Both the position numbers and the translations under genes were made by a program. A stretch of 44,404 bases of DNA from an uncultured Planctomycetales bacterium (GTDB lineage Bacteria > Planctomycetota > Planctomycetia > Isosphaerales > Isosphaeraceae), in the NCBI GenBank assembly GCA_903926465.1, contig CAIYJE010000167.1, positions 1 through 44,404 on the forward strand, given 5' to 3'. The notes beneath the pieces are model-generated. The model did not search any database. It was given only the letters and a program-made list of their open reading frames with translations, and was not told the origin of the DNA. This document shows, piece by piece, positions 1-44,404 of the stretch. The first letter of the stretch is position 1, and each line of letters begins with the position of its first letter.

Positions 1-204
1 CTGAGAACGTCGGGCCATTCCGAGATTGTGATCTTTCGCTGCTGCATCGATGATCTCCTCCAAGCCCGGTACCATCGGGCATTGAGAGATCGTTGCGAAT
101 CGTCAACCCGCTTTCCAGATGCGGTTCATCGGACGCTTACTTTGGACCACGGGTGGAACTGGAGAGATTGCCGCCCTTACGAGAAGAGTGGACCCTTTAA
201 GTAG
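1..204 (+). CDS. Possible 3' end of an upstream gene (partial)
   Basis: Frame 1 is open from the first base to a TAG at 202-204 (67 codons) and ends 28 bases before the next ATG, as expected of an upstream operon partner of the SGNH hydrolase. The visible peptide ends in ...YEKSGPFK and contains a Trp/Asp/Arg-rich stretch (HGWNWRDCRPYEK). I recognise no family. An open frame of this length can arise by chance in DNA of this composition and AGA codons are over-represented, so this is a weak call that needs the sequence to the left of the window. Confidence 0.3.
   Translation: MRTSGHSEIVIFRCCIDDLLQARYHRALRDRCESSTRFPDAVHRTLTLDHGWNWRDCRPYEKSGPFK
91..108 (+). repeat. 18-bp direct repeat, left copy
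   Basis: CGTTGCGAATCGTCAACC matches 16 of 18 positions with the copy at 1078-1095, so the pair brackets the SGNH hydrolase gene. The core AATCGTnAACC is also the end of the dispersed inverted-repeat element described at 22420-22624. Confidence 0.4.
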
Positions 205-232
205 CAACCTCATTAACTGAAAGGCAAACGCT

Positions 233-1075
233 ATGTCTCAAAGCCGCCGTGCATTTATCCTAAACGAAGCTCTTTTGCCCACCGTGGCTGGTTTGTTTGG
301 CTTTTTGTACTTTTTGTACGCCGTCGTGGTATTTGAAAAGCCGATTCCGACACGCGTGTTATTACTTGGTGATAGTACAACCATTGGCAACGTTTGTCGT
401 GAGGTCGATCCTCACGCACCGCAGTACGAACAAATACTGACTCAGGTTTTGGAAGCCGAAGGGATCAAACCCTCGGTCGAAGTGATCAACAAAGGGCATG
501 ATGGAGATTCCATCAGCGTTCTGCTCTCTTCTGGTCGATATGCAAAAGAGATCGCTCGATTGGGAAAAATGGATTATATCGTGATCCGCTACGGTATTAA
601 CGATCTGGACAAACGGCAGGATTTCGATGCGAACTTTCCCCTTGATTATCATTTGCTCATCAAACGGCTCCGTGAAGATTTTCCAGGTGCTCAGATCATT
701 CTTTCACTTGTTACCCCGTTTCACGGGCCTGAGAACGATGAAAGGATCAACGCCCTGATTCGACAGGTGTCCAAAGCTGAGGATTTGCCGGTGTTCGACG
801 CGTACTCCCCGTTCCAGAACGAACTCGCCACCGGAAAGCTCTCACTGTATTACCGCAGTTATCCCTGGAATCTTATTCCCGAAAAGAAACGGGCGGTTGC
901 CGCACCCTTCGTGCATGGTCGGAAGGTCACCGTGATGGATGGCCGGCTTGATCTTCAGCTTGGCGATCTTCCTGGCTGGTTCGACGAGCGGCATCCGAAC
1001 CCGACGGGCTATCACGTGCTCGGCCTGGCAACGGGCAAATTCTTGAGCAATCTCATGCTTTCGCAGCCGAAGTGA
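233..1075 (+). CDS. Membrane-anchored SGNH/GDSL-type hydrolase
   Basis: A 280-residue protein with one hydrophobic segment near the N-terminus (about residues 14-34), then an SGNH-hydrolase domain facing outward. Block I is LLLGDSTTIGN with the nucleophile Ser48. The block II glycine lies in NKGHDGDS (Gly88). Block III is YGIND with Asn123. Block V is DERHPNPTGY, giving the Asp251/His254 pair. All four catalytic positions are present, so the enzyme should be active as an esterase or deacetylase, often on O-acetylated glycans. The substrate cannot be read from the sequence. An AAAGG lies upstream of the ATG. The possible upstream gene ends 28 bases before it, and glycerol kinase converges from the other strand. 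Confidence 0.85.
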   Translation: MSQSRRAFILNEALLPTVAGLFGFLYFLYAVVVFEKPIPTRVLLLGDSTTIGNVCREVDPHAPQYEQILTQVLEAEGIKPSVEVINKGHDGDSISVLLSSGRYAKEIARLGKMDYIVIRYGINDLDKRQDFDANFPLDYHLLIKRLREDFPGAQIILSLVTPFHGPENDERINALIRQVSKAEDLPVFDAYSPFQNELATGKLSLYYRSYPWNLIPEKKRAVAAPFVHGRKVTVMDGRLDLQLGDLPGWFDERHPNPTGYHVLGLATGKFLSNLMLSQPK

Positions 1076-1077
1076 GC

Positions 1078-1095
1078 CGGTGCGAATCGTGAACC
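1078..1095 (+). repeat. 18-bp direct repeat, right copy
   Basis: CGGTGCGAATCGTGAACC begins just after the SGNH hydrolase stop codon. It matches the copy at 91-108 at 16 of 18 bases and shares AATCGTGAACC exactly with the right end of the element at 22603-22624. Confidence 0.4.
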
Positions 1096-1189
1096 GCGCT
1101 CATTGTGTACGGTCGATGCGGTTGGTGAGACGGTTTCGGGTGTTGATTGGAAGAGAATGCGGCCTGATTGTGCTGTAACTGATCCCCAC

Positions 1190-2689
1190 TCAACCCTGTG
1201 CCGAGGCGTAATAACGCACAATGGTGTTGATGGCGTGACGCCAGCGGGCCAGGTTTTCTGACCGCCAGGTTGGGTCGCGGCGGGGCTCGAACAGGGTGGT
1301 TCGCCCGGCGAGCAAGGCTTCGACCTCGGCATCGGAACTCCAGATGCCCGCCTGCAGACCGGCGAGCAGGGCGGCCCCGAGCGCCGTGGATTCGGTATGG
1401 GGGCTGCGGATGATTGGCAGGCCCAGCAGGTCGGCCTGGAATTGCAAGAACGGGTCAGACCGGGCCATGCCGCCATCCACCTTCAGGCAGGAGGGCGGGG
1501 TTTTCAGATCCTGACGCATGGCGTCAAGCAATTCAGCCACCTGGAAGGCCACTCCTTCAACGGTGGCCCTGGCCAGGTCGGCCACGCTGGTGTCTCTGGT
1601 CAGGCCGAAGATAGTACCCCGGGCGGCCGGCGACCAGTGGGGCGCCCCCAGGCCGGTAAGGGCCGGCACAAACAAGACCCCGGACTCGCTCCGGCCTTGG
1701 TGGTAGAGCCGGTCAATTTCAGGTGCCGCGCCAATCGCTTGCAGGCCGTCCCGGAACCACTGCACGGCAGCTCCGGCCACAAATACGCTACCCTCAAGGG
1801 CAAAGGCAAATGGGCCTGCGCCTGTGGCGGCGGCCGTGGTGACCAGGCCGGCCGATGATCGCACGGGGGACGAGCCGGTATGGGCCAGCAAGAATGCGCC
1901 GGTGCCGTACGTGCATTTGGCCTGACCGGGTCCAAACCCGCCCTGGCCGAACAGCGAGGCTTGCTGGTCTCCGGCCATGGCAAGAATTGGCCGGGCCGGC
2001 GAGCCTGGCGTTCCCAGGTGCATCTCTCCAAAATCCGACCGACTGGGGCGGATTTCGGGCAATAATTCGGGCGGTACTCCGAAGAACTCACACAGGTCGT
2101 CGGCCCACTGGCCGGTGCGCAGGTCCATGAGCAGGGTGCGAGAGGCATTGGTGCGGTCGGTCACGTGGCACTGCCCGTGGGTCAGGTTCCAGGCCAGCCA
2201 GGAATCCATGGTCCCGGCTGCCAGTTCGCCGGCCTCGGCTTTGCGACGCGCACCTGGCGCATGGTCCAGCAACCAGGCGAACTTGGTGGCAGAGAAGTAG
2301 GGGTCAAGAACCAGGCCCGTGCGGTTCGCCAGCCTTTCCCGATGTTCTGCATGACGTTCACAGAAGCCGGCCGTGCGGCGATCTTGCCAGACGATGGCCG
2401 GCCCGATCGGCTGGCCGGTGTTTCTGTCCCACACCACCGCCGTTTCTCGCTGGTTGGTAATGCCAATGGCCGCAAGACTGGAGAACCGAATTTGCGTTTG
2501 AGCGAGAACCTGCCCCACCACGGTTCGTACCGACTGCAACAGGGTGAGTGCGTCATGCTCAACCCAGCCTGGCTGGGGGTAGGTTGGCGGCACCTCCACC
2601 TGGGCCTGGCCCAGCGGCTGGAGCTGCTCATCGTAAATGATGGCCCGGCTACTGGTGGTTCCCTGGTCAATGGCAAGGATTAGCGACAT
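1190..2689 (-). CDS. glpK: Glycerol kinase
   Basis: 499 residues, the normal length for the family. It phosphorylates glycerol with ATP to sn-glycerol 3-phosphate in the cytoplasm. The N-terminus carries the FGGY-kinase phosphate loop AIDQGTTSSR. The glycerol-kinase signatures PGWVEHD, GITNQRET and VWQDRR follow, then YGTGAFLL and the C-terminal FGGY region with LKVDGGMARSDPFLQ. The start is supported by AGGGAG six bases before the ATG. No glpF (facilitator) or glpD (dehydrogenase) lies beside it, so it stands alone and is convergent with the SGNH hydrolase. A small membrane protein begins divergently at 2848. Confidence 0.95.
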   Translation of the reverse strand: MSLILAIDQGTTSSRAIIYDEQLQPLGQAQVEVPPTYPQPGWVEHDALTLLQSVRTVVGQVLAQTQIRFSSLAAIGITNQRETAVVWDRNTGQPIGPAIVWQDRRTAGFCERHAEHRERLANRTGLVLDPYFSATKFAWLLDHAPGARRKAEAGELAAGTMDSWLAWNLTHGQCHVTDRTNASRTLLMDLRTGQWADDLCEFFGVPPELLPEIRPSRSDFGEMHLGTPGSPARPILAMAGDQQASLFGQGGFGPGQAKCTYGTGAFLLAHTGSSPVRSSAGLVTTAAATGAGPFAFALEGSVFVAGAAVQWFRDGLQAIGAAPEIDRLYHQGRSESGVLFVPALTGLGAPHWSPAARGTIFGLTRDTSVADLARATVEGVAFQVAELLDAMRQDLKTPPSCLKVDGGMARSDPFLQFQADLLGLPIIRSPHTESTALGAALLAGLQAGIWSSDAEVEALLAGRTTLFEPRRDPTWRSENLARWRHAINTIVRYYASAQG

Positions 2690-2847
2690 GGATGGCTCCC
2701 TGGCACGCCTGGGTTTTGGAAGGCGTTCTCTGAACGAAGTGGTCAGTCTTCCAAGATCCAGGATATCTTGACCGCGGAGCAGGTTCGACGCCTTGGCGTT
2801 TCTTGGTGGTTGATTTTCATTCCCAGGATCAAGGAGATCTTGCTGCG

Positions 2848-3282
2848 ATGATGTCAGACTTTATCCGCGCCTTTGCGCTGATGATCCCTGTTGTGATTGT
2901 GCCCAGTGCACTGCTGGCCCGGCACCTGGGTGTAAGGCGCAAGATGTCTCACGTGGAGCGGATGCGGGCGATTGAACTGGGGCATCCGCTGGTCTCTCGC
3001 AGCCCATTCTGGCCCAGCCTGGCGGCCATTGCCATTGGCGGGGTAGTGCCCAGCGTGGCGTTTCTCTGCGCGTTCTTGGTAAACACCGGTCCCACAACGC
3101 ATGAGGTTGCCTGGGTGGCCGCCGGCTTGGTGGGAGGCTTGGGGGTCTATTTTGGGGCGAAGCTGGTTACCCAGTTACTCGCGCTCGGGCAGCCGCGTGA
3201 CGTTGCCTGGCCAGAGCCGGTGGCTGGGGCCAAGCCGTGGCTCGATCCAGACGCTTACGACACGGTAAGCCGGCGCGGCTGA
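2848..3282 (+). CDS. Small predicted membrane protein of unknown function
   Basis: 144 residues with three likely membrane segments (about residues 5-22, 50-75 and 85-112). A basic stretch RHLGVRRKMSHVERMRAIELG lies between the first two, and the C-terminal tail is polar and Pro/Trp/Asp-rich. I chose ATG 2848 because AAGGAG lies 11 bases upstream; an upstream TTG in the same frame at 2803 has no such site. The segment MSHVERMRAIELGHP resembles sequences seen in small bacterial membrane proteins that precede regulatory genes, but I assign no function. Its stop is 15 bases from the stop of the convergent glycosyltransferase. Confidence 0.7.
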   Translation: MMSDFIRAFALMIPVVIVPSALLARHLGVRRKMSHVERMRAIELGHPLVSRSPFWPSLAAIAIGGVVPSVAFLCAFLVNTGPTTHEVAWVAAGLVGGLGVYFGAKLVTQLLALGQPRDVAWPEPVAGAKPWLDPDAYDTVSRRG

Positions 3283-3297
3283 GAACCGGTTTCTACT

Positions 3298-4677
3298 CTA
3301 AACGGTGACTGGCCCGGTGTTCGCCCGTTGCCTGTTCGCGTTTGGAATCCGCGAGTGCCACCCGCCGGTCACGGCTGCAACGCCCGCCCCGGCCCAGAGC
3401 GCCAGCAACGGTTCAATCGGGATATGGAAACGTGCCGAAACGATGGTCAGGGTGTGAAAGAGCGTGAGCAGGGCGAATATGAGCAAGGTTGGTGCCAGTC
3501 TGCGTCGATTATCGTGGCCAACCATCAGCCAGCCCAGAAGAGCCAGCCCGGTCAGGCCCAGGTGGCTGGCCCGGTAGAGGAGCGACCGGGTTTTGGGGTT
3601 GGTTTCGTCAAACAGCAAGAACGCCCGCAGCCGTGCCAGGCAGAGCTGGGTGTATCGGCCTGGCTGGGTTTTGAGTTCCTCCAAGGCGCGGGTGAAGAGC
3701 ACGCGTGAGCGGTCTGGCTCTGGCAGTTGGCTCAGCATTCGCTTGTCAGCGGGAGTGAGGGCAATGTCGTCAATGTAGCCGGCCTCATGGCGCGCGGCCC
3801 AAAGCGCGGAGTTGTAGCCAGCGAGTGTGGCTGGATTCTCGGCCAGCCGGTCTTGAAGGACGCTGGTCACCGAGTCACGTACCACCTTATCGGTTCCCGC
3901 GCTCAGGTTGCAGTTCCCTTGCCAGAAGGCATAGCCAAACGAACTTTTGACCGGGACAAACCGACCGTGGACGGCCGCATTTCGGGCGATCCAGGGAAGC
4001 ACCAGGCAAGTCGCCACAGCGCCCGCCAACGCGGCTGCCCGGAGCGAGCTTTGCCAGCCTTTTGATTCTCGAATGATCAGCCAAGCTAGCGCTGGTGCCG
4101 CCAGGCCCAGAATTGGATCGGTAAGAACCATGGTTGCAAACAAGGCACCCAGGCCAATGGCGTTGCCAGGCGTGGGGTTCTGGCCGGTTTGGACGGCGAA
4201 CACCAACACCCAGACCAGGAGCGTGGCAGCCAGGCCGGCTACCTGGACATGGGTGGCTGCATAGACCAGTGTTGGATGGATCGCCACTATGAGACCGGTT
4301 ATCAGGCTGGCCTGCCGGGAACCGGGCAGCAACTTCCGGCAAAGCCGCATCGATCCCCAGGTGAGTAGCCCACCCAGTATGGCCTGGGCCATTAACAACA
4401 GCAGGAGCGAGCGTGGGGTGGCAACCCCGCCCAGCACGTAGGCTGCGGCCACTAGAAACGGATAAATGGGCGCCTGTTGCGACGTCGGTCCGTCGGCCCC
4501 CAGGAACTCGATCGAAAAGCCCCGGCCGTTGAGCAGATTCTCGGCAATGGTCCCGTGCTCGTAGGTGGAGTTGGGCACGTGGTGGCTCTGAAGCACAACC
4601 ACGGCTAGCAAGCGAGCGGCCACCGCCAGTGCGATGAGGGCGGATTCCCAGCCCGGTGTCGTGAGTCTCGTTCGCAT
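3298..4677 (-). CDS. GT39/ArnT-like polytopic membrane glycosyltransferase
   Basis: 459 residues from the chosen ATG at 4677, which has AGGGAG a few bases upstream; the same frame is open to an ATG at 4704. There are about ten hydrophobic segments. The first extracytoplasmic loop (YEHGTIAENLLNGRGFS ... SQQAPIYPFLVAA) has the layout of the dolichyl/undecaprenyl-phosphate sugar transferases (PMT/ArnT, GT39): a short acidic stretch, a 'GRGF' turn, then 'xxAPIYPFLVA'. Such enzymes move a sugar from a lipid-phosphate carrier to lipid or protein outside the membrane. The usual catalytic acid is not in its textbook context (E-H in place of D/E), so activity is uncertain. It is followed on the same strand by a second protein of the same type. 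Confidence 0.7.
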   Translation of the reverse strand: MRTRLTTPGWESALIALAVAARLLAVVVLQSHHVPNSTYEHGTIAENLLNGRGFSIEFLGADGPTSQQAPIYPFLVAAAYVLGGVATPRSLLLLLMAQAILGGLLTWGSMRLCRKLLPGSRQASLITGLIVAIHPTLVYAATHVQVAGLAATLLVWVLVFAVQTGQNPTPGNAIGLGALFATMVLTDPILGLAAPALAWLIIRESKGWQSSLRAAALAGAVATCLVLPWIARNAAVHGRFVPVKSSFGYAFWQGNCNLSAGTDKVVRDSVTSVLQDRLAENPATLAGYNSALWAARHEAGYIDDIALTPADKRMLSQLPEPDRSRVLFTRALEELKTQPGRYTQLCLARLRAFLLFDETNPKTRSLLYRASHLGLTGLALLGWLMVGHDNRRRLAPTLLIFALLTLFHTLTIVSARFHIPIEPLLALWAGAGVAAVTGGWHSRIPNANRQRANTGPVTV

Positions 4678-4805
4678 CCTTGCTCCCTGGGTCGGGTTCC
4701 GCACCGTTAACCCGCGTGGATTCTGGGCAAGGGCTCAGAATCGGTCAACCGGGAGTTTGGGTTGGGGGCCTGACGAACGTCGCTGCCTGTCTCAGGTTCA
4801 GGAAT

Positions 4806-6338
4806 TCAGGGCTTGGTTGCTGAGTCACGGATCTCATACACGGTCACAGGCCCCTCGGTCCGGACTGGGACGACCCGTTGCGGAGACTCGGCAGCAAACT
4901 GGGCCACGGTGCCAGGCAAGGCGCGGGCATAACGGTCGGCATCGTCGATCAGGTAGGCCACCTGGTATTTCTCGATCACCGAGCCAATCGTTTGGGTGCT
5001 TTCTGGGGCAGGGGCCGGTACCACCGTGCGTTTCCGGTTCATCAGCCAGAAGGCTTCGCCACCTTGGCGCGTGATCACGGGGCCCGGTTTCCGGCCCTGA
5101 TCGGCAATCCACTGGCAGGCGGCGTCAAAGCTGGCCGGTTGGCTCGCCTTGCGGGGGATCAGACTGTACAGGCTGTAGGGGAGCGAGAGGGCCAGTAGGA
5201 ACCAGGCCGCGCGCGCCCCGGGGGTCAGCCGGTGAGTGTGGGGGAACCGTGGCTTCCAGGTTTGCGCCAGGAATTCGAGGCTGATCCAGGCCCCGAGCAA
5301 GAGAAATGGCACGAGCGGGATCAGGAACCGGCCGGCCTCCTGGAAGGGCCAAACCAGGAGCAGGGCCATGGTCAAGAAAAACCCCAGACCGGCCAGCCGC
5401 CAGCGAGGCTGGCGCAGGGTGAACGCCAGCCCGGCCAGAATCGTTCCCGTGGCCAGCAGTCCCCAGCCGTATCCCACCAGCCACCAGCGCGGGCGGAAGA
5501 TGGTGGCAACCTCATTGAGCGGGCCAAAAAGTTGGTCTGGAATTCGCAACAGGTAGAAATTTGCCTGGCTGCTGATCAATTCCCCAAGCCCTTGCCTGGG
5601 TAAGAGTTCTGCCTGGGTTCCTGCTTGCACATTCAGGAGCCAGCACAGCCAGGGAAGCAGGCCCAGGCCCAGTGCCAGCAGATAGGTGAACAGCGCCCGT
5701 GGGCCGCGATTCCAGAACAGGTCGATTCCCACGGCGGCAGCCAGCATGATTCCCACCTGACGGGTAAGCACGCACCCAGCCGCCAGGGCACCCAGTCCAA
5801 TCCAGGCTAAGAAGGATTTGCCCCGCGCCTGATCACTGGCAACGAGTAGACCAGAACTCAGGAGTAAGAACAGCGGCTCAGACTGGATCGCTCCGCCGAC
5901 ACGGCCCCAGGTCCAGTTGATGGCCAGGGCTGCGGTGAGCAGACTTGCCGGCAGCGCCGGCATGCGGGCGTTCAGCCACCGTCTGAAAAGCAGTACGGCC
6001 CCGATGGTGCAGGCGAGCGAGAAACCGTGCGCCACGGGAAATGAGGGACCGGTGAACGTCCATACGGTGGCCAGCGCCACCGGGTAGCCGGGTGGGAAAT
6101 GGGCGTGCCTGGGGGCATCGGGATGTTCGATTGCGCGGTACCCCTGACCGGTGCGCAATGATTCTGCCAGCACGGCGTACCCGGCACCATCGAACCGGGG
6201 CGGGGCCTGCCAGTTCGTTTTCAGGCCGATGAGCAGGGCGAGTGCCAGCACTGCGAGCCATGAGAGGGTAGAAGTCCGAAAGAGTTGCCTAAGGCTGGGT
6301 TCTGACATCGAATCACGTGATGACATGGGAATCGCCAT
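4806..6338 (-). CDS. GT39/ArnT-like polytopic membrane glycosyltransferase
   Basis: About 510 residues with roughly ten membrane segments. After the first segment comes WQAPPRFDGAGYAVLAESLR ... FPPGYPVALA, the acidic residue plus 'PPGYP' layout of GT39/PMT-like enzymes; the aspartate of RFDGAGY is the likely catalytic acid. The C-terminal third is a soluble extracytoplasmic domain (ITRQGGEAFWLMNRK ... TVYEIRDSATKP). ATG 6338 is chosen because an AAGG lies upstream; the frame is open to a TTG at 6419, and ATG codons at residues 5 and 11 are alternatives. The gene at 3298-4677 lies about 130 bases downstream on the same strand, so the two probably form one transcript. Confidence 0.72.
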   Translation of the reverse strand: MAIPMSSRDSMSEPSLRQLFRTSTLSWLAVLALALLIGLKTNWQAPPRFDGAGYAVLAESLRTGQGYRAIEHPDAPRHAHFPPGYPVALATVWTFTGPSFPVAHGFSLACTIGAVLLFRRWLNARMPALPASLLTAALAINWTWGRVGGAIQSEPLFLLLSSGLLVASDQARGKSFLAWIGLGALAAGCVLTRQVGIMLAAAVGIDLFWNRGPRALFTYLLALGLGLLPWLCWLLNVQAGTQAELLPRQGLGELISSQANFYLLRIPDQLFGPLNEVATIFRPRWWLVGYGWGLLATGTILAGLAFTLRQPRWRLAGLGFFLTMALLLVWPFQEAGRFLIPLVPFLLLGAWISLEFLAQTWKPRFPHTHRLTPGARAAWFLLALSLPYSLYSLIPRKASQPASFDAACQWIADQGRKPGPVITRQGGEAFWLMNRKRTVVPAPAPESTQTIGSVIEKYQVAYLIDDADRYARALPGTVAQFAAESPQRVVPVRTEGPVTVYEIRDSATKP

Positions 6339-6892
6339 GGTCGATACTGGCCCTTGAACTCGTCGAGTACCTGGACCCAGTGGGTATCGTCGATTGTTCT
6401 GGCTGTTCCGGTCAAGCAATTACCCGTTGAGCCAGACAAGTTGCTGAAACAGACAGGAAATCCTGACGCAAGATAACGGTTTGCGATTGGATTGCAGATC
6501 TGGGAGGACAGCAGCCTTCGGCGGTTTCTTGGGGTTGTTTGTAGGTGCTACCCAATCGTGAACAACGATAGTCAACGTGCAAGGCGATATCCTGCGTGTA
6601 ACGCTGGCCTTGAGAGTACGCTCACAGCGAAATCGGAAGAGCGCACTTTCGGCACGTCGTACCGTCGTCAGGATCCCTGGAGAGAGGCCGAATCTATAGA
6701 GCCGTACACCGGGGATACCAGGATGAGTCGAGGCGCAAGCCAAGGATCGCAAGAGAATGCCAGCATCCTGCACCATTCTTATTTGTCAGCCACCAGAAAA
6801 TGATTCAAGAGGCTCGTGGCACCAGGAGACCGTTTCTGTGTAATCTGGAGCTTGGACCAATCCATCATTTCAAGCCTTGAAGGGAAAATGAC
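6339..6892. other. Intergenic region, 554 bases, holding a degenerate repeat copy
   Basis: This lies between two divergently read genes, so it must carry both promoters, but I see no convincing -35/-10 pair. The only structure I recognise is the degenerate inverted-repeat element at 6478-6564. Open frames here (for example a minus-strand frame to 6776) have no ribosome-binding site and no recognisable family. Confidence 0.5.
6478..6564. repeat. Degenerate copy of the dispersed inverted-repeat element
   Basis: Three blocks match the element at 22420-22624 in the same order. The left end 6478-6499 (GGTTTGCGATTGGATTGC...) is 17/22 identical. The core AGGACAGCAGCCTTCGGC at 6505 onward corresponds to the palindrome arm at 22481. 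The right end 6543-6564 (...ACCCAATCGTGAACA) is 18/22 identical. The right palindrome arm is missing, giving about 87 rather than 205 bases. Confidence 0.5.
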
Positions 6893-7675
6893 ATGCTAAG
6901 ACTTTTGCTCTATATTACTAGCCTGGGCAGTATTTCGGAGGAGAGCGTGGCGGAAGCGCGTTACGCCGTAGTTGGATCTTGGTGGTTGGATGGCAACGGT
7001 AGCCCTGGTACCCTGGTGATCAAACTGGTGGCAGGGAATGAGATCACGGGCCATGTCTATGACCAGCCAATCACCGGTAGATTTGATGCAGTCGCCCGTC
7101 GCTTGATTTTTCAGCGCATGCTGAATCCAGGCGATACCCAACCCCGCCAAGAATACACTGGCGTGCTGACCCGTGATGCTGGTTCCTCACCGCCCCGCTA
7201 TTGCCTCACGGGAACCTTCCGCGCCCTCGACACTCCCTCGTTTGGTGAACCAGGGATACAGTACCCCTGGTTTGCCAAGGCAACACGCCTTCGGTTGCCA
7301 GCCGAAGACCTCAAAGAGTTGCAGGGGGCGTGGCAGGTCTCAGACATCGTCGATTGCAAAAATCAAGCGGTGAAATTACCGGAGTCAACCCAACTCCAAA
7401 CGCTACACACGCGGTTGGTGTTTCAGGGGAACCAGTTGCTGGAGAACGGAAGGGTCGTGGCTACCCTGACCAATGACTTGGATATCCCTGATCTTGAGTC
7501 GCAAAAAGGGTTGAAGGGACTTCGACTCTGTCTGCTGACGTTGCCAGATGGACGAGGAATTGTCTGTAGTTATGGATTGGAAGCGACAGGCCTGGTGATT
7601 GCCTACCCGCATACTACAAGCGAACGTCGCGGATTAACGGGTCAGATTGTTTTTCTTAAACGACCTGAGCATTAA
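6893..7675 (+). CDS. TIGR03067-like domain protein
   Basis: 260 residues. The C-terminal half, from about residue 140, has the pattern of the planctomycete TIGR03067 domain: LQGAWQVSDIVDCKNQAV, then RLVFQGNQLLENGRV, and a terminal GQIVFLKRPEH. The N-terminal half (VVGSWWLDGNGSPGTLVIKL ...) looks like a second, diverged lipocalin-like beta-sheet repeat. A short hydrophobic N-terminus (LRLLLYITSLGSIS) may be a weak signal peptide. AAGGG lies about 10 bases before the ATG. TIGR03067 has no established biochemical role. A second family member is at 13029-13454. Confidence 0.6.
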   Translation: MLRLLLYITSLGSISEESVAEARYAVVGSWWLDGNGSPGTLVIKLVAGNEITGHVYDQPITGRFDAVARRLIFQRMLNPGDTQPRQEYTGVLTRDAGSSPPRYCLTGTFRALDTPSFGEPGIQYPWFAKATRLRLPAEDLKELQGAWQVSDIVDCKNQAVKLPESTQLQTLHTRLVFQGNQLLENGRVVATLTNDLDIPDLESQKGLKGLRLCLLTLPDGRGIVCSYGLEATGLVIAYPHTTSERRGLTGQIVFLKRPEH

Positions 7676-7870
7676 TGTTGCCAAGGGATGTCGCGGAAAT
7701 CGGTATTCGTAGTTGGTGTAGGCTGATCAGTTTCGAGCAATCGGATTAACTTCGTGAGCGGGCGGAATTGTGTCTGGATTCACGGATAAGGCTCGGTTTC
7801 CTGCTGTCTTTGATCGGAGATTGTTCCTTAGGGCAAGTTGCTGGCCGTGGAATCCAGGAGGCGATGGTTG

Positions 7871-8605
7871 GTGGGCCTTGTGATCTCGGTGGTCATCCCT
7901 GCGTACAACGAGGCGGCTTATCTGCCTCAAACTCTGGGTTGCCTCATGCGCTCCGTGGAACATGAGGGGGGAAACCGTGATCTGGGTTGGGTTGAGGTGA
8001 TCGTGGCCGATAGCGGGAGTACAGACCGGACGTCGGAGGTTGCGGGTGCCCTGGGAGCGCGGGTTGTTTCGGTCCCAAAACATAATATTTCAAGGGTTCG
8101 TAATGTCGGGGCGGCGGCTGCAAGGGGCGAACTGCTTGTGTTTCTTGACGCCGACACGTTGGTCCCTGAAGAGTTCTTGGGTCGAATTCTGAAGGAGATG
8201 GAGCCAGCAAACTGTCTGGGCGGCGCCTGGGACACGGATTATCGGCCGGCGCGGTGCTCGGTCAGGGTCTACCTTCGCCTGTGGCGTTGGCTTGGGCTCT
8301 GGCTTGGGATGGCGCAGGGGGCTGCGCAGTTTTGCCGCAGAGACGCCTTTGTTGCCGTGGGGAGATTCGAGGAATCCCTTTTCATGGGGGAGGATGTGGA
8401 TTTTTTCTGGCGGTTGCGAAAACTGGCAAAATCCAAGGGTCAGTACGTTCAAATTGTGAGAGACCTTCAAGTGGTCCCTTCTTGCCGGCGGTTTGATCAA
8501 TGGCCGCTCTGGCGTATTCTGATAAAAACGAATCCGTTCTACATATTCGTATTCAAGCGAATGAAATTTGCATGGCAGGGCTGGTATCACGATGTGCCGC
8601 GATGA
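7871..8605 (+). CDS. Family 2 glycosyltransferase
   Basis: About 244 residues of GT-A fold. It opens with ISVVIPAYNEAAYLPQTL, continues with VIVADSGSTDRTSEVA, and has the metal-binding LDADTLVPEEF (DxD). The acceptor side holds GRFEESLFMGEDVDFFWRL, the ED motif that supplies the catalytic base. It should move a sugar from a nucleotide donor in the cytoplasm. No membrane anchor is evident. The start is chosen at GTG 7871 because a perfect AGGAGG sits at 7856-7861; TTG 7868 is equally compatible. The gene ends 17 bases before the convergent sigma-factor stop. Confidence 0.85.
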   Translation: MGLVISVVIPAYNEAAYLPQTLGCLMRSVEHEGGNRDLGWVEVIVADSGSTDRTSEVAGALGARVVSVPKHNISRVRNVGAAAARGELLVFLDADTLVPEEFLGRILKEMEPANCLGGAWDTDYRPARCSVRVYLRLWRWLGLWLGMAQGAAQFCRRDAFVAVGRFEESLFMGEDVDFFWRLRKLAKSKGQYVQIVRDLQVVPSCRRFDQWPLWRILIKTNPFYIFVFKRMKFAWQGWYHDVPR

Positions 8606-8622
8606 TCGTCCAGTCGCCGAAC

Positions 8623-9492
8623 TCAGGCAGGGCCGGCGTGGGGCCGCCTGTTGGATTGAACAGTAAGAATATTGGCATATTTCGGGTCCAGTTTGCGCAC
8701 GGCTTTTTGCTCGATCTTGCGGACCCATTCGCGGGTAATCCCCAGCCGAAGGCCGATCTCGTTGAGCGTGTGCGGGCGTTCGCCGTCCAGGCCGAACCGA
8801 AGCGTGATCACGGTCCGTTCTCGTTCCTCAAGCAAATCCAGCCGGTTCAGCACGTGGCGTTCTTCCTCGCGGTTTTCAAGGGTATGTTCAGCCGCAGCGC
8901 GGTGGTCTGTGACCCCTCCGGAAATCCGCCAGCCTTCGGGGTCGGCGGCATCGTGCTGAACCTGCTGGGTTTTGAGTGCGTGCCGAACCATGGCAAGCTG
9001 AGAGCTGGAGAGGTTCAGGCTGCCGGCAATCTCTTCCAGGATGGGTGGGCGGCCCAGGCTGCGACTCAGTAACCGTTCGGTCCGTCGCCATTTGTTGAGC
9101 AGGCCGACCATGTGGCTGGGCAGCCGGATGGTGGCCGCTGTGTTCATCAGGCCCTGACGGATTGCCTGCTTGATCCAGTGCGCCGCGTAGGTGCTGAAGC
9201 GGGTGCCAAATCGAGGATCGAAATCTTGGGTGGCACGAATCAGGCCCAGGTTCCCTTCGCCAATCAGATCTTCCAGGCTCAGGCCTCGACCGCTGAACTG
9301 CCTGGCGATTTTGACCACCAGCCGAAGATTGGCCTGGATCAAGCGGCTGCGGGCCGCACTATCGCCCATGGTGATCCTGGCGGCCAAGCTAGCCTCCTCA
9401 TCGGCGGTCAGCAGCGTGTCATCTTGAATTTCCCGCAGATAGGTTTCCAGAGATTCGTGCGAGGCGCTTGGGCGGTTCCCGAGGTGCGGCAT
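8623..9492 (-). CDS. RNA polymerase sigma factor, sigma-70 (RpoD/group 2-like)
   Basis: 289 residues from ATG 9492; an in-frame TTG at 9564 would add 24. Region 1.2 is LETYLREIQ. Region 2 runs through LIQANLRLVVKIARQF, GLSLEDLIGEGNLGLIRA and FSTYAAHWIKQAIRQGL, which includes the -10 recognition helix. Region 3 has RLPSHMVGLLNKWRR. Region 4 ends in TLNEIGLRLGITREWVRKIEQKA, the -35 recognition helix-turn-helix. There is no region 1.1, so this is not the long primary sigma. It resembles the short RpoD-like factors present in several copies in planctomycetes. Its regulon cannot be told from the window. Confidence 0.9.
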   Translation of the reverse strand: MPHLGNRPSASHESLETYLREIQDDTLLTADEEASLAARITMGDSAARSRLIQANLRLVVKIARQFSGRGLSLEDLIGEGNLGLIRATQDFDPRFGTRFSTYAAHWIKQAIRQGLMNTAATIRLPSHMVGLLNKWRRTERLLSRSLGRPPILEEIAGSLNLSSSQLAMVRHALKTQQVQHDAADPEGWRISGGVTDHRAAAEHTLENREEERHVLNRLDLLEERERTVITLRFGLDGERPHTLNEIGLRLGITREWVRKIEQKAVRKLDPKYANILTVQSNRRPHAGPA

Positions 9493-9924
9493 CACGATTA
9501 CGGCTTCCGATCGTCGTTGAAAAAAACCACCAGGCGCGGTCGCTGGCTCCCTGCTGGTACCCAACCCCTGGGGCCGTGAACCATGAACAGAACGGAACAG
9601 GGTAAGCCGGCAGGCCGATCCGTGCGGGTCTCTCTCCTAGAATGGCGACTCGATCAGGAAAAGCGGCAAGATGCGTTTGGTTATATCTGGCGTGTGGCGC
9701 TTGTCCCTATCCGGCTCAAGAATCGTTCTCGGGCCTCTCAGTAATACCACAGGTTTTTGAGGGAAACCGTGCGTTTGGTTGACTTCTGTACGGAACGGCG
9801 AATTCACCGGCCGGCCAGACGGGGCTCACGGGTTTATGCTTACAAAGGCGATTGCTGGTTCGGAGGGCTGATCGGGCCTCCTTCCCGCGCACGCAACGGA
9901 GAACTTGGAAATTCACCGCCCGGT
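9493..9924. other. Intergenic region between PSP1 protein and sigma factor
   Basis: Both flanking genes are on the minus strand, so this should hold the sigma-factor promoter and any terminator of the PSP1 gene. I see no clear hairpin with a U-tract and no recognisable gene. The open frames across it are continuations of antisense frames. Confidence 0.4.
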
Positions 9925-10521
9925 CTACTTCGCCTGGCGAACCTTGGTGGCCACGGCGCACGATCCGCAGCCGGCGGACGACCCGCAACCACCGCTCTTC
10001 TGGCCGTCGCGATCAGCCGGGCCGCACGATCCACAGCCGCCGCCGGTGCCACAAGATTCTGTGGAGGCCGAGGCGGGCACCCCCAGCGGCTGGAACACCA
10101 TCTCTCGGCAATGTTGCTCCTGGATTGCCGCGTACAGCCCATCGGCCTCCAGCGAGAACGGGCCCAGGTAGTAAATGACCGCGCGTCTGGGATCGAGCAG
10201 GGGTTCAATATCCACCACCTCGATTGGCCATTCCCCTTCGCCGAAGATTTTCTCACAGAGCGCAAACCATTCCGATTTCCGCTCCGTGGCCCTGGCCGCG
10301 GCTTGCAGGTCGAGATCGGTGGCAACCCGATCGATGACGGTGGACTGGGCAGGAGCCTGAGCCAGGGTCCGGACCGGGCCGAGAACCTCTCCGAGTTCTT
10401 GCCCGCGCTGGGTGGTCAGAACCACCCGCTGGCCCCGTTCCAGGCGGTCGACCGAGGAACCGACCTGCTCAACGGTTCCCATTGCGCCATGGCGAACCAG
10501 ATAAAATGGCTGGGTGGGCAC
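9925..10521 (-). CDS. PSP1-domain protein with Cys/Gly-rich tail
   Basis: 198 residues. The N-terminal part (YLVRHGAMGTVEQVGS ... RGQRVVLTTQRGQELGEVLG) matches the start of PSP1/YaaT-type proteins, and the middle (PIEVVDIEPLLDPRRAVIYY ... EMVFQPLGV) is the PSP1 C-terminal core. In Bacillus, YaaT takes part in a complex affecting RNA processing and phosphorelay; the role here is unknown. In place of the usual conserved Cys cluster the protein ends in a low-complexity tail with three Cys-rich patches (CGTGGGCGSCG, GGCGSSAGCGSC), which could bind metal. The start is a GTG without a strong ribosome-binding site. A P1B ATPase gene starts divergently 175 bases away. Confidence 0.7.
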   Translation of the reverse strand: MPTQPFYLVRHGAMGTVEQVGSSVDRLERGQRVVLTTQRGQELGEVLGPVRTLAQAPAQSTVIDRVATDLDLQAAARATERKSEWFALCEKIFGEGEWPIEVVDIEPLLDPRRAVIYYLGPFSLEADGLYAAIQEQHCREMVFQPLGVPASASTESCGTGGGCGSCGPADRDGQKSGGCGSSAGCGSCAVATKVRQAK

Positions 10522-10609
10522 GCTCTGGAAACTCTATGGATGAGGGATGTGGGCAGACTTGCTGGGAGTTTTCGCCTGACGCGAAACCTGGCCCTGGCCT
10601 GTTTCATGT

Positions 10610-10636
10610 TTGCGCACCTGGCTCTGGCACTATAAT
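10610..10636 (+). promoter_or_regulatory. Candidate promoter of the P1B ATPase gene
   Basis: A perfect -10 hexamer TATAAT lies at 10631-10636, 60 bases before the ATPase ATG. The best -35 candidate is a poor TTGCGC at 10610-10615 with a short 15-base spacer, so only the -10 is persuasive. Confidence 0.3.
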
Positions 10637-10695
10637 CGAAGGAGTCAAGCAAGCGAGAGTCCGGGTCGGTCTGGCAGGAAGAGAGTTGAACAGAG

Positions 10696-12867
10696 ATGGG
10701 TCGTTGTATCCTGCGGGTGGACGGACTGGATTGCCCGGTTGAGATGGCAACCTTGCGCTCCGAGCTGGATGGCCGGGCTGGGATCGAGAGCTTGGGCTTT
10801 GACCTGATCCAGGGCCAGTTGACGATTGATTACGTGGATGGCCAGCTTGAGCCCGCCACCGTGGCTCGCGAGCTGACCGAGCGTACCGGCCTGAAGTCGA
10901 CCGTGTTGGCAACGCAGGTGGCCGGCCAGGCCCAACTGACCGTGTTTGAAGCACCGACGGTGGCCGGCCAAGGGTGGGACCTCTCGGTGGTCCTCAGGCG
11001 GTGGGGGCCAGTGGCCGGCTCTGGGCTGGCCTGGGTACTTGGGTTCGTGGTGGGCATGCTGGGGAACGAGCCGCTTTCACGTACAATTTACGCGCTGGCG
11101 GTGGCCATTGCGGCGTTGAAGCTGGTCCCGCGGGCGTACTGGAGTTTGCGTGGACTCAGGCTGGATATTTATGTGCTCATGACCCTGGCAATTGTTGGGG
11201 CTTTGGTGCTGGGTCAGTGGGAAGAAGCGGCGGCTGTGGCGTTCTTGTTTGGTCTTTCGGAGTCGATTGAGGCGATGAGCCTGGACCATGCCAGGCGCGC
11301 CGTGAGAAAGTTGTTGGAACTGGCGCCAGAGTCGGCCGATGTGGTGGGCGATGATGGGGTGATCAGCCGGGTGGCCGCCTCGGCGGTTCTGGCGGGCCAG
11401 AAGGTGCTGGTGCGTGCGGGAGACCGGGTGCCGATTGATGGTCGGGTGCTGGCCGGCCGGTCGAGTGTTGATCAGAAGGCGATCACCGGTGAATCGGTCC
11501 CGGTGCTGTGTGAGCCTGGGAGCGAGGTCTTTGCCGGCACGCTCAACTGTGAGGGGACTCTGGAAATTGAGGCCACGCGCCCGCTCAGTCAGGCCGTGGT
11601 GACCCGCGTGGTGGAAAGTGTGCGAGCCGCCCAGCGTGGCCGGACGCCGATCGAACGGACGATTGAGCGATTTGCCGCGTATTACACGCCTACGATTTTT
11701 GCGATGGCGCTGCTGGTGATGTTTCTGCCGCCGCTGGTGAATCCGCTGGCGAGCCAGAAGTTTTGGTTTTACCAGGGGCTGGTGGTGCTGGTGATTGGCT
11801 GTCCGTGTGCGCTGGTGATTGCCACGCCGGTGGCGGTGGTCAGTGCGCTGGCGGCGGCGGCCAGGCGCGGGGTCTTGATCAAAGGGGGGCAGTTCCTGGA
11901 AGCGTTTGGCCGCCTGAAGGTGCTGGCGTTCGACAAAACCGGCACGCTGACCCGGGGCGAGCCCGACGTGGTCGAGGTGGTGCCGGTCTCTGGCGGTACC
12001 GAGCATGAGGTGGTTCGGATTGCCGCGGCGCTGGGAGACCGGGGCGGGCATCCGCTGGGCCGCGCCATTGCGCGGCATGCCCGGGAACTGAGTCTGGAAG
12101 TGCCCAGCGCCGATGATTACGTGGCCGTGCCCGGGCTGGGTGCCACGGCGCGGGTGGGTGCCACCCAGTACCATATTGGCAGCCACCGATATCTCGATGA
12201 GTCTGGTCTGTGCCCGCCTGGCTTTCATGTTTTGCTGGGTGAGGCGGAACGTGAGGTGGGAACTTCGGTAGCGGTCTCTACGCTGTCTGAGCCGCTGGGC
12301 TGGGTTCGCCTGGCCGATCAGCCCCGGCCCGAGGCCGAACATGTGCTGGCTCAGCTTCGTGGCTTGGGGGTGAAGCCGGTGATGCTCACCGGCGACAACA
12401 CAGCCACGGCCATGGCGATGGCACGCAGGCTTGGCATTCAGGAGCAGCGCCCCGAGTTGCTTCCCGAAGAGAAGGCCACGGCCATTGTGGAACTTCAGGC
12501 GAAATACGGCCCGACCGGGATGGTGGGCGACGGCGTGAATGATGCCCCGGCCTTGGCGGCGGCCACCGTGAGCGTGGCGCTGGGCGGGGTCTCCAGCGGC
12601 GCGGCGCTGGAGACGGCCGATGTGGTGCTGATGTCCGAGGGGTTAGGGGCCATTCCCTGGCTGGTGCGGCACAGTCGGCGAACGCTGGCGATTATCCGGG
12701 CCAACATTGCGATGGCGGTGGGTGCCAAGCTGATTTTTCTCCTCTTAGCCATGATGGGCTGGGCGAATCTGTGGATTGCCATCATTGCCGACCTGGGGGT
12801 GAGCCTGCTGGTGGTGGCCAATGCGCTCAGGCTGTTGCGTGACCGCGGGCATGAAGATTTGAGTTGA
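10696..12867 (+). CDS. Heavy-metal translocating P1B-type ATPase, Zn/Cd/Pb class
   Basis: 723 residues. An N-terminal ferredoxin-like metal-binding domain (about 1-70) has GLDCPVEM, so Cys13 and Glu16 stand where CxxC is usual. Membrane segments follow, then the actuator motif ITGESVPV. The ion-binding Cys369-Pro-Cys371 (GCPCALVIATPVAV) lies in the sixth helix, and the phosphorylated Asp413 in DKTGTLTRG. The HP motif is GGHPLG and the hinge GDGVNDAPAL. The last helices have AKLIFLLL and IADLGVSLLVVANALRLL; this Lys and Asp pair is typical of ZntA-type Zn/Cd/Pb exporters and not of Cu pumps. It should drive divalent soft-metal efflux from the cytoplasm. No metalloregulator gene is adjacent. 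Confidence 0.93.
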   Translation: MGRCILRVDGLDCPVEMATLRSELDGRAGIESLGFDLIQGQLTIDYVDGQLEPATVARELTERTGLKSTVLATQVAGQAQLTVFEAPTVAGQGWDLSVVLRRWGPVAGSGLAWVLGFVVGMLGNEPLSRTIYALAVAIAALKLVPRAYWSLRGLRLDIYVLMTLAIVGALVLGQWEEAAAVAFLFGLSESIEAMSLDHARRAVRKLLELAPESADVVGDDGVISRVAASAVLAGQKVLVRAGDRVPIDGRVLAGRSSVDQKAITGESVPVLCEPGSEVFAGTLNCEGTLEIEATRPLSQAVVTRVVESVRAAQRGRTPIERTIERFAAYYTPTIFAMALLVMFLPPLVNPLASQKFWFYQGLVVLVIGCPCALVIATPVAVVSALAAAARRGVLIKGGQFLEAFGRLKVLAFDKTGTLTRGEPDVVEVVPVSGGTEHEVVRIAAALGDRGGHPLGRAIARHARELSLEVPSADDYVAVPGLGATARVGATQYHIGSHRYLDESGLCPPGFHVLLGEAEREVGTSVAVSTLSEPLGWVRLADQPRPEAEHVLAQLRGLGVKPVMLTGDNTATAMAMARRLGIQEQRPELLPEEKATAIVELQAKYGPTGMVGDGVNDAPALAAATVSVALGGVSSGAALETADVVLMSEGLGAIPWLVRHSRRTLAIIRANIAMAVGAKLIFLLLAMMGWANLWIAIIADLGVSLLVVANALRLLRDRGHEDLS

Positions 12868-13028
12868 TCTGGGGGATGGTCTTGGGGCGGTTTGGACCGA
12901 TCTCATTCAGAGCGAGCGGGCACCCGGCTGACTTGCGGATCTGTGGTCCATTCGGGTGGAATACGATTGGTTATTGCACTTCCGGCTTGAGGGCCGAGCC
13001 TTTCACGATTTCCAAGGGGGATCTGATT

Positions 13029-13454
13029 GTGAGCGTTTTCAGTCGCCTGGTTCTGGGTTCGATGGTGGCGTTGCTTTTTACCGGCCTGGCAGTGGCAGAG
13101 GATCCCAAGCCCAAAGAATTGACGGGTGATGCCAAGACGGTGCAGGGGCGCTGGGTGTCCAAGGATGAGTCTGGTGAGAGCACCTGGGTGTTTGAGGGTG
13201 ACAAGCTCAAGCTGGATACGCCCACCCGGAAGTATCGTATGGTCTGCAAGCTCGATACTGAGACCAAGCCCCACAAGTCGATCGATCTCGATGTGCAGCC
13301 AGACTCACCGAATGCCGCGGGCACCCTGGGTAAATGCATTTACAAGCTTGACGGTGACAAGCTGACCATTTGTTTTGGTGGTGAGAAGCGGCCCGAAGAG
13401 TTCAAGAATGACTTCCCGACATCGTTCATCTTCGAGCTCACCCGCTCGAAGTGA
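13029..13454 (+). CDS. Secreted TIGR03067-domain protein
   Basis: 141 residues from GTG 13029, chosen because AAGGGGG lies 7-10 bases upstream; the frame is open further up but without a ribosome-binding site. A signal peptide (RLVLGSMVALLFTGLAVAE) precedes the complete TIGR03067 pattern: TVQGRWVSKDESGESTWVFEGDKL, KSIDLDV, a Gly/Lys-rich CIYKLDGDKLTICFGG, and RPEEF with a terminal FELTRSK. The domain is common in planctomycetes and of unknown function. A strong hairpin lies about 30 bases downstream. Confidence 0.8.
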   Translation: MSVFSRLVLGSMVALLFTGLAVAEDPKPKELTGDAKTVQGRWVSKDESGESTWVFEGDKLKLDTPTRKYRMVCKLDTETKPHKSIDLDVQPDSPNAAGTLGKCIYKLDGDKLTICFGGEKRPEEFKNDFPTSFIFELTRSK

Positions 13455-13482
13455 GTGAATTGCACCCGCGAGCTTCAACAGA

Positions 13483-13517
13483 AAGGGCCAGGTCGGCGGT
13501 TGCCGGTCCTGGCCCTT
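13483..13517. terminator. Strong bidirectional hairpin between convergent genes
   Basis: The arms AAGGGCCAGG (13483-13492) and CCTGGCCCTT (13508-13517) pair perfectly over 10 bp, with a further CGGC/GCCG stem inside the loop. On the plus strand a TTTTT follows shortly after. It sits between the convergent TIGR03067 and DUF3500 genes and could stop both. Confidence 0.7.
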
Positions 13518-13540
13518 GGTGATTGGTTTTTGGCTTACGC

Positions 13541-14587
13541 TCACGCGTTGGCGGTGGCTTGGTTCTTGGCATCTCGCGCGATGTGCAGCCAGGTATGGAC
13601 GTGGGGTGAGCCACGGAAGTACCAGGAGAGGGCCGGTCCTTCCAGCTTCCACAAATCCCACACGCCGTCGTTGCCAATATCGCCTTCTTTGTAGAAGGTC
13701 AGCCGCAGCCTGTCGATTCCGCCGGCGCCCTGGATGCATTCCATGGCCTCGTCCGCGTCTGAGGCCCTGAACGGCAGCAGCATGTCTTTGAGCAGGGCGT
13801 CGACCATCTTTTTCTGCTGACCGTCGAGTGTGGCAATTGCCACACCTGGCCGCTGGTCGATGGCATCGCCCACCAATCGGATGCTTTTGGCGCTATCGGG
13901 TTCGGCCGTATTGACCAGGGCCTGGGCCTGCTGCTTGTCGTCAAGCGACTTGTAGATGGCGTTGGCCTGTCGGCCCTGGTACCACCACACGTTGTCGGTG
14001 TGGCCGGCGTCTTCGTTGTCGCTGTGGGAGGCGTGGCCGTAGAAAATCGGGCCGCCAAAGGCGAGCCCTTCCACGCTGTTGCCATCGGCGCGTAGGGTGT
14101 CGTGCCGGCCGCTCAAGACCCACTCAAACGGCGTGTCGCTGCCCGGTTCACCGAACAGGGCCACATGGTAGTTATCAAAGCCGCCGGCGTCTTCGTCCAT
14201 CTGGTGCATGAACCGGGCGTAACCATCTTCGCTGGTAATCCCCTTCATGATCTCCAGGCAGAGCGCCTGCTGTTCCTTGGTCATGTCGCTGATGGTGGGT
14301 TTGACGATGGCCCAGTTGTTATTGACCATGGACCGCTTGGGGTGGTCGAACGGGAAGCTAATCAGGGTGCGTTGCTCGTTACTCAGGGTTTTGAACAGGC
14401 GGGCGACGGCGGTTTCGGCGGCGTCTTTGGGGCTGGGCCCAGCCTTCTCCTGACCCAGGATCGGGACGGCAGAGATGAGGGGGAGGGCAGCGGCTCCCAG
14501 GGCCGAGGCACCCACGCCCCGAGCGAACTGGCGGCGGGAAAGGGGCAAGTTGCGATCGTCGCCTGAGGGCGGCATGGGGTGTGCCAT
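13541..14587 (-). CDS. DUF3500 family protein, Tat-exported
   Basis: 348 residues. The N-terminus has a twin-arginine signal (SRRQFARGVGASALG) followed by a hydrophobic stretch ending near ILGQ, so export is expected to be of a folded, possibly metal-bound protein. The rest matches the DUF3500 pattern: LSNEQRTLISFPFDHPKRSMVNNNW, WVLSGRHDTLRADG, FGGPIFYGHASH and a late GPALSWYFRGSPHVHTWLHI. The many His/Asp residues (GRHDT, HSDNEDAGHTDN, HVHTWLH) suggest metal binding, but the function is unknown. The start is an ATG with GGAG upstream. The sulfatase gene reads away divergently. Confidence 0.75.
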   Translation of the reverse strand: MAHPMPPSGDDRNLPLSRRQFARGVGASALGAAALPLISAVPILGQEKAGPSPKDAAETAVARLFKTLSNEQRTLISFPFDHPKRSMVNNNWAIVKPTISDMTKEQQALCLEIMKGITSEDGYARFMHQMDEDAGGFDNYHVALFGEPGSDTPFEWVLSGRHDTLRADGNSVEGLAFGGPIFYGHASHSDNEDAGHTDNVWWYQGRQANAIYKSLDDKQQAQALVNTAEPDSAKSIRLVGDAIDQRPGVAIATLDGQQKKMVDALLKDMLLPFRASDADEAMECIQGAGGIDRLRLTFYKEGDIGNDGVWDLWKLEGPALSWYFRGSPHVHTWLHIARDAKNQATANA

Positions 14588-14938
14588 GGGTCGGCTCCGG
14601 AGAGGGTGGCGGGGAAGGAAGGCCGTGGGGCCTGGAGGAGTTGGACCGCGGATTGGACACCTTGAGGCTATAAGGTTATGCCGCCCGAGTCAACGCAATG
14701 GGCCGGCTACGGCCTTCCCGAATTGGGGCCAAAGGCAGCCAACGATCGAGAGTGACGGGCGATGATCGGAAACCTGTCAGAATCTCAAAAAGTGGAGAGG
14801 AATCCACGGTTCCGAACCGTCAAGGTTTGGCGAAAGTTTGGGCGGTTTGGAGGGAAACCGCATGCAACGGTGTGGAAATCGCACTAAGATGGGGGTCATT
14901 TCCTGAAATGAAGGCCGTGGTGGGCGAGGGGTGAATTG
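14588..14938. other. Divergent promoter region of DUF3500 and sulfatase genes
   Basis: A 351-base region with no recognisable gene. It carries a perfect 15-base palindrome at 14806-14820, listed separately. I could not place -35/-10 boxes with confidence. Confidence 0.4.
14806..14820. promoter_or_regulatory. Operator-like palindrome ACGGTTCCGAACCGT
   Basis: Two perfect 7-base half-sites (ACGGTTC / GAACCGT) around a single central C, in the divergent region about 120 bases before the sulfatase start. The size and symmetry suit a dimeric repressor or activator. No regulator gene is adjacent. Confidence 0.35.
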
Positions 14939-16489
14939 ATGGCTGGTAGACGCGTTTGGCTGTGGACGGTTGCGCTGCTTGCCATGGTGGCTTCGGTTTC
15001 CGGGGCTTCAGAGCCCAGGCAGCCCAACATCGTGTTCATCTTCAGTGATGACCATGCCTATCAGGCGGTGAGTGCGTACAACGATGCTCGCAAACTGCTT
15101 GAAACCCCGAACATTGATCGGATCGGTCGGGAAGGGGTCCGGTTTGACCGCTGTCTGGTACCCAATTCGATTTGCGGCCCAAGCCGCGCCACGGTGTTAA
15201 CGGGAAAGTATTCGCACCTGAACGGGTTTTACAACAATAACAACAGTCGGTTTAACGGTTCGCAGACCACGTTTCCGAAGCTGTTGCAAGCGGCCGGATA
15301 TCAGACGGCCGTGATTGGCAAGTGGCACCTGGTGTCTGACCCCACGGGCTTCGATGAGTGGCACATTTTGCCGGGGCAGGGGGATTACTACAATCCGCCG
15401 ATGGTTCATAACGGCCAGCCGGTACGCCACGAGGGGTATGTCACGGACCTGATCACGGACTTCAGTTTGGACTGGCTGAAATCGCGTGACCAATCCAGGC
15501 CATTCTTGCTGATGTGTCAGCACAAAGCGCCGCACCGGGAGTGGTCGCCGGCGTTGCGTCATCTGGGGCATGACCAGGATCGCCAGTATCCAGAGCCAGA
15601 AACACTGTTCGATGATTATCGTGGCCGCGGCAAGGCGGAGTCTGACCAGCGGATGTCCATTGCCAAGATCATGACGCCGCTGGATCTCAAGCTGACCACG
15701 CCCGCCTCTTTGAACCCTGCGCAGCGGGTGGCCTGGGATGCGTACTACGGACCGCGTAACGCCCAGTTTGAGCAGGCCAATCTCAAGGGCGACGACCTCG
15801 TGCGCTGGCGTTATCAGCGCTATCTTCATGATTATCTGGGGTGTGTGAAGGCTGTGGACGAGGGTGTGGGCCGGATCTTGCAGTACCTGGATGATGAGGG
15901 GCTGGCAGAGAATACGATTGTGGTTTATGCCTCAGACCAGGGGTTCTTCTTGGGTGAGCACGGCTGGTTTGACAAGCGCTGGATTTTTGAGGAATCGCTG
16001 CGGTCTCCGTTGCTGATCCGCTGGCCGAAGGTTGCCAGGCCGGGCGGTTCGACCTCGGCAATTGTGTCGAACCTGGATTTTGCGGAGACGTTTCTGGATG
16101 CGGCGGGCTTGGTGGTTCCCGATGAGATGCAAGGCAAAAGCCTGGTGCCCATTTTGAAGGGAGAATCTCCGGCCGACTGGCGTACCAGTTTTTATTATCA
16201 TTACTACGAATACCCAGAACCGCACCATGTTCGGCCTCACTACGGGGTTGTGACCGATCGGTACAAGCTTTTGCGTTTTGAGGCCGATGACCTGGATAGC
16301 TGGGAGTTGTTTGATCTCAAGACCGATCCTCATGAGCTGAAGAATGTCTTCCAGGACCCGAACTACCGCGCCACGGTTGCCGAGTTGAATCAAGAACTGC
16401 TGCGGTTGCGGGCCGAACTGAAGGTTCCCGAGCTCACGCCAGAGGGGGCTTCCGGGAACCGGCCGGCTGTAGACCCGCAGGCGAAATAA
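14939..16489 (+). CDS. Secreted arylsulfatase-family sulfatase
   Basis: 516 residues. A signal peptide ends near ASVSGAS. Metal-binding Asp37-Asp38 lie in FIFSDDHAYQ. The formylglycine signature is ICGPSRATVLTGKYSHLNG with Cys79 in C-x-P-S-R, so maturation by a formylglycine-generating enzyme is expected. Further metal and substrate residues are in GKWHL, APHREW and YASDQGFFLGEHGWFDKRW. The C-terminal YHYYEYPEPHHVRPHYGV and LFDLKTDPHELKNV are typical of S1 sulfatases. It hydrolyses sulfate esters, probably on polysaccharides, outside the cytoplasm. ATG 14939 has GAGGGG upstream. An intrinsic terminator follows 165 bases after the stop. Confidence 0.93.
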   Translation: MAGRRVWLWTVALLAMVASVSGASEPRQPNIVFIFSDDHAYQAVSAYNDARKLLETPNIDRIGREGVRFDRCLVPNSICGPSRATVLTGKYSHLNGFYNNNNSRFNGSQTTFPKLLQAAGYQTAVIGKWHLVSDPTGFDEWHILPGQGDYYNPPMVHNGQPVRHEGYVTDLITDFSLDWLKSRDQSRPFLLMCQHKAPHREWSPALRHLGHDQDRQYPEPETLFDDYRGRGKAESDQRMSIAKIMTPLDLKLTTPASLNPAQRVAWDAYYGPRNAQFEQANLKGDDLVRWRYQRYLHDYLGCVKAVDEGVGRILQYLDDEGLAENTIVVYASDQGFFLGEHGWFDKRWIFEESLRSPLLIRWPKVARPGGSTSAIVSNLDFAETFLDAAGLVVPDEMQGKSLVPILKGESPADWRTSFYYHYYEYPEPHHVRPHYGVVTDRYKLLRFEADDLDSWELFDLKTDPHELKNVFQDPNYRATVAELNQELLRLRAELKVPELTPEGASGNRPAVDPQAK

Positions 16490-16653
16490 CGGACGCCGAG
16501 CCACAGAGCTTTCCTGGTCGGGATGCACCGAACGGCAAGCCTCGAACAGAAGCGGTTCCCAGGCTGGATTGGGGTTGGGCATTCCCAAGGGGTGTGCCTC
16601 TGTTTTGAGATCTCGTTCCGAAGTAAGCCTTGGAGCTTGCTGGGTGTTAAGCG

Positions 16654-16684
16654 TGGGTGCCTGAGTCTGAGGCACCCATTTTTT
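16654..16684 (+). terminator. Rho-independent terminator of the sulfatase gene
   Basis: Perfect 9-bp stem TGGGTGCCT / AGGCACCCA with a 7-base loop, followed directly by TTTTTT (16679-16684). This is a textbook intrinsic terminator in the plus direction. Confidence 0.85.
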
Positions 16685-16716
16685 CATAACCATGGTTTGA
16701 TGGTCTGGAGGATTCG

Positions 16717-17904
16717 ATGCCGAAGTTTGTGCTGCAAGATCCGGATTCGTATGTATGGGTTGATCAGCAGGTGATTGGCCCGGTGGATCTGGGGCAAAAG
16801 CCTACCGACCCGGGGGCGACTTGGTCGGTCACCAAGCAAACCTTGCATGGCGGCCGACGGGAAGGGGTGGACCAGATCACGGTCGATAATGGTTGCCTTG
16901 CCTTTGACGTCTTACCGACCCGGGGGCTAGGCATCTGGGCGGCCCGCCTGGGCGCGAGCCGGGTAGGCTGGCGATCACCGGTGAGCGATGGGCCAATTCA
17001 CCCGGCGCTGGTGGATTTGAGCGCACGGGCGGGGCTGGGCTGGCTGCAAGGGTTTGACGAACTGCTGGCCCGGTGTGGCCTGGAATCGAATGGTCCACCC
17101 AACGTTGATGCCCAGGGGCGTGTGGTTCAGGGCTTGCACGGGCGAATTGCCAATATCCCCGCGCGGGACGTGTCGATTGTGGTGGATGACCAGGCCCCTC
17201 ACGCCATCCACGTTGAGGGGAGTGTGGATGAGTCCGAGCTTTTCTTTGGCCGGCTCCGGCTCACAACCCGCATCAGCACGGTTCCTGGTTCGAACTCATT
17301 CACGGTGCGTGACCAGGTGACCAACCTGCGTGGCGTGCCAGGTTCGTTCCAGCTTCTCTATCACTGGAACTTTGGGCCGCCTCAGCTCGGCAAGGGCTCG
17401 CGGTTTGTGGCGCCCATTCAAACCCTCTGCCCGCGAGACGCGCAGGCGATGGCCGGACTGGACCAGTTCGATCGTTTCGATGGACCTGTGCCGGGGTTCG
17501 CCGAACAGTGCTACTTCATGCACTTGCACGCGGCCGCCGATCATCGCACGCTGGTTTTGCTTCGGAACGAGGCCGGGGACCAGGGGATTGCACTTCGGTT
17601 TGATACGCGTCAGCTTCCTTGCTTTACGCTTTGGAAGTGCACCCAGAGTTTGGAAGATGGTTACGTGACGGGTCTTGAACCGGGCGTCAATTTTCCAAAT
17701 CCTCGCCCGTTTGAGGATGCCCGTGGGCGTGTTCCCACGCTGCCACCGGGTGGCTCGGCTACCTTCAAGACCACTCTGGAAGTGCTGGTAACTGCCCCTG
17801 AAGTGGCCGCGATCGAGGTTGAAATTCTTGAAATTCAGCAGCGGTCCGGAGCACCGGTTATTTATCCGCTTCCTGTAGAGCCGTTTGCAATGCCTCTATC
17901 CTGA
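16717..17904 (+). CDS. DUF4432 family protein (aldose 1-epimerase-like)
   Basis: 395 residues with no signal peptide. DUF4432 proteins have the beta-sandwich fold of galactose mutarotases. The markers here are FDVLPTRGLGIWAARLGASRVGW near the start, GWLQGFDELLARCGLESNG, VQGLHGRIANIPA and LLYHWNFGPP. The later ALRFDTRQLPCFTLWKC and GLEPGVNFPNPR carry the Lys and Glu typical of the mutarotase active site. It probably acts on a free sugar or sugar acid in the cytoplasm. GGAGG lies seven bases before the ATG. It follows the sulfatase but is separated from it by a terminator, so the two are not one transcript. Confidence 0.8.
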   Translation: MPKFVLQDPDSYVWVDQQVIGPVDLGQKPTDPGATWSVTKQTLHGGRREGVDQITVDNGCLAFDVLPTRGLGIWAARLGASRVGWRSPVSDGPIHPALVDLSARAGLGWLQGFDELLARCGLESNGPPNVDAQGRVVQGLHGRIANIPARDVSIVVDDQAPHAIHVEGSVDESELFFGRLRLTTRISTVPGSNSFTVRDQVTNLRGVPGSFQLLYHWNFGPPQLGKGSRFVAPIQTLCPRDAQAMAGLDQFDRFDGPVPGFAEQCYFMHLHAAADHRTLVLLRNEAGDQGIALRFDTRQLPCFTLWKCTQSLEDGYVTGLEPGVNFPNPRPFEDARGRVPTLPPGGSATFKTTLEVLVTAPEVAAIEVEILEIQQRSGAPVIYPLPVEPFAMPLS

Positions 17905-18043
17905 AGCCATTCGAGCCTGCCGGAAACGGTCCATCACGCATGGGATTGCTGGACTTTCTGGGTGGGTAGTGGGTAGAGTCCTTTCCTGTTACTTGGATCT
18001 GATCTGGGGCGGCTGGCTAAAACCATCATGCTATTTTCGACCT

Positions 18044-19810
18044 ATGAGTAATCTTTCATCGCCAGCTTCGACGACCGGGATCAGTCGATACGTCTCGCTT
18101 GATGCTGCGCGTGCTTTCTCACTTCTCCTCAGCGTTCCGCTGACCGCAATCTCAGTCTCGGATGGCCTGTTCAGGTGGGTTGGGGGGGCCATTCAGGGCT
18201 TCCAGGCACCCCTGTTTCTGCTGATCAGTGGATATTTTTCGATGATGCTTTGTCAAAAAATGGGAATTGGAATCCTGCTGATTCAACGTCTGCAGCGTGT
18301 GTTATTGCCCTGCATCGCCATGCTCTACCTGATTGTGCCGGCGTTCCTCCTGCTCTCAGACTGGTCCAGAGGCCAGGGCCGTCAGCAGCCCCAACCGCAG
18401 TCTCAGCAAGCCCAGCCAAAACCCGAGTCCACACAGAAACCAGAGACCGCTCAGGCGGTTCTGGGCTCACAACCTGATGCCACGCCCGTTCCAGAGGCCG
18501 TGGCCGAGGCCGGCGCCGAGTCTTCCAAGGAACTGCGGGAACTGGTGCGATCTGGAAATGTTGGCCGCGTTCAGCAACTTCTGAAAGACGGAGCCGACCC
18601 GAACGAAGCTGATCCTGAAACCGGATTTCCCCCGCTTCACGTTGCCGCCGCGCGGGGGAATTTGGCGATGGTCAAACTCCTCACGCAATACAAAGCCAAC
18701 ATCAAGACGGAAATTCGTGGTGGTAATCAGGTTTTGCAGACGGCGTTGGTTTTTGGACGACGGGAAGTGGCCGAGTTTCTGGTTTCCAAAGGTGCCAACC
18801 CAAATCAGAGGCGAGGTAACACCGACTTGGCCGGCCAGGCACTCAGGACGAACGAGTTTTCCACTCAGACGACTGCGTTGAAAATGGGGATTCCCAAGGA
18901 AGCCTGGGCGGCAATTCAAGAGCGGCGCACCGAGTGCAAGAAGTACCTGAATGAGTTGGAAACGGCCCAGGAACAAGTTACCCGTGAGAAGCTGACCTCG
19001 GTTCAACGAGTGCGGGCCGATTATCGTCAATCTCTCAGAGATTTTCAGGCTTTTCTGGCGTCTCCGGTTTTCACGTTCAACGTGTTTCATCACCTCTGGA
19101 TGTTGTGGGTCTTCTGGTGCCTGCTTTTGGTTTTTGCCTTGTTTTTTGCGTTCACCAAATCATTCAGGCTGAAGGTTCCCTCCTGGGTGATCATGTCTCC
19201 CTACCGACTGCTCTGGCTCATTCCCCTGACCATGGTGCCCCAGTTTTTCATGCAGATGGGTCGTTTTGGCTTTGGTGCTGATCCTGCGCCTGGCTGGGTG
19301 CCAGAGCCACACCTGGCAATTTACTACGCCATTTTCTTCACGTTTGGTCTGATTTATTACAATTGCCAGGATGCCGACGGCAAGCTTGGTCGCTACTGGT
19401 GGGTCTGGATTCTGACGGCCTTCGGCCTGGCGTTGCCGGTTGGTTTACTAACCACCGATAAGGTTCTGGTGGGAGGGTTGGCATCGGTGGTGTTCGCGTG
19501 GTCCATGTGTTTTGGAATGATTGGCCTGTTTTTTCGATTCTTCAACCCGGAAAACCGGGTGATTCGCAACCTCTGTGATGCCTCATTTTTTATCTACCTA
19601 TTTTATCCGCCAGTGCTTATGGCAATTCAGGGATTGGCCAGACGCTGGAACCTCCCGATTTGGTTGATGTTCTTGCTGGCCTTCCTGGGTTCCATCGGCG
19701 TGCTTTACTCGATTTATGTGTTATTTCTGCAAAAAACCAAGATGGGTGGTTTTTTGAGTGGACTCACCACCAAGCGTGTCCAGGACTCGATGCTTGCCAC
19801 CAGATCCTGA
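18044..19810 (+). CDS. Acyltransferase-3/OpgC-like membrane protein with inserted ankyrin repeats
   Basis: 588 residues. Residues about 15-105 form the first membrane helices of an OpgC-like acyltransferase-3 protein (SLDAARAFSLLLSV, then APLFLLISGYFSMML and RLQRVLLPCIAML). A Gln/Pro-rich linker (about 110-155) leads to at least three ankyrin repeats at about 160-255: VQQLLKDGADPNEADP, PLHVAAARGNLAMVKLL and REVAEFLVSKGANPN. A charged helical stretch (about 285-335) follows, and then the remaining helices from HHLWMLWVFWCL onward. The family's R-x10-H motif reads Arg23 ... Thr34, so the expected His is missing. ATG 18044 is chosen because the upstream extension is not hydrophobic or conserved. 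It may modify envelope glycans or may act as a non-catalytic sensor; I cannot decide. Confidence 0.75.
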   Translation: MSNLSSPASTTGISRYVSLDAARAFSLLLSVPLTAISVSDGLFRWVGGAIQGFQAPLFLLISGYFSMMLCQKMGIGILLIQRLQRVLLPCIAMLYLIVPAFLLLSDWSRGQGRQQPQPQSQQAQPKPESTQKPETAQAVLGSQPDATPVPEAVAEAGAESSKELRELVRSGNVGRVQQLLKDGADPNEADPETGFPPLHVAAARGNLAMVKLLTQYKANIKTEIRGGNQVLQTALVFGRREVAEFLVSKGANPNQRRGNTDLAGQALRTNEFSTQTTALKMGIPKEAWAAIQERRTECKKYLNELETAQEQVTREKLTSVQRVRADYRQSLRDFQAFLASPVFTFNVFHHLWMLWVFWCLLLVFALFFAFTKSFRLKVPSWVIMSPYRLLWLIPLTMVPQFFMQMGRFGFGADPAPGWVPEPHLAIYYAIFFTFGLIYYNCQDADGKLGRYWWVWILTAFGLALPVGLLTTDKVLVGGLASVVFAWSMCFGMIGLFFRFFNPENRVIRNLCDASFFIYLFYPPVLMAIQGLARRWNLPIWLMFLLAFLGSIGVLYSIYVLFLQKTKMGGFLSGLTTKRVQDSMLATRS

Positions 19811-20064
19811 CAGGTTGACTGCTTGCCGGCTTGGCTCAAGCGGTGGTGACTTGAGGAACCTGGTTTGCGGCCACTGCGGCTGACCTTGCCGAACGATCTC
19901 GATGGCGGGATTGCGGCAATCGTATCGCTGGCAAACTCCGTGCGTAGTCGGTTTCATGGGGTATATTTGTTGAAGGTGGCGGCGCCGCCTATAGAAAGTT
20001 TTCGATTCGCATCCCACAGGAGGTGGCATGGCAGTCGATCCGATCCGGTAGGGAGGCCGCATCG

Positions 20065-20448
20065 ATGTCACGTTCATTTTCCACGTCGCTGGTGATTGCA
20101 ACGGCGCTGGCTCTGACAGGTGGTTCCACCGCCAGTGCCCAGTTCGGGTTTATGGCCGGCGGAGGAAGTGGGTCTTCTTTCCGCACCAACTGGCCCCGAT
20201 ACCGCGAGTATCGAGACTTTGCTGGGCAGAGTTATAGTGACACCACGCCCACCGGCCGCCGTGGCTACTTTGTGCCGCTAACCAGCCCTGGCATGGATGA
20301 CCTCGGGAATGGCCCTTCGGCGGCACTCTCTCCCATCTTCAACGCTCCTGAGCCTTTGCCGCATCCTATCCCGCTGACCGGGGAAGCTACGCCACCGCCG
20401 GCTCCCCGTCCCACCGGGTTTTTTCGGCGGGTTTTTCGGGGCTCTTGA
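20065..20448 (+). CDS. Small secreted Pro-rich protein of unknown function
   Basis: 127 residues from ATG 20065, chosen for the GGGAGG eight bases upstream over an in-frame start 14 codons earlier. A clear signal peptide (FSTSLVIATALALTGGSTASAQ) precedes a mature part that is Gly/Ser-rich, has RYREYRDFAGQSYSD, and ends with a Pro-rich stretch and FFRRVFRGS. No known domain is seen. The gene stands alone between the acyltransferase and the glycoside hydrolase. Confidence 0.65.
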   Translation: MSRSFSTSLVIATALALTGGSTASAQFGFMAGGGSGSSFRTNWPRYREYRDFAGQSYSDTTPTGRRGYFVPLTSPGMDDLGNGPSAALSPIFNAPEPLPHPIPLTGEATPPPAPRPTGFFRRVFRGS

Positions 20449-20521
20449 GCACGGGAATTCGTGCGACTGACTGGTTCCGTGCCAGATGATCCGCTAGCCT
20501 GGGTCTGAGCCGGTTCCTGGA

Positions 20522-20541
20522 TTGATCAGCACCCTGATCAA
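20522..20541. promoter_or_regulatory. Perfect inverted repeat just before the glycoside hydrolase start
   Basis: TTGATCAG and CTGATCAA flank the tetraloop CACC, 24 bases before the ATG at 20565. Each half also contains the palindrome TGATCA. GCCGG/CCGGC bases further out could lengthen the stem. It may be an operator or a leader hairpin that affects ribosome access. No U-tract follows, so it is unlikely to be a terminator. Confidence 0.4.
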
Positions 20542-20564
20542 GCCGGCCTGAAGGACCCCAAGCG

Positions 20565-22376
20565 ATGCTCGATCGACGATGGATTCTGACCATCCTGGCC
20601 GCCCTGGTTCTTGGTCGCGCTGATCGGTCAGACGCGAAGACTGGCGTGGTTGAGGTCAAGCTGCAGGGCTCCCCTGAGGCCGGCTTCCAGTTGATTCGCG
20701 ACGGCAAGCCGTATTTTGTGCGTGGCGTTGGGCTGACCAATGGCTCGATGGCGATGGCCGCCGGCTTGGGTGCCAACTCGGTGCGTACCTGGGGTGCTGA
20801 GCAACTTGGGAAAATTCTCGACGAGGCCCAAGCTCACGGAATGACCGTTTGCGCGGGGTTCTGGCTCGGGCATGAGCGGCACGGTTTCAAGTATTCTGAC
20901 CAGGCTGCCCTGCAAAGGCAGGCCGATGAATTGCGCAAAGTTGTCCTCCAGTATAAGGAGCACCCGGCGCTCCTCGTCTGGGGAATTGGCAATGAGATGG
21001 AGGCCGATGGCTCCAACCCAGACATCTGGAACGCCGTGAACGACCTGGCACGCATGGTCAAAGAACTCGATCCCAACCACCCGACCATGACCGTGATCGC
21101 TGAGCTGGGGGATGATGGCCGCAAAGTTCGTCAGCTCCACAAGCTCTGCCCGGCCATCGACCTGATTGGCATCAACAGTTATGCAACCGCGGCAACGGTT
21201 CAAGAACGCTACAAGGCGGCCGGAGGCACCCGGCCGTACATCGTGACCGAGTTTGGGCCACGCGGTTGGTGGGAATCTACCAAAACCGAGTGGGGGGCCG
21301 CGCTCGAGCCAACCAGCACCGAGAAGGCCGAGATGTACCGCAAGGCCTACACGGCCACTATTGGAAATCAGCCGCTTTGTGTTGGTTCGTATGCGTTCTT
21401 GTGGGGCTGGAAGCAAGAGGCCACCTCCACCTGGTTCGGCCTGGTGCTGCCTGATGGTTCCCGCGTGGCGGCGTCCGACACCATGAGCGAGTTCTGGTCT
21501 GGTCAGGCGCCTGCCAATCGTTGTCCGGTGGTTGAACCACTGCGTTCAGAAGGGGGCCTGGTTTCGGCCGATCCCGGCAAAACCCTGACCATGCATCTGA
21601 AGGCCCACGATCCGGAAGGCGATCCACTGAGCGTTGTCTGGAACCTCCAGCGCGAGGGGACGCCGGCCGGCGGTGGCGATGCCGAGCCCGACCCCCCGTC
21701 ATTCCCGGATGCGCTGCTGGAAAAATCCGATGATCATGTGATTGTCCGTTTACCTGAACACCCCGGTGGTTATCGGCTGTTTGCAACCGTGCGAGACAAC
21801 CATGGCGGTGCAGCCACGGCCAGTCTGCCAATCCGGTCGGCTGGGGCACGCGTTGGTTCCAGTGTGGTGAAGCCCAAACTGCCACTGGTGCTTGACCCGG
21901 AGACCGAGGTTTCGGCCCTGTTCCAGCCCACCGGTTGGATGGGCAACACCAATGCCATTGCCTTGGATCCGCAAAACGCCGAGGCTCCCCATGAAGGGAA
22001 ACGGTGTATCCGGATCGATTATCGGCAGGCAGCGGATTGGGGTGGGGTGGTCTGGCAGTATCCAGCCGGTGACTGGGGAGACAAGCCGGGCGCGCTGGAT
22101 TTGACCGGCGCCAAGCGATTGTCGTTCTGGGCCAGAGGCGGGCGGGGCGGCGAAGTTGTTAGCTTCAAGTTTGGGCTGCTCGGTCCTGAGAAAGCCTTCT
22201 CAGACAGTGCCCGCGGCCAGACCGGTGAAGTGAAACTCTCAGACCGCTGGACCCAGTACCAGATTGATCTCAAAGGCATGGACCTGAGCCGGATCAAGAC
22301 CGGGTTCTGCTGGGTTCTGGCCGCGCCCGGGCAACCGGTGACCTTTTACCTGGACGATATTCGCTACGAGCCCTGA
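20565..22376 (+). CDS. Secreted glycoside hydrolase (TIM barrel, GH2/GH5-like) with C-terminal carbohydrate-binding-like domain
   Basis: 603 residues. A signal peptide (RWILTILAALVLGRADRSDA) is followed by a retaining TIM-barrel domain to about residue 310. Its signatures are VRGVGLTNGS, GANSVRTWG, LVWGIGNEMEAD with the likely acid/base Glu144, IGINSYA, and YIVTEFGPRGWW with the likely nucleophile Glu229. An Ig-like segment (about 330-425) has HDPEGDPLSVVWNLQ and FATVRDNHGGAATA. The last 170 residues form a beta-sandwich like CBM11-type modules (RCIRIDYRQAADWGGVVWQ ... LSFWARGGRGGEVVSFK ... FYLDDIRYEP). It probably cleaves beta-linked glucans or mannans outside the cytoplasm; the exact family is uncertain. 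The neighbouring repeat element lies between it and the CotH gene. Confidence 0.8.
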   Translation: MLDRRWILTILAALVLGRADRSDAKTGVVEVKLQGSPEAGFQLIRDGKPYFVRGVGLTNGSMAMAAGLGANSVRTWGAEQLGKILDEAQAHGMTVCAGFWLGHERHGFKYSDQAALQRQADELRKVVLQYKEHPALLVWGIGNEMEADGSNPDIWNAVNDLARMVKELDPNHPTMTVIAELGDDGRKVRQLHKLCPAIDLIGINSYATAATVQERYKAAGGTRPYIVTEFGPRGWWESTKTEWGAALEPTSTEKAEMYRKAYTATIGNQPLCVGSYAFLWGWKQEATSTWFGLVLPDGSRVAASDTMSEFWSGQAPANRCPVVEPLRSEGGLVSADPGKTLTMHLKAHDPEGDPLSVVWNLQREGTPAGGGDAEPDPPSFPDALLEKSDDHVIVRLPEHPGGYRLFATVRDNHGGAATASLPIRSAGARVGSSVVKPKLPLVLDPETEVSALFQPTGWMGNTNAIALDPQNAEAPHEGKRCIRIDYRQAADWGGVVWQYPAGDWGDKPGALDLTGAKRLSFWARGGRGGEVVSFKFGLLGPEKAFSDSARGQTGEVKLSDRWTQYQIDLKGMDLSRIKTGFCWVLAAPGQPVTFYLDDIRYEP

Positions 22377-22419
22377 ATCTATGCACCTGAGCAGGGCCGT
22401 GAGCGTGTAGACTTATCGC

Positions 22420-22624
22420 GGTTTACGATTGGGTTGTACACTTAAGTGAGCGCCTATCCTGGTGTTCCTTTTCCGAATGTAGGACAGCCGACCTCGGCTG
22501 TCTCTGAATTTCTGGGCCGTTACGAAGATGACAGCCGAGGGCGGCTGTCCTACATCGAACGAGGATCAAGACACTGAGGCGTGACACTCAGCAAATCCTT
22601 TTGTGTGCAACCCAATCGTGAACC
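22420..22624. repeat. MITE-like inverted-repeat element with an internal palindrome
   Basis: The outer ends GGTTTACGATTGGGTTGTAC.. (22420-22441) and ..ACCCAATCGTGAACC (22603-22624) are inverted repeats, 20/22 identical. Inside, TGTAGGACAGCCG.. (22478-22502) and its inverse (22530-22554) match at 24 of 25 positions, and each arm is itself a hairpin. The element fills the gap between the glycoside hydrolase and CotH genes. No coding capacity and no clear target-site duplication are visible. A degenerate copy is at 6478-6564. Confidence 0.6.
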
Positions 22625-22722
22625 TCTGTAGGTGCTGAGCTTATCCTGATCTCGTATCCCCAAAGTTGTGAAACTCATGCCGCCGCGCGGGGTATATCCT
22701 TGCAGGGAAGGAGCCTGTGTCC

Positions 22723-24759
22723 ATGCGATGCGCTGACCAGATTGGTTTGTACCGAGCCGGCGGAATCATTCGGGAGCGTTGGAGTTATCCAGGTCGCGTC
22801 CTGGCACGCCTGGAGACATGTGCTCGTAGGGTGTCCGGCGTCGGATGGGCCTGGATATACGGCTGGTTCATGTCGATGGTGGTGCTATCAATCGGGTTTG
22901 CTGACACCAAGGACCAGGATCCGTTACCGACAACTTCCGAGGAACTGTTCCAGCCGACAAAGGTCTGGACTCTTCATCTGAAAGTTTTGCCTGAACAGTG
23001 GTCGGCCATGGAGCCGGCTGGGAATTCCAAGAACCCCTTCGATAACTCGATGTTTGGCCTGGGGATGTTCCTGTTCCCGTCGGTGGTTCGCGATGGGGAT
23101 CGGGATCATGATGGTCGCTTCACGCTCCAGGAGTTTCGTGAGCTGGCCCAGAACTGGTTCATGCAGTGGGATCAAGACTCGGATGGCTCGCTCGATTCAA
23201 AACAGCTTCGTGAGAGTCTCAAGGCTCTTCTTGAGCCATCCAGCACGGGCGAAGGCCAAGAGGAGGGCGGGCCGCAGGGCTTCACCCTGCAGGGCCGCCA
23301 GGGGAAGCGAAATGGTCTCTCGTCAGTGATGGGCTTTGAGTTCTCGTATGTGCATGCCAACCTTGAGTTCGCCGGGGTGGATCTGGGCGAGGTGGCGGTG
23401 CGTTACAAGGGAAACGGCACGTTTCTGGAATCACGCGGCTCACTGAAGCGCTCGCTCAAGATTGACCTGAACAAGTTTCAGAAGGGCCAGAACCTGGCTG
23501 GCGTTACCACTCTGAATCTCCATAACAATGTTGCCGATGCGGGACTGATGAATGAGGCTTTATCGTTTGGTCTGTTCCGAGACGCCGGAGTGCCCGCGCC
23601 TCGTACGTCGTATATCCAGGTTTATGTTTCGGTAGACGGCAAGCATGATCGCAAGTACCTCGGGCTGTATTCGTTGATCGAGAACGTGGATGAGCATTTT
23701 CTGGCGGATCGGGGACTGGATTCCGGCGGTGCAATTTTCAAGCCCAGTGATCAGCAAACCATGTTTCAATTCAAGGGATCTAACTGGCAAAAATATCAGC
23801 AATCTCTCGATCCCAAAACCAAACTCACCCGTGTGCAGAAGGCTCGGGTTCTGGACTTTTGCCGGCTGGTCTCCACGGCCAGTGACGACGAGTTCCGGGC
23901 GCGCCTGGGCGAGTTTATCGACCTCGACGAATTCGCACGATTTCTGGCGGTGACGGTCTGGATTGCCGACCTGGATAGCCTGCTCACCAGTGGCCAAAAC
24001 TTTTATGCCTACCTCAACCCAGCAACCAACCAGTTGCAGTTTTTTCCCTGGGATAAGGATCATACCTTTGGATCTTTTGGCGGTGCGAACGCCAAGGACC
24101 GTGAAGAGCACAGCATTCAAGTTCCCTGGGAAGGAAAGAAACGCTGGCTGGAGCGGATCTTCACGGTTGAGTCATTTGTCGAACGGTACCGGGCCGCGCT
24201 GACGCAGGTGAACTCAGAGGTCTCGGATTCCACCAAACTCAAAACGCGAATTGAGCAACTGGCAGACGCCATCCGGCCAGCCGTGAAACAGGAGTCGGCC
24301 CAGATGCTGAAACGGTTCGAGCTGGTCGTGGCGGGCAAGCCGCTGCCAGCGGGGCTGTTCGGCCTGGGTGGGACCACACCCACGGTTCTTCCGTTCGTGA
24401 AGGCCAGAGCCGCCTCGGTGAGTGATCAACTGGCGGGAAAGAGTGCAGGACAGATTCTTGGCAAGCCCGGGCCCGGTGAGCCTGAACGACCCGAATTTCG
24501 GCCCGATGAGCTCATTGAGACTGCGCTCTTGAAGGCGTTGGATCGCAATAAAGACAAGCAGTTGAGCCGCGATGAGTTTGTGACGGGGTTCGAAAGCTGG
24601 TTCAAGAAATGGGATACCGGTCAGGCTGGTGTGTTGCCTGAGGATGTGGTGCGCAAGGGGCTGAACAAGGCGTTACCGTTCCCGTTTCCTCCCATCTTCG
24701 GCGGCGGGAACAAGCCGAAACCCAGCGAAGTCGAAACGTCGGAGAAGACGCCTGAGTGA
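22723..24759 (+). CDS. CotH-kinase family protein with EF-hand motifs
   Basis: 678 residues from ATG 22723 (GGGAAGGAG nine bases upstream; GTG 22717 is possible). A basic N-terminus leads to a membrane or signal segment ending near SIGFADT. Two EF-hand loops (DGDRDHDGRFTLQEF at about 122 and DQDSDGSLDSKQL at about 150) lie before a CotH domain of about 200-560. That domain has VRYKGNGTFLESRG, KRSLKIDLNKF, NLHNNVADAGLMNEALSFGL and LGLYSLIENVDEHFL, ending with PWDKDHTFGSFGG. A third EF-hand (DRNKDKQLSRDEF at about 606) is near the C-terminus. CotH proteins are atypical Ser/Thr kinases of the spore coat or cell surface. The Ca2+ motifs suggest secretion and calcium-dependent action. The substrate is unknown. 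Confidence 0.85.
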   Translation: MRCADQIGLYRAGGIIRERWSYPGRVLARLETCARRVSGVGWAWIYGWFMSMVVLSIGFADTKDQDPLPTTSEELFQPTKVWTLHLKVLPEQWSAMEPAGNSKNPFDNSMFGLGMFLFPSVVRDGDRDHDGRFTLQEFRELAQNWFMQWDQDSDGSLDSKQLRESLKALLEPSSTGEGQEEGGPQGFTLQGRQGKRNGLSSVMGFEFSYVHANLEFAGVDLGEVAVRYKGNGTFLESRGSLKRSLKIDLNKFQKGQNLAGVTTLNLHNNVADAGLMNEALSFGLFRDAGVPAPRTSYIQVYVSVDGKHDRKYLGLYSLIENVDEHFLADRGLDSGGAIFKPSDQQTMFQFKGSNWQKYQQSLDPKTKLTRVQKARVLDFCRLVSTASDDEFRARLGEFIDLDEFARFLAVTVWIADLDSLLTSGQNFYAYLNPATNQLQFFPWDKDHTFGSFGGANAKDREEHSIQVPWEGKKRWLERIFTVESFVERYRAALTQVNSEVSDSTKLKTRIEQLADAIRPAVKQESAQMLKRFELVVAGKPLPAGLFGLGGTTPTVLPFVKARAASVSDQLAGKSAGQILGKPGPGEPERPEFRPDELIETALLKALDRNKDKQLSRDEFVTGFESWFKKWDTGQAGVLPEDVVRKGLNKALPFPFPPIFGGGNKPKPSEVETSEKTPE

Positions 24760-24788
24760 GCATTTAGGTAACACGTGTCTAATTGCTC
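24758..24788. terminator. Hairpin at the end of the CotH gene
   Basis: GAGCATTTAG (24758-24767) pairs with CTAATTGCTC (24779-24788) at 9 of 10 positions around an 11-base loop. It overlaps the CotH stop codon and sits between two convergent genes. It has no strong U-tract, so it may be a terminator or only a 3'-end hairpin. Confidence 0.4.
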
Positions 24789-24868
24789 AGAATACGGTCG
24801 TTGAAAAACCAGCCATGAGTGAAGGCTACGCCAGAGGTTGGTTTCTTGTCGGAATCCAGAGGTCTGGA

Positions 24869-26011
24869 TTACTTTGTAGCGAGCGCAAGCTGTTCGTCCA
24901 CATCTCTCCATAGGTCGCGTTCGAGCTCGGCGAGATCTCGGCCCAGGACCTGCTGGCAAACCTCGGGAAATGTACCGGGGCGGGTAGCCAGGGCCAGCTC
25001 GATGAAGGCAGCCGTGCTATGGTAACGGATGATGTAACTGGCGAACGCGCCCCCGATGCTGTAGACCGGTTGCTTGTCCCGTCCGTACCATTCGTCACTG
25101 GTCAGGATGTTGAGATAGCTGAATGATGAAGTCTGGCCACTCTCGCACGCCCGTTCATAAAGCAAACGGTACCCGACAGGATCAGAAGTTGAATCCAGAA
25201 TGTCGTCGAGTTGCTCGGGAGTGGCGTTTGGGCAGGTGGAAAACAGAAAATCGCGGAGCCAGGCGGCGTGCTGGGCCAGTTCCTGGGCGGAATAGGCTTG
25301 AAACTGTGCCCAGCCTTCGTTGAGTAGCATCGGCGGAATCGTCCCTGTTGCCATATGCTGAATTAGAACCACATGGGCCAGTTCATGACGATCAAGTGGC
25401 CCAGCCGGGCTCTGGGCGGAACCGAGCGCAAAGCCAGGTAACGCCATCGCTTGCTTTCCCAGTAATGGACCGCGAACCCAATGAATGGGCGAGCGTAGGG
25501 CCAGCCCTGTATGCTGCTCCATTCGTCTTACGTGAGCGTCCATGGCGGCAAGATCCCCCCATGGGTCACATATACGCGTGTCGAAGAACATGACCACACG
25601 GTCGGTTGCCAGCCGATGGGTGTATGTCCAGGGCAAGATAACCTCGGCAACGGACATGGCCGATCCAAGCGCGATAACGAACGTGGCCGAGGGAGTAATG
25701 ATTCCCGAATTCGCTTGCATCAGGCCCATAAGAACGGTACCTACCAGCGCACATGGTGGAGCGATACCAAGGGTTGCCTGAAATACTCCCTGGGCCCGCT
25801 TTGGTCCCAGAACCAGTTGGTGGAATCCACCCATCACGGCCAGACCGGCAGTACAGATCGCCAAGGCGGCGATCAGCAGAAATAGCCAGCCAGCCCAATG
25901 AATCATGCGGGCCTGGTACTGCCACCAGATCAGGCCCACGAGCGCACCGGTGGCCAGCCAACTCAGAACCACGCGTCCAGGCACCATGCGGATCAACCGG
26001 CTGGGAAGCAA
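24869..26011 (-). CDS. Membrane-embedded gluzincin-type metallopeptidase (predicted)
   Basis: 380 residues. Four or so hydrophobic segments fill residues 10-130. The following soluble domain has a zinc motif RHELAHVVL (His209, Glu210, His213) and then LNEGWAQF with Glu232, exactly HEXXH-x18-E, the spacing of M1-type gluzincins and of 'peptidase MA-like' domains. A later part (QPVYSIGGAFASYIIRYH) resembles the helical region that follows the active site in that superfamily. I expect a zinc protease held in the membrane with the domain on one face. The start is TTG 26011, chosen because GGAGG lies seven bases upstream; the alternative ATG at 25987 lacks one. Confidence 0.65.
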   Translation of the reverse strand: MLPSRLIRMVPGRVVLSWLATGALVGLIWWQYQARMIHWAGWLFLLIAALAICTAGLAVMGGFHQLVLGPKRAQGVFQATLGIAPPCALVGTVLMGLMQANSGIITPSATFVIALGSAMSVAEVILPWTYTHRLATDRVVMFFDTRICDPWGDLAAMDAHVRRMEQHTGLALRSPIHWVRGPLLGKQAMALPGFALGSAQSPAGPLDRHELAHVVLIQHMATGTIPPMLLNEGWAQFQAYSAQELAQHAAWLRDFLFSTCPNATPEQLDDILDSTSDPVGYRLLYERACESGQTSSFSYLNILTSDEWYGRDKQPVYSIGGAFASYIIRYHSTAAFIELALATRPGTFPEVCQQVLGRDLAELERDLWRDVDEQLALATK

Positions 26012-26063
26012 TGGAGTACCTCCAGACTGTGACGGGGCGGTTGACTTGGCTCAGGCGCAAGAA

Positions 26064-26105
26064 AACAGCGTCGGACGGCTAGCGAGCTAACCATCCGACG
26101 CTGTT
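26064..26105 (-). terminator. Intrinsic terminator of nrdJ
   Basis: AACAGCGTCGGA and TCCGACGCTGTT form a perfect 12-bp stem. The 18-base loop holds a further GGCTAGC/GCTAACC pairing. Read on the minus strand, the stem ends in a short run of Ts (TGTTTTC). It begins about 45 bases after the nrdJ stop. Confidence 0.75.
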
Positions 26106-26150
26106 CAGTTCAAGGGTTCAGGCTAGGGCCGCGTGCGGCCTGACCGTGGA

Positions 26151-29147
26151 TCAGGAACAGCCCATGCTGTTGCCGCAGTTGAAGCAGCGGTAGCAGGTGC
26201 CACAGCGGACCGTCAGAGAGCCACAGCTATCGCAGGCTGGGGCGTCGGACTGGAAGTGGGCGAACTGCTCTTGCTGGGCTTCCACCGAGACATAGGAGGC
26301 ATGCGCCGAGGGTGCCGGGTTGCTGGCGGCGTGCGGCGGACTGCTTGGCATGCCGTAGCTGTTGCCGTTGACCTGGGAAGCGGTGGTGGTTGGAGTGGCT
26401 GGAACCGCGGCTGGAGCGGTTTCCGAGGCTTCCTGATCGTCGCTTTCCCGGCGCGGGGTGTTGGCCTCACGGTATCCGCTGACAAACTGGATGCCCAGCC
26501 AGCGGAAGATGTAGTCGGCAATGCTCTTGGCAATCGGGATCTCGGGATTACGGGTGAATCCCGCCGGTTCAAACCGACTGTGGGCGAACTTGTTGACGAA
26601 GACATCCAGCGGCACGCCGTACTGGAGACCCATCGACACCAGGGTTCCGATGGTATCCATCAGACCGCCGATGGTGGACCCTTCCTTGGCCATGGTGATG
26701 AAGAGTTCACCCGGCCGACCGTCTTCAAAGAAGCCGACCGTCAGGTACCCCTCATGACCCTGAATATCGAACTTGTGGGTCAGGCTGTGGCGGGTCTGCG
26801 GCAGACGCTGACGCCGGGGCTGAGGAGCAGAGGGCACGGTAGCGGGTGGTGCCGCGGCAACCACGGGGGCGGCTGACGCTGCAACGGCTGCGGCCACCGC
26901 GGCTGCGGCTGTGGCGGCCTTTTCTTTATCTTTGTCGGCTTCGCTAGAGGTGTTAACCGGCTGGCTTTCCTTGCTGCCATCGCGGTAAATCGCCAGCGCC
27001 TTAACTCCGAGTTTCCAGCCTTCGAGGTAGGCCAGGCGGATATCCTGGACGGTCGACTCGCGAGGCATGTTGACGGTCTTGGAGATCGCCCCCGAGAGGA
27101 AGGGCTGGCAAGCCGCCATCATCTTGACGTGTCCCTGCCAGTGGATCGACCGGCCGCCGCGAGCAGGCGGGAACGCACAGTCGAACACGGCCAGGTGTTC
27201 GTTTTTCAGGCCGGGTGAACCTTCAATGGTGTCGTTCTGATCAACGTGGTCCAGCACCCGCTGGATGGTGGGGTCGTCATAGCCCAGGTTCCTGAGGGCC
27301 ATGGGAACGGTCCGGTTGACAATCTTGAGCATGCCGCCGCCGGCCAGGCTCTTGTACTTCACCAGCGCGATGTCGGGCTCAATGCCGGTGGTGTCGCAAT
27401 CCATCATGAAGGCAATGGTGCCGGTGGGGGCCACCACGGTTACCTGGGCGTTGCGGAAACCGTGTTCACGCCCCTTGGTCAGCACTTCGTCCCAGATTCC
27501 GCGTGCGGCATTCAGCATGCTCGGCGGGCAGGATGGGTCAATTCCCTCAATGGCGGCCCTGTGCATTTCCATGACCCTGAGCATCGGCTCACGGTTCAGA
27601 GCAAACCCATCAAAAGCACCCATGTGGCCGGCAATTTCGGCACTGACCAGGTTGGCCTGGCCATGCATGATCGCCGTCACGGCCCCGGCCAGAGCCCGGC
27701 CACCGTTGGAGTCGTACGGAAGGCCGGAAGCCATCAGCAGCGAGCCCAGGTTGGCGAAGCCCAGCCCCAGTGGGCGGAACTTGTGGGAGGTCAGGCCGAT
27801 CTTCTCGGTAGGGTAGCTGCAATGATCGACCAGAATTTCCTGCGCGGTGATGAACACCTTGACGGCGTGCCGGAATGACTCAACGTCAAAGGTACCGTCT
27901 TCGCGGCGGAACTTCATCAGGTTGATGCTAGAGAGATTGCAGGCCGAGTCATCCAGGAACATGTACTCGGAGCAGGGGTTGGAAGAGTTGATGGGCGCGG
28001 TGTTGGGGCAGGTGTGCCAGCGCTGGATCGTGTCTTCGTACTGCATGCCGGGGTCGCCGCAGAGCCAGGTTCCCTCGGCAATCCGGTCCATGAGCATGCC
28101 GGCGGACATGGTTTCCATGGGCCGGCCGGTGGTGACCGAGCGGGTGGTCCAATCGCCCCCGTCTTCGACGCTCCGTAGGAAGCCGTCGGTCACGCGAACC
28201 GTCAGGTTCGCGTTCTGGAACATGACCGAGCTGTAAGCCTCGCCATTGAAGTTGGCGTCATAGCCCATACGAATCAGGGCCTGAGCCTTCTTCTCTTCCT
28301 TGGTTTTGCACTCGATGAACTCAAGAATGTCGGGGTGCCAGATCTTGAGCGTTTGCATCTTGGCGGCACGCCGGGTCTTGCCACCGCTCTTGACCACGCT
28401 GGCAATGGAGTCATAAACCCGCATGAAACTGACCGGACCGGACGGCCGGCCGCCACCAGAGAGCTTCTCTTTGGAGCTGCGCAGGCTTGAGAGGTCGGTG
28501 CCGGTACCAGACCCAAACTTGAAGAGCATGGCCTCGCTGTGGGCGAGGTGCATGATGCTCTCCATGTCGTCGCCCACGCTCTGAATGAAGCAGGCTGAGC
28601 CTTGGGGATACTTGTAAGAACTCTCGGCCCGCTTCATGGAGCGAGTGTCTTCATCCCAGCGCCAGTTGTTGGCCGCGCCTTCAATGCCGTACCGATGAAA
28701 CAGCCCCACGTTGAACCATACCGGCGAGTTGAACGAGCCGTACTGGTGCAAGCAAAGGGTGCTGAGCTCGTCATAGAAACGGTCAGCATCGGCGTCGGTG
28801 GCAAAGTAGCCGTCTTCCCGGCCCCAGTCGGAAATCGTCCGGGTGACCCGGTCCACCAGTTGGCGAACGCTGGTCTCACGCTCCGGTGTATTCACTTCAC
28901 CGTAGAAGTACTTGCTCACAACCACGTTGGTGGCAAGCTGGCTCCAGCTCTTGGGAATCTCGCAGTCGGTCTGCTCAAACAGCACCCGACCCTTCTCATC
29001 CTTGATCGCCGCCGTCCGACGATCCCACTCAATCTGATCGTAAGGGCTAACTCCCGCAGTACTGAAGATCCGCGGGATCTCCAGGCCTCGTCGGGCACCA
29101 CTTCGAACTCGGTCCTGCACAATCGGTCGTTCGCTAGCTGTTGCCAT
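26151..29147 (-). CDS. nrdJ: Adenosylcobalamin-dependent (class II) ribonucleotide reductase
   Basis: 998 residues. It reduces ribonucleotides to deoxyribonucleotides with a cobalamin-generated thiyl radical, without needing oxygen. Seen in order: the N-terminal substrate domain with NSPVWFNVGL and GSACFIQSVGDDMESI (redox Cys); FKFGSGTGTDLSSLR; SGGKTRRAAKMQTL; and SNPCSEYMFLDDSACNLSSINL with the active-site Cys and Glu. Then come the barrel strand VVAPTGTIAFMMDCDTTGIEP, a low-complexity Ala-rich linker (about 745-790), a TSCPD domain (YLTVGFFEDGRPGELFITMA) and a C-terminal zinc-ribbon-like Cys cluster (CDSCG ... CGTCYRCFNCGNSMGCS) that may relay electrons. GGAG lies upstream of the ATG. No B12 riboswitch is evident upstream. 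Confidence 0.95.
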   Translation of the reverse strand: MATASERPIVQDRVRSGARRGLEIPRIFSTAGVSPYDQIEWDRRTAAIKDEKGRVLFEQTDCEIPKSWSQLATNVVVSKYFYGEVNTPERETSVRQLVDRVTRTISDWGREDGYFATDADADRFYDELSTLCLHQYGSFNSPVWFNVGLFHRYGIEGAANNWRWDEDTRSMKRAESSYKYPQGSACFIQSVGDDMESIMHLAHSEAMLFKFGSGTGTDLSSLRSSKEKLSGGGRPSGPVSFMRVYDSIASVVKSGGKTRRAAKMQTLKIWHPDILEFIECKTKEEKKAQALIRMGYDANFNGEAYSSVMFQNANLTVRVTDGFLRSVEDGGDWTTRSVTTGRPMETMSAGMLMDRIAEGTWLCGDPGMQYEDTIQRWHTCPNTAPINSSNPCSEYMFLDDSACNLSSINLMKFRREDGTFDVESFRHAVKVFITAQEILVDHCSYPTEKIGLTSHKFRPLGLGFANLGSLLMASGLPYDSNGGRALAGAVTAIMHGQANLVSAEIAGHMGAFDGFALNREPMLRVMEMHRAAIEGIDPSCPPSMLNAARGIWDEVLTKGREHGFRNAQVTVVAPTGTIAFMMDCDTTGIEPDIALVKYKSLAGGGMLKIVNRTVPMALRNLGYDDPTIQRVLDHVDQNDTIEGSPGLKNEHLAVFDCAFPPARGGRSIHWQGHVKMMAACQPFLSGAISKTVNMPRESTVQDIRLAYLEGWKLGVKALAIYRDGSKESQPVNTSSEADKDKEKAATAAAAVAAAVAASAAPVVAAAPPATVPSAPQPRRQRLPQTRHSLTHKFDIQGHEGYLTVGFFEDGRPGELFITMAKEGSTIGGLMDTIGTLVSMGLQYGVPLDVFVNKFAHSRFEPAGFTRNPEIPIAKSIADYIFRWLGIQFVSGYREANTPRRESDDQEASETAPAAVPATPTTTASQVNGNSYGMPSSPPHAASNPAPSAHASYVSVEAQQEQFAHFQSDAPACDSCGSLTVRCGTCYRCFNCGNSMGCS

Positions 29148-29630
29148 GGAGGCTCTCCGGTTCCATTCCGAGAAAAAACCATCCGCATTGAACCGTGGCT
29201 CTATACAGATGTCCCGTAAGTCGTAGAAGTATTCACGTTTGGGTGGGGTTACGCAAATTCCAAAAAAGATTTTTGAAGTTCGTGTAACACCATTTTCACG
29301 GCCTGGCCATGGCCCGCCAGAGACTTGCTCTGGGTCGATCCGTCGAAGTGCGTTAAAGAGAGTAGAAGCGAGGGATATGTGGGTACACGCTGAGTGCTAA
29401 GACTTCTGGAATGTTGAGACGAGAAGCTCAGTATAACTCAGCCCTAAGCCTGACTAATAGAACCTGCTCACCCGTTTGGCTGGGTTGAGTACCAGTTCAT
29501 ACGATCGGGCGGCTGGAAACTCTTGAGGTGACCCTGCGGGGGCAGGTCGGGTGGGGACAAAGGTGTTCATCAGGGCTGCGCATAGGTGGATCGACCGGGC
29601 GATCCGGACCTCAGGGGGTGTTAAAATTGT
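29148..29630. other. Intergenic region with a 23S-rRNA-3'-end-like stretch
   Basis: About 480 bases between nrdJ and the rplU terminator, including the nrdJ promoter region. No gene is visible. On the plus strand 29379-29490 holds a series of short strings found near the 3' end of bacterial 23S rRNA (GGAATGTTGAGACGA at 29408; ACTAATAGAACC at 29453) in the right order, but without the conserved GTGTGTAAG block. It could be an rRNA remnant or chance resemblance. Confidence 0.3.
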
Positions 29631-29654
29631 TCGGGTCGAGGGATCTCGACCCGA
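29631..29654 (-). terminator. Intrinsic terminator of rplU
   Basis: TCGGGTCGAG and CTCGACCCGA form a perfect 10-bp stem with a GGAT tetraloop. On the minus strand it is followed by AACAATTTT. It begins 26 bases after the rplU stop codon. Confidence 0.8.
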
Positions 29655-29680
29655 GTTTCAACTGTCTTTATCAACCTGGA

Positions 29681-29998
29681 TCAGGCGCCGGTAACCCGGA
29701 CGATCTGGATCGAGGTGTAATACTGACGGTGTCCGCGTTTGCGGCGGTAGTTCTTGCGGCGTTTGAACTTACGGATCACGATCTTCTTGCCGCGGTAGGT
29801 CTGAAGAATTTTCGCGACAACCGTAGCACCTGTCAGGTAGGGTGCACCGATCGTTGGTGTGGAACCATCGCCTGCAATCAGCAGAACCCGGTCGAAAATA
29901 ATCTCAGTGCCCGGGGTGCCAGGCTGGCGATCAATGGTGATCCGATCACCTTGGCTGACGCGGAACTGATGGCTTCCGCTTTCGATAATGGCGTACAT
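29681..29998 (-). CDS. rplU: 50S ribosomal protein L21
   Basis: 105 residues, the standard length. It begins MYAIIESGSHQFRVSQGD, has the hallmark basic stretch KIVIRKFKRRKNYRRKRGHRQ and ends YTSIQIVRVTGA. It binds 23S rRNA in the large subunit. AGGTGAG lies six bases before the ATG. It is usually followed by rpmA (L27), but here a terminator follows and rpmA is not in the window. RNase E/G lies upstream on the same strand, separated by a hairpin and about 394 bases. Confidence 0.95.
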   Translation of the reverse strand: MYAIIESGSHQFRVSQGDRITIDRQPGTPGTEIIFDRVLLIAGDGSTPTIGAPYLTGATVVAKILQTYRGKKIVIRKFKRRKNYRRKRGHRQYYTSIQIVRVTGA

Positions 29999-30392
29999 GG
30001 TATCTCACCTACGAGCGACGGTACGTTCCAGAAGCAATCTGGACGCAAGCAACGCATGCTCGAAACTGCGCCGGTGGCCGGGCTCGGGGTTTCAGGCCCA
30101 AGGCTTGTGACCGGTTTCCCAGGCGAGGTCAAAGGATATCATACCGGCTTCTCAATGCCTAGAGCCTGATTGAGAATGCCGTCCGCGTCTAGATTTCAGC
30201 ACCGCGGAGGGTATCCCAGGGTTCACGGAAGTCGGTCTTCTGAAAACGTTGATCAACCAGCCGGTCGCGGATGGCGGCTGAATCCGCCGCTCTGGAACCA
30301 GGTCTTTGTAAGACGGCAACAGGCCGACCGCCGCCCCAGGAAGGAGCAGCGGCCGGCCTGTCTTTGAAGTGAACCTGTGCCGGTCCTTTAGG
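29999..30392. other. Intergenic leader of rplU with a strong hairpin
   Basis: This region separates rng from rplU. Its clearest structure is an imperfect 16-bp hairpin at 30319-30361 (ACAGGCCGACCGCCGC / GCAGCGGCCGGCCTGT, 14 of 16 matching, 11-base loop) 31 bases after the rng stop. There is no U-tract in the rng direction. It could terminate or stabilise the rng transcript, so rplU probably has its own promoter or relies on read-through. I see no gene here. Confidence 0.5.
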
Positions 30393-33300
30393 TCAGCGTC
30401 CGCGTCGGGCCGGCGCTGGTGGGGGAGCGGGGAACAGGCGGATCTCATTGTTCTGTGCGTCAAAGCACTCGAATGTGAGATGTTCCGCCGGAGCCGATTC
30501 CTGGTGGCGAATCACGACCAGCAGGTTGGCGTCGGTCTCGATCTGGGTGATCTCACGTCGTTTGCGGTTGTTGAGGTAAGCGGCCACACTGGGTGCCACG
30601 CTTAACTGAACGCGTCGGACGTCATTGCGATGGGTGACCAGGGCCAGCAGTCGCATCACGTCGATGGCCATGCTCTCGGCCGTTTTGACCACACCGGCAC
30701 CCGCGCAGTTGGTGCAATCCTCATAGACCGAGCGTTTGAGGCTGGGCCGGATCCGTTGCCGGGTCATCTCGACAAGCCCAAACTGGCTCATCCGCAGAAT
30801 CTTGGTCCGGGCCCGGTCCCGTTTCACGGCGTCGCGGATTGCCCGTTCGACGTTGCGACGGTGCTTTTCATCGCGCATGTCGATGAAGTCATTGACAATA
30901 ACGCCACCCAGGTCGCGCAGCCTCAGTTGTCTGGCAATTTCCTTGGCGGCCCGGAGGTTCATCTCATAGGCGGTTCGCTCGGCGTCATCCTCAACCCGGA
31001 AGTTACCACTGTTGACGTCGATGGCCACCAGGGCTTCGGTCTGGTCGATGACAATGGAGCCACCGCCGACGAGGTCAACCCGCCGTCGCTGGATCTTGGC
31101 GATCTCTTCTTCGAGCCCGTGCTTGTGGAACAGCGGCACGCGTTCGTCGTAGAACCGGATCCGGTCAACATGCTTGGGCATGACGACCTTCATGAATTCC
31201 ACGGCCCGCTCGTAGGCCGATTGTTCATCAATCCAGATGGTATCGATTTCGGACGTGAAAATATCGCGGATGGTGCGAATGATCATGTCCGATTCTTGGT
31301 AGATCGGAGCCGGTGCCTTGGTCTTCTTGATGCGTTTAAGAATGACCTTCCAGAGGCGGAGCAGGTAAGCCAGGTCGCGTGCAAGCTCTCGCTTGGTGCG
31401 GTCCAGCCCGGCAGTTCGAACAATGAAGCCGAGCCCCTTGGGCGGATTCAGGGCATGCATGATCTCTCTGAGCCGGCGGCGCTGCCCTTCGTCGGCGATC
31501 TTACGGCTGACCCCCACCCGGTTCAGGCCAGGCATCAGCACCAGGTAGCGGCCGGGAATGGAGATGTAGGTGGAGAGGGTTGGCCCCTTGGTACCAATCG
31601 ACTCTTTGATCACCTGGACCAGGACCTCGTCGCCACGCTTGAAGACGTCCTGGATGGGGGGCTTGGCCGGCCCTCGGCCCCGGATGCGATCGCCACCCCG
31701 GGTTGGGGCTTCAGGTTCATCACCGCGTCGGGGCCGGGCTTCGGTGGTGCCACGGAGTCCCATCTCACGTTCCAGAACCTGAATCTCTTCGATCTCGCGA
31801 CGGATTTCTTCCTCAAGCTCCGGGTCGATCTCTTCGTCCTGAAGGACTTCGGTCTCAAACTCGGAAGGGTGTCCGGCCTCGTCGCCAAACTCGTCATCGT
31901 GGAAGTCATCGTAGTCGTGGCGAGCCGCCATCATTGCCGCTGGTCCCAGGGCCCGGCCCGTAGTGGGACGGCGTGGTGGCGCAATGGGAGCGGGCGGAAG
32001 TTCGTGTTCCTCGAAGTCGAGGTCCATGTCTTCAAACATCTCCGGACGTCGTGCTTCCAGCGGTTCTGGGCCGGAAAGCGAAGCCGGACTGCCACTGCGT
32101 GGTTCCCGCTCTGGGCGGCGGCGACGGCGACGGCGGCGACGGGCGGCCTCATCGAGGCCGCCGGCTTCACCTTCGACATCGGCTCCGTAAGGGGCCTCAA
32201 TTTGGGGCACACCCCATTCTCCCACCGGGGCCGGAGGCTCAACACGCGGTTCAACCCCGCGAGTCCGTTCACGTCGAGGCACGTAGCCAGGCTCACCAGC
32301 CCGACTGTGGGTCCGACGAGGAGCTGCCTCGGACTCAGAGGTACGTGGCGCACGGGGTTCCCGTTCTACAGCGGGGCGTGGTTCAATCACTCCCCAACCG
32401 GTTCCGGGTTCCTGGGCGCGGGTAAGCTCTTGGGGCTCAACGGCAGGCGGCTCAACGGGCCTGGTTCGTTCGCGTTCCCGTGGCCGGCCCGCAGGGCGTT
32501 CGCCACTTCGTGCCCGGATGGCATCTCGGCCTCGGGGTCGGGGGGGGTGATCCTCGATCGTTTCGAGTTCCGACTCAAATTCGATCACCGGCTCAAGTCG
32601 AGACGGGGGAACCGCTGGGAAATCGGTGGCCAAGGGGGTCGGTTCGGCACCGAGTGGGGTGCGTTCCGGCCGACCTCGTCCGCGACGGCCCCGCCGTGGA
32701 TCGGCCGCACCGCGGCGATCGATTCGTTCCGGCCGATCCGCAGGGGCACGGGGTGGAACTTCCGCGCGGGTCCAAGGTTCCTGGACCCGTTCCTCGGGAG
32801 CCGCCACTTCTTCATGAACACGTCGGTGCCGGTCGGTCCGACTGGGTGGCAGTTCAGACTCGATCGGCTCGACCCAGGCTTCGGTTGGCTCAGCAACCGG
32901 AAGAACTGGCTCCGGGGCGGTTGGCGCAATGGGAGCAGGCGCAGGACGGGTCCGTTCGTCGGCGGCCGGACCACGGCGTGCGGAGGGCGGGGCCACCGGG
33001 GTGGTTGGTGGTGTGGTGGGCGGGGTGATTGGCGGTCGGGCGGCGGGCTTGTAGGGTTCTTCCCATTCGCTCAGCAGGCCTTCACCAAAACGCCGTTCGG
33101 GGCGTTCCCGACGTGGTTTTTCGGACCGATCGGGCCGGTCCCAACCCAGATCGGGATCCCAGGCTTCGGGGATGTCCCGTTCCGGGCGACGCTCTTCAAT
33201 TTGAGGGGGCAGGGGCGGCGGCAGGAACCGGCCGGTGTCTTCGGAGCGCGGGGCCCGCGGAGCGCGTGGCTCATCGCGGGGACCCTGTGGCCTGAGGTCG

Positions 33301-33587
33301 CGGCCCCGGTCGCGGGCCGGAAGTTCGCTCTCTTCGCCAAGAAGCCGCCGGTAGTACTGGGGCTCGACATCAGAGACGTGCAGAAAGCCGTTTCGCCCGA
33401 CCGAAAAGTCGACGAAGGCGGCCTGGATGGCAGGCTCAAGGTTGACGACCCGGCCCTTGTAGATATTGCCCGTGTAATTCTCGTGACTGGTCCGTTCAAC
33501 ATAGAGCTCTTCGAGCACGCCGTCTTCCAGGATGGCGATGCGGCACTCCTCGGGCTGGAGTACGTTGATGAGCATTTCTTTCTTCAT
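30393..33587 (-). CDS. RNase E/G family endoribonuclease with a very large S1-domain insert
   Basis: 1064 residues, about twice the length of a plain RNase G. Residues 1-80 carry the start of the fold and the first half of an S1 domain (YTGNIYKGRVVNLEPAIQAAFVDF). Residues about 81-643 are a Pro/Arg/Glu-rich, probably disordered insert with an oligo-Arg block and an acidic helix (ELEEEIRREIEEIQVLEREMG). The core resumes at IQDVFKRGDEVLVQV. Catalytic Asp857 (VAIDVNSG) and Asp900 (NDFIDM, where the usual residue before it is Ile) are present, as is the zinc-link CTNC (Cys958, Cys961). It cleaves single-stranded AU-rich RNA in mRNA decay and rRNA maturation. The insert may recruit RNA or partner proteins. 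Confidence 0.9.
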   Translation of the reverse strand: MKKEMLINVLQPEECRIAILEDGVLEELYVERTSHENYTGNIYKGRVVNLEPAIQAAFVDFSVGRNGFLHVSDVEPQYYRRLLGEESELPARDRGRDLRPQGPRDEPRAPRAPRSEDTGRFLPPPLPPQIEERRPERDIPEAWDPDLGWDRPDRSEKPRRERPERRFGEGLLSEWEEPYKPAARPPITPPTTPPTTPVAPPSARRGPAADERTRPAPAPIAPTAPEPVLPVAEPTEAWVEPIESELPPSRTDRHRRVHEEVAAPEERVQEPWTRAEVPPRAPADRPERIDRRGAADPRRGRRGRGRPERTPLGAEPTPLATDFPAVPPSRLEPVIEFESELETIEDHPPRPRGRDAIRARSGERPAGRPRERERTRPVEPPAVEPQELTRAQEPGTGWGVIEPRPAVEREPRAPRTSESEAAPRRTHSRAGEPGYVPRRERTRGVEPRVEPPAPVGEWGVPQIEAPYGADVEGEAGGLDEAARRRRRRRRRPEREPRSGSPASLSGPEPLEARRPEMFEDMDLDFEEHELPPAPIAPPRRPTTGRALGPAAMMAARHDYDDFHDDEFGDEAGHPSEFETEVLQDEEIDPELEEEIRREIEEIQVLEREMGLRGTTEARPRRGDEPEAPTRGGDRIRGRGPAKPPIQDVFKRGDEVLVQVIKESIGTKGPTLSTYISIPGRYLVLMPGLNRVGVSRKIADEGQRRRLREIMHALNPPKGLGFIVRTAGLDRTKRELARDLAYLLRLWKVILKRIKKTKAPAPIYQESDMIIRTIRDIFTSEIDTIWIDEQSAYERAVEFMKVVMPKHVDRIRFYDERVPLFHKHGLEEEIAKIQRRRVDLVGGGSIVIDQTEALVAIDVNSGNFRVEDDAERTAYEMNLRAAKEIARQLRLRDLGGVIVNDFIDMRDEKHRRNVERAIRDAVKRDRARTKILRMSQFGLVEMTRQRIRPSLKRSVYEDCTNCAGAGVVKTAESMAIDVMRLLALVTHRNDVRRVQLSVAPSVAAYLNNRKRREITQIETDANLLVVIRHQESAPAEHLTFECFDAQNNEIRLFPAPPPAPARRGR

Positions 33588-33705
33588 ACGTGGAGCTTTC
33601 TTCTAGGCGTCGAAGCATCAAGGTTCAGGCGTGCTGGTCGGCATGGCCCCGGTTTCGGGGCGCTCAGCAACACGGACACGCAGTCTCAGCTTCGGGGGTG
33701 GAGGG

Positions 33706-34419
33706 TCATTGGTCCGGAAGGACCGATTCGGGGTTGGAATTGGAAGTTGACGCGTGCGCGGATGAGTCCACACGCGTAATCGGGGTCGCAGCCAGCTCAA
33801 TGTCATCGCGGACCAGAATGCCGCCCAATGAGAGCAAGTCGCGAAGTTGAAGGGTGTCCAGCAGTTCTTCTGGTCGAGCCGAACCGGTCGACGCAACCCG
33901 GAGCTGGAATCGCAGAATTCCCTCGTCGCTCAGAGAGGCTTGCAACAGGAACGGTCGGAGGTCGAGCTTGATGCTCTTGCCCTCACGAATCCGAACGTAG
34001 GGTCTCTGGGTTGCTTGAAGCAACGCGTCGAGTTCCGCGGCCGCAGCCTCACGGCGGGTTTCTGGCACTTCAATGTGATACCAGAGTGACACGGCCTGAG
34101 CGGTTTTACCGGCCGGAACCAGCTCGGCTTCCACAAGATCGAGCCCAGGCGGAAGTACGGCGGCAAGCCGCATGCGGATCTCTTCGGCCTCCAGCGGTTC
34201 GGTCAGTTCGAGGTCGAGCACCTCGCGGCGTCCTTCGATACCCAGCGCGAGAGCCTGCGCAATCGACATCTTGGGTCGCGGAGTGAAACCTTGACTCAGA
34301 ACAACTGGTAACGCAGCCCGGCGCAGGGCCCGCTCGAAACCACGCATCAGATCATGGTGGCTGAGCAGACGAAGATCGCCGTGCTTCGAGAATCGGATTC
34401 GAACCTTGGTAACTGCCAT
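33706..34419 (-). CDS. DUF2344 / TIGR03936 radical-SAM-linked protein
   Basis: 237 residues from ATG 34419; an open extension to 34500 is not conserved in character. The family pattern is KVRIRFSKHGDLRLLSHHDLMR near the start, then LPVVLSQGFTPRPKMSIAQAL and EVLDLELTEPLEAEEI. TIGR03936 proteins are usually fused to, or lie next to, a radical-SAM protein of the TIGR03960 type and sit upstream of rng and rplU. Here rng follows directly, but no radical-SAM gene is adjacent: ptsI lies upstream. The C-terminus is Ser/Asn-rich. The function is not established; a role in tRNA or rRNA modification is only a guess from the context. Confidence 0.85.
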   Translation of the reverse strand: MAVTKVRIRFSKHGDLRLLSHHDLMRGFERALRRAALPVVLSQGFTPRPKMSIAQALALGIEGRREVLDLELTEPLEAEEIRMRLAAVLPPGLDLVEAELVPAGKTAQAVSLWYHIEVPETRREAAAAELDALLQATQRPYVRIREGKSIKLDLRPFLLQASLSDEGILRFQLRVASTGSARPEELLDTLQLRDLLSLGGILVRDDIELAATPITRVDSSAHASTSNSNPESVLPDQ

Positions 34420-34648
34420 CAGCAACGTTTTGTCAGCACGACACGGGTCGAGCAGTCGAAGAGAGGAAACGAGGTCGGACGAACGGAGTCGGCAGCCCAC
34501 TGGGTTGCCTGGTCCACGAATATGGTCGCCTACCCGAATCTGAAATGAAATGGGTCAGGGTCTTTAACCGAGAAATCCATCTTCGGATCCGGAGTCATGG
34601 TTTGGGGTTATGGGTAAGGTTGGGGGTAAAACTTTGCAAGTCAACAGG

Positions 34649-36622
34649 TCAGGAACGGGGTTCTCCGCGCCGCCCAGGGCCGCGTGGCTTGCATGTTGGC
34701 TCGACGGTGGCCGTAGATTCTGGTGCGGTGTCGACTCTGAGCGAGTTGAACGTTTCGCGCAGGTGACGAGTCACCAGTTCGGCCGAGTCGAGCCTGAGAA
34801 CCGTATCGGCCAGGGCCACCGCTTCGGACATGGAGATGCTGCGAACCACCTGTTTGACTTCCAGTAACTGGTGGGGCGGCATGCTGAGCTGTTTCAGGCC
34901 GAGACCCAGAAGCAGCGGGGTGAAGAGCGGCTCTCCCCCCATACTACCGCACAGGTTGACCGGAAGCTTTCGCGGTCGCGCGGCTTCCACCACCATGCGG
35001 AGTAATCGGAGTACCGAGGGATCGGCCGCGTTATACAGGTAAGCCACATTTTCGTTGGCTCGGTCCGCGGCCAGCGTGTACTGGATCAGGTCATTGGTTC
35101 CAATCGAGAAAAAATCTACCTCCTTGGCCAGATGATCGGCCATGAGAGCCGCTGCGGGCACCTCAATCATTGCGCCCACGGGAATCCGGGTTCCGCAATC
35201 CACCCCGTCTCGGGCCAGTTCGTCGGCCACGTCGTGGAGCATCTTTCGCGCCTGGCGAAATTCTGCCACCGTTGAGACCAGGGGAAACATCAGACGCAAA
35301 TCACCAAGCGCGGCCGCACGCAGCAGGGCACGCAGTTGAGTTCGAAACAGGGACGGTTCCTGAAGCGACAGCCTGAGGCTGCGCAATCCAAGAGACGGGT
35401 TGGGTTCGGCCACTTCCGATGGGGAGCCACCAGGAAGCTTGTCGGCCCCAAGATCGAGGGTCCGGATTGTGACCGGAAAGCCTTGCATGCTCCGTAAAAG
35501 CGAGGAATAAACCTCGTACTGTTCATCCTCGGTCGGAGGCCGGTCGGAGTTCAAATACAGGAATTCAGTGCGGAACAAGCCAATTCCCGCAGCCCCTCGA
35601 AGTTTGCAGATATCAACTTCGGCAAGAAATTCAATATTGCCCAGCAACTCAATCGCCTGGTGGTCGCGGGTTTCTCCAGGCAGCCCGATCAAGCCCGAAA
35701 GGTCGGGGCGAAGCTCGGAGCGGAGCTTGGAAGCCTGTCGATATTTTTCCAGGGTTTCTGGATCGGGATCCAGAACCACAATTCCCTCATCGCCATCAAT
35801 GATCACCTGGGACGCACGTCGGGCGGCCGCATCCAGAAATGGGCCAAGCCCCACCACGGCCGGAATTTCCAGCGCTGCCGCCACAATCGCCGTATGGCTG
35901 GTGGGACCACCAGCCTCGGTAGCAAAGCCCAGCACCCGGTCAGGGTCCAGTCTGGCGGTCTGACTGGGCGAAAGATCATGGGTCAGAACCACGCAGGGCC
36001 GATCCAACGATCCCGGCCCCAGCACGCCATGGGGATGGTCGGCCGCATTGGCCAGGCGATCGAGGATCCGTTCCAGAATGTCATGGACGTCGGCAGCGCG
36101 CGCCGAAAGATGGGCATCGGAGAAGCTGTGCAGTCGGTCGGCAACGGCTTCGAGGACCTCAATCACGGCATGCTCGGCCGAGATCAACTCATGGCGGATT
36201 CGATCGGCCGCTTTCTGGCGGAGGGTCGGATCGTCAATCATCCTGGCATGGGCACCCAGGATCGCCGCGTATTCGGGGCCAAGCCGGACCGCAGCATCGG
36301 CCTCGGCGGCCTCGGCTTCTGAGCGTGCCTCAAGCAGGCTCGACTCAAGCCGAGCGAGTTCCGTTTTGACGTTTTCCTGGGAAATCGAGCGTGCTGGTAG
36401 GTTTCGGCCACGTGGGTCCAGGGCCAGCACCGAACCCACGGCAATGCCCGGGCTCACGGCAATCCCACGCAGGGTGCGCATCACCGGGGTGCGTTCTGAG
36501 TGCGTCACATCGGTGGATTCCCGGTCCAGTGGTTCCGAGGCGGCGGAACCAAGCTCGGGGGTTCGATTCGAACCGGTGCCATTGTTGGGCAGAGACGAGC
36601 AGGACGCCGTGAGGCGGTTCAT
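34649..36622 (-). CDS. ptsI: PTS enzyme I (phosphoenolpyruvate-protein phosphotransferase)
   Basis: 657 residues, longer than the usual 570-580 because of an N-terminal extension of about 47 residues before RGIAVSPGIAVG. Enzyme I takes phosphate from phosphoenolpyruvate and passes it to HPr. The phosphorylated His243 is in GGPTSHTAIVAA. The PEP-binding barrel has FRTEFLYLN, IRTLDLGADKLPG, EPNPSLGLRSLR and SIGTNDLIQYTLAADR, and ends with the active-site Cys of LCGSMGG. The start is supported by a 4-base ATGA overlap with the ptsH stop, which implies translational coupling. The upstream neighbours ptsH and ptsN read in the same direction. Confidence 0.93.
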   Translation of the reverse strand: MNRLTASCSSLPNNGTGSNRTPELGSAASEPLDRESTDVTHSERTPVMRTLRGIAVSPGIAVGSVLALDPRGRNLPARSISQENVKTELARLESSLLEARSEAEAAEADAAVRLGPEYAAILGAHARMIDDPTLRQKAADRIRHELISAEHAVIEVLEAVADRLHSFSDAHLSARAADVHDILERILDRLANAADHPHGVLGPGSLDRPCVVLTHDLSPSQTARLDPDRVLGFATEAGGPTSHTAIVAAALEIPAVVGLGPFLDAAARRASQVIIDGDEGIVVLDPDPETLEKYRQASKLRSELRPDLSGLIGLPGETRDHQAIELLGNIEFLAEVDICKLRGAAGIGLFRTEFLYLNSDRPPTEDEQYEVYSSLLRSMQGFPVTIRTLDLGADKLPGGSPSEVAEPNPSLGLRSLRLSLQEPSLFRTQLRALLRAAALGDLRLMFPLVSTVAEFRQARKMLHDVADELARDGVDCGTRIPVGAMIEVPAAALMADHLAKEVDFFSIGTNDLIQYTLAADRANENVAYLYNAADPSVLRLLRMVVEAARPRKLPVNLCGSMGGEPLFTPLLLGLGLKQLSMPPHQLLEVKQVVRSISMSEAVALADTVLRLDSAELVTRHLRETFNSLRVDTAPESTATVEPTCKPRGPGRRGEPRS

Positions 36623-36933
36623 GAGCCGGACTCCTTGAGTACGTCCGGCGGCTCATCAAAATACGAAGCCACCAGGGCGGCCAAGGCGTCCACGGCCTCG
36701 TCGGCCTGAGGCCCGCGGGCTTCGATCTCGAACTCTGACCCGCATTCGGCGGCCAGCATGGTCAGCTCAAGCAGGCTCTTGCCGTTGTAATCATGCCCCT
36801 TGAAATGTACACGAATCTCGGTGTCCGCGAACCGGTTGGCAAGACGTACGAACTTATCGGCCGGCCGAAGGTGCAGGCCGAGTTCATTCACAATGATGAC
36901 CTGGCGACGAACAGCCGGGAAGTCGTGAGTCAT
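36619..36933 (-). CDS. ptsH: HPr-family phosphocarrier protein
   Basis: 104 residues from ATG 36933; the frame is open upstream but the extension is not HPr-like. The phosphorylated His21 lies in NELGLHLRPADKF, where Leu replaces the usual Ala after His. The regulatory serine position is kept as Ser53 in YNGKSLLELTMLAA. A C-terminal stretch (FDEPPDVLKESGS) extends beyond normal HPr. It accepts phosphate from enzyme I and passes it to IIA proteins. Its stop overlaps the ptsI start by four bases. No HPr kinase gene lies in the window. Confidence 0.9.
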   Translation of the reverse strand: MTHDFPAVRRQVIIVNELGLHLRPADKFVRLANRFADTEIRVHFKGHDYNGKSLLELTMLAAECGSEFEIEARGPQADEAVDALAALVASYFDEPPDVLKESGS

Positions 36934-37027
36934 GGGTGGACAGGTATTCCTCATGGGAGGGGGCTCAACCGCTCTTCCCAAAACTACTCACCAGCAGTGG
37001 CAACCAAGCCACAAGACTGCTGGAGGA

Positions 37028-37069
37028 TGTCGATCCAGGTTCAACTTTCAGGATCGACACCCATGAACC
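37028..37069 (-). promoter_or_regulatory. Two mutually exclusive hairpins between ptsN and ptsH
   Basis: TGTCGATCC (37028-37036) pairs perfectly with GGATCGACA (37051-37059). GGTTCA (37038-37043) in its loop can pair instead with TGAACC (37064-37069). The one-base link between the last two arms makes a simultaneous pseudoknot hard, so the two folds probably exclude each other. The position suggests control of, or processing before, ptsH. Confidence 0.35.
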
Positions 37070-37095
37070 GGTCATTCACATCGCAAAGATTGTGG

Positions 37096-37566
37096 TTACA
37101 GTTTGCCCAGGTCCACTTCATGTAGAAGTTCCTGAACTTCCTTCAAGGTCTGGGCCTGACGCAGAAAACTGACAAAGCGCTCATCTTTGAGATGCCTGGA
37201 AATGTTCTCAAGGGCACGCAGGTGATCGCCAGGTTGGTTGGGGGGCGAAACCAGCAGGAACAGGATCGTCACCGGATCATTATCGAGGGCGGCGAATTCG
37301 ACGCCCTTGCGAGATAAGGCCACGGTGCCGACCAGGCGATCAACTTTGGGGTGCCGCGTGTGGGGTACCGCAACTCCTTGACCGATGCCTGTTGAGCCTA
37401 GCTCTTCTCGGTTGAGAATGGCTTGGATAATCCCCTCAACATCATCAGGTTGTAGCGATCCGGCATCGCGGAGCGATCCCACGATCTCCCGAATTGCCCC
37501 TTCTTTGCTCGTTGCTTGCAGATCAACCACAATCGCTTCAGGGACAACAAAATCCAGTAATTTCAT
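37096..37566 (-). CDS. ptsN: PTS EIIA domain protein (PtsN/fructose type)
   Basis: 156 residues, a single EIIA domain. The phosphorylated His69 is in GVAVPHTRHPKV, and LNREELGSTGIGQG precedes it as in PtsN and FruA EIIA. The C-terminal helix ENISRHLKDERFVSFLRQAQT is also typical. CCGGAGGAGCGG precedes the ATG, a strong ribosome-binding site. It is the first gene of a ptsN-ptsH-ptsI series and has no EIIB or EIIC partner nearby, so it should accept phosphate from HPr and act as a regulator rather than in sugar uptake. rpoN is not adjacent. The lactate permease is read divergently. Confidence 0.88.
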   Translation of the reverse strand: MKLLDFVVPEAIVVDLQATSKEGAIREIVGSLRDAGSLQPDDVEGIIQAILNREELGSTGIGQGVAVPHTRHPKVDRLVGTVALSRKGVEFAALDNDPVTILFLLVSPPNQPGDHLRALENISRHLKDERFVSFLRQAQTLKEVQELLHEVDLGKL

Positions 37567-38378
37567 CCGCTCCTCCGGGATCTCGACTTTGGCGAATAAC
37601 GCCGGCGTGGCCGGGGCATGAGATCGTGCCCGGAGAGAGGGTACGATGGCTGTATCTCGGTACCGATCAAATCCAAAAGCCAGTGGCCCAAGCTCGGGAT
37701 TTCCAACGCCGACGCCAAACTAAGCTCAGATGCTGTGATAGAAAAAGAAGTTGAGGGGGGTTCGGTCAAGCTTTTGGACAAACTACCTCAGTGATAGTTG
37801 TAACCCGAAAAGCCAGGCGGACCGAAAGACGCGTGAAGGAGGCATTGATCGACCGTGAGAGCCGTTTGATCGTCAGCTTCGCGAACGGGATAGCCCGCAG
37901 ACGGGAATCGAATCCTCAGCGGGTCTGCAGGGTCGCGGGCGAAGCTGTTCAGCAAATGGGGGCGACGGTTGACAAGCGGTCAACCTGTGGTCCGGCGATG
38001 AACGGCCTCTTGGTGTTTCCTTGACAGGAGTAAGGATACGAATCGAGCACCCAAGATCAACCTGATCGTGGAATCGGACTGGTGCCTCAGCTAAACTGAA
38101 CGACGAGTGGTACTGAAATACCAGACAGGTCAGTACATCCGTTCGTGTGAGGCTTTGAGTGCCCGAATATCCAATGCATTAAGCTATCGGGCCACCGGCT
38201 TCAAGGTCAAGGGGCCTCTCCGTAACCAAAGGCCGGTCAACGACCTGGCTTCATGGAAAATGGGCGTGGGTGGTCCGGAAACAAGACGATCCGGCGGGCC
38301 CTTACCTCTGCGCTGGCCATTCCGTATGCTTCCAGGCACGAATCAAAGTCGACGGGTTGGCCTTGGGAGGCAGTGGAC
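37567..38378. other. Divergent intergenic region with a structured 74-nt stretch
   Basis: 812 bases between ptsN and lldP without a convincing gene. Positions 37874-37947 can fold as two nested stems: CAGCTTCGC/GCGAAGCTG outside (perfect, 9 bp), and CCCGCAGAC/GTCTGC-A-GGG inside (9 bp with one bulged A). TGGTACTGAAATACCA at about 38107 is a shorter hairpin nearer lldP. It may hold a small RNA or leader; I recognise no known class. Confidence 0.4.
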
Positions 38379-40094
<1,716 letters not shown>

Positions 40095-40142
40095 TGCGGT
40101 ACAGCTAGGCTAGGAGTTGGCCGATCCGATTCGCAATGGGTG

Positions 40143-40163
40143 GGGGGCTGGAAACCAGCCCCC
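40143..40163. terminator. GC-rich hairpin between convergent genes
   Basis: GGGGGCTGG and CCAGCCCCC pair perfectly around an AAA loop, 49 bases after the lldP stop and before the end of the small convergent gene. No clear U-tract follows in either direction, but the stem is strong enough to block 3' decay or act with Rho. Confidence 0.55.
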
Positions 40164-40278
40164 GAGGCCATCAAAGCAGAGAGCCGTGCGGTCATGCCCC
40201 CAGCCCGGTTCTGTCACCGTGTTAAAACGGCCGCAAAAGCGGTCCTGGCACAATCGCTCAGCTCTCTGTTGGTCGCGA

Positions 40279-40506
40279 TCAGAAGTCGTCGAGGTGGGAG
40301 TGAAGAATGCCTTCGCCCGCGTCGGGAGCTTCGTCAGGATTCTCGCGAGATTCGAGGGCTTCGGTATGCAGATGACCGCGATCTGGTGCCTCGTTAAGCA
40401 GGACCCGGCGTGACGAGCCGTCAATCTTGCCGTCAAGCATATTTTGGGTCGGAAGCGAAGTGGTGGACTGAGAGACTGTGCCCGTTCGTGAAACCGTGGT
40501 GGCCAT
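40279..40506 (-). CDS. Small hypothetical protein, 75 residues
   Basis: The frame starts at ATG 40506 with a near-perfect ribosome-binding site (GGGGAGGAA, five or six bases upstream) and stops at 40279-40281. The protein is polar, Ser/Thr-rich at the start (MATTVSRTGTVSQSTT) and acidic towards the end (ESRENPDEAPDAGEG ... LHSHLDDF). It has no signal peptide, membrane segment or domain I recognise. The upstream part of the frame has no initiation signal. It is likely real because of its initiation site and isolated position, but a family search is needed. Confidence 0.55.
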   Translation of the reverse strand: MATTVSRTGTVSQSTTSLPTQNMLDGKIDGSSRRVLLNEAPDRGHLHTEALESRENPDEAPDAGEGILHSHLDDF

Positions 40507-40810
40507 GGAATTCCTCCCCGCGAGACGCGGGTTAAACCAGGAATGGTTCGGGGGTACCCGGTCGGGAATCCGCGAAGCCCATTCCGCGCCGGCTGAGTTC
40601 TTTGAGCCAGACGCACACCGCCCCAACACAAGACGGAGGTTAACTGCCCCAGTTGCGCTGACCGATGAGGCCAGACTGGCCTCAAGACTTCCAACGCAAA
40701 ATTTGGTAAGGCATAACGCTTAGATTTTACCGCTCAGAGGGATGTCCGGCTAGCGGCAGAGCAAAGAAATCACGCATTTCGCATCCGTTCTCTATCAGGA
40801 GTCTATGCCT

Positions 40811-41296
40811 ATGTTGCTGGGAATTGTCTCGGACACTCATGATCGCCTGGAACGCACCACGCGTGCGGTTGCGCTCTTATGCCAGAAGGGTGCCACGAAC
40901 CTGATCCATTGCGGCGACCTGACTGGACCACAGATTGTCCATGCCTGCGCGGCTTTGCCTTGCACCTATGTTTTTGGCAATAACGATTACCGTGTCAACG
41001 AGTTACGCCAGGCAATCGAAGAGACCGGGGGACAAAATCTGGAGCAGGGGGGCCTTTTGACCCTGCATGGCAAGCGGATTAGCGTGACTCATGGGCATCA
41101 CGCCCAGACGTTCCTCCGTTTGGTTGCAGACGAACCAGACTATCTCCTCTTCGGTCACAGCCATTTTCCGCTTGATGACCGGGATGGCCGGACCCGGCAT
41201 ATCAACCCAGGCGCACTTCATCGGGCAGCCAGTTACACGGTGGCCCTGCTGGACCTGGAACGAGATCTGCTCGAATTCCTGACGGTCTCTGCCTGA
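40811..41296 (+). CDS. YfcE/MJ0936-type metallophosphoesterase
   Basis: About 161 residues. Two-metal phosphoesterase motifs appear in order: GIVSDTHDRLE (D-x-H), IHCGDLTG (GD), FGNND, VTHGHH and LLFGHSHFP. The family hydrolyses small phosphodiesters such as bis-pNPP or 2',3'-cyclic nucleotides in vitro; the natural substrate is unknown. Two in-frame ATGs exist. AGGAG at 40797-40801 is nine bases from ATG 40811 but only three from ATG 40805, so I prefer the second; the protein then begins MLLGIVSDTH like its relatives. The gene is single, between the small protein and the GlmU-like gene. Confidence 0.9.
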   Translation: MLLGIVSDTHDRLERTTRAVALLCQKGATNLIHCGDLTGPQIVHACAALPCTYVFGNNDYRVNELRQAIEETGGQNLEQGGLLTLHGKRISVTHGHHAQTFLRLVADEPDYLLFGHSHFPLDDRDGRTRHINPGALHRAASYTVALLDLERDLLEFLTVSA

Positions 41297-41617
41297 GAAC
41301 CCTGGGGGATAACCCAGATCTGGTTCCATTTGCAGAGTTTGGACCCCAGCTTTGGAAAATCCAGAGTGATTCGCAGTCGAGAACTTGCTAATAATAAATC
41401 CTGGACGGACCTCGCTCATCTCTTTGAGGAATGTCTGTTTCTGGCGGTTTTGCATCCTCGCCTTGATGAATCTGAAACGGGTCATAATGGGTTGGGGGCG
41501 GACGGGTTGAGCCGCTGGATGTTTCATATTTTGTAAGCTGTTTTCATTCCTGGCGTTGCAACGAGAACGGGATCTCCGTGGGCCGAGGATTGGCAACTCG
41601 AGCGAAGGAGTTTCGCA
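41297..41617. other. Intergenic region, 321 bases, no gene seen
   Basis: A weak hairpin (CTGGG GGATAA CCCAG at 41302-41317) follows the phosphoesterase stop and may help end its transcript. A CATAAT lies further down, but I see no convincing -35 partner. AAGGAG at the right edge is the ribosome-binding site of the GlmU-like gene. Confidence 0.35.
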
Positions 41618-42937
41618 ATGCGTTTATGTTTGGTCGAGGATCAAGGGGTGTCGGGTCTTGAGCCGCTGACGCTCACCAGGGCAGCCAGTAGTCTGCTCCT
41701 CGGTCAGACAACGTTGGGTGCAAAACTGGCTCGTGCATTTGGCGTGGGGCCGGGACCGGCGCGACGTGGACTGCTCGTTCGGTTGCATCTCGCGGCCCTG
41801 GTTTCTCAGTCAGAGCCCCAGGTCACCGTGAACGATCTCGACTGGCTGGGTCGTGGCCCGCTGGTGGTGGCCTGCGCTCGATGGGTTCCCCCCAGCCACT
41901 TTTCCGCGGAAGAGGCGGCAGCCAGGGTGATTGGGCTGTGCGACGGCCAGCCGGCGTTTGCCCATGTTCCTGCCGATCTGGCCAGCGATCTGCGCCCCTC
42001 GCACGTGGATGACTGGTTCGAGCATCTGCTCAGCCGATCAGACTTTCAGGCGGTTGACGTGGGTGGCGAATGGATTCACCGCCCTTGGGACCTGGTGCTC
42101 AAGAACAATGCGTTTCTGGTGCGAGACTTTGATGAGGCCGGGCCGTTTGACGTTTCCAACCGGCATCTTTCCCAGCTGGCGGTGGTGGGCCCGGTTGAGC
42201 GGCTCCGGGTGCACGAATCGGCGCGGATTGATCCCTACGTGGTATTCGACACCACCAACGGGCCGATCACGATTGGATCTGGAGTCTGGATCCAGCCCTT
42301 CACCCGCGTTGAGGGGCCTGCCACCATTGGGGCCCGGACCCAGCTCTTTCGCGCCAATCTGCGAGGTGGCGTGACCATTGGCCCCAACTGCCGGATTGGG
42401 GGCGAGGTGGAGGCCACGATCATCCAGGGCTACACCAACAAGTACCACGAGGGGTTCCTGGGGCATGCCTACGTGGGTGAGTGGGTCAACCTGGGGGCAA
42501 TCACATCCAACAGCGACCTTCGGAACGATTACGGCGAGGTTTACGTTCCCTTGCAGGGTGAATTGATTCCAACCGGTGAGGCGAAGGTCGGCTGCTTCAT
42601 TGGCGACCATACCCGGACCGGTCTGGGTTCCATGCTCAACACGGGTACATCAATCGGGGTGATGGCCAACGTCTTGCCGGCAGGGCTGCTGCTGCCCAAG
42701 CATATTCCGAGTTTCAGTGCGGTGATGTGGGGTCGGGTTGCGCCTGGCTTCCCGCTGGATCAGCTTTTTCGGACGGCCAGAACGGTGAAGGAACGCCGCG
42801 GCCTTGAATTCACGGCAGTGGAAGAGCAGCTCTATTCGACCCTTTATGAACAGACCCGGCTGGAGCGGGAACGGGCCTTCCAGCGAACTCGCGAACGGCG
42901 GGGTGGAGACTGGCCGCTGGCGGCGATCGGCCACTAA
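41618..42937 (+). CDS. Alternative GlmU-type sugar nucleotidyltransferase / acyltransferase
   Basis: 439 residues. The start (MRLCLVEDQGVSGLEPLTLTRAA ... LLGQTTLGAKLARAFG) has the form of the TIGR03991 'alternative bacterial GlmU' family: a nucleotidyltransferase domain ending near residue 195, then left-handed beta-helix hexapeptide repeats (RIDPYVVFDTTNGPITIGSG, ATIGARTQLFRANLRGGVTIG, GEVEATIIQGYTNKYHEGFL). The lines HAYVGEWVNLGAITSNSDLRNDYG and IGDHTRTGLGSMLNTGTSIG fit the acetyl-CoA site region. It should make UDP-GlcNAc from glucosamine-1-phosphate, or a related nucleotide sugar, for the envelope. AAGGAG lies eight bases before the ATG. Confidence 0.85.
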   Translation: MRLCLVEDQGVSGLEPLTLTRAASSLLLGQTTLGAKLARAFGVGPGPARRGLLVRLHLAALVSQSEPQVTVNDLDWLGRGPLVVACARWVPPSHFSAEEAAARVIGLCDGQPAFAHVPADLASDLRPSHVDDWFEHLLSRSDFQAVDVGGEWIHRPWDLVLKNNAFLVRDFDEAGPFDVSNRHLSQLAVVGPVERLRVHESARIDPYVVFDTTNGPITIGSGVWIQPFTRVEGPATIGARTQLFRANLRGGVTIGPNCRIGGEVEATIIQGYTNKYHEGFLGHAYVGEWVNLGAITSNSDLRNDYGEVYVPLQGELIPTGEAKVGCFIGDHTRTGLGSMLNTGTSIGVMANVLPAGLLLPKHIPSFSAVMWGRVAPGFPLDQLFRTARTVKERRGLEFTAVEEQLYSTLYEQTRLERERAFQRTRERRGGDWPLAAIGH

Positions 42938-42953
42938 ACGGCTGCCGGTTTTC

Positions 42954-42980
42954 CAGCTTTGCCAGTTGGGGCAGAAGCTG
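42954..42980 (+). terminator. Hairpin after the GlmU-like gene
   Basis: CAGCTTTGCC and GGCAGAAGCTG form a 10-bp stem with one bulged G and a 6-base loop, 16 bases after the stop codon. No U-tract follows, so it is a weak terminator candidate. Confidence 0.4.
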
Positions 42981-43178
42981 AGATTCCCCTGGTAGCTTTG
43001 AACTTGGCCCCGTTCAAACAGGCACAACGAGCGGCTTGGAAGACAAAAGGCCCCATCTTTCGTCACCGGCAACGCTTTCCAGCCTGCGCCACGGGGCGGG
43101 AACGACCTTTCCCACCACCGCAGCTCTGCTGGACGAATGGCGTTGGAAGCGGGCAAGGTGTCTCCTTGTTGCCCGACC

Positions 43179-43620
43179 TCACGGTGTCTTCATCCTGAAC
43201 AGTTCGCTAACCCAGTGCCCCTTGGCATCCGGGAACCCGTACCAATAGGTTGCAACGGCATAATCCACATACTTTTGAACACTGCCGTTACTGTCATGAG
43301 TCCATATTTCCAAATCCAGATTAAGCGACTTTTTGAAGGGGATGGTATCCAGTGAGCGGATCCTTGTATTGACTGTTGTGCCCAGCCAGGCGGGGCCTTC
43401 CGGCGTTCTGGGCTGGGAGTGGAAAGGCGCGTAAAATAACTCGCGTTCGCCCCAGGCATAACCGTAGTAATCCTCCGTGCCCGTCCCGATCTGAGACGGG
43501 AAACCCTCGCCGTCAATGCTGACCTTCTCGGGACCCTCTCCCCACCATAACTGCGAATCCGTGGTTATCGTAAGGGTGTCTCCCACATACACGCCTTTGC
43601 CCTCAATATGAACAAAATTG
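43179..43620 (-). pseudogene. C-terminal fragment of a DUF2961 (GH172-like) protein, cut by an insertion element
   Basis: About 146 codons remain. The family signature is strong: NFVHIEGKGVYVGDTLTI, LWWGEGPEKVSIDGEGFPSQ, GTGTEDYYGYAWGERELFYAPFHSQP and the late TYWYGFPDAKGHW. DUF2961 proteins of the GH172 group act on arabinofuranose and fructofuranose glycans. Homology continues upstream of the first possible start (GTG 43592) right to position 43620, where the insertion element begins; a TAA in the element then closes the frame. The N-terminal part should lie beyond the element, to the right of the window. It is unlikely to be expressed as a working enzyme. Confidence 0.75.
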
Positions 43621-44404
43621 GTAAGACTTTAGCCGACTGCAGGGGACAAGTGCCTTGCTTTTGAAGCGATTGTTCTGTTACTGATCTTGGTTCAACCAAT
43701 TGAGCCAAGGCGATGATGGACCAAACCCTTGCTACTCCTGTTCCTCTCGGCCCTGCACTCACAGAGCAGCAGGCTCGGGATATCTACCGCCAAGGCGAGG
43801 AAGCGGTCGTTTTTGCCCTGCTGACCTTGGCCCAGAAAGCGGGCGAACCACAGACGCCATCCGTCGTCACCCCGACGACTCCCTCGGCAATGATCCCAGC
43901 ATACCTCAAGCCGAAAGCGGATAGCCGAAGCAAACGTCCAGGTCGCAAGGTTGGGCATGCCGGCTCGCGAAGGCTTTGTCCCGAGATCATCGATGCCCAC
44001 ATCGATCATCGTCTCCCAGTTTGTCCCGACTGTCATGGACCGCTAACTCGCAGCAACCAAACTCGGACCCGGATCACCGAGGATATCCCCGAGGCGATTA
44101 CCCCGGTCGTCACTGAGCACACCATCCATCGCGACTGGTGCCAGCACTGTCAAAAAGCCGTCGAACCGATCGTTACCGAGGCATTGCCCGGTGCCACGCT
44201 CGGCAATCGCACGCTGGTACTCTCGGCCTGGTTGCATTACGGCCTGGGCAACACACTCTCGCAGATCGTCGCCATCTTCAATCATCATCTCAGACTCAAG
44301 ATAACTCCCGGCGGTCTGATCCAGATGTGGTATCGCCTCCAGGCGATCCTCTTTGCTTGGTATCTGGAAATCCAAACTCAAGCACGAGATTCGGCCGTTC
44401 TTCA
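43621..44404 (+). mobile_element. IS66-family insertion element, left part (runs off the window)
   Basis: The left end is placed at 43621 because the sequence there begins GTAAG, as IS66-family ends do, exactly where DUF2961 homology stops. Only 92 bases separate this end from the transposase start, so there is no room for tnpA or tnpB; this is the layout of the ISBst12-type subgroup. The right end, inverted repeat and 8-bp target duplication are outside the window. Confidence 0.7.
43713..44404 (+). CDS. IS66-family transposase, 5' part
   Basis: The frame opens at ATG 43713 (a second ATG follows at once) and stays open to the last base, 230 codons, so the stop lies to the right. The N-terminus has a short helix region (TEQQARDIYRQGEEAVVFALL), a linker with SRSKRPGRKVGHAG, and a zinc-ribbon with paired CxxC motifs (CPDCHGPL and CQHCQKAV). 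The start of the catalytic domain follows: LGNRTLVLSAWLHYGLGNTL, then LKITPGGLIQMW. These fit the IS66 transposase, whose DDE residues should come later. It lies within an element that has disrupted a DUF2961 gene. Confidence 0.85.
   Translation, partial: MMDQTLATPVPLGPALTEQQARDIYRQGEEAVVFALLTLAQKAGEPQTPSVVTPTTPSAMIPAYLKPKADSRSKRPGRKVGHAGSRRLCPEIIDAHIDHRLPVCPDCHGPLTRSNQTRTRITEDIPEAITPVVTEHTIHRDWCQHCQKAVEPIVTEALPGATLGNRTLVLSAWLHYGLGNTLSQIVAIFNHHLRLKITPGGLIQMWYRLQAILFAWYLEIQTQARDSAVL

Follow-up and report, generated by a model that had tools for sequence, protein, structure and literature searches.

The window, by which we mean the whole 44,404-nucleotide stretch of DNA that was analysed (contig C167; the assembly totals 6.89 Mb), carries a gene for an acyltransferase-3 (AT3) protein with a core of ten helices, into which an ankyrin module is inserted between helices 3 and 4 (Table 1). 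The gene comes after a sulfatase gene and a DUF4432 gene, and it is followed by a small ORF that matches no Pfam model, a glycoside-hydrolase-like gene and a CotH gene.

Table 1. Features of the AT3-ankyrin gene in the window, and loci of relatives with a shared-motif kinase gene upstream
Feature	Position	Strand	Remarks
AT3 protein with ankyrin insertion, coding sequence including stop	18044..19810	+	ATG at 18044, stop at 19810, 588 aa
AT3 core TM1-TM3, residues 17-113	18092..18382	+	DxxR and RxxR kept; Thr34 at the TM1 His site; QGFQAP instead of HGFRMP
Gln/Pro-rich low-confidence linker, residues 114-151	18383..18496	+	AF2
Ankyrin repeats, residues 152-262	18497..18829	+	Pfam, AF2, fold match
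Helical extension after the repeats, to TM4, residues 263-337	18830..19054	+	AF2; long helices 288-316 and 319-337
AT3 core TM4-TM10, residues 339-562	19058..19729	+	Pfam, AF2
Shared-motif kinase loci	L064, L066, L071, L075, L082, L084, L085, L086, L103, L111	same strand as AT3-ankyrin gene	

The Pfam model Acyl_transf_3 (PF01757) matched the protein at 58.2 bits against a cut-off of 31, in two pieces: model positions 3-101 at 18095-18367 and 113-325 at 19058-19717. Between the two pieces, at residues 168-256, lies a match to Ank_2 (50.1 bits against a cut-off of 27.3). These AT3 and ankyrin models were the only Pfam models over their cut-offs, and an SGNH domain is absent from the C-terminus. 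An AF2 model of the full protein, built from an alignment of 81 rows, had a mean pLDDT of 87.2 and a pTM of 0.84. It shows ten membrane helices, which together with the profile match over this core place the protein among the AT3 proteins, and it ends in a short tail soon after TM10. TM3 (75-113) and TM4 (349-371) enclose the insert, in which ten-residue blocks reached pLDDT values of 90-98 over residues 161-250 and 45-51 over residues 121-150. Residues 158-308 of the model aligned with ankyrin-repeat proteins of solved structure, most of them designed, and the best of the matches listed gave a Z of 18.3 and an rmsd of 1.9 over 128 residues (VIA-align). The insert is thus identified as ankyrin repeats by both profile match and predicted fold. 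PDB look-ups used the whole protein or the whole model; ankyrin structures filled the matches listed, among which there was no solved structure for the membrane part.

An initial annotation of this DNA had described membrane helices split between residues of about 105 and 348 by a Gln/Pro-rich linker, three ankyrin repeats and a charged helix, and had proposed structure prediction of the full protein as a check. The prediction returned the ankyrin fold, and AF2 and Pfam bear out the split, with the insert at about 114-348. The elements follow one another in the order described, with boundaries that agree to within about 10 residues, and the "charged helix" corresponds to the two long helices of the extension in the AF2 model. 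The count of three repeats fits the Ank_2 match; about four repeat-sized units are covered by the structural match.

The same annotation had likened the helices to those of OpgC/acyltransferase-3 proteins, and as a statement of relatedness this is right. OpgC/MdoC, itself an AT3 protein, takes part in osmoregulated periplasmic glucan synthesis, where it adds succinyl groups. Its model was the best NCBIfam match for the three members that we tested, at 57.8 bits for the window protein, where the insertion splits the match, and at 120.1 and 148.5 bits for two relatives. All three scores lie far below the cut-off of 338 bits for this model (NF003014), and the match of the window protein therefore denotes relatedness and not membership. 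E. coli OpgC has HSFRMQVFF and the TM1 His at the corresponding places, but it has 18 residues and no ankyrin repeats in the insert region, and the window copy is without the TM1 His.

Three more open AT3-ankyrin genes and one broken copy were found in the same genome. Two of the open genes lie in tandem on contig C115, one of them continuing onto C153 through an identical 141-base overlap, and the third lies on C41. The broken copy on C196 (L015, about 5700-7200) has several stops and frame changes, is missing part of the insert and shares 73% DNA identity with the C41 copy. The closest relative found for the window protein is one of the C115 paralogues, with which it shares 41% identity across 352 core columns; a search of 45 genomes of the family gave no better match. 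Among 59 genomes searched as relatives, the own genome included, 13 carried AT3-ankyrin genes, one of the 13 incomplete (G003). A draw from the family gave matches at E <= 1e-15 in 17 of 45 genomes, again with the own genome included, one match (L029) being a plain AT3, and a phylum-wide draw, in which four candidates were scored per genome, gave at least 11 positives in 294 genomes at E <= 1e-60 (own included).

A pattern scan of named genomes with HGFRM[PQ]LF and FxHLWFLW yielded at least 507 confirmed relatives, perhaps including plain AT3s; 31 pattern matches in viral contigs gave 0 confirmed copies. The best-scoring 80 of the at least 507 were used as the conservation set. According to record titles, which name seven phyla and are doubtful for some metagenome bins, they comprise 54 loci from Planctomycetota, 10 from Verrucomicrobiota, 4 from Latescibacterota, 3 from Gemmatimonadota, 2 from Armatimonadota, 2 from Poribacteria and 1 from Acidobacteriota, with 4 that carry no phylum. 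L024, whose N-terminal part is not in one frame, and the broken C196 copy were left out of the alignment rows. The initial annotation had suggested searching for the same insertion elsewhere, with an assembly fusion as the outcome that would undo its claim. Relatives in the own genome and in others share the build, and both Acyl_transf_3 and Ank_2 matched in 81/81 aligned members (the 80 and the window protein) at E <= 0.01. Because every aligned member matches both models, the build is not a product of chance or artefact. It defines a family that is spread over several bacterial phyla and is not an assembly accident.

The window copy departs strongly from this family. Its TM1 motif reads R23-X10-T34, where His is found in all 80 relatives (the best of at least 507), and it thus lacks the R-X10-H motif that marks AT3 proteins; RxxR is kept at the cytosolic end of TM3 (R82, R85). 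Accounts of OafA/OafB report R-X10-H as essential (parts of PMC9833829 and PMC7448272), and the former also reports RxxR as essential. His51 and His521 are, like His34, present in 80/80 relatives, and all three are changed in the window copy (H34T, H51Q, H521Y), as are R54 and K542 (79/80 each; R54Q, K542M). Losses also include D18 and, at the inner end, R563, which is Arg in 80/80 relatives and Gln in the window copy. The residues conserved across the TmAT superfamily (DxxR, FxxxxG, TMH3-Arg, TMH6-Gly and TMH9-Tyr) are described in sections of PMC12423673 as forming the acyl-CoA site. Of these the window copy keeps D20, R23, F58, G63, R82 and Y518, as matched by motif and not by structural alignment; G435, invariant in the A3 alignment, was taken as the TMH6-Gly by position only. 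Loss of R563 may have weakened acyl-CoA binding.

Across the 80 columns that are conserved in at least 76 of the 80 relatives, the window copy deviates at 28, while the next row deviates at 8 and the median row at 1. The conservation of the HGFRM[PQ]LF and FxHLWFLW stretches is biased by their use in the scan, which would miss degenerate copies like that of the window; the TM1 and C-terminal His residues were not part of the scan patterns. In the own genome, 22 other AT3 matches cover TM1, and 18 of them read DxxR-x10-H; the remaining 4 (L144, L153, L159, L161) were unreadable, with no accepted motif. A clustering of the losses towards the outer side of the membrane was considered and rejected, as the counts over all conserved TM columns (17/37 outer and 11/36 inner) do not differ significantly (p 0.23); ionisable residues only, a subset chosen post hoc, gave 5/6 outer and 1/7 inner (p 0.029). 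By descent the window copy is an AT3, and judged by its TM1 motif it is no proven AT3 enzyme. The initial annotation, which took the protein for an enzyme, was correct about its AT3 relatedness but overlooked the absence of the TM1 His and of many residues that relatives keep.

We lean towards a joint reading in which the ankyrin repeats are an extracytoplasmic recognition module on an OpgC-like AT3 and the window copy is a fast-evolving, probably non-catalytic paralogue. A first alternative is that the window copy is a decaying gene, in which constraint has gone and the frame is still open by chance. The losses run throughout the protein, with 33 of the 82 columns that are invariant in 13 closer relatives gone where other members lose 0-10, and the end branch of the window copy in a tree of the membrane core is long (1.5 against a median of 0.45), but the C41 copy, which keeps the His, has one of 1.56. 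GC3 in blocks of the gene is 0.59-0.66, compared with 0.76 and 0.70 in two paralogues, and the C196 paralogue shows that a copy in the same genome has decayed. Against this, the frame contains 0 stops in 588 codons, while simulated neutral change to protein identities of 0.54-0.37 introduced a mean of 12-16 stops, with a minimum of 5 (100 runs each), and AF2 folds the protein with high confidence. The simulation is a rough one that takes no account of constraint having been lifted only recently. The open frame, the simulated stop counts and the visible decay of the C196 copy together indicate that selection probably held the frame for most of the history of the gene, although constraint may have been lost recently. 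We consider decay doubtful.

Alternatively, the window copy could be an active acyltransferase with an altered chemistry or acceptor, for which Thr34 or some other group is enough. Loss of the TM1 His alone is no proof of inactivity, to judge by two other families of the TmAT superfamily that have the acyl-CoA residues in common with AT3 proteins: HGSNAT carries Asn where AT3 proteins have this His, and GWT1 is without the catalytic His of HGSNAT (both from parts of PMC12423673). GWT1 also lacks the Asp of DxxR, which the window copy keeps, and the passages of that paper on GWT1/PIG-W and HGSNAT describe no ankyrin repeats in them. The open reading frame is intact, and DxxR, RxxR, FxxxxG and the TMH9-Tyr are all retained. 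This explanation must nevertheless accommodate the simultaneous change of three His, one Arg and one Lys that are kept in 80 or 79 of the 80 relatives, as well as the essential role reported for R-X10-H in OafA/OafB, and we judge it unlikely.

The extracytoplasmic position of the insert in the joint reading is taken from relatives and from published AT3 work. In the 80 relatives (the best of at least 507), the TM2-3 loop has a mean net charge of +5.2 and the insert one of -7.5, a pattern that fits an N-terminus in the cytosol and an insert outside the cytoplasm. Two other segments expected to lie inside, the N-terminus (0.0) and the TM6-7 loop (-0.7), are not positive. The window copy does not follow the pattern, with 31 K/R and 27 D/E in the insert and only 2 K/R in the TM2-3 loop, and its topology was taken from the relatives because its own charges fit less well. 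Topology work on OafB and Oac, as given in portions of PMC9833829, finds the TMH3-4 loop to be periplasmic, and in the published OafB model this loop keeps the pore occluded until the donor has been drawn in. By homology with OafB, the insert is predicted to be extracytoplasmic and to sit in the loop that modelling sets over the acyl-CoA pore. The claim of the initial annotation that the whole insert lies on one face of the membrane, between two helices, is supported by the AF2 model and by the architecture of all 81 members; its suggestion of tethering or gating is conjectural but gains in concreteness from the location of the insert in the TMH3-4 loop, which covers the acyl-CoA pore in the OafB model. 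Between TM3 and the first repeat (residues 113-157) the window copy has 45 residues, and the 80 relatives have a median of 6 (1-16). The module of other members is therefore probably held near the pore mouth, and that of the window copy on a one-sided flexible tether.

Two variants of the TM3-4 loop were seen in passing. On reading, L131, L132 and L133, from other families of the phylum, have two successive ankyrin-plus-helix modules in this loop. L040 (457-2052, -) encodes a plain AT3 without ankyrin repeats that has 68 Pro/Gly-rich residues in the TM3-4 region, which suggests that the loop tolerates insertions.

An inverted topology would make the ankyrin module cytoplasmic, where it could bind a cytosolic regulator. 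Most known ankyrin repeats act inside cells, the charges of the window copy itself do not favour an outside insert, and a Ser/Thr kinase gene on the same strand immediately precedes the AT3-ankyrin gene in 16 of the 75 loci for which an upstream ORF was called. The positive TM2-3 loop and negative insert of the 80 relatives and the topology work on OafB and Oac speak for the opposite orientation, and we regard a cytoplasmic module as quite improbable. That two genes were joined by an assembly error or in a one-off fusion, for which the unusual domain pairing and nothing more can be cited, is practically excluded by the three other open genes of the own genome, one of them read across the overlap of two contig ends, and by the same build in 80/80 aligned loci of other genomes.

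The origin of the insertion was addressed with a tree from the membrane core only, built by a quick search after removal of the insert columns. It held 48 ankyrin rows, of which 34 came from the 80 scan loci (the other 46 being left out) and 14 from the own genome and relatives, and 13 plain AT3 rows, namely E. coli OpgC and 12 planctomycete rows recruited by a search with the window protein. A branch with an SH-aLRT of 97 separates all 48 ankyrin rows from all 13 plain AT3 rows. The branches of OpgC, L040, L043, C41 and the window copy are long, and their exact placements are unsure. Judged from this tree, the ankyrin module was probably inserted into the AT3 core once.

Under the joint reading of a recognition module on an OpgC-like AT3, active members would work as published for other AT3 proteins, with cytosolic acyl-CoA entering the ten-helix pore (DxxR, RxxR, TMH9 Tyr) and the TM1 His assisting transfer at its outer end. 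Ankyrin repeats usually bind proteins. Because of this and of its position, the ankyrin module above the pore would recognise a protein partner or the acceptor and then position or gate transfer. The window copy still has the fold and the ankyrin module, along with most of the acyl-CoA residues, but has lost residues on the outer side (H34T, H51Q, R54Q, H521Y, K542M); it would no longer be a transferase and would act, if at all, by binding, as a partner scaffold, competitor or sensor. A more specific proposal, tentative and rather unlikely, is that it is a transmembrane acyl-CoA-binding pseudo-acyltransferase, with most of the cytosolic CoA site kept and outer catalysis lost, that reports acyl-CoA occupancy or competes, through its tethered extracytoplasmic ankyrin module, for the partner of its active paralogues.

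The arrangement can be compared with known systems. OafA/OafB (AT3-SGNH) and Oac (AT3-only) have the same ten-helix AT3 core, with DxxR and RxxR also kept in the window copy. In OafA/OafB an extracytoplasmic module lies above the pore, as the ankyrin module would in AT3-ankyrin proteins, where it would be placed like the SGNH domain but without known catalytic residues. The SGNH domain is however catalytic and C-terminal, following an 11th helix (parts of PMC7448272 and PMC9558356), whereas the ankyrin repeats sit in the TMH3-4 loop. Bd3460, a Bdellovibrio self-protection protein, sets a precedent for ankyrin repeats acting on envelope enzymes: as presented in sections of PMC4686830, it binds and inhibits cell-wall endopeptidases, but it is a separate ankyrin protein and not part of a membrane acyltransferase. 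The AT3 architectures named in the relevant parts of the literature are AT3-only and AT3-SGNH (PMC7448272, PMC9558356) and NRF fusions in animals (PMC12423673). Our literature search, which covered few subscription papers or preprints, gave no description of an AT3-ankyrin protein among the matches listed. The family combines the fold of a known enzyme with an insertion that is conserved widely and of which the literature searched gave no description, and the window copy has probably left catalysis.

AT3 enzymes carry acyl groups across membranes to surface molecules. How those without an SGNH domain recognise their acceptor, or whether they need a partner, is stated as open in passages of PMC7448272 and PMC9558356. 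A large subfamily, present in several phyla, with an ankyrin module in the loop over the pore would give a direct handle on this question, as the module could be deleted, exchanged for another or used to fish for a partner. A paralogue of the window type, with the outer active site gone and the frame and fold kept, would naturally separate acyl-CoA binding from transfer.

To survey the gene neighbourhood, we clustered the 575 ORFs that were called in the flanks of the 80 loci. The first cluster, with 29 ORFs in 23 loci, mixes kinases with WD40 proteins (L046, L113). The 16 upstream kinase assignments rest on kinase motifs, and Pkinase was found in 5/5 of the ORFs tested with Pfam (L059, L064, L084, L101, L112). 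Ten upstream kinase-like genes have a common N-terminal motif and lie 58-372 bases upstream (Table 1), so that the adjacency for the most part reflects a single neighbourhood conserved among related planctomycetes. No kinase lies beside the window gene, and no conserved neighbour that names a partner was found among the flanking ORFs of the 80 loci. The neighbourhood was rejected as a functional guide, and the joint reading does not draw on it. L101, from Acidobacteriota, has a different upstream kinase, itself preceded by an ECF sigma gene. In the window, the CotH-kinase protein (22717-24759, +) has EF-hand motifs flanking the CotH domain on both sides, and a DUF3500 protein (13541-14587, -), whose N-terminus reads as signal-like, adjoins the sulfatase gene.
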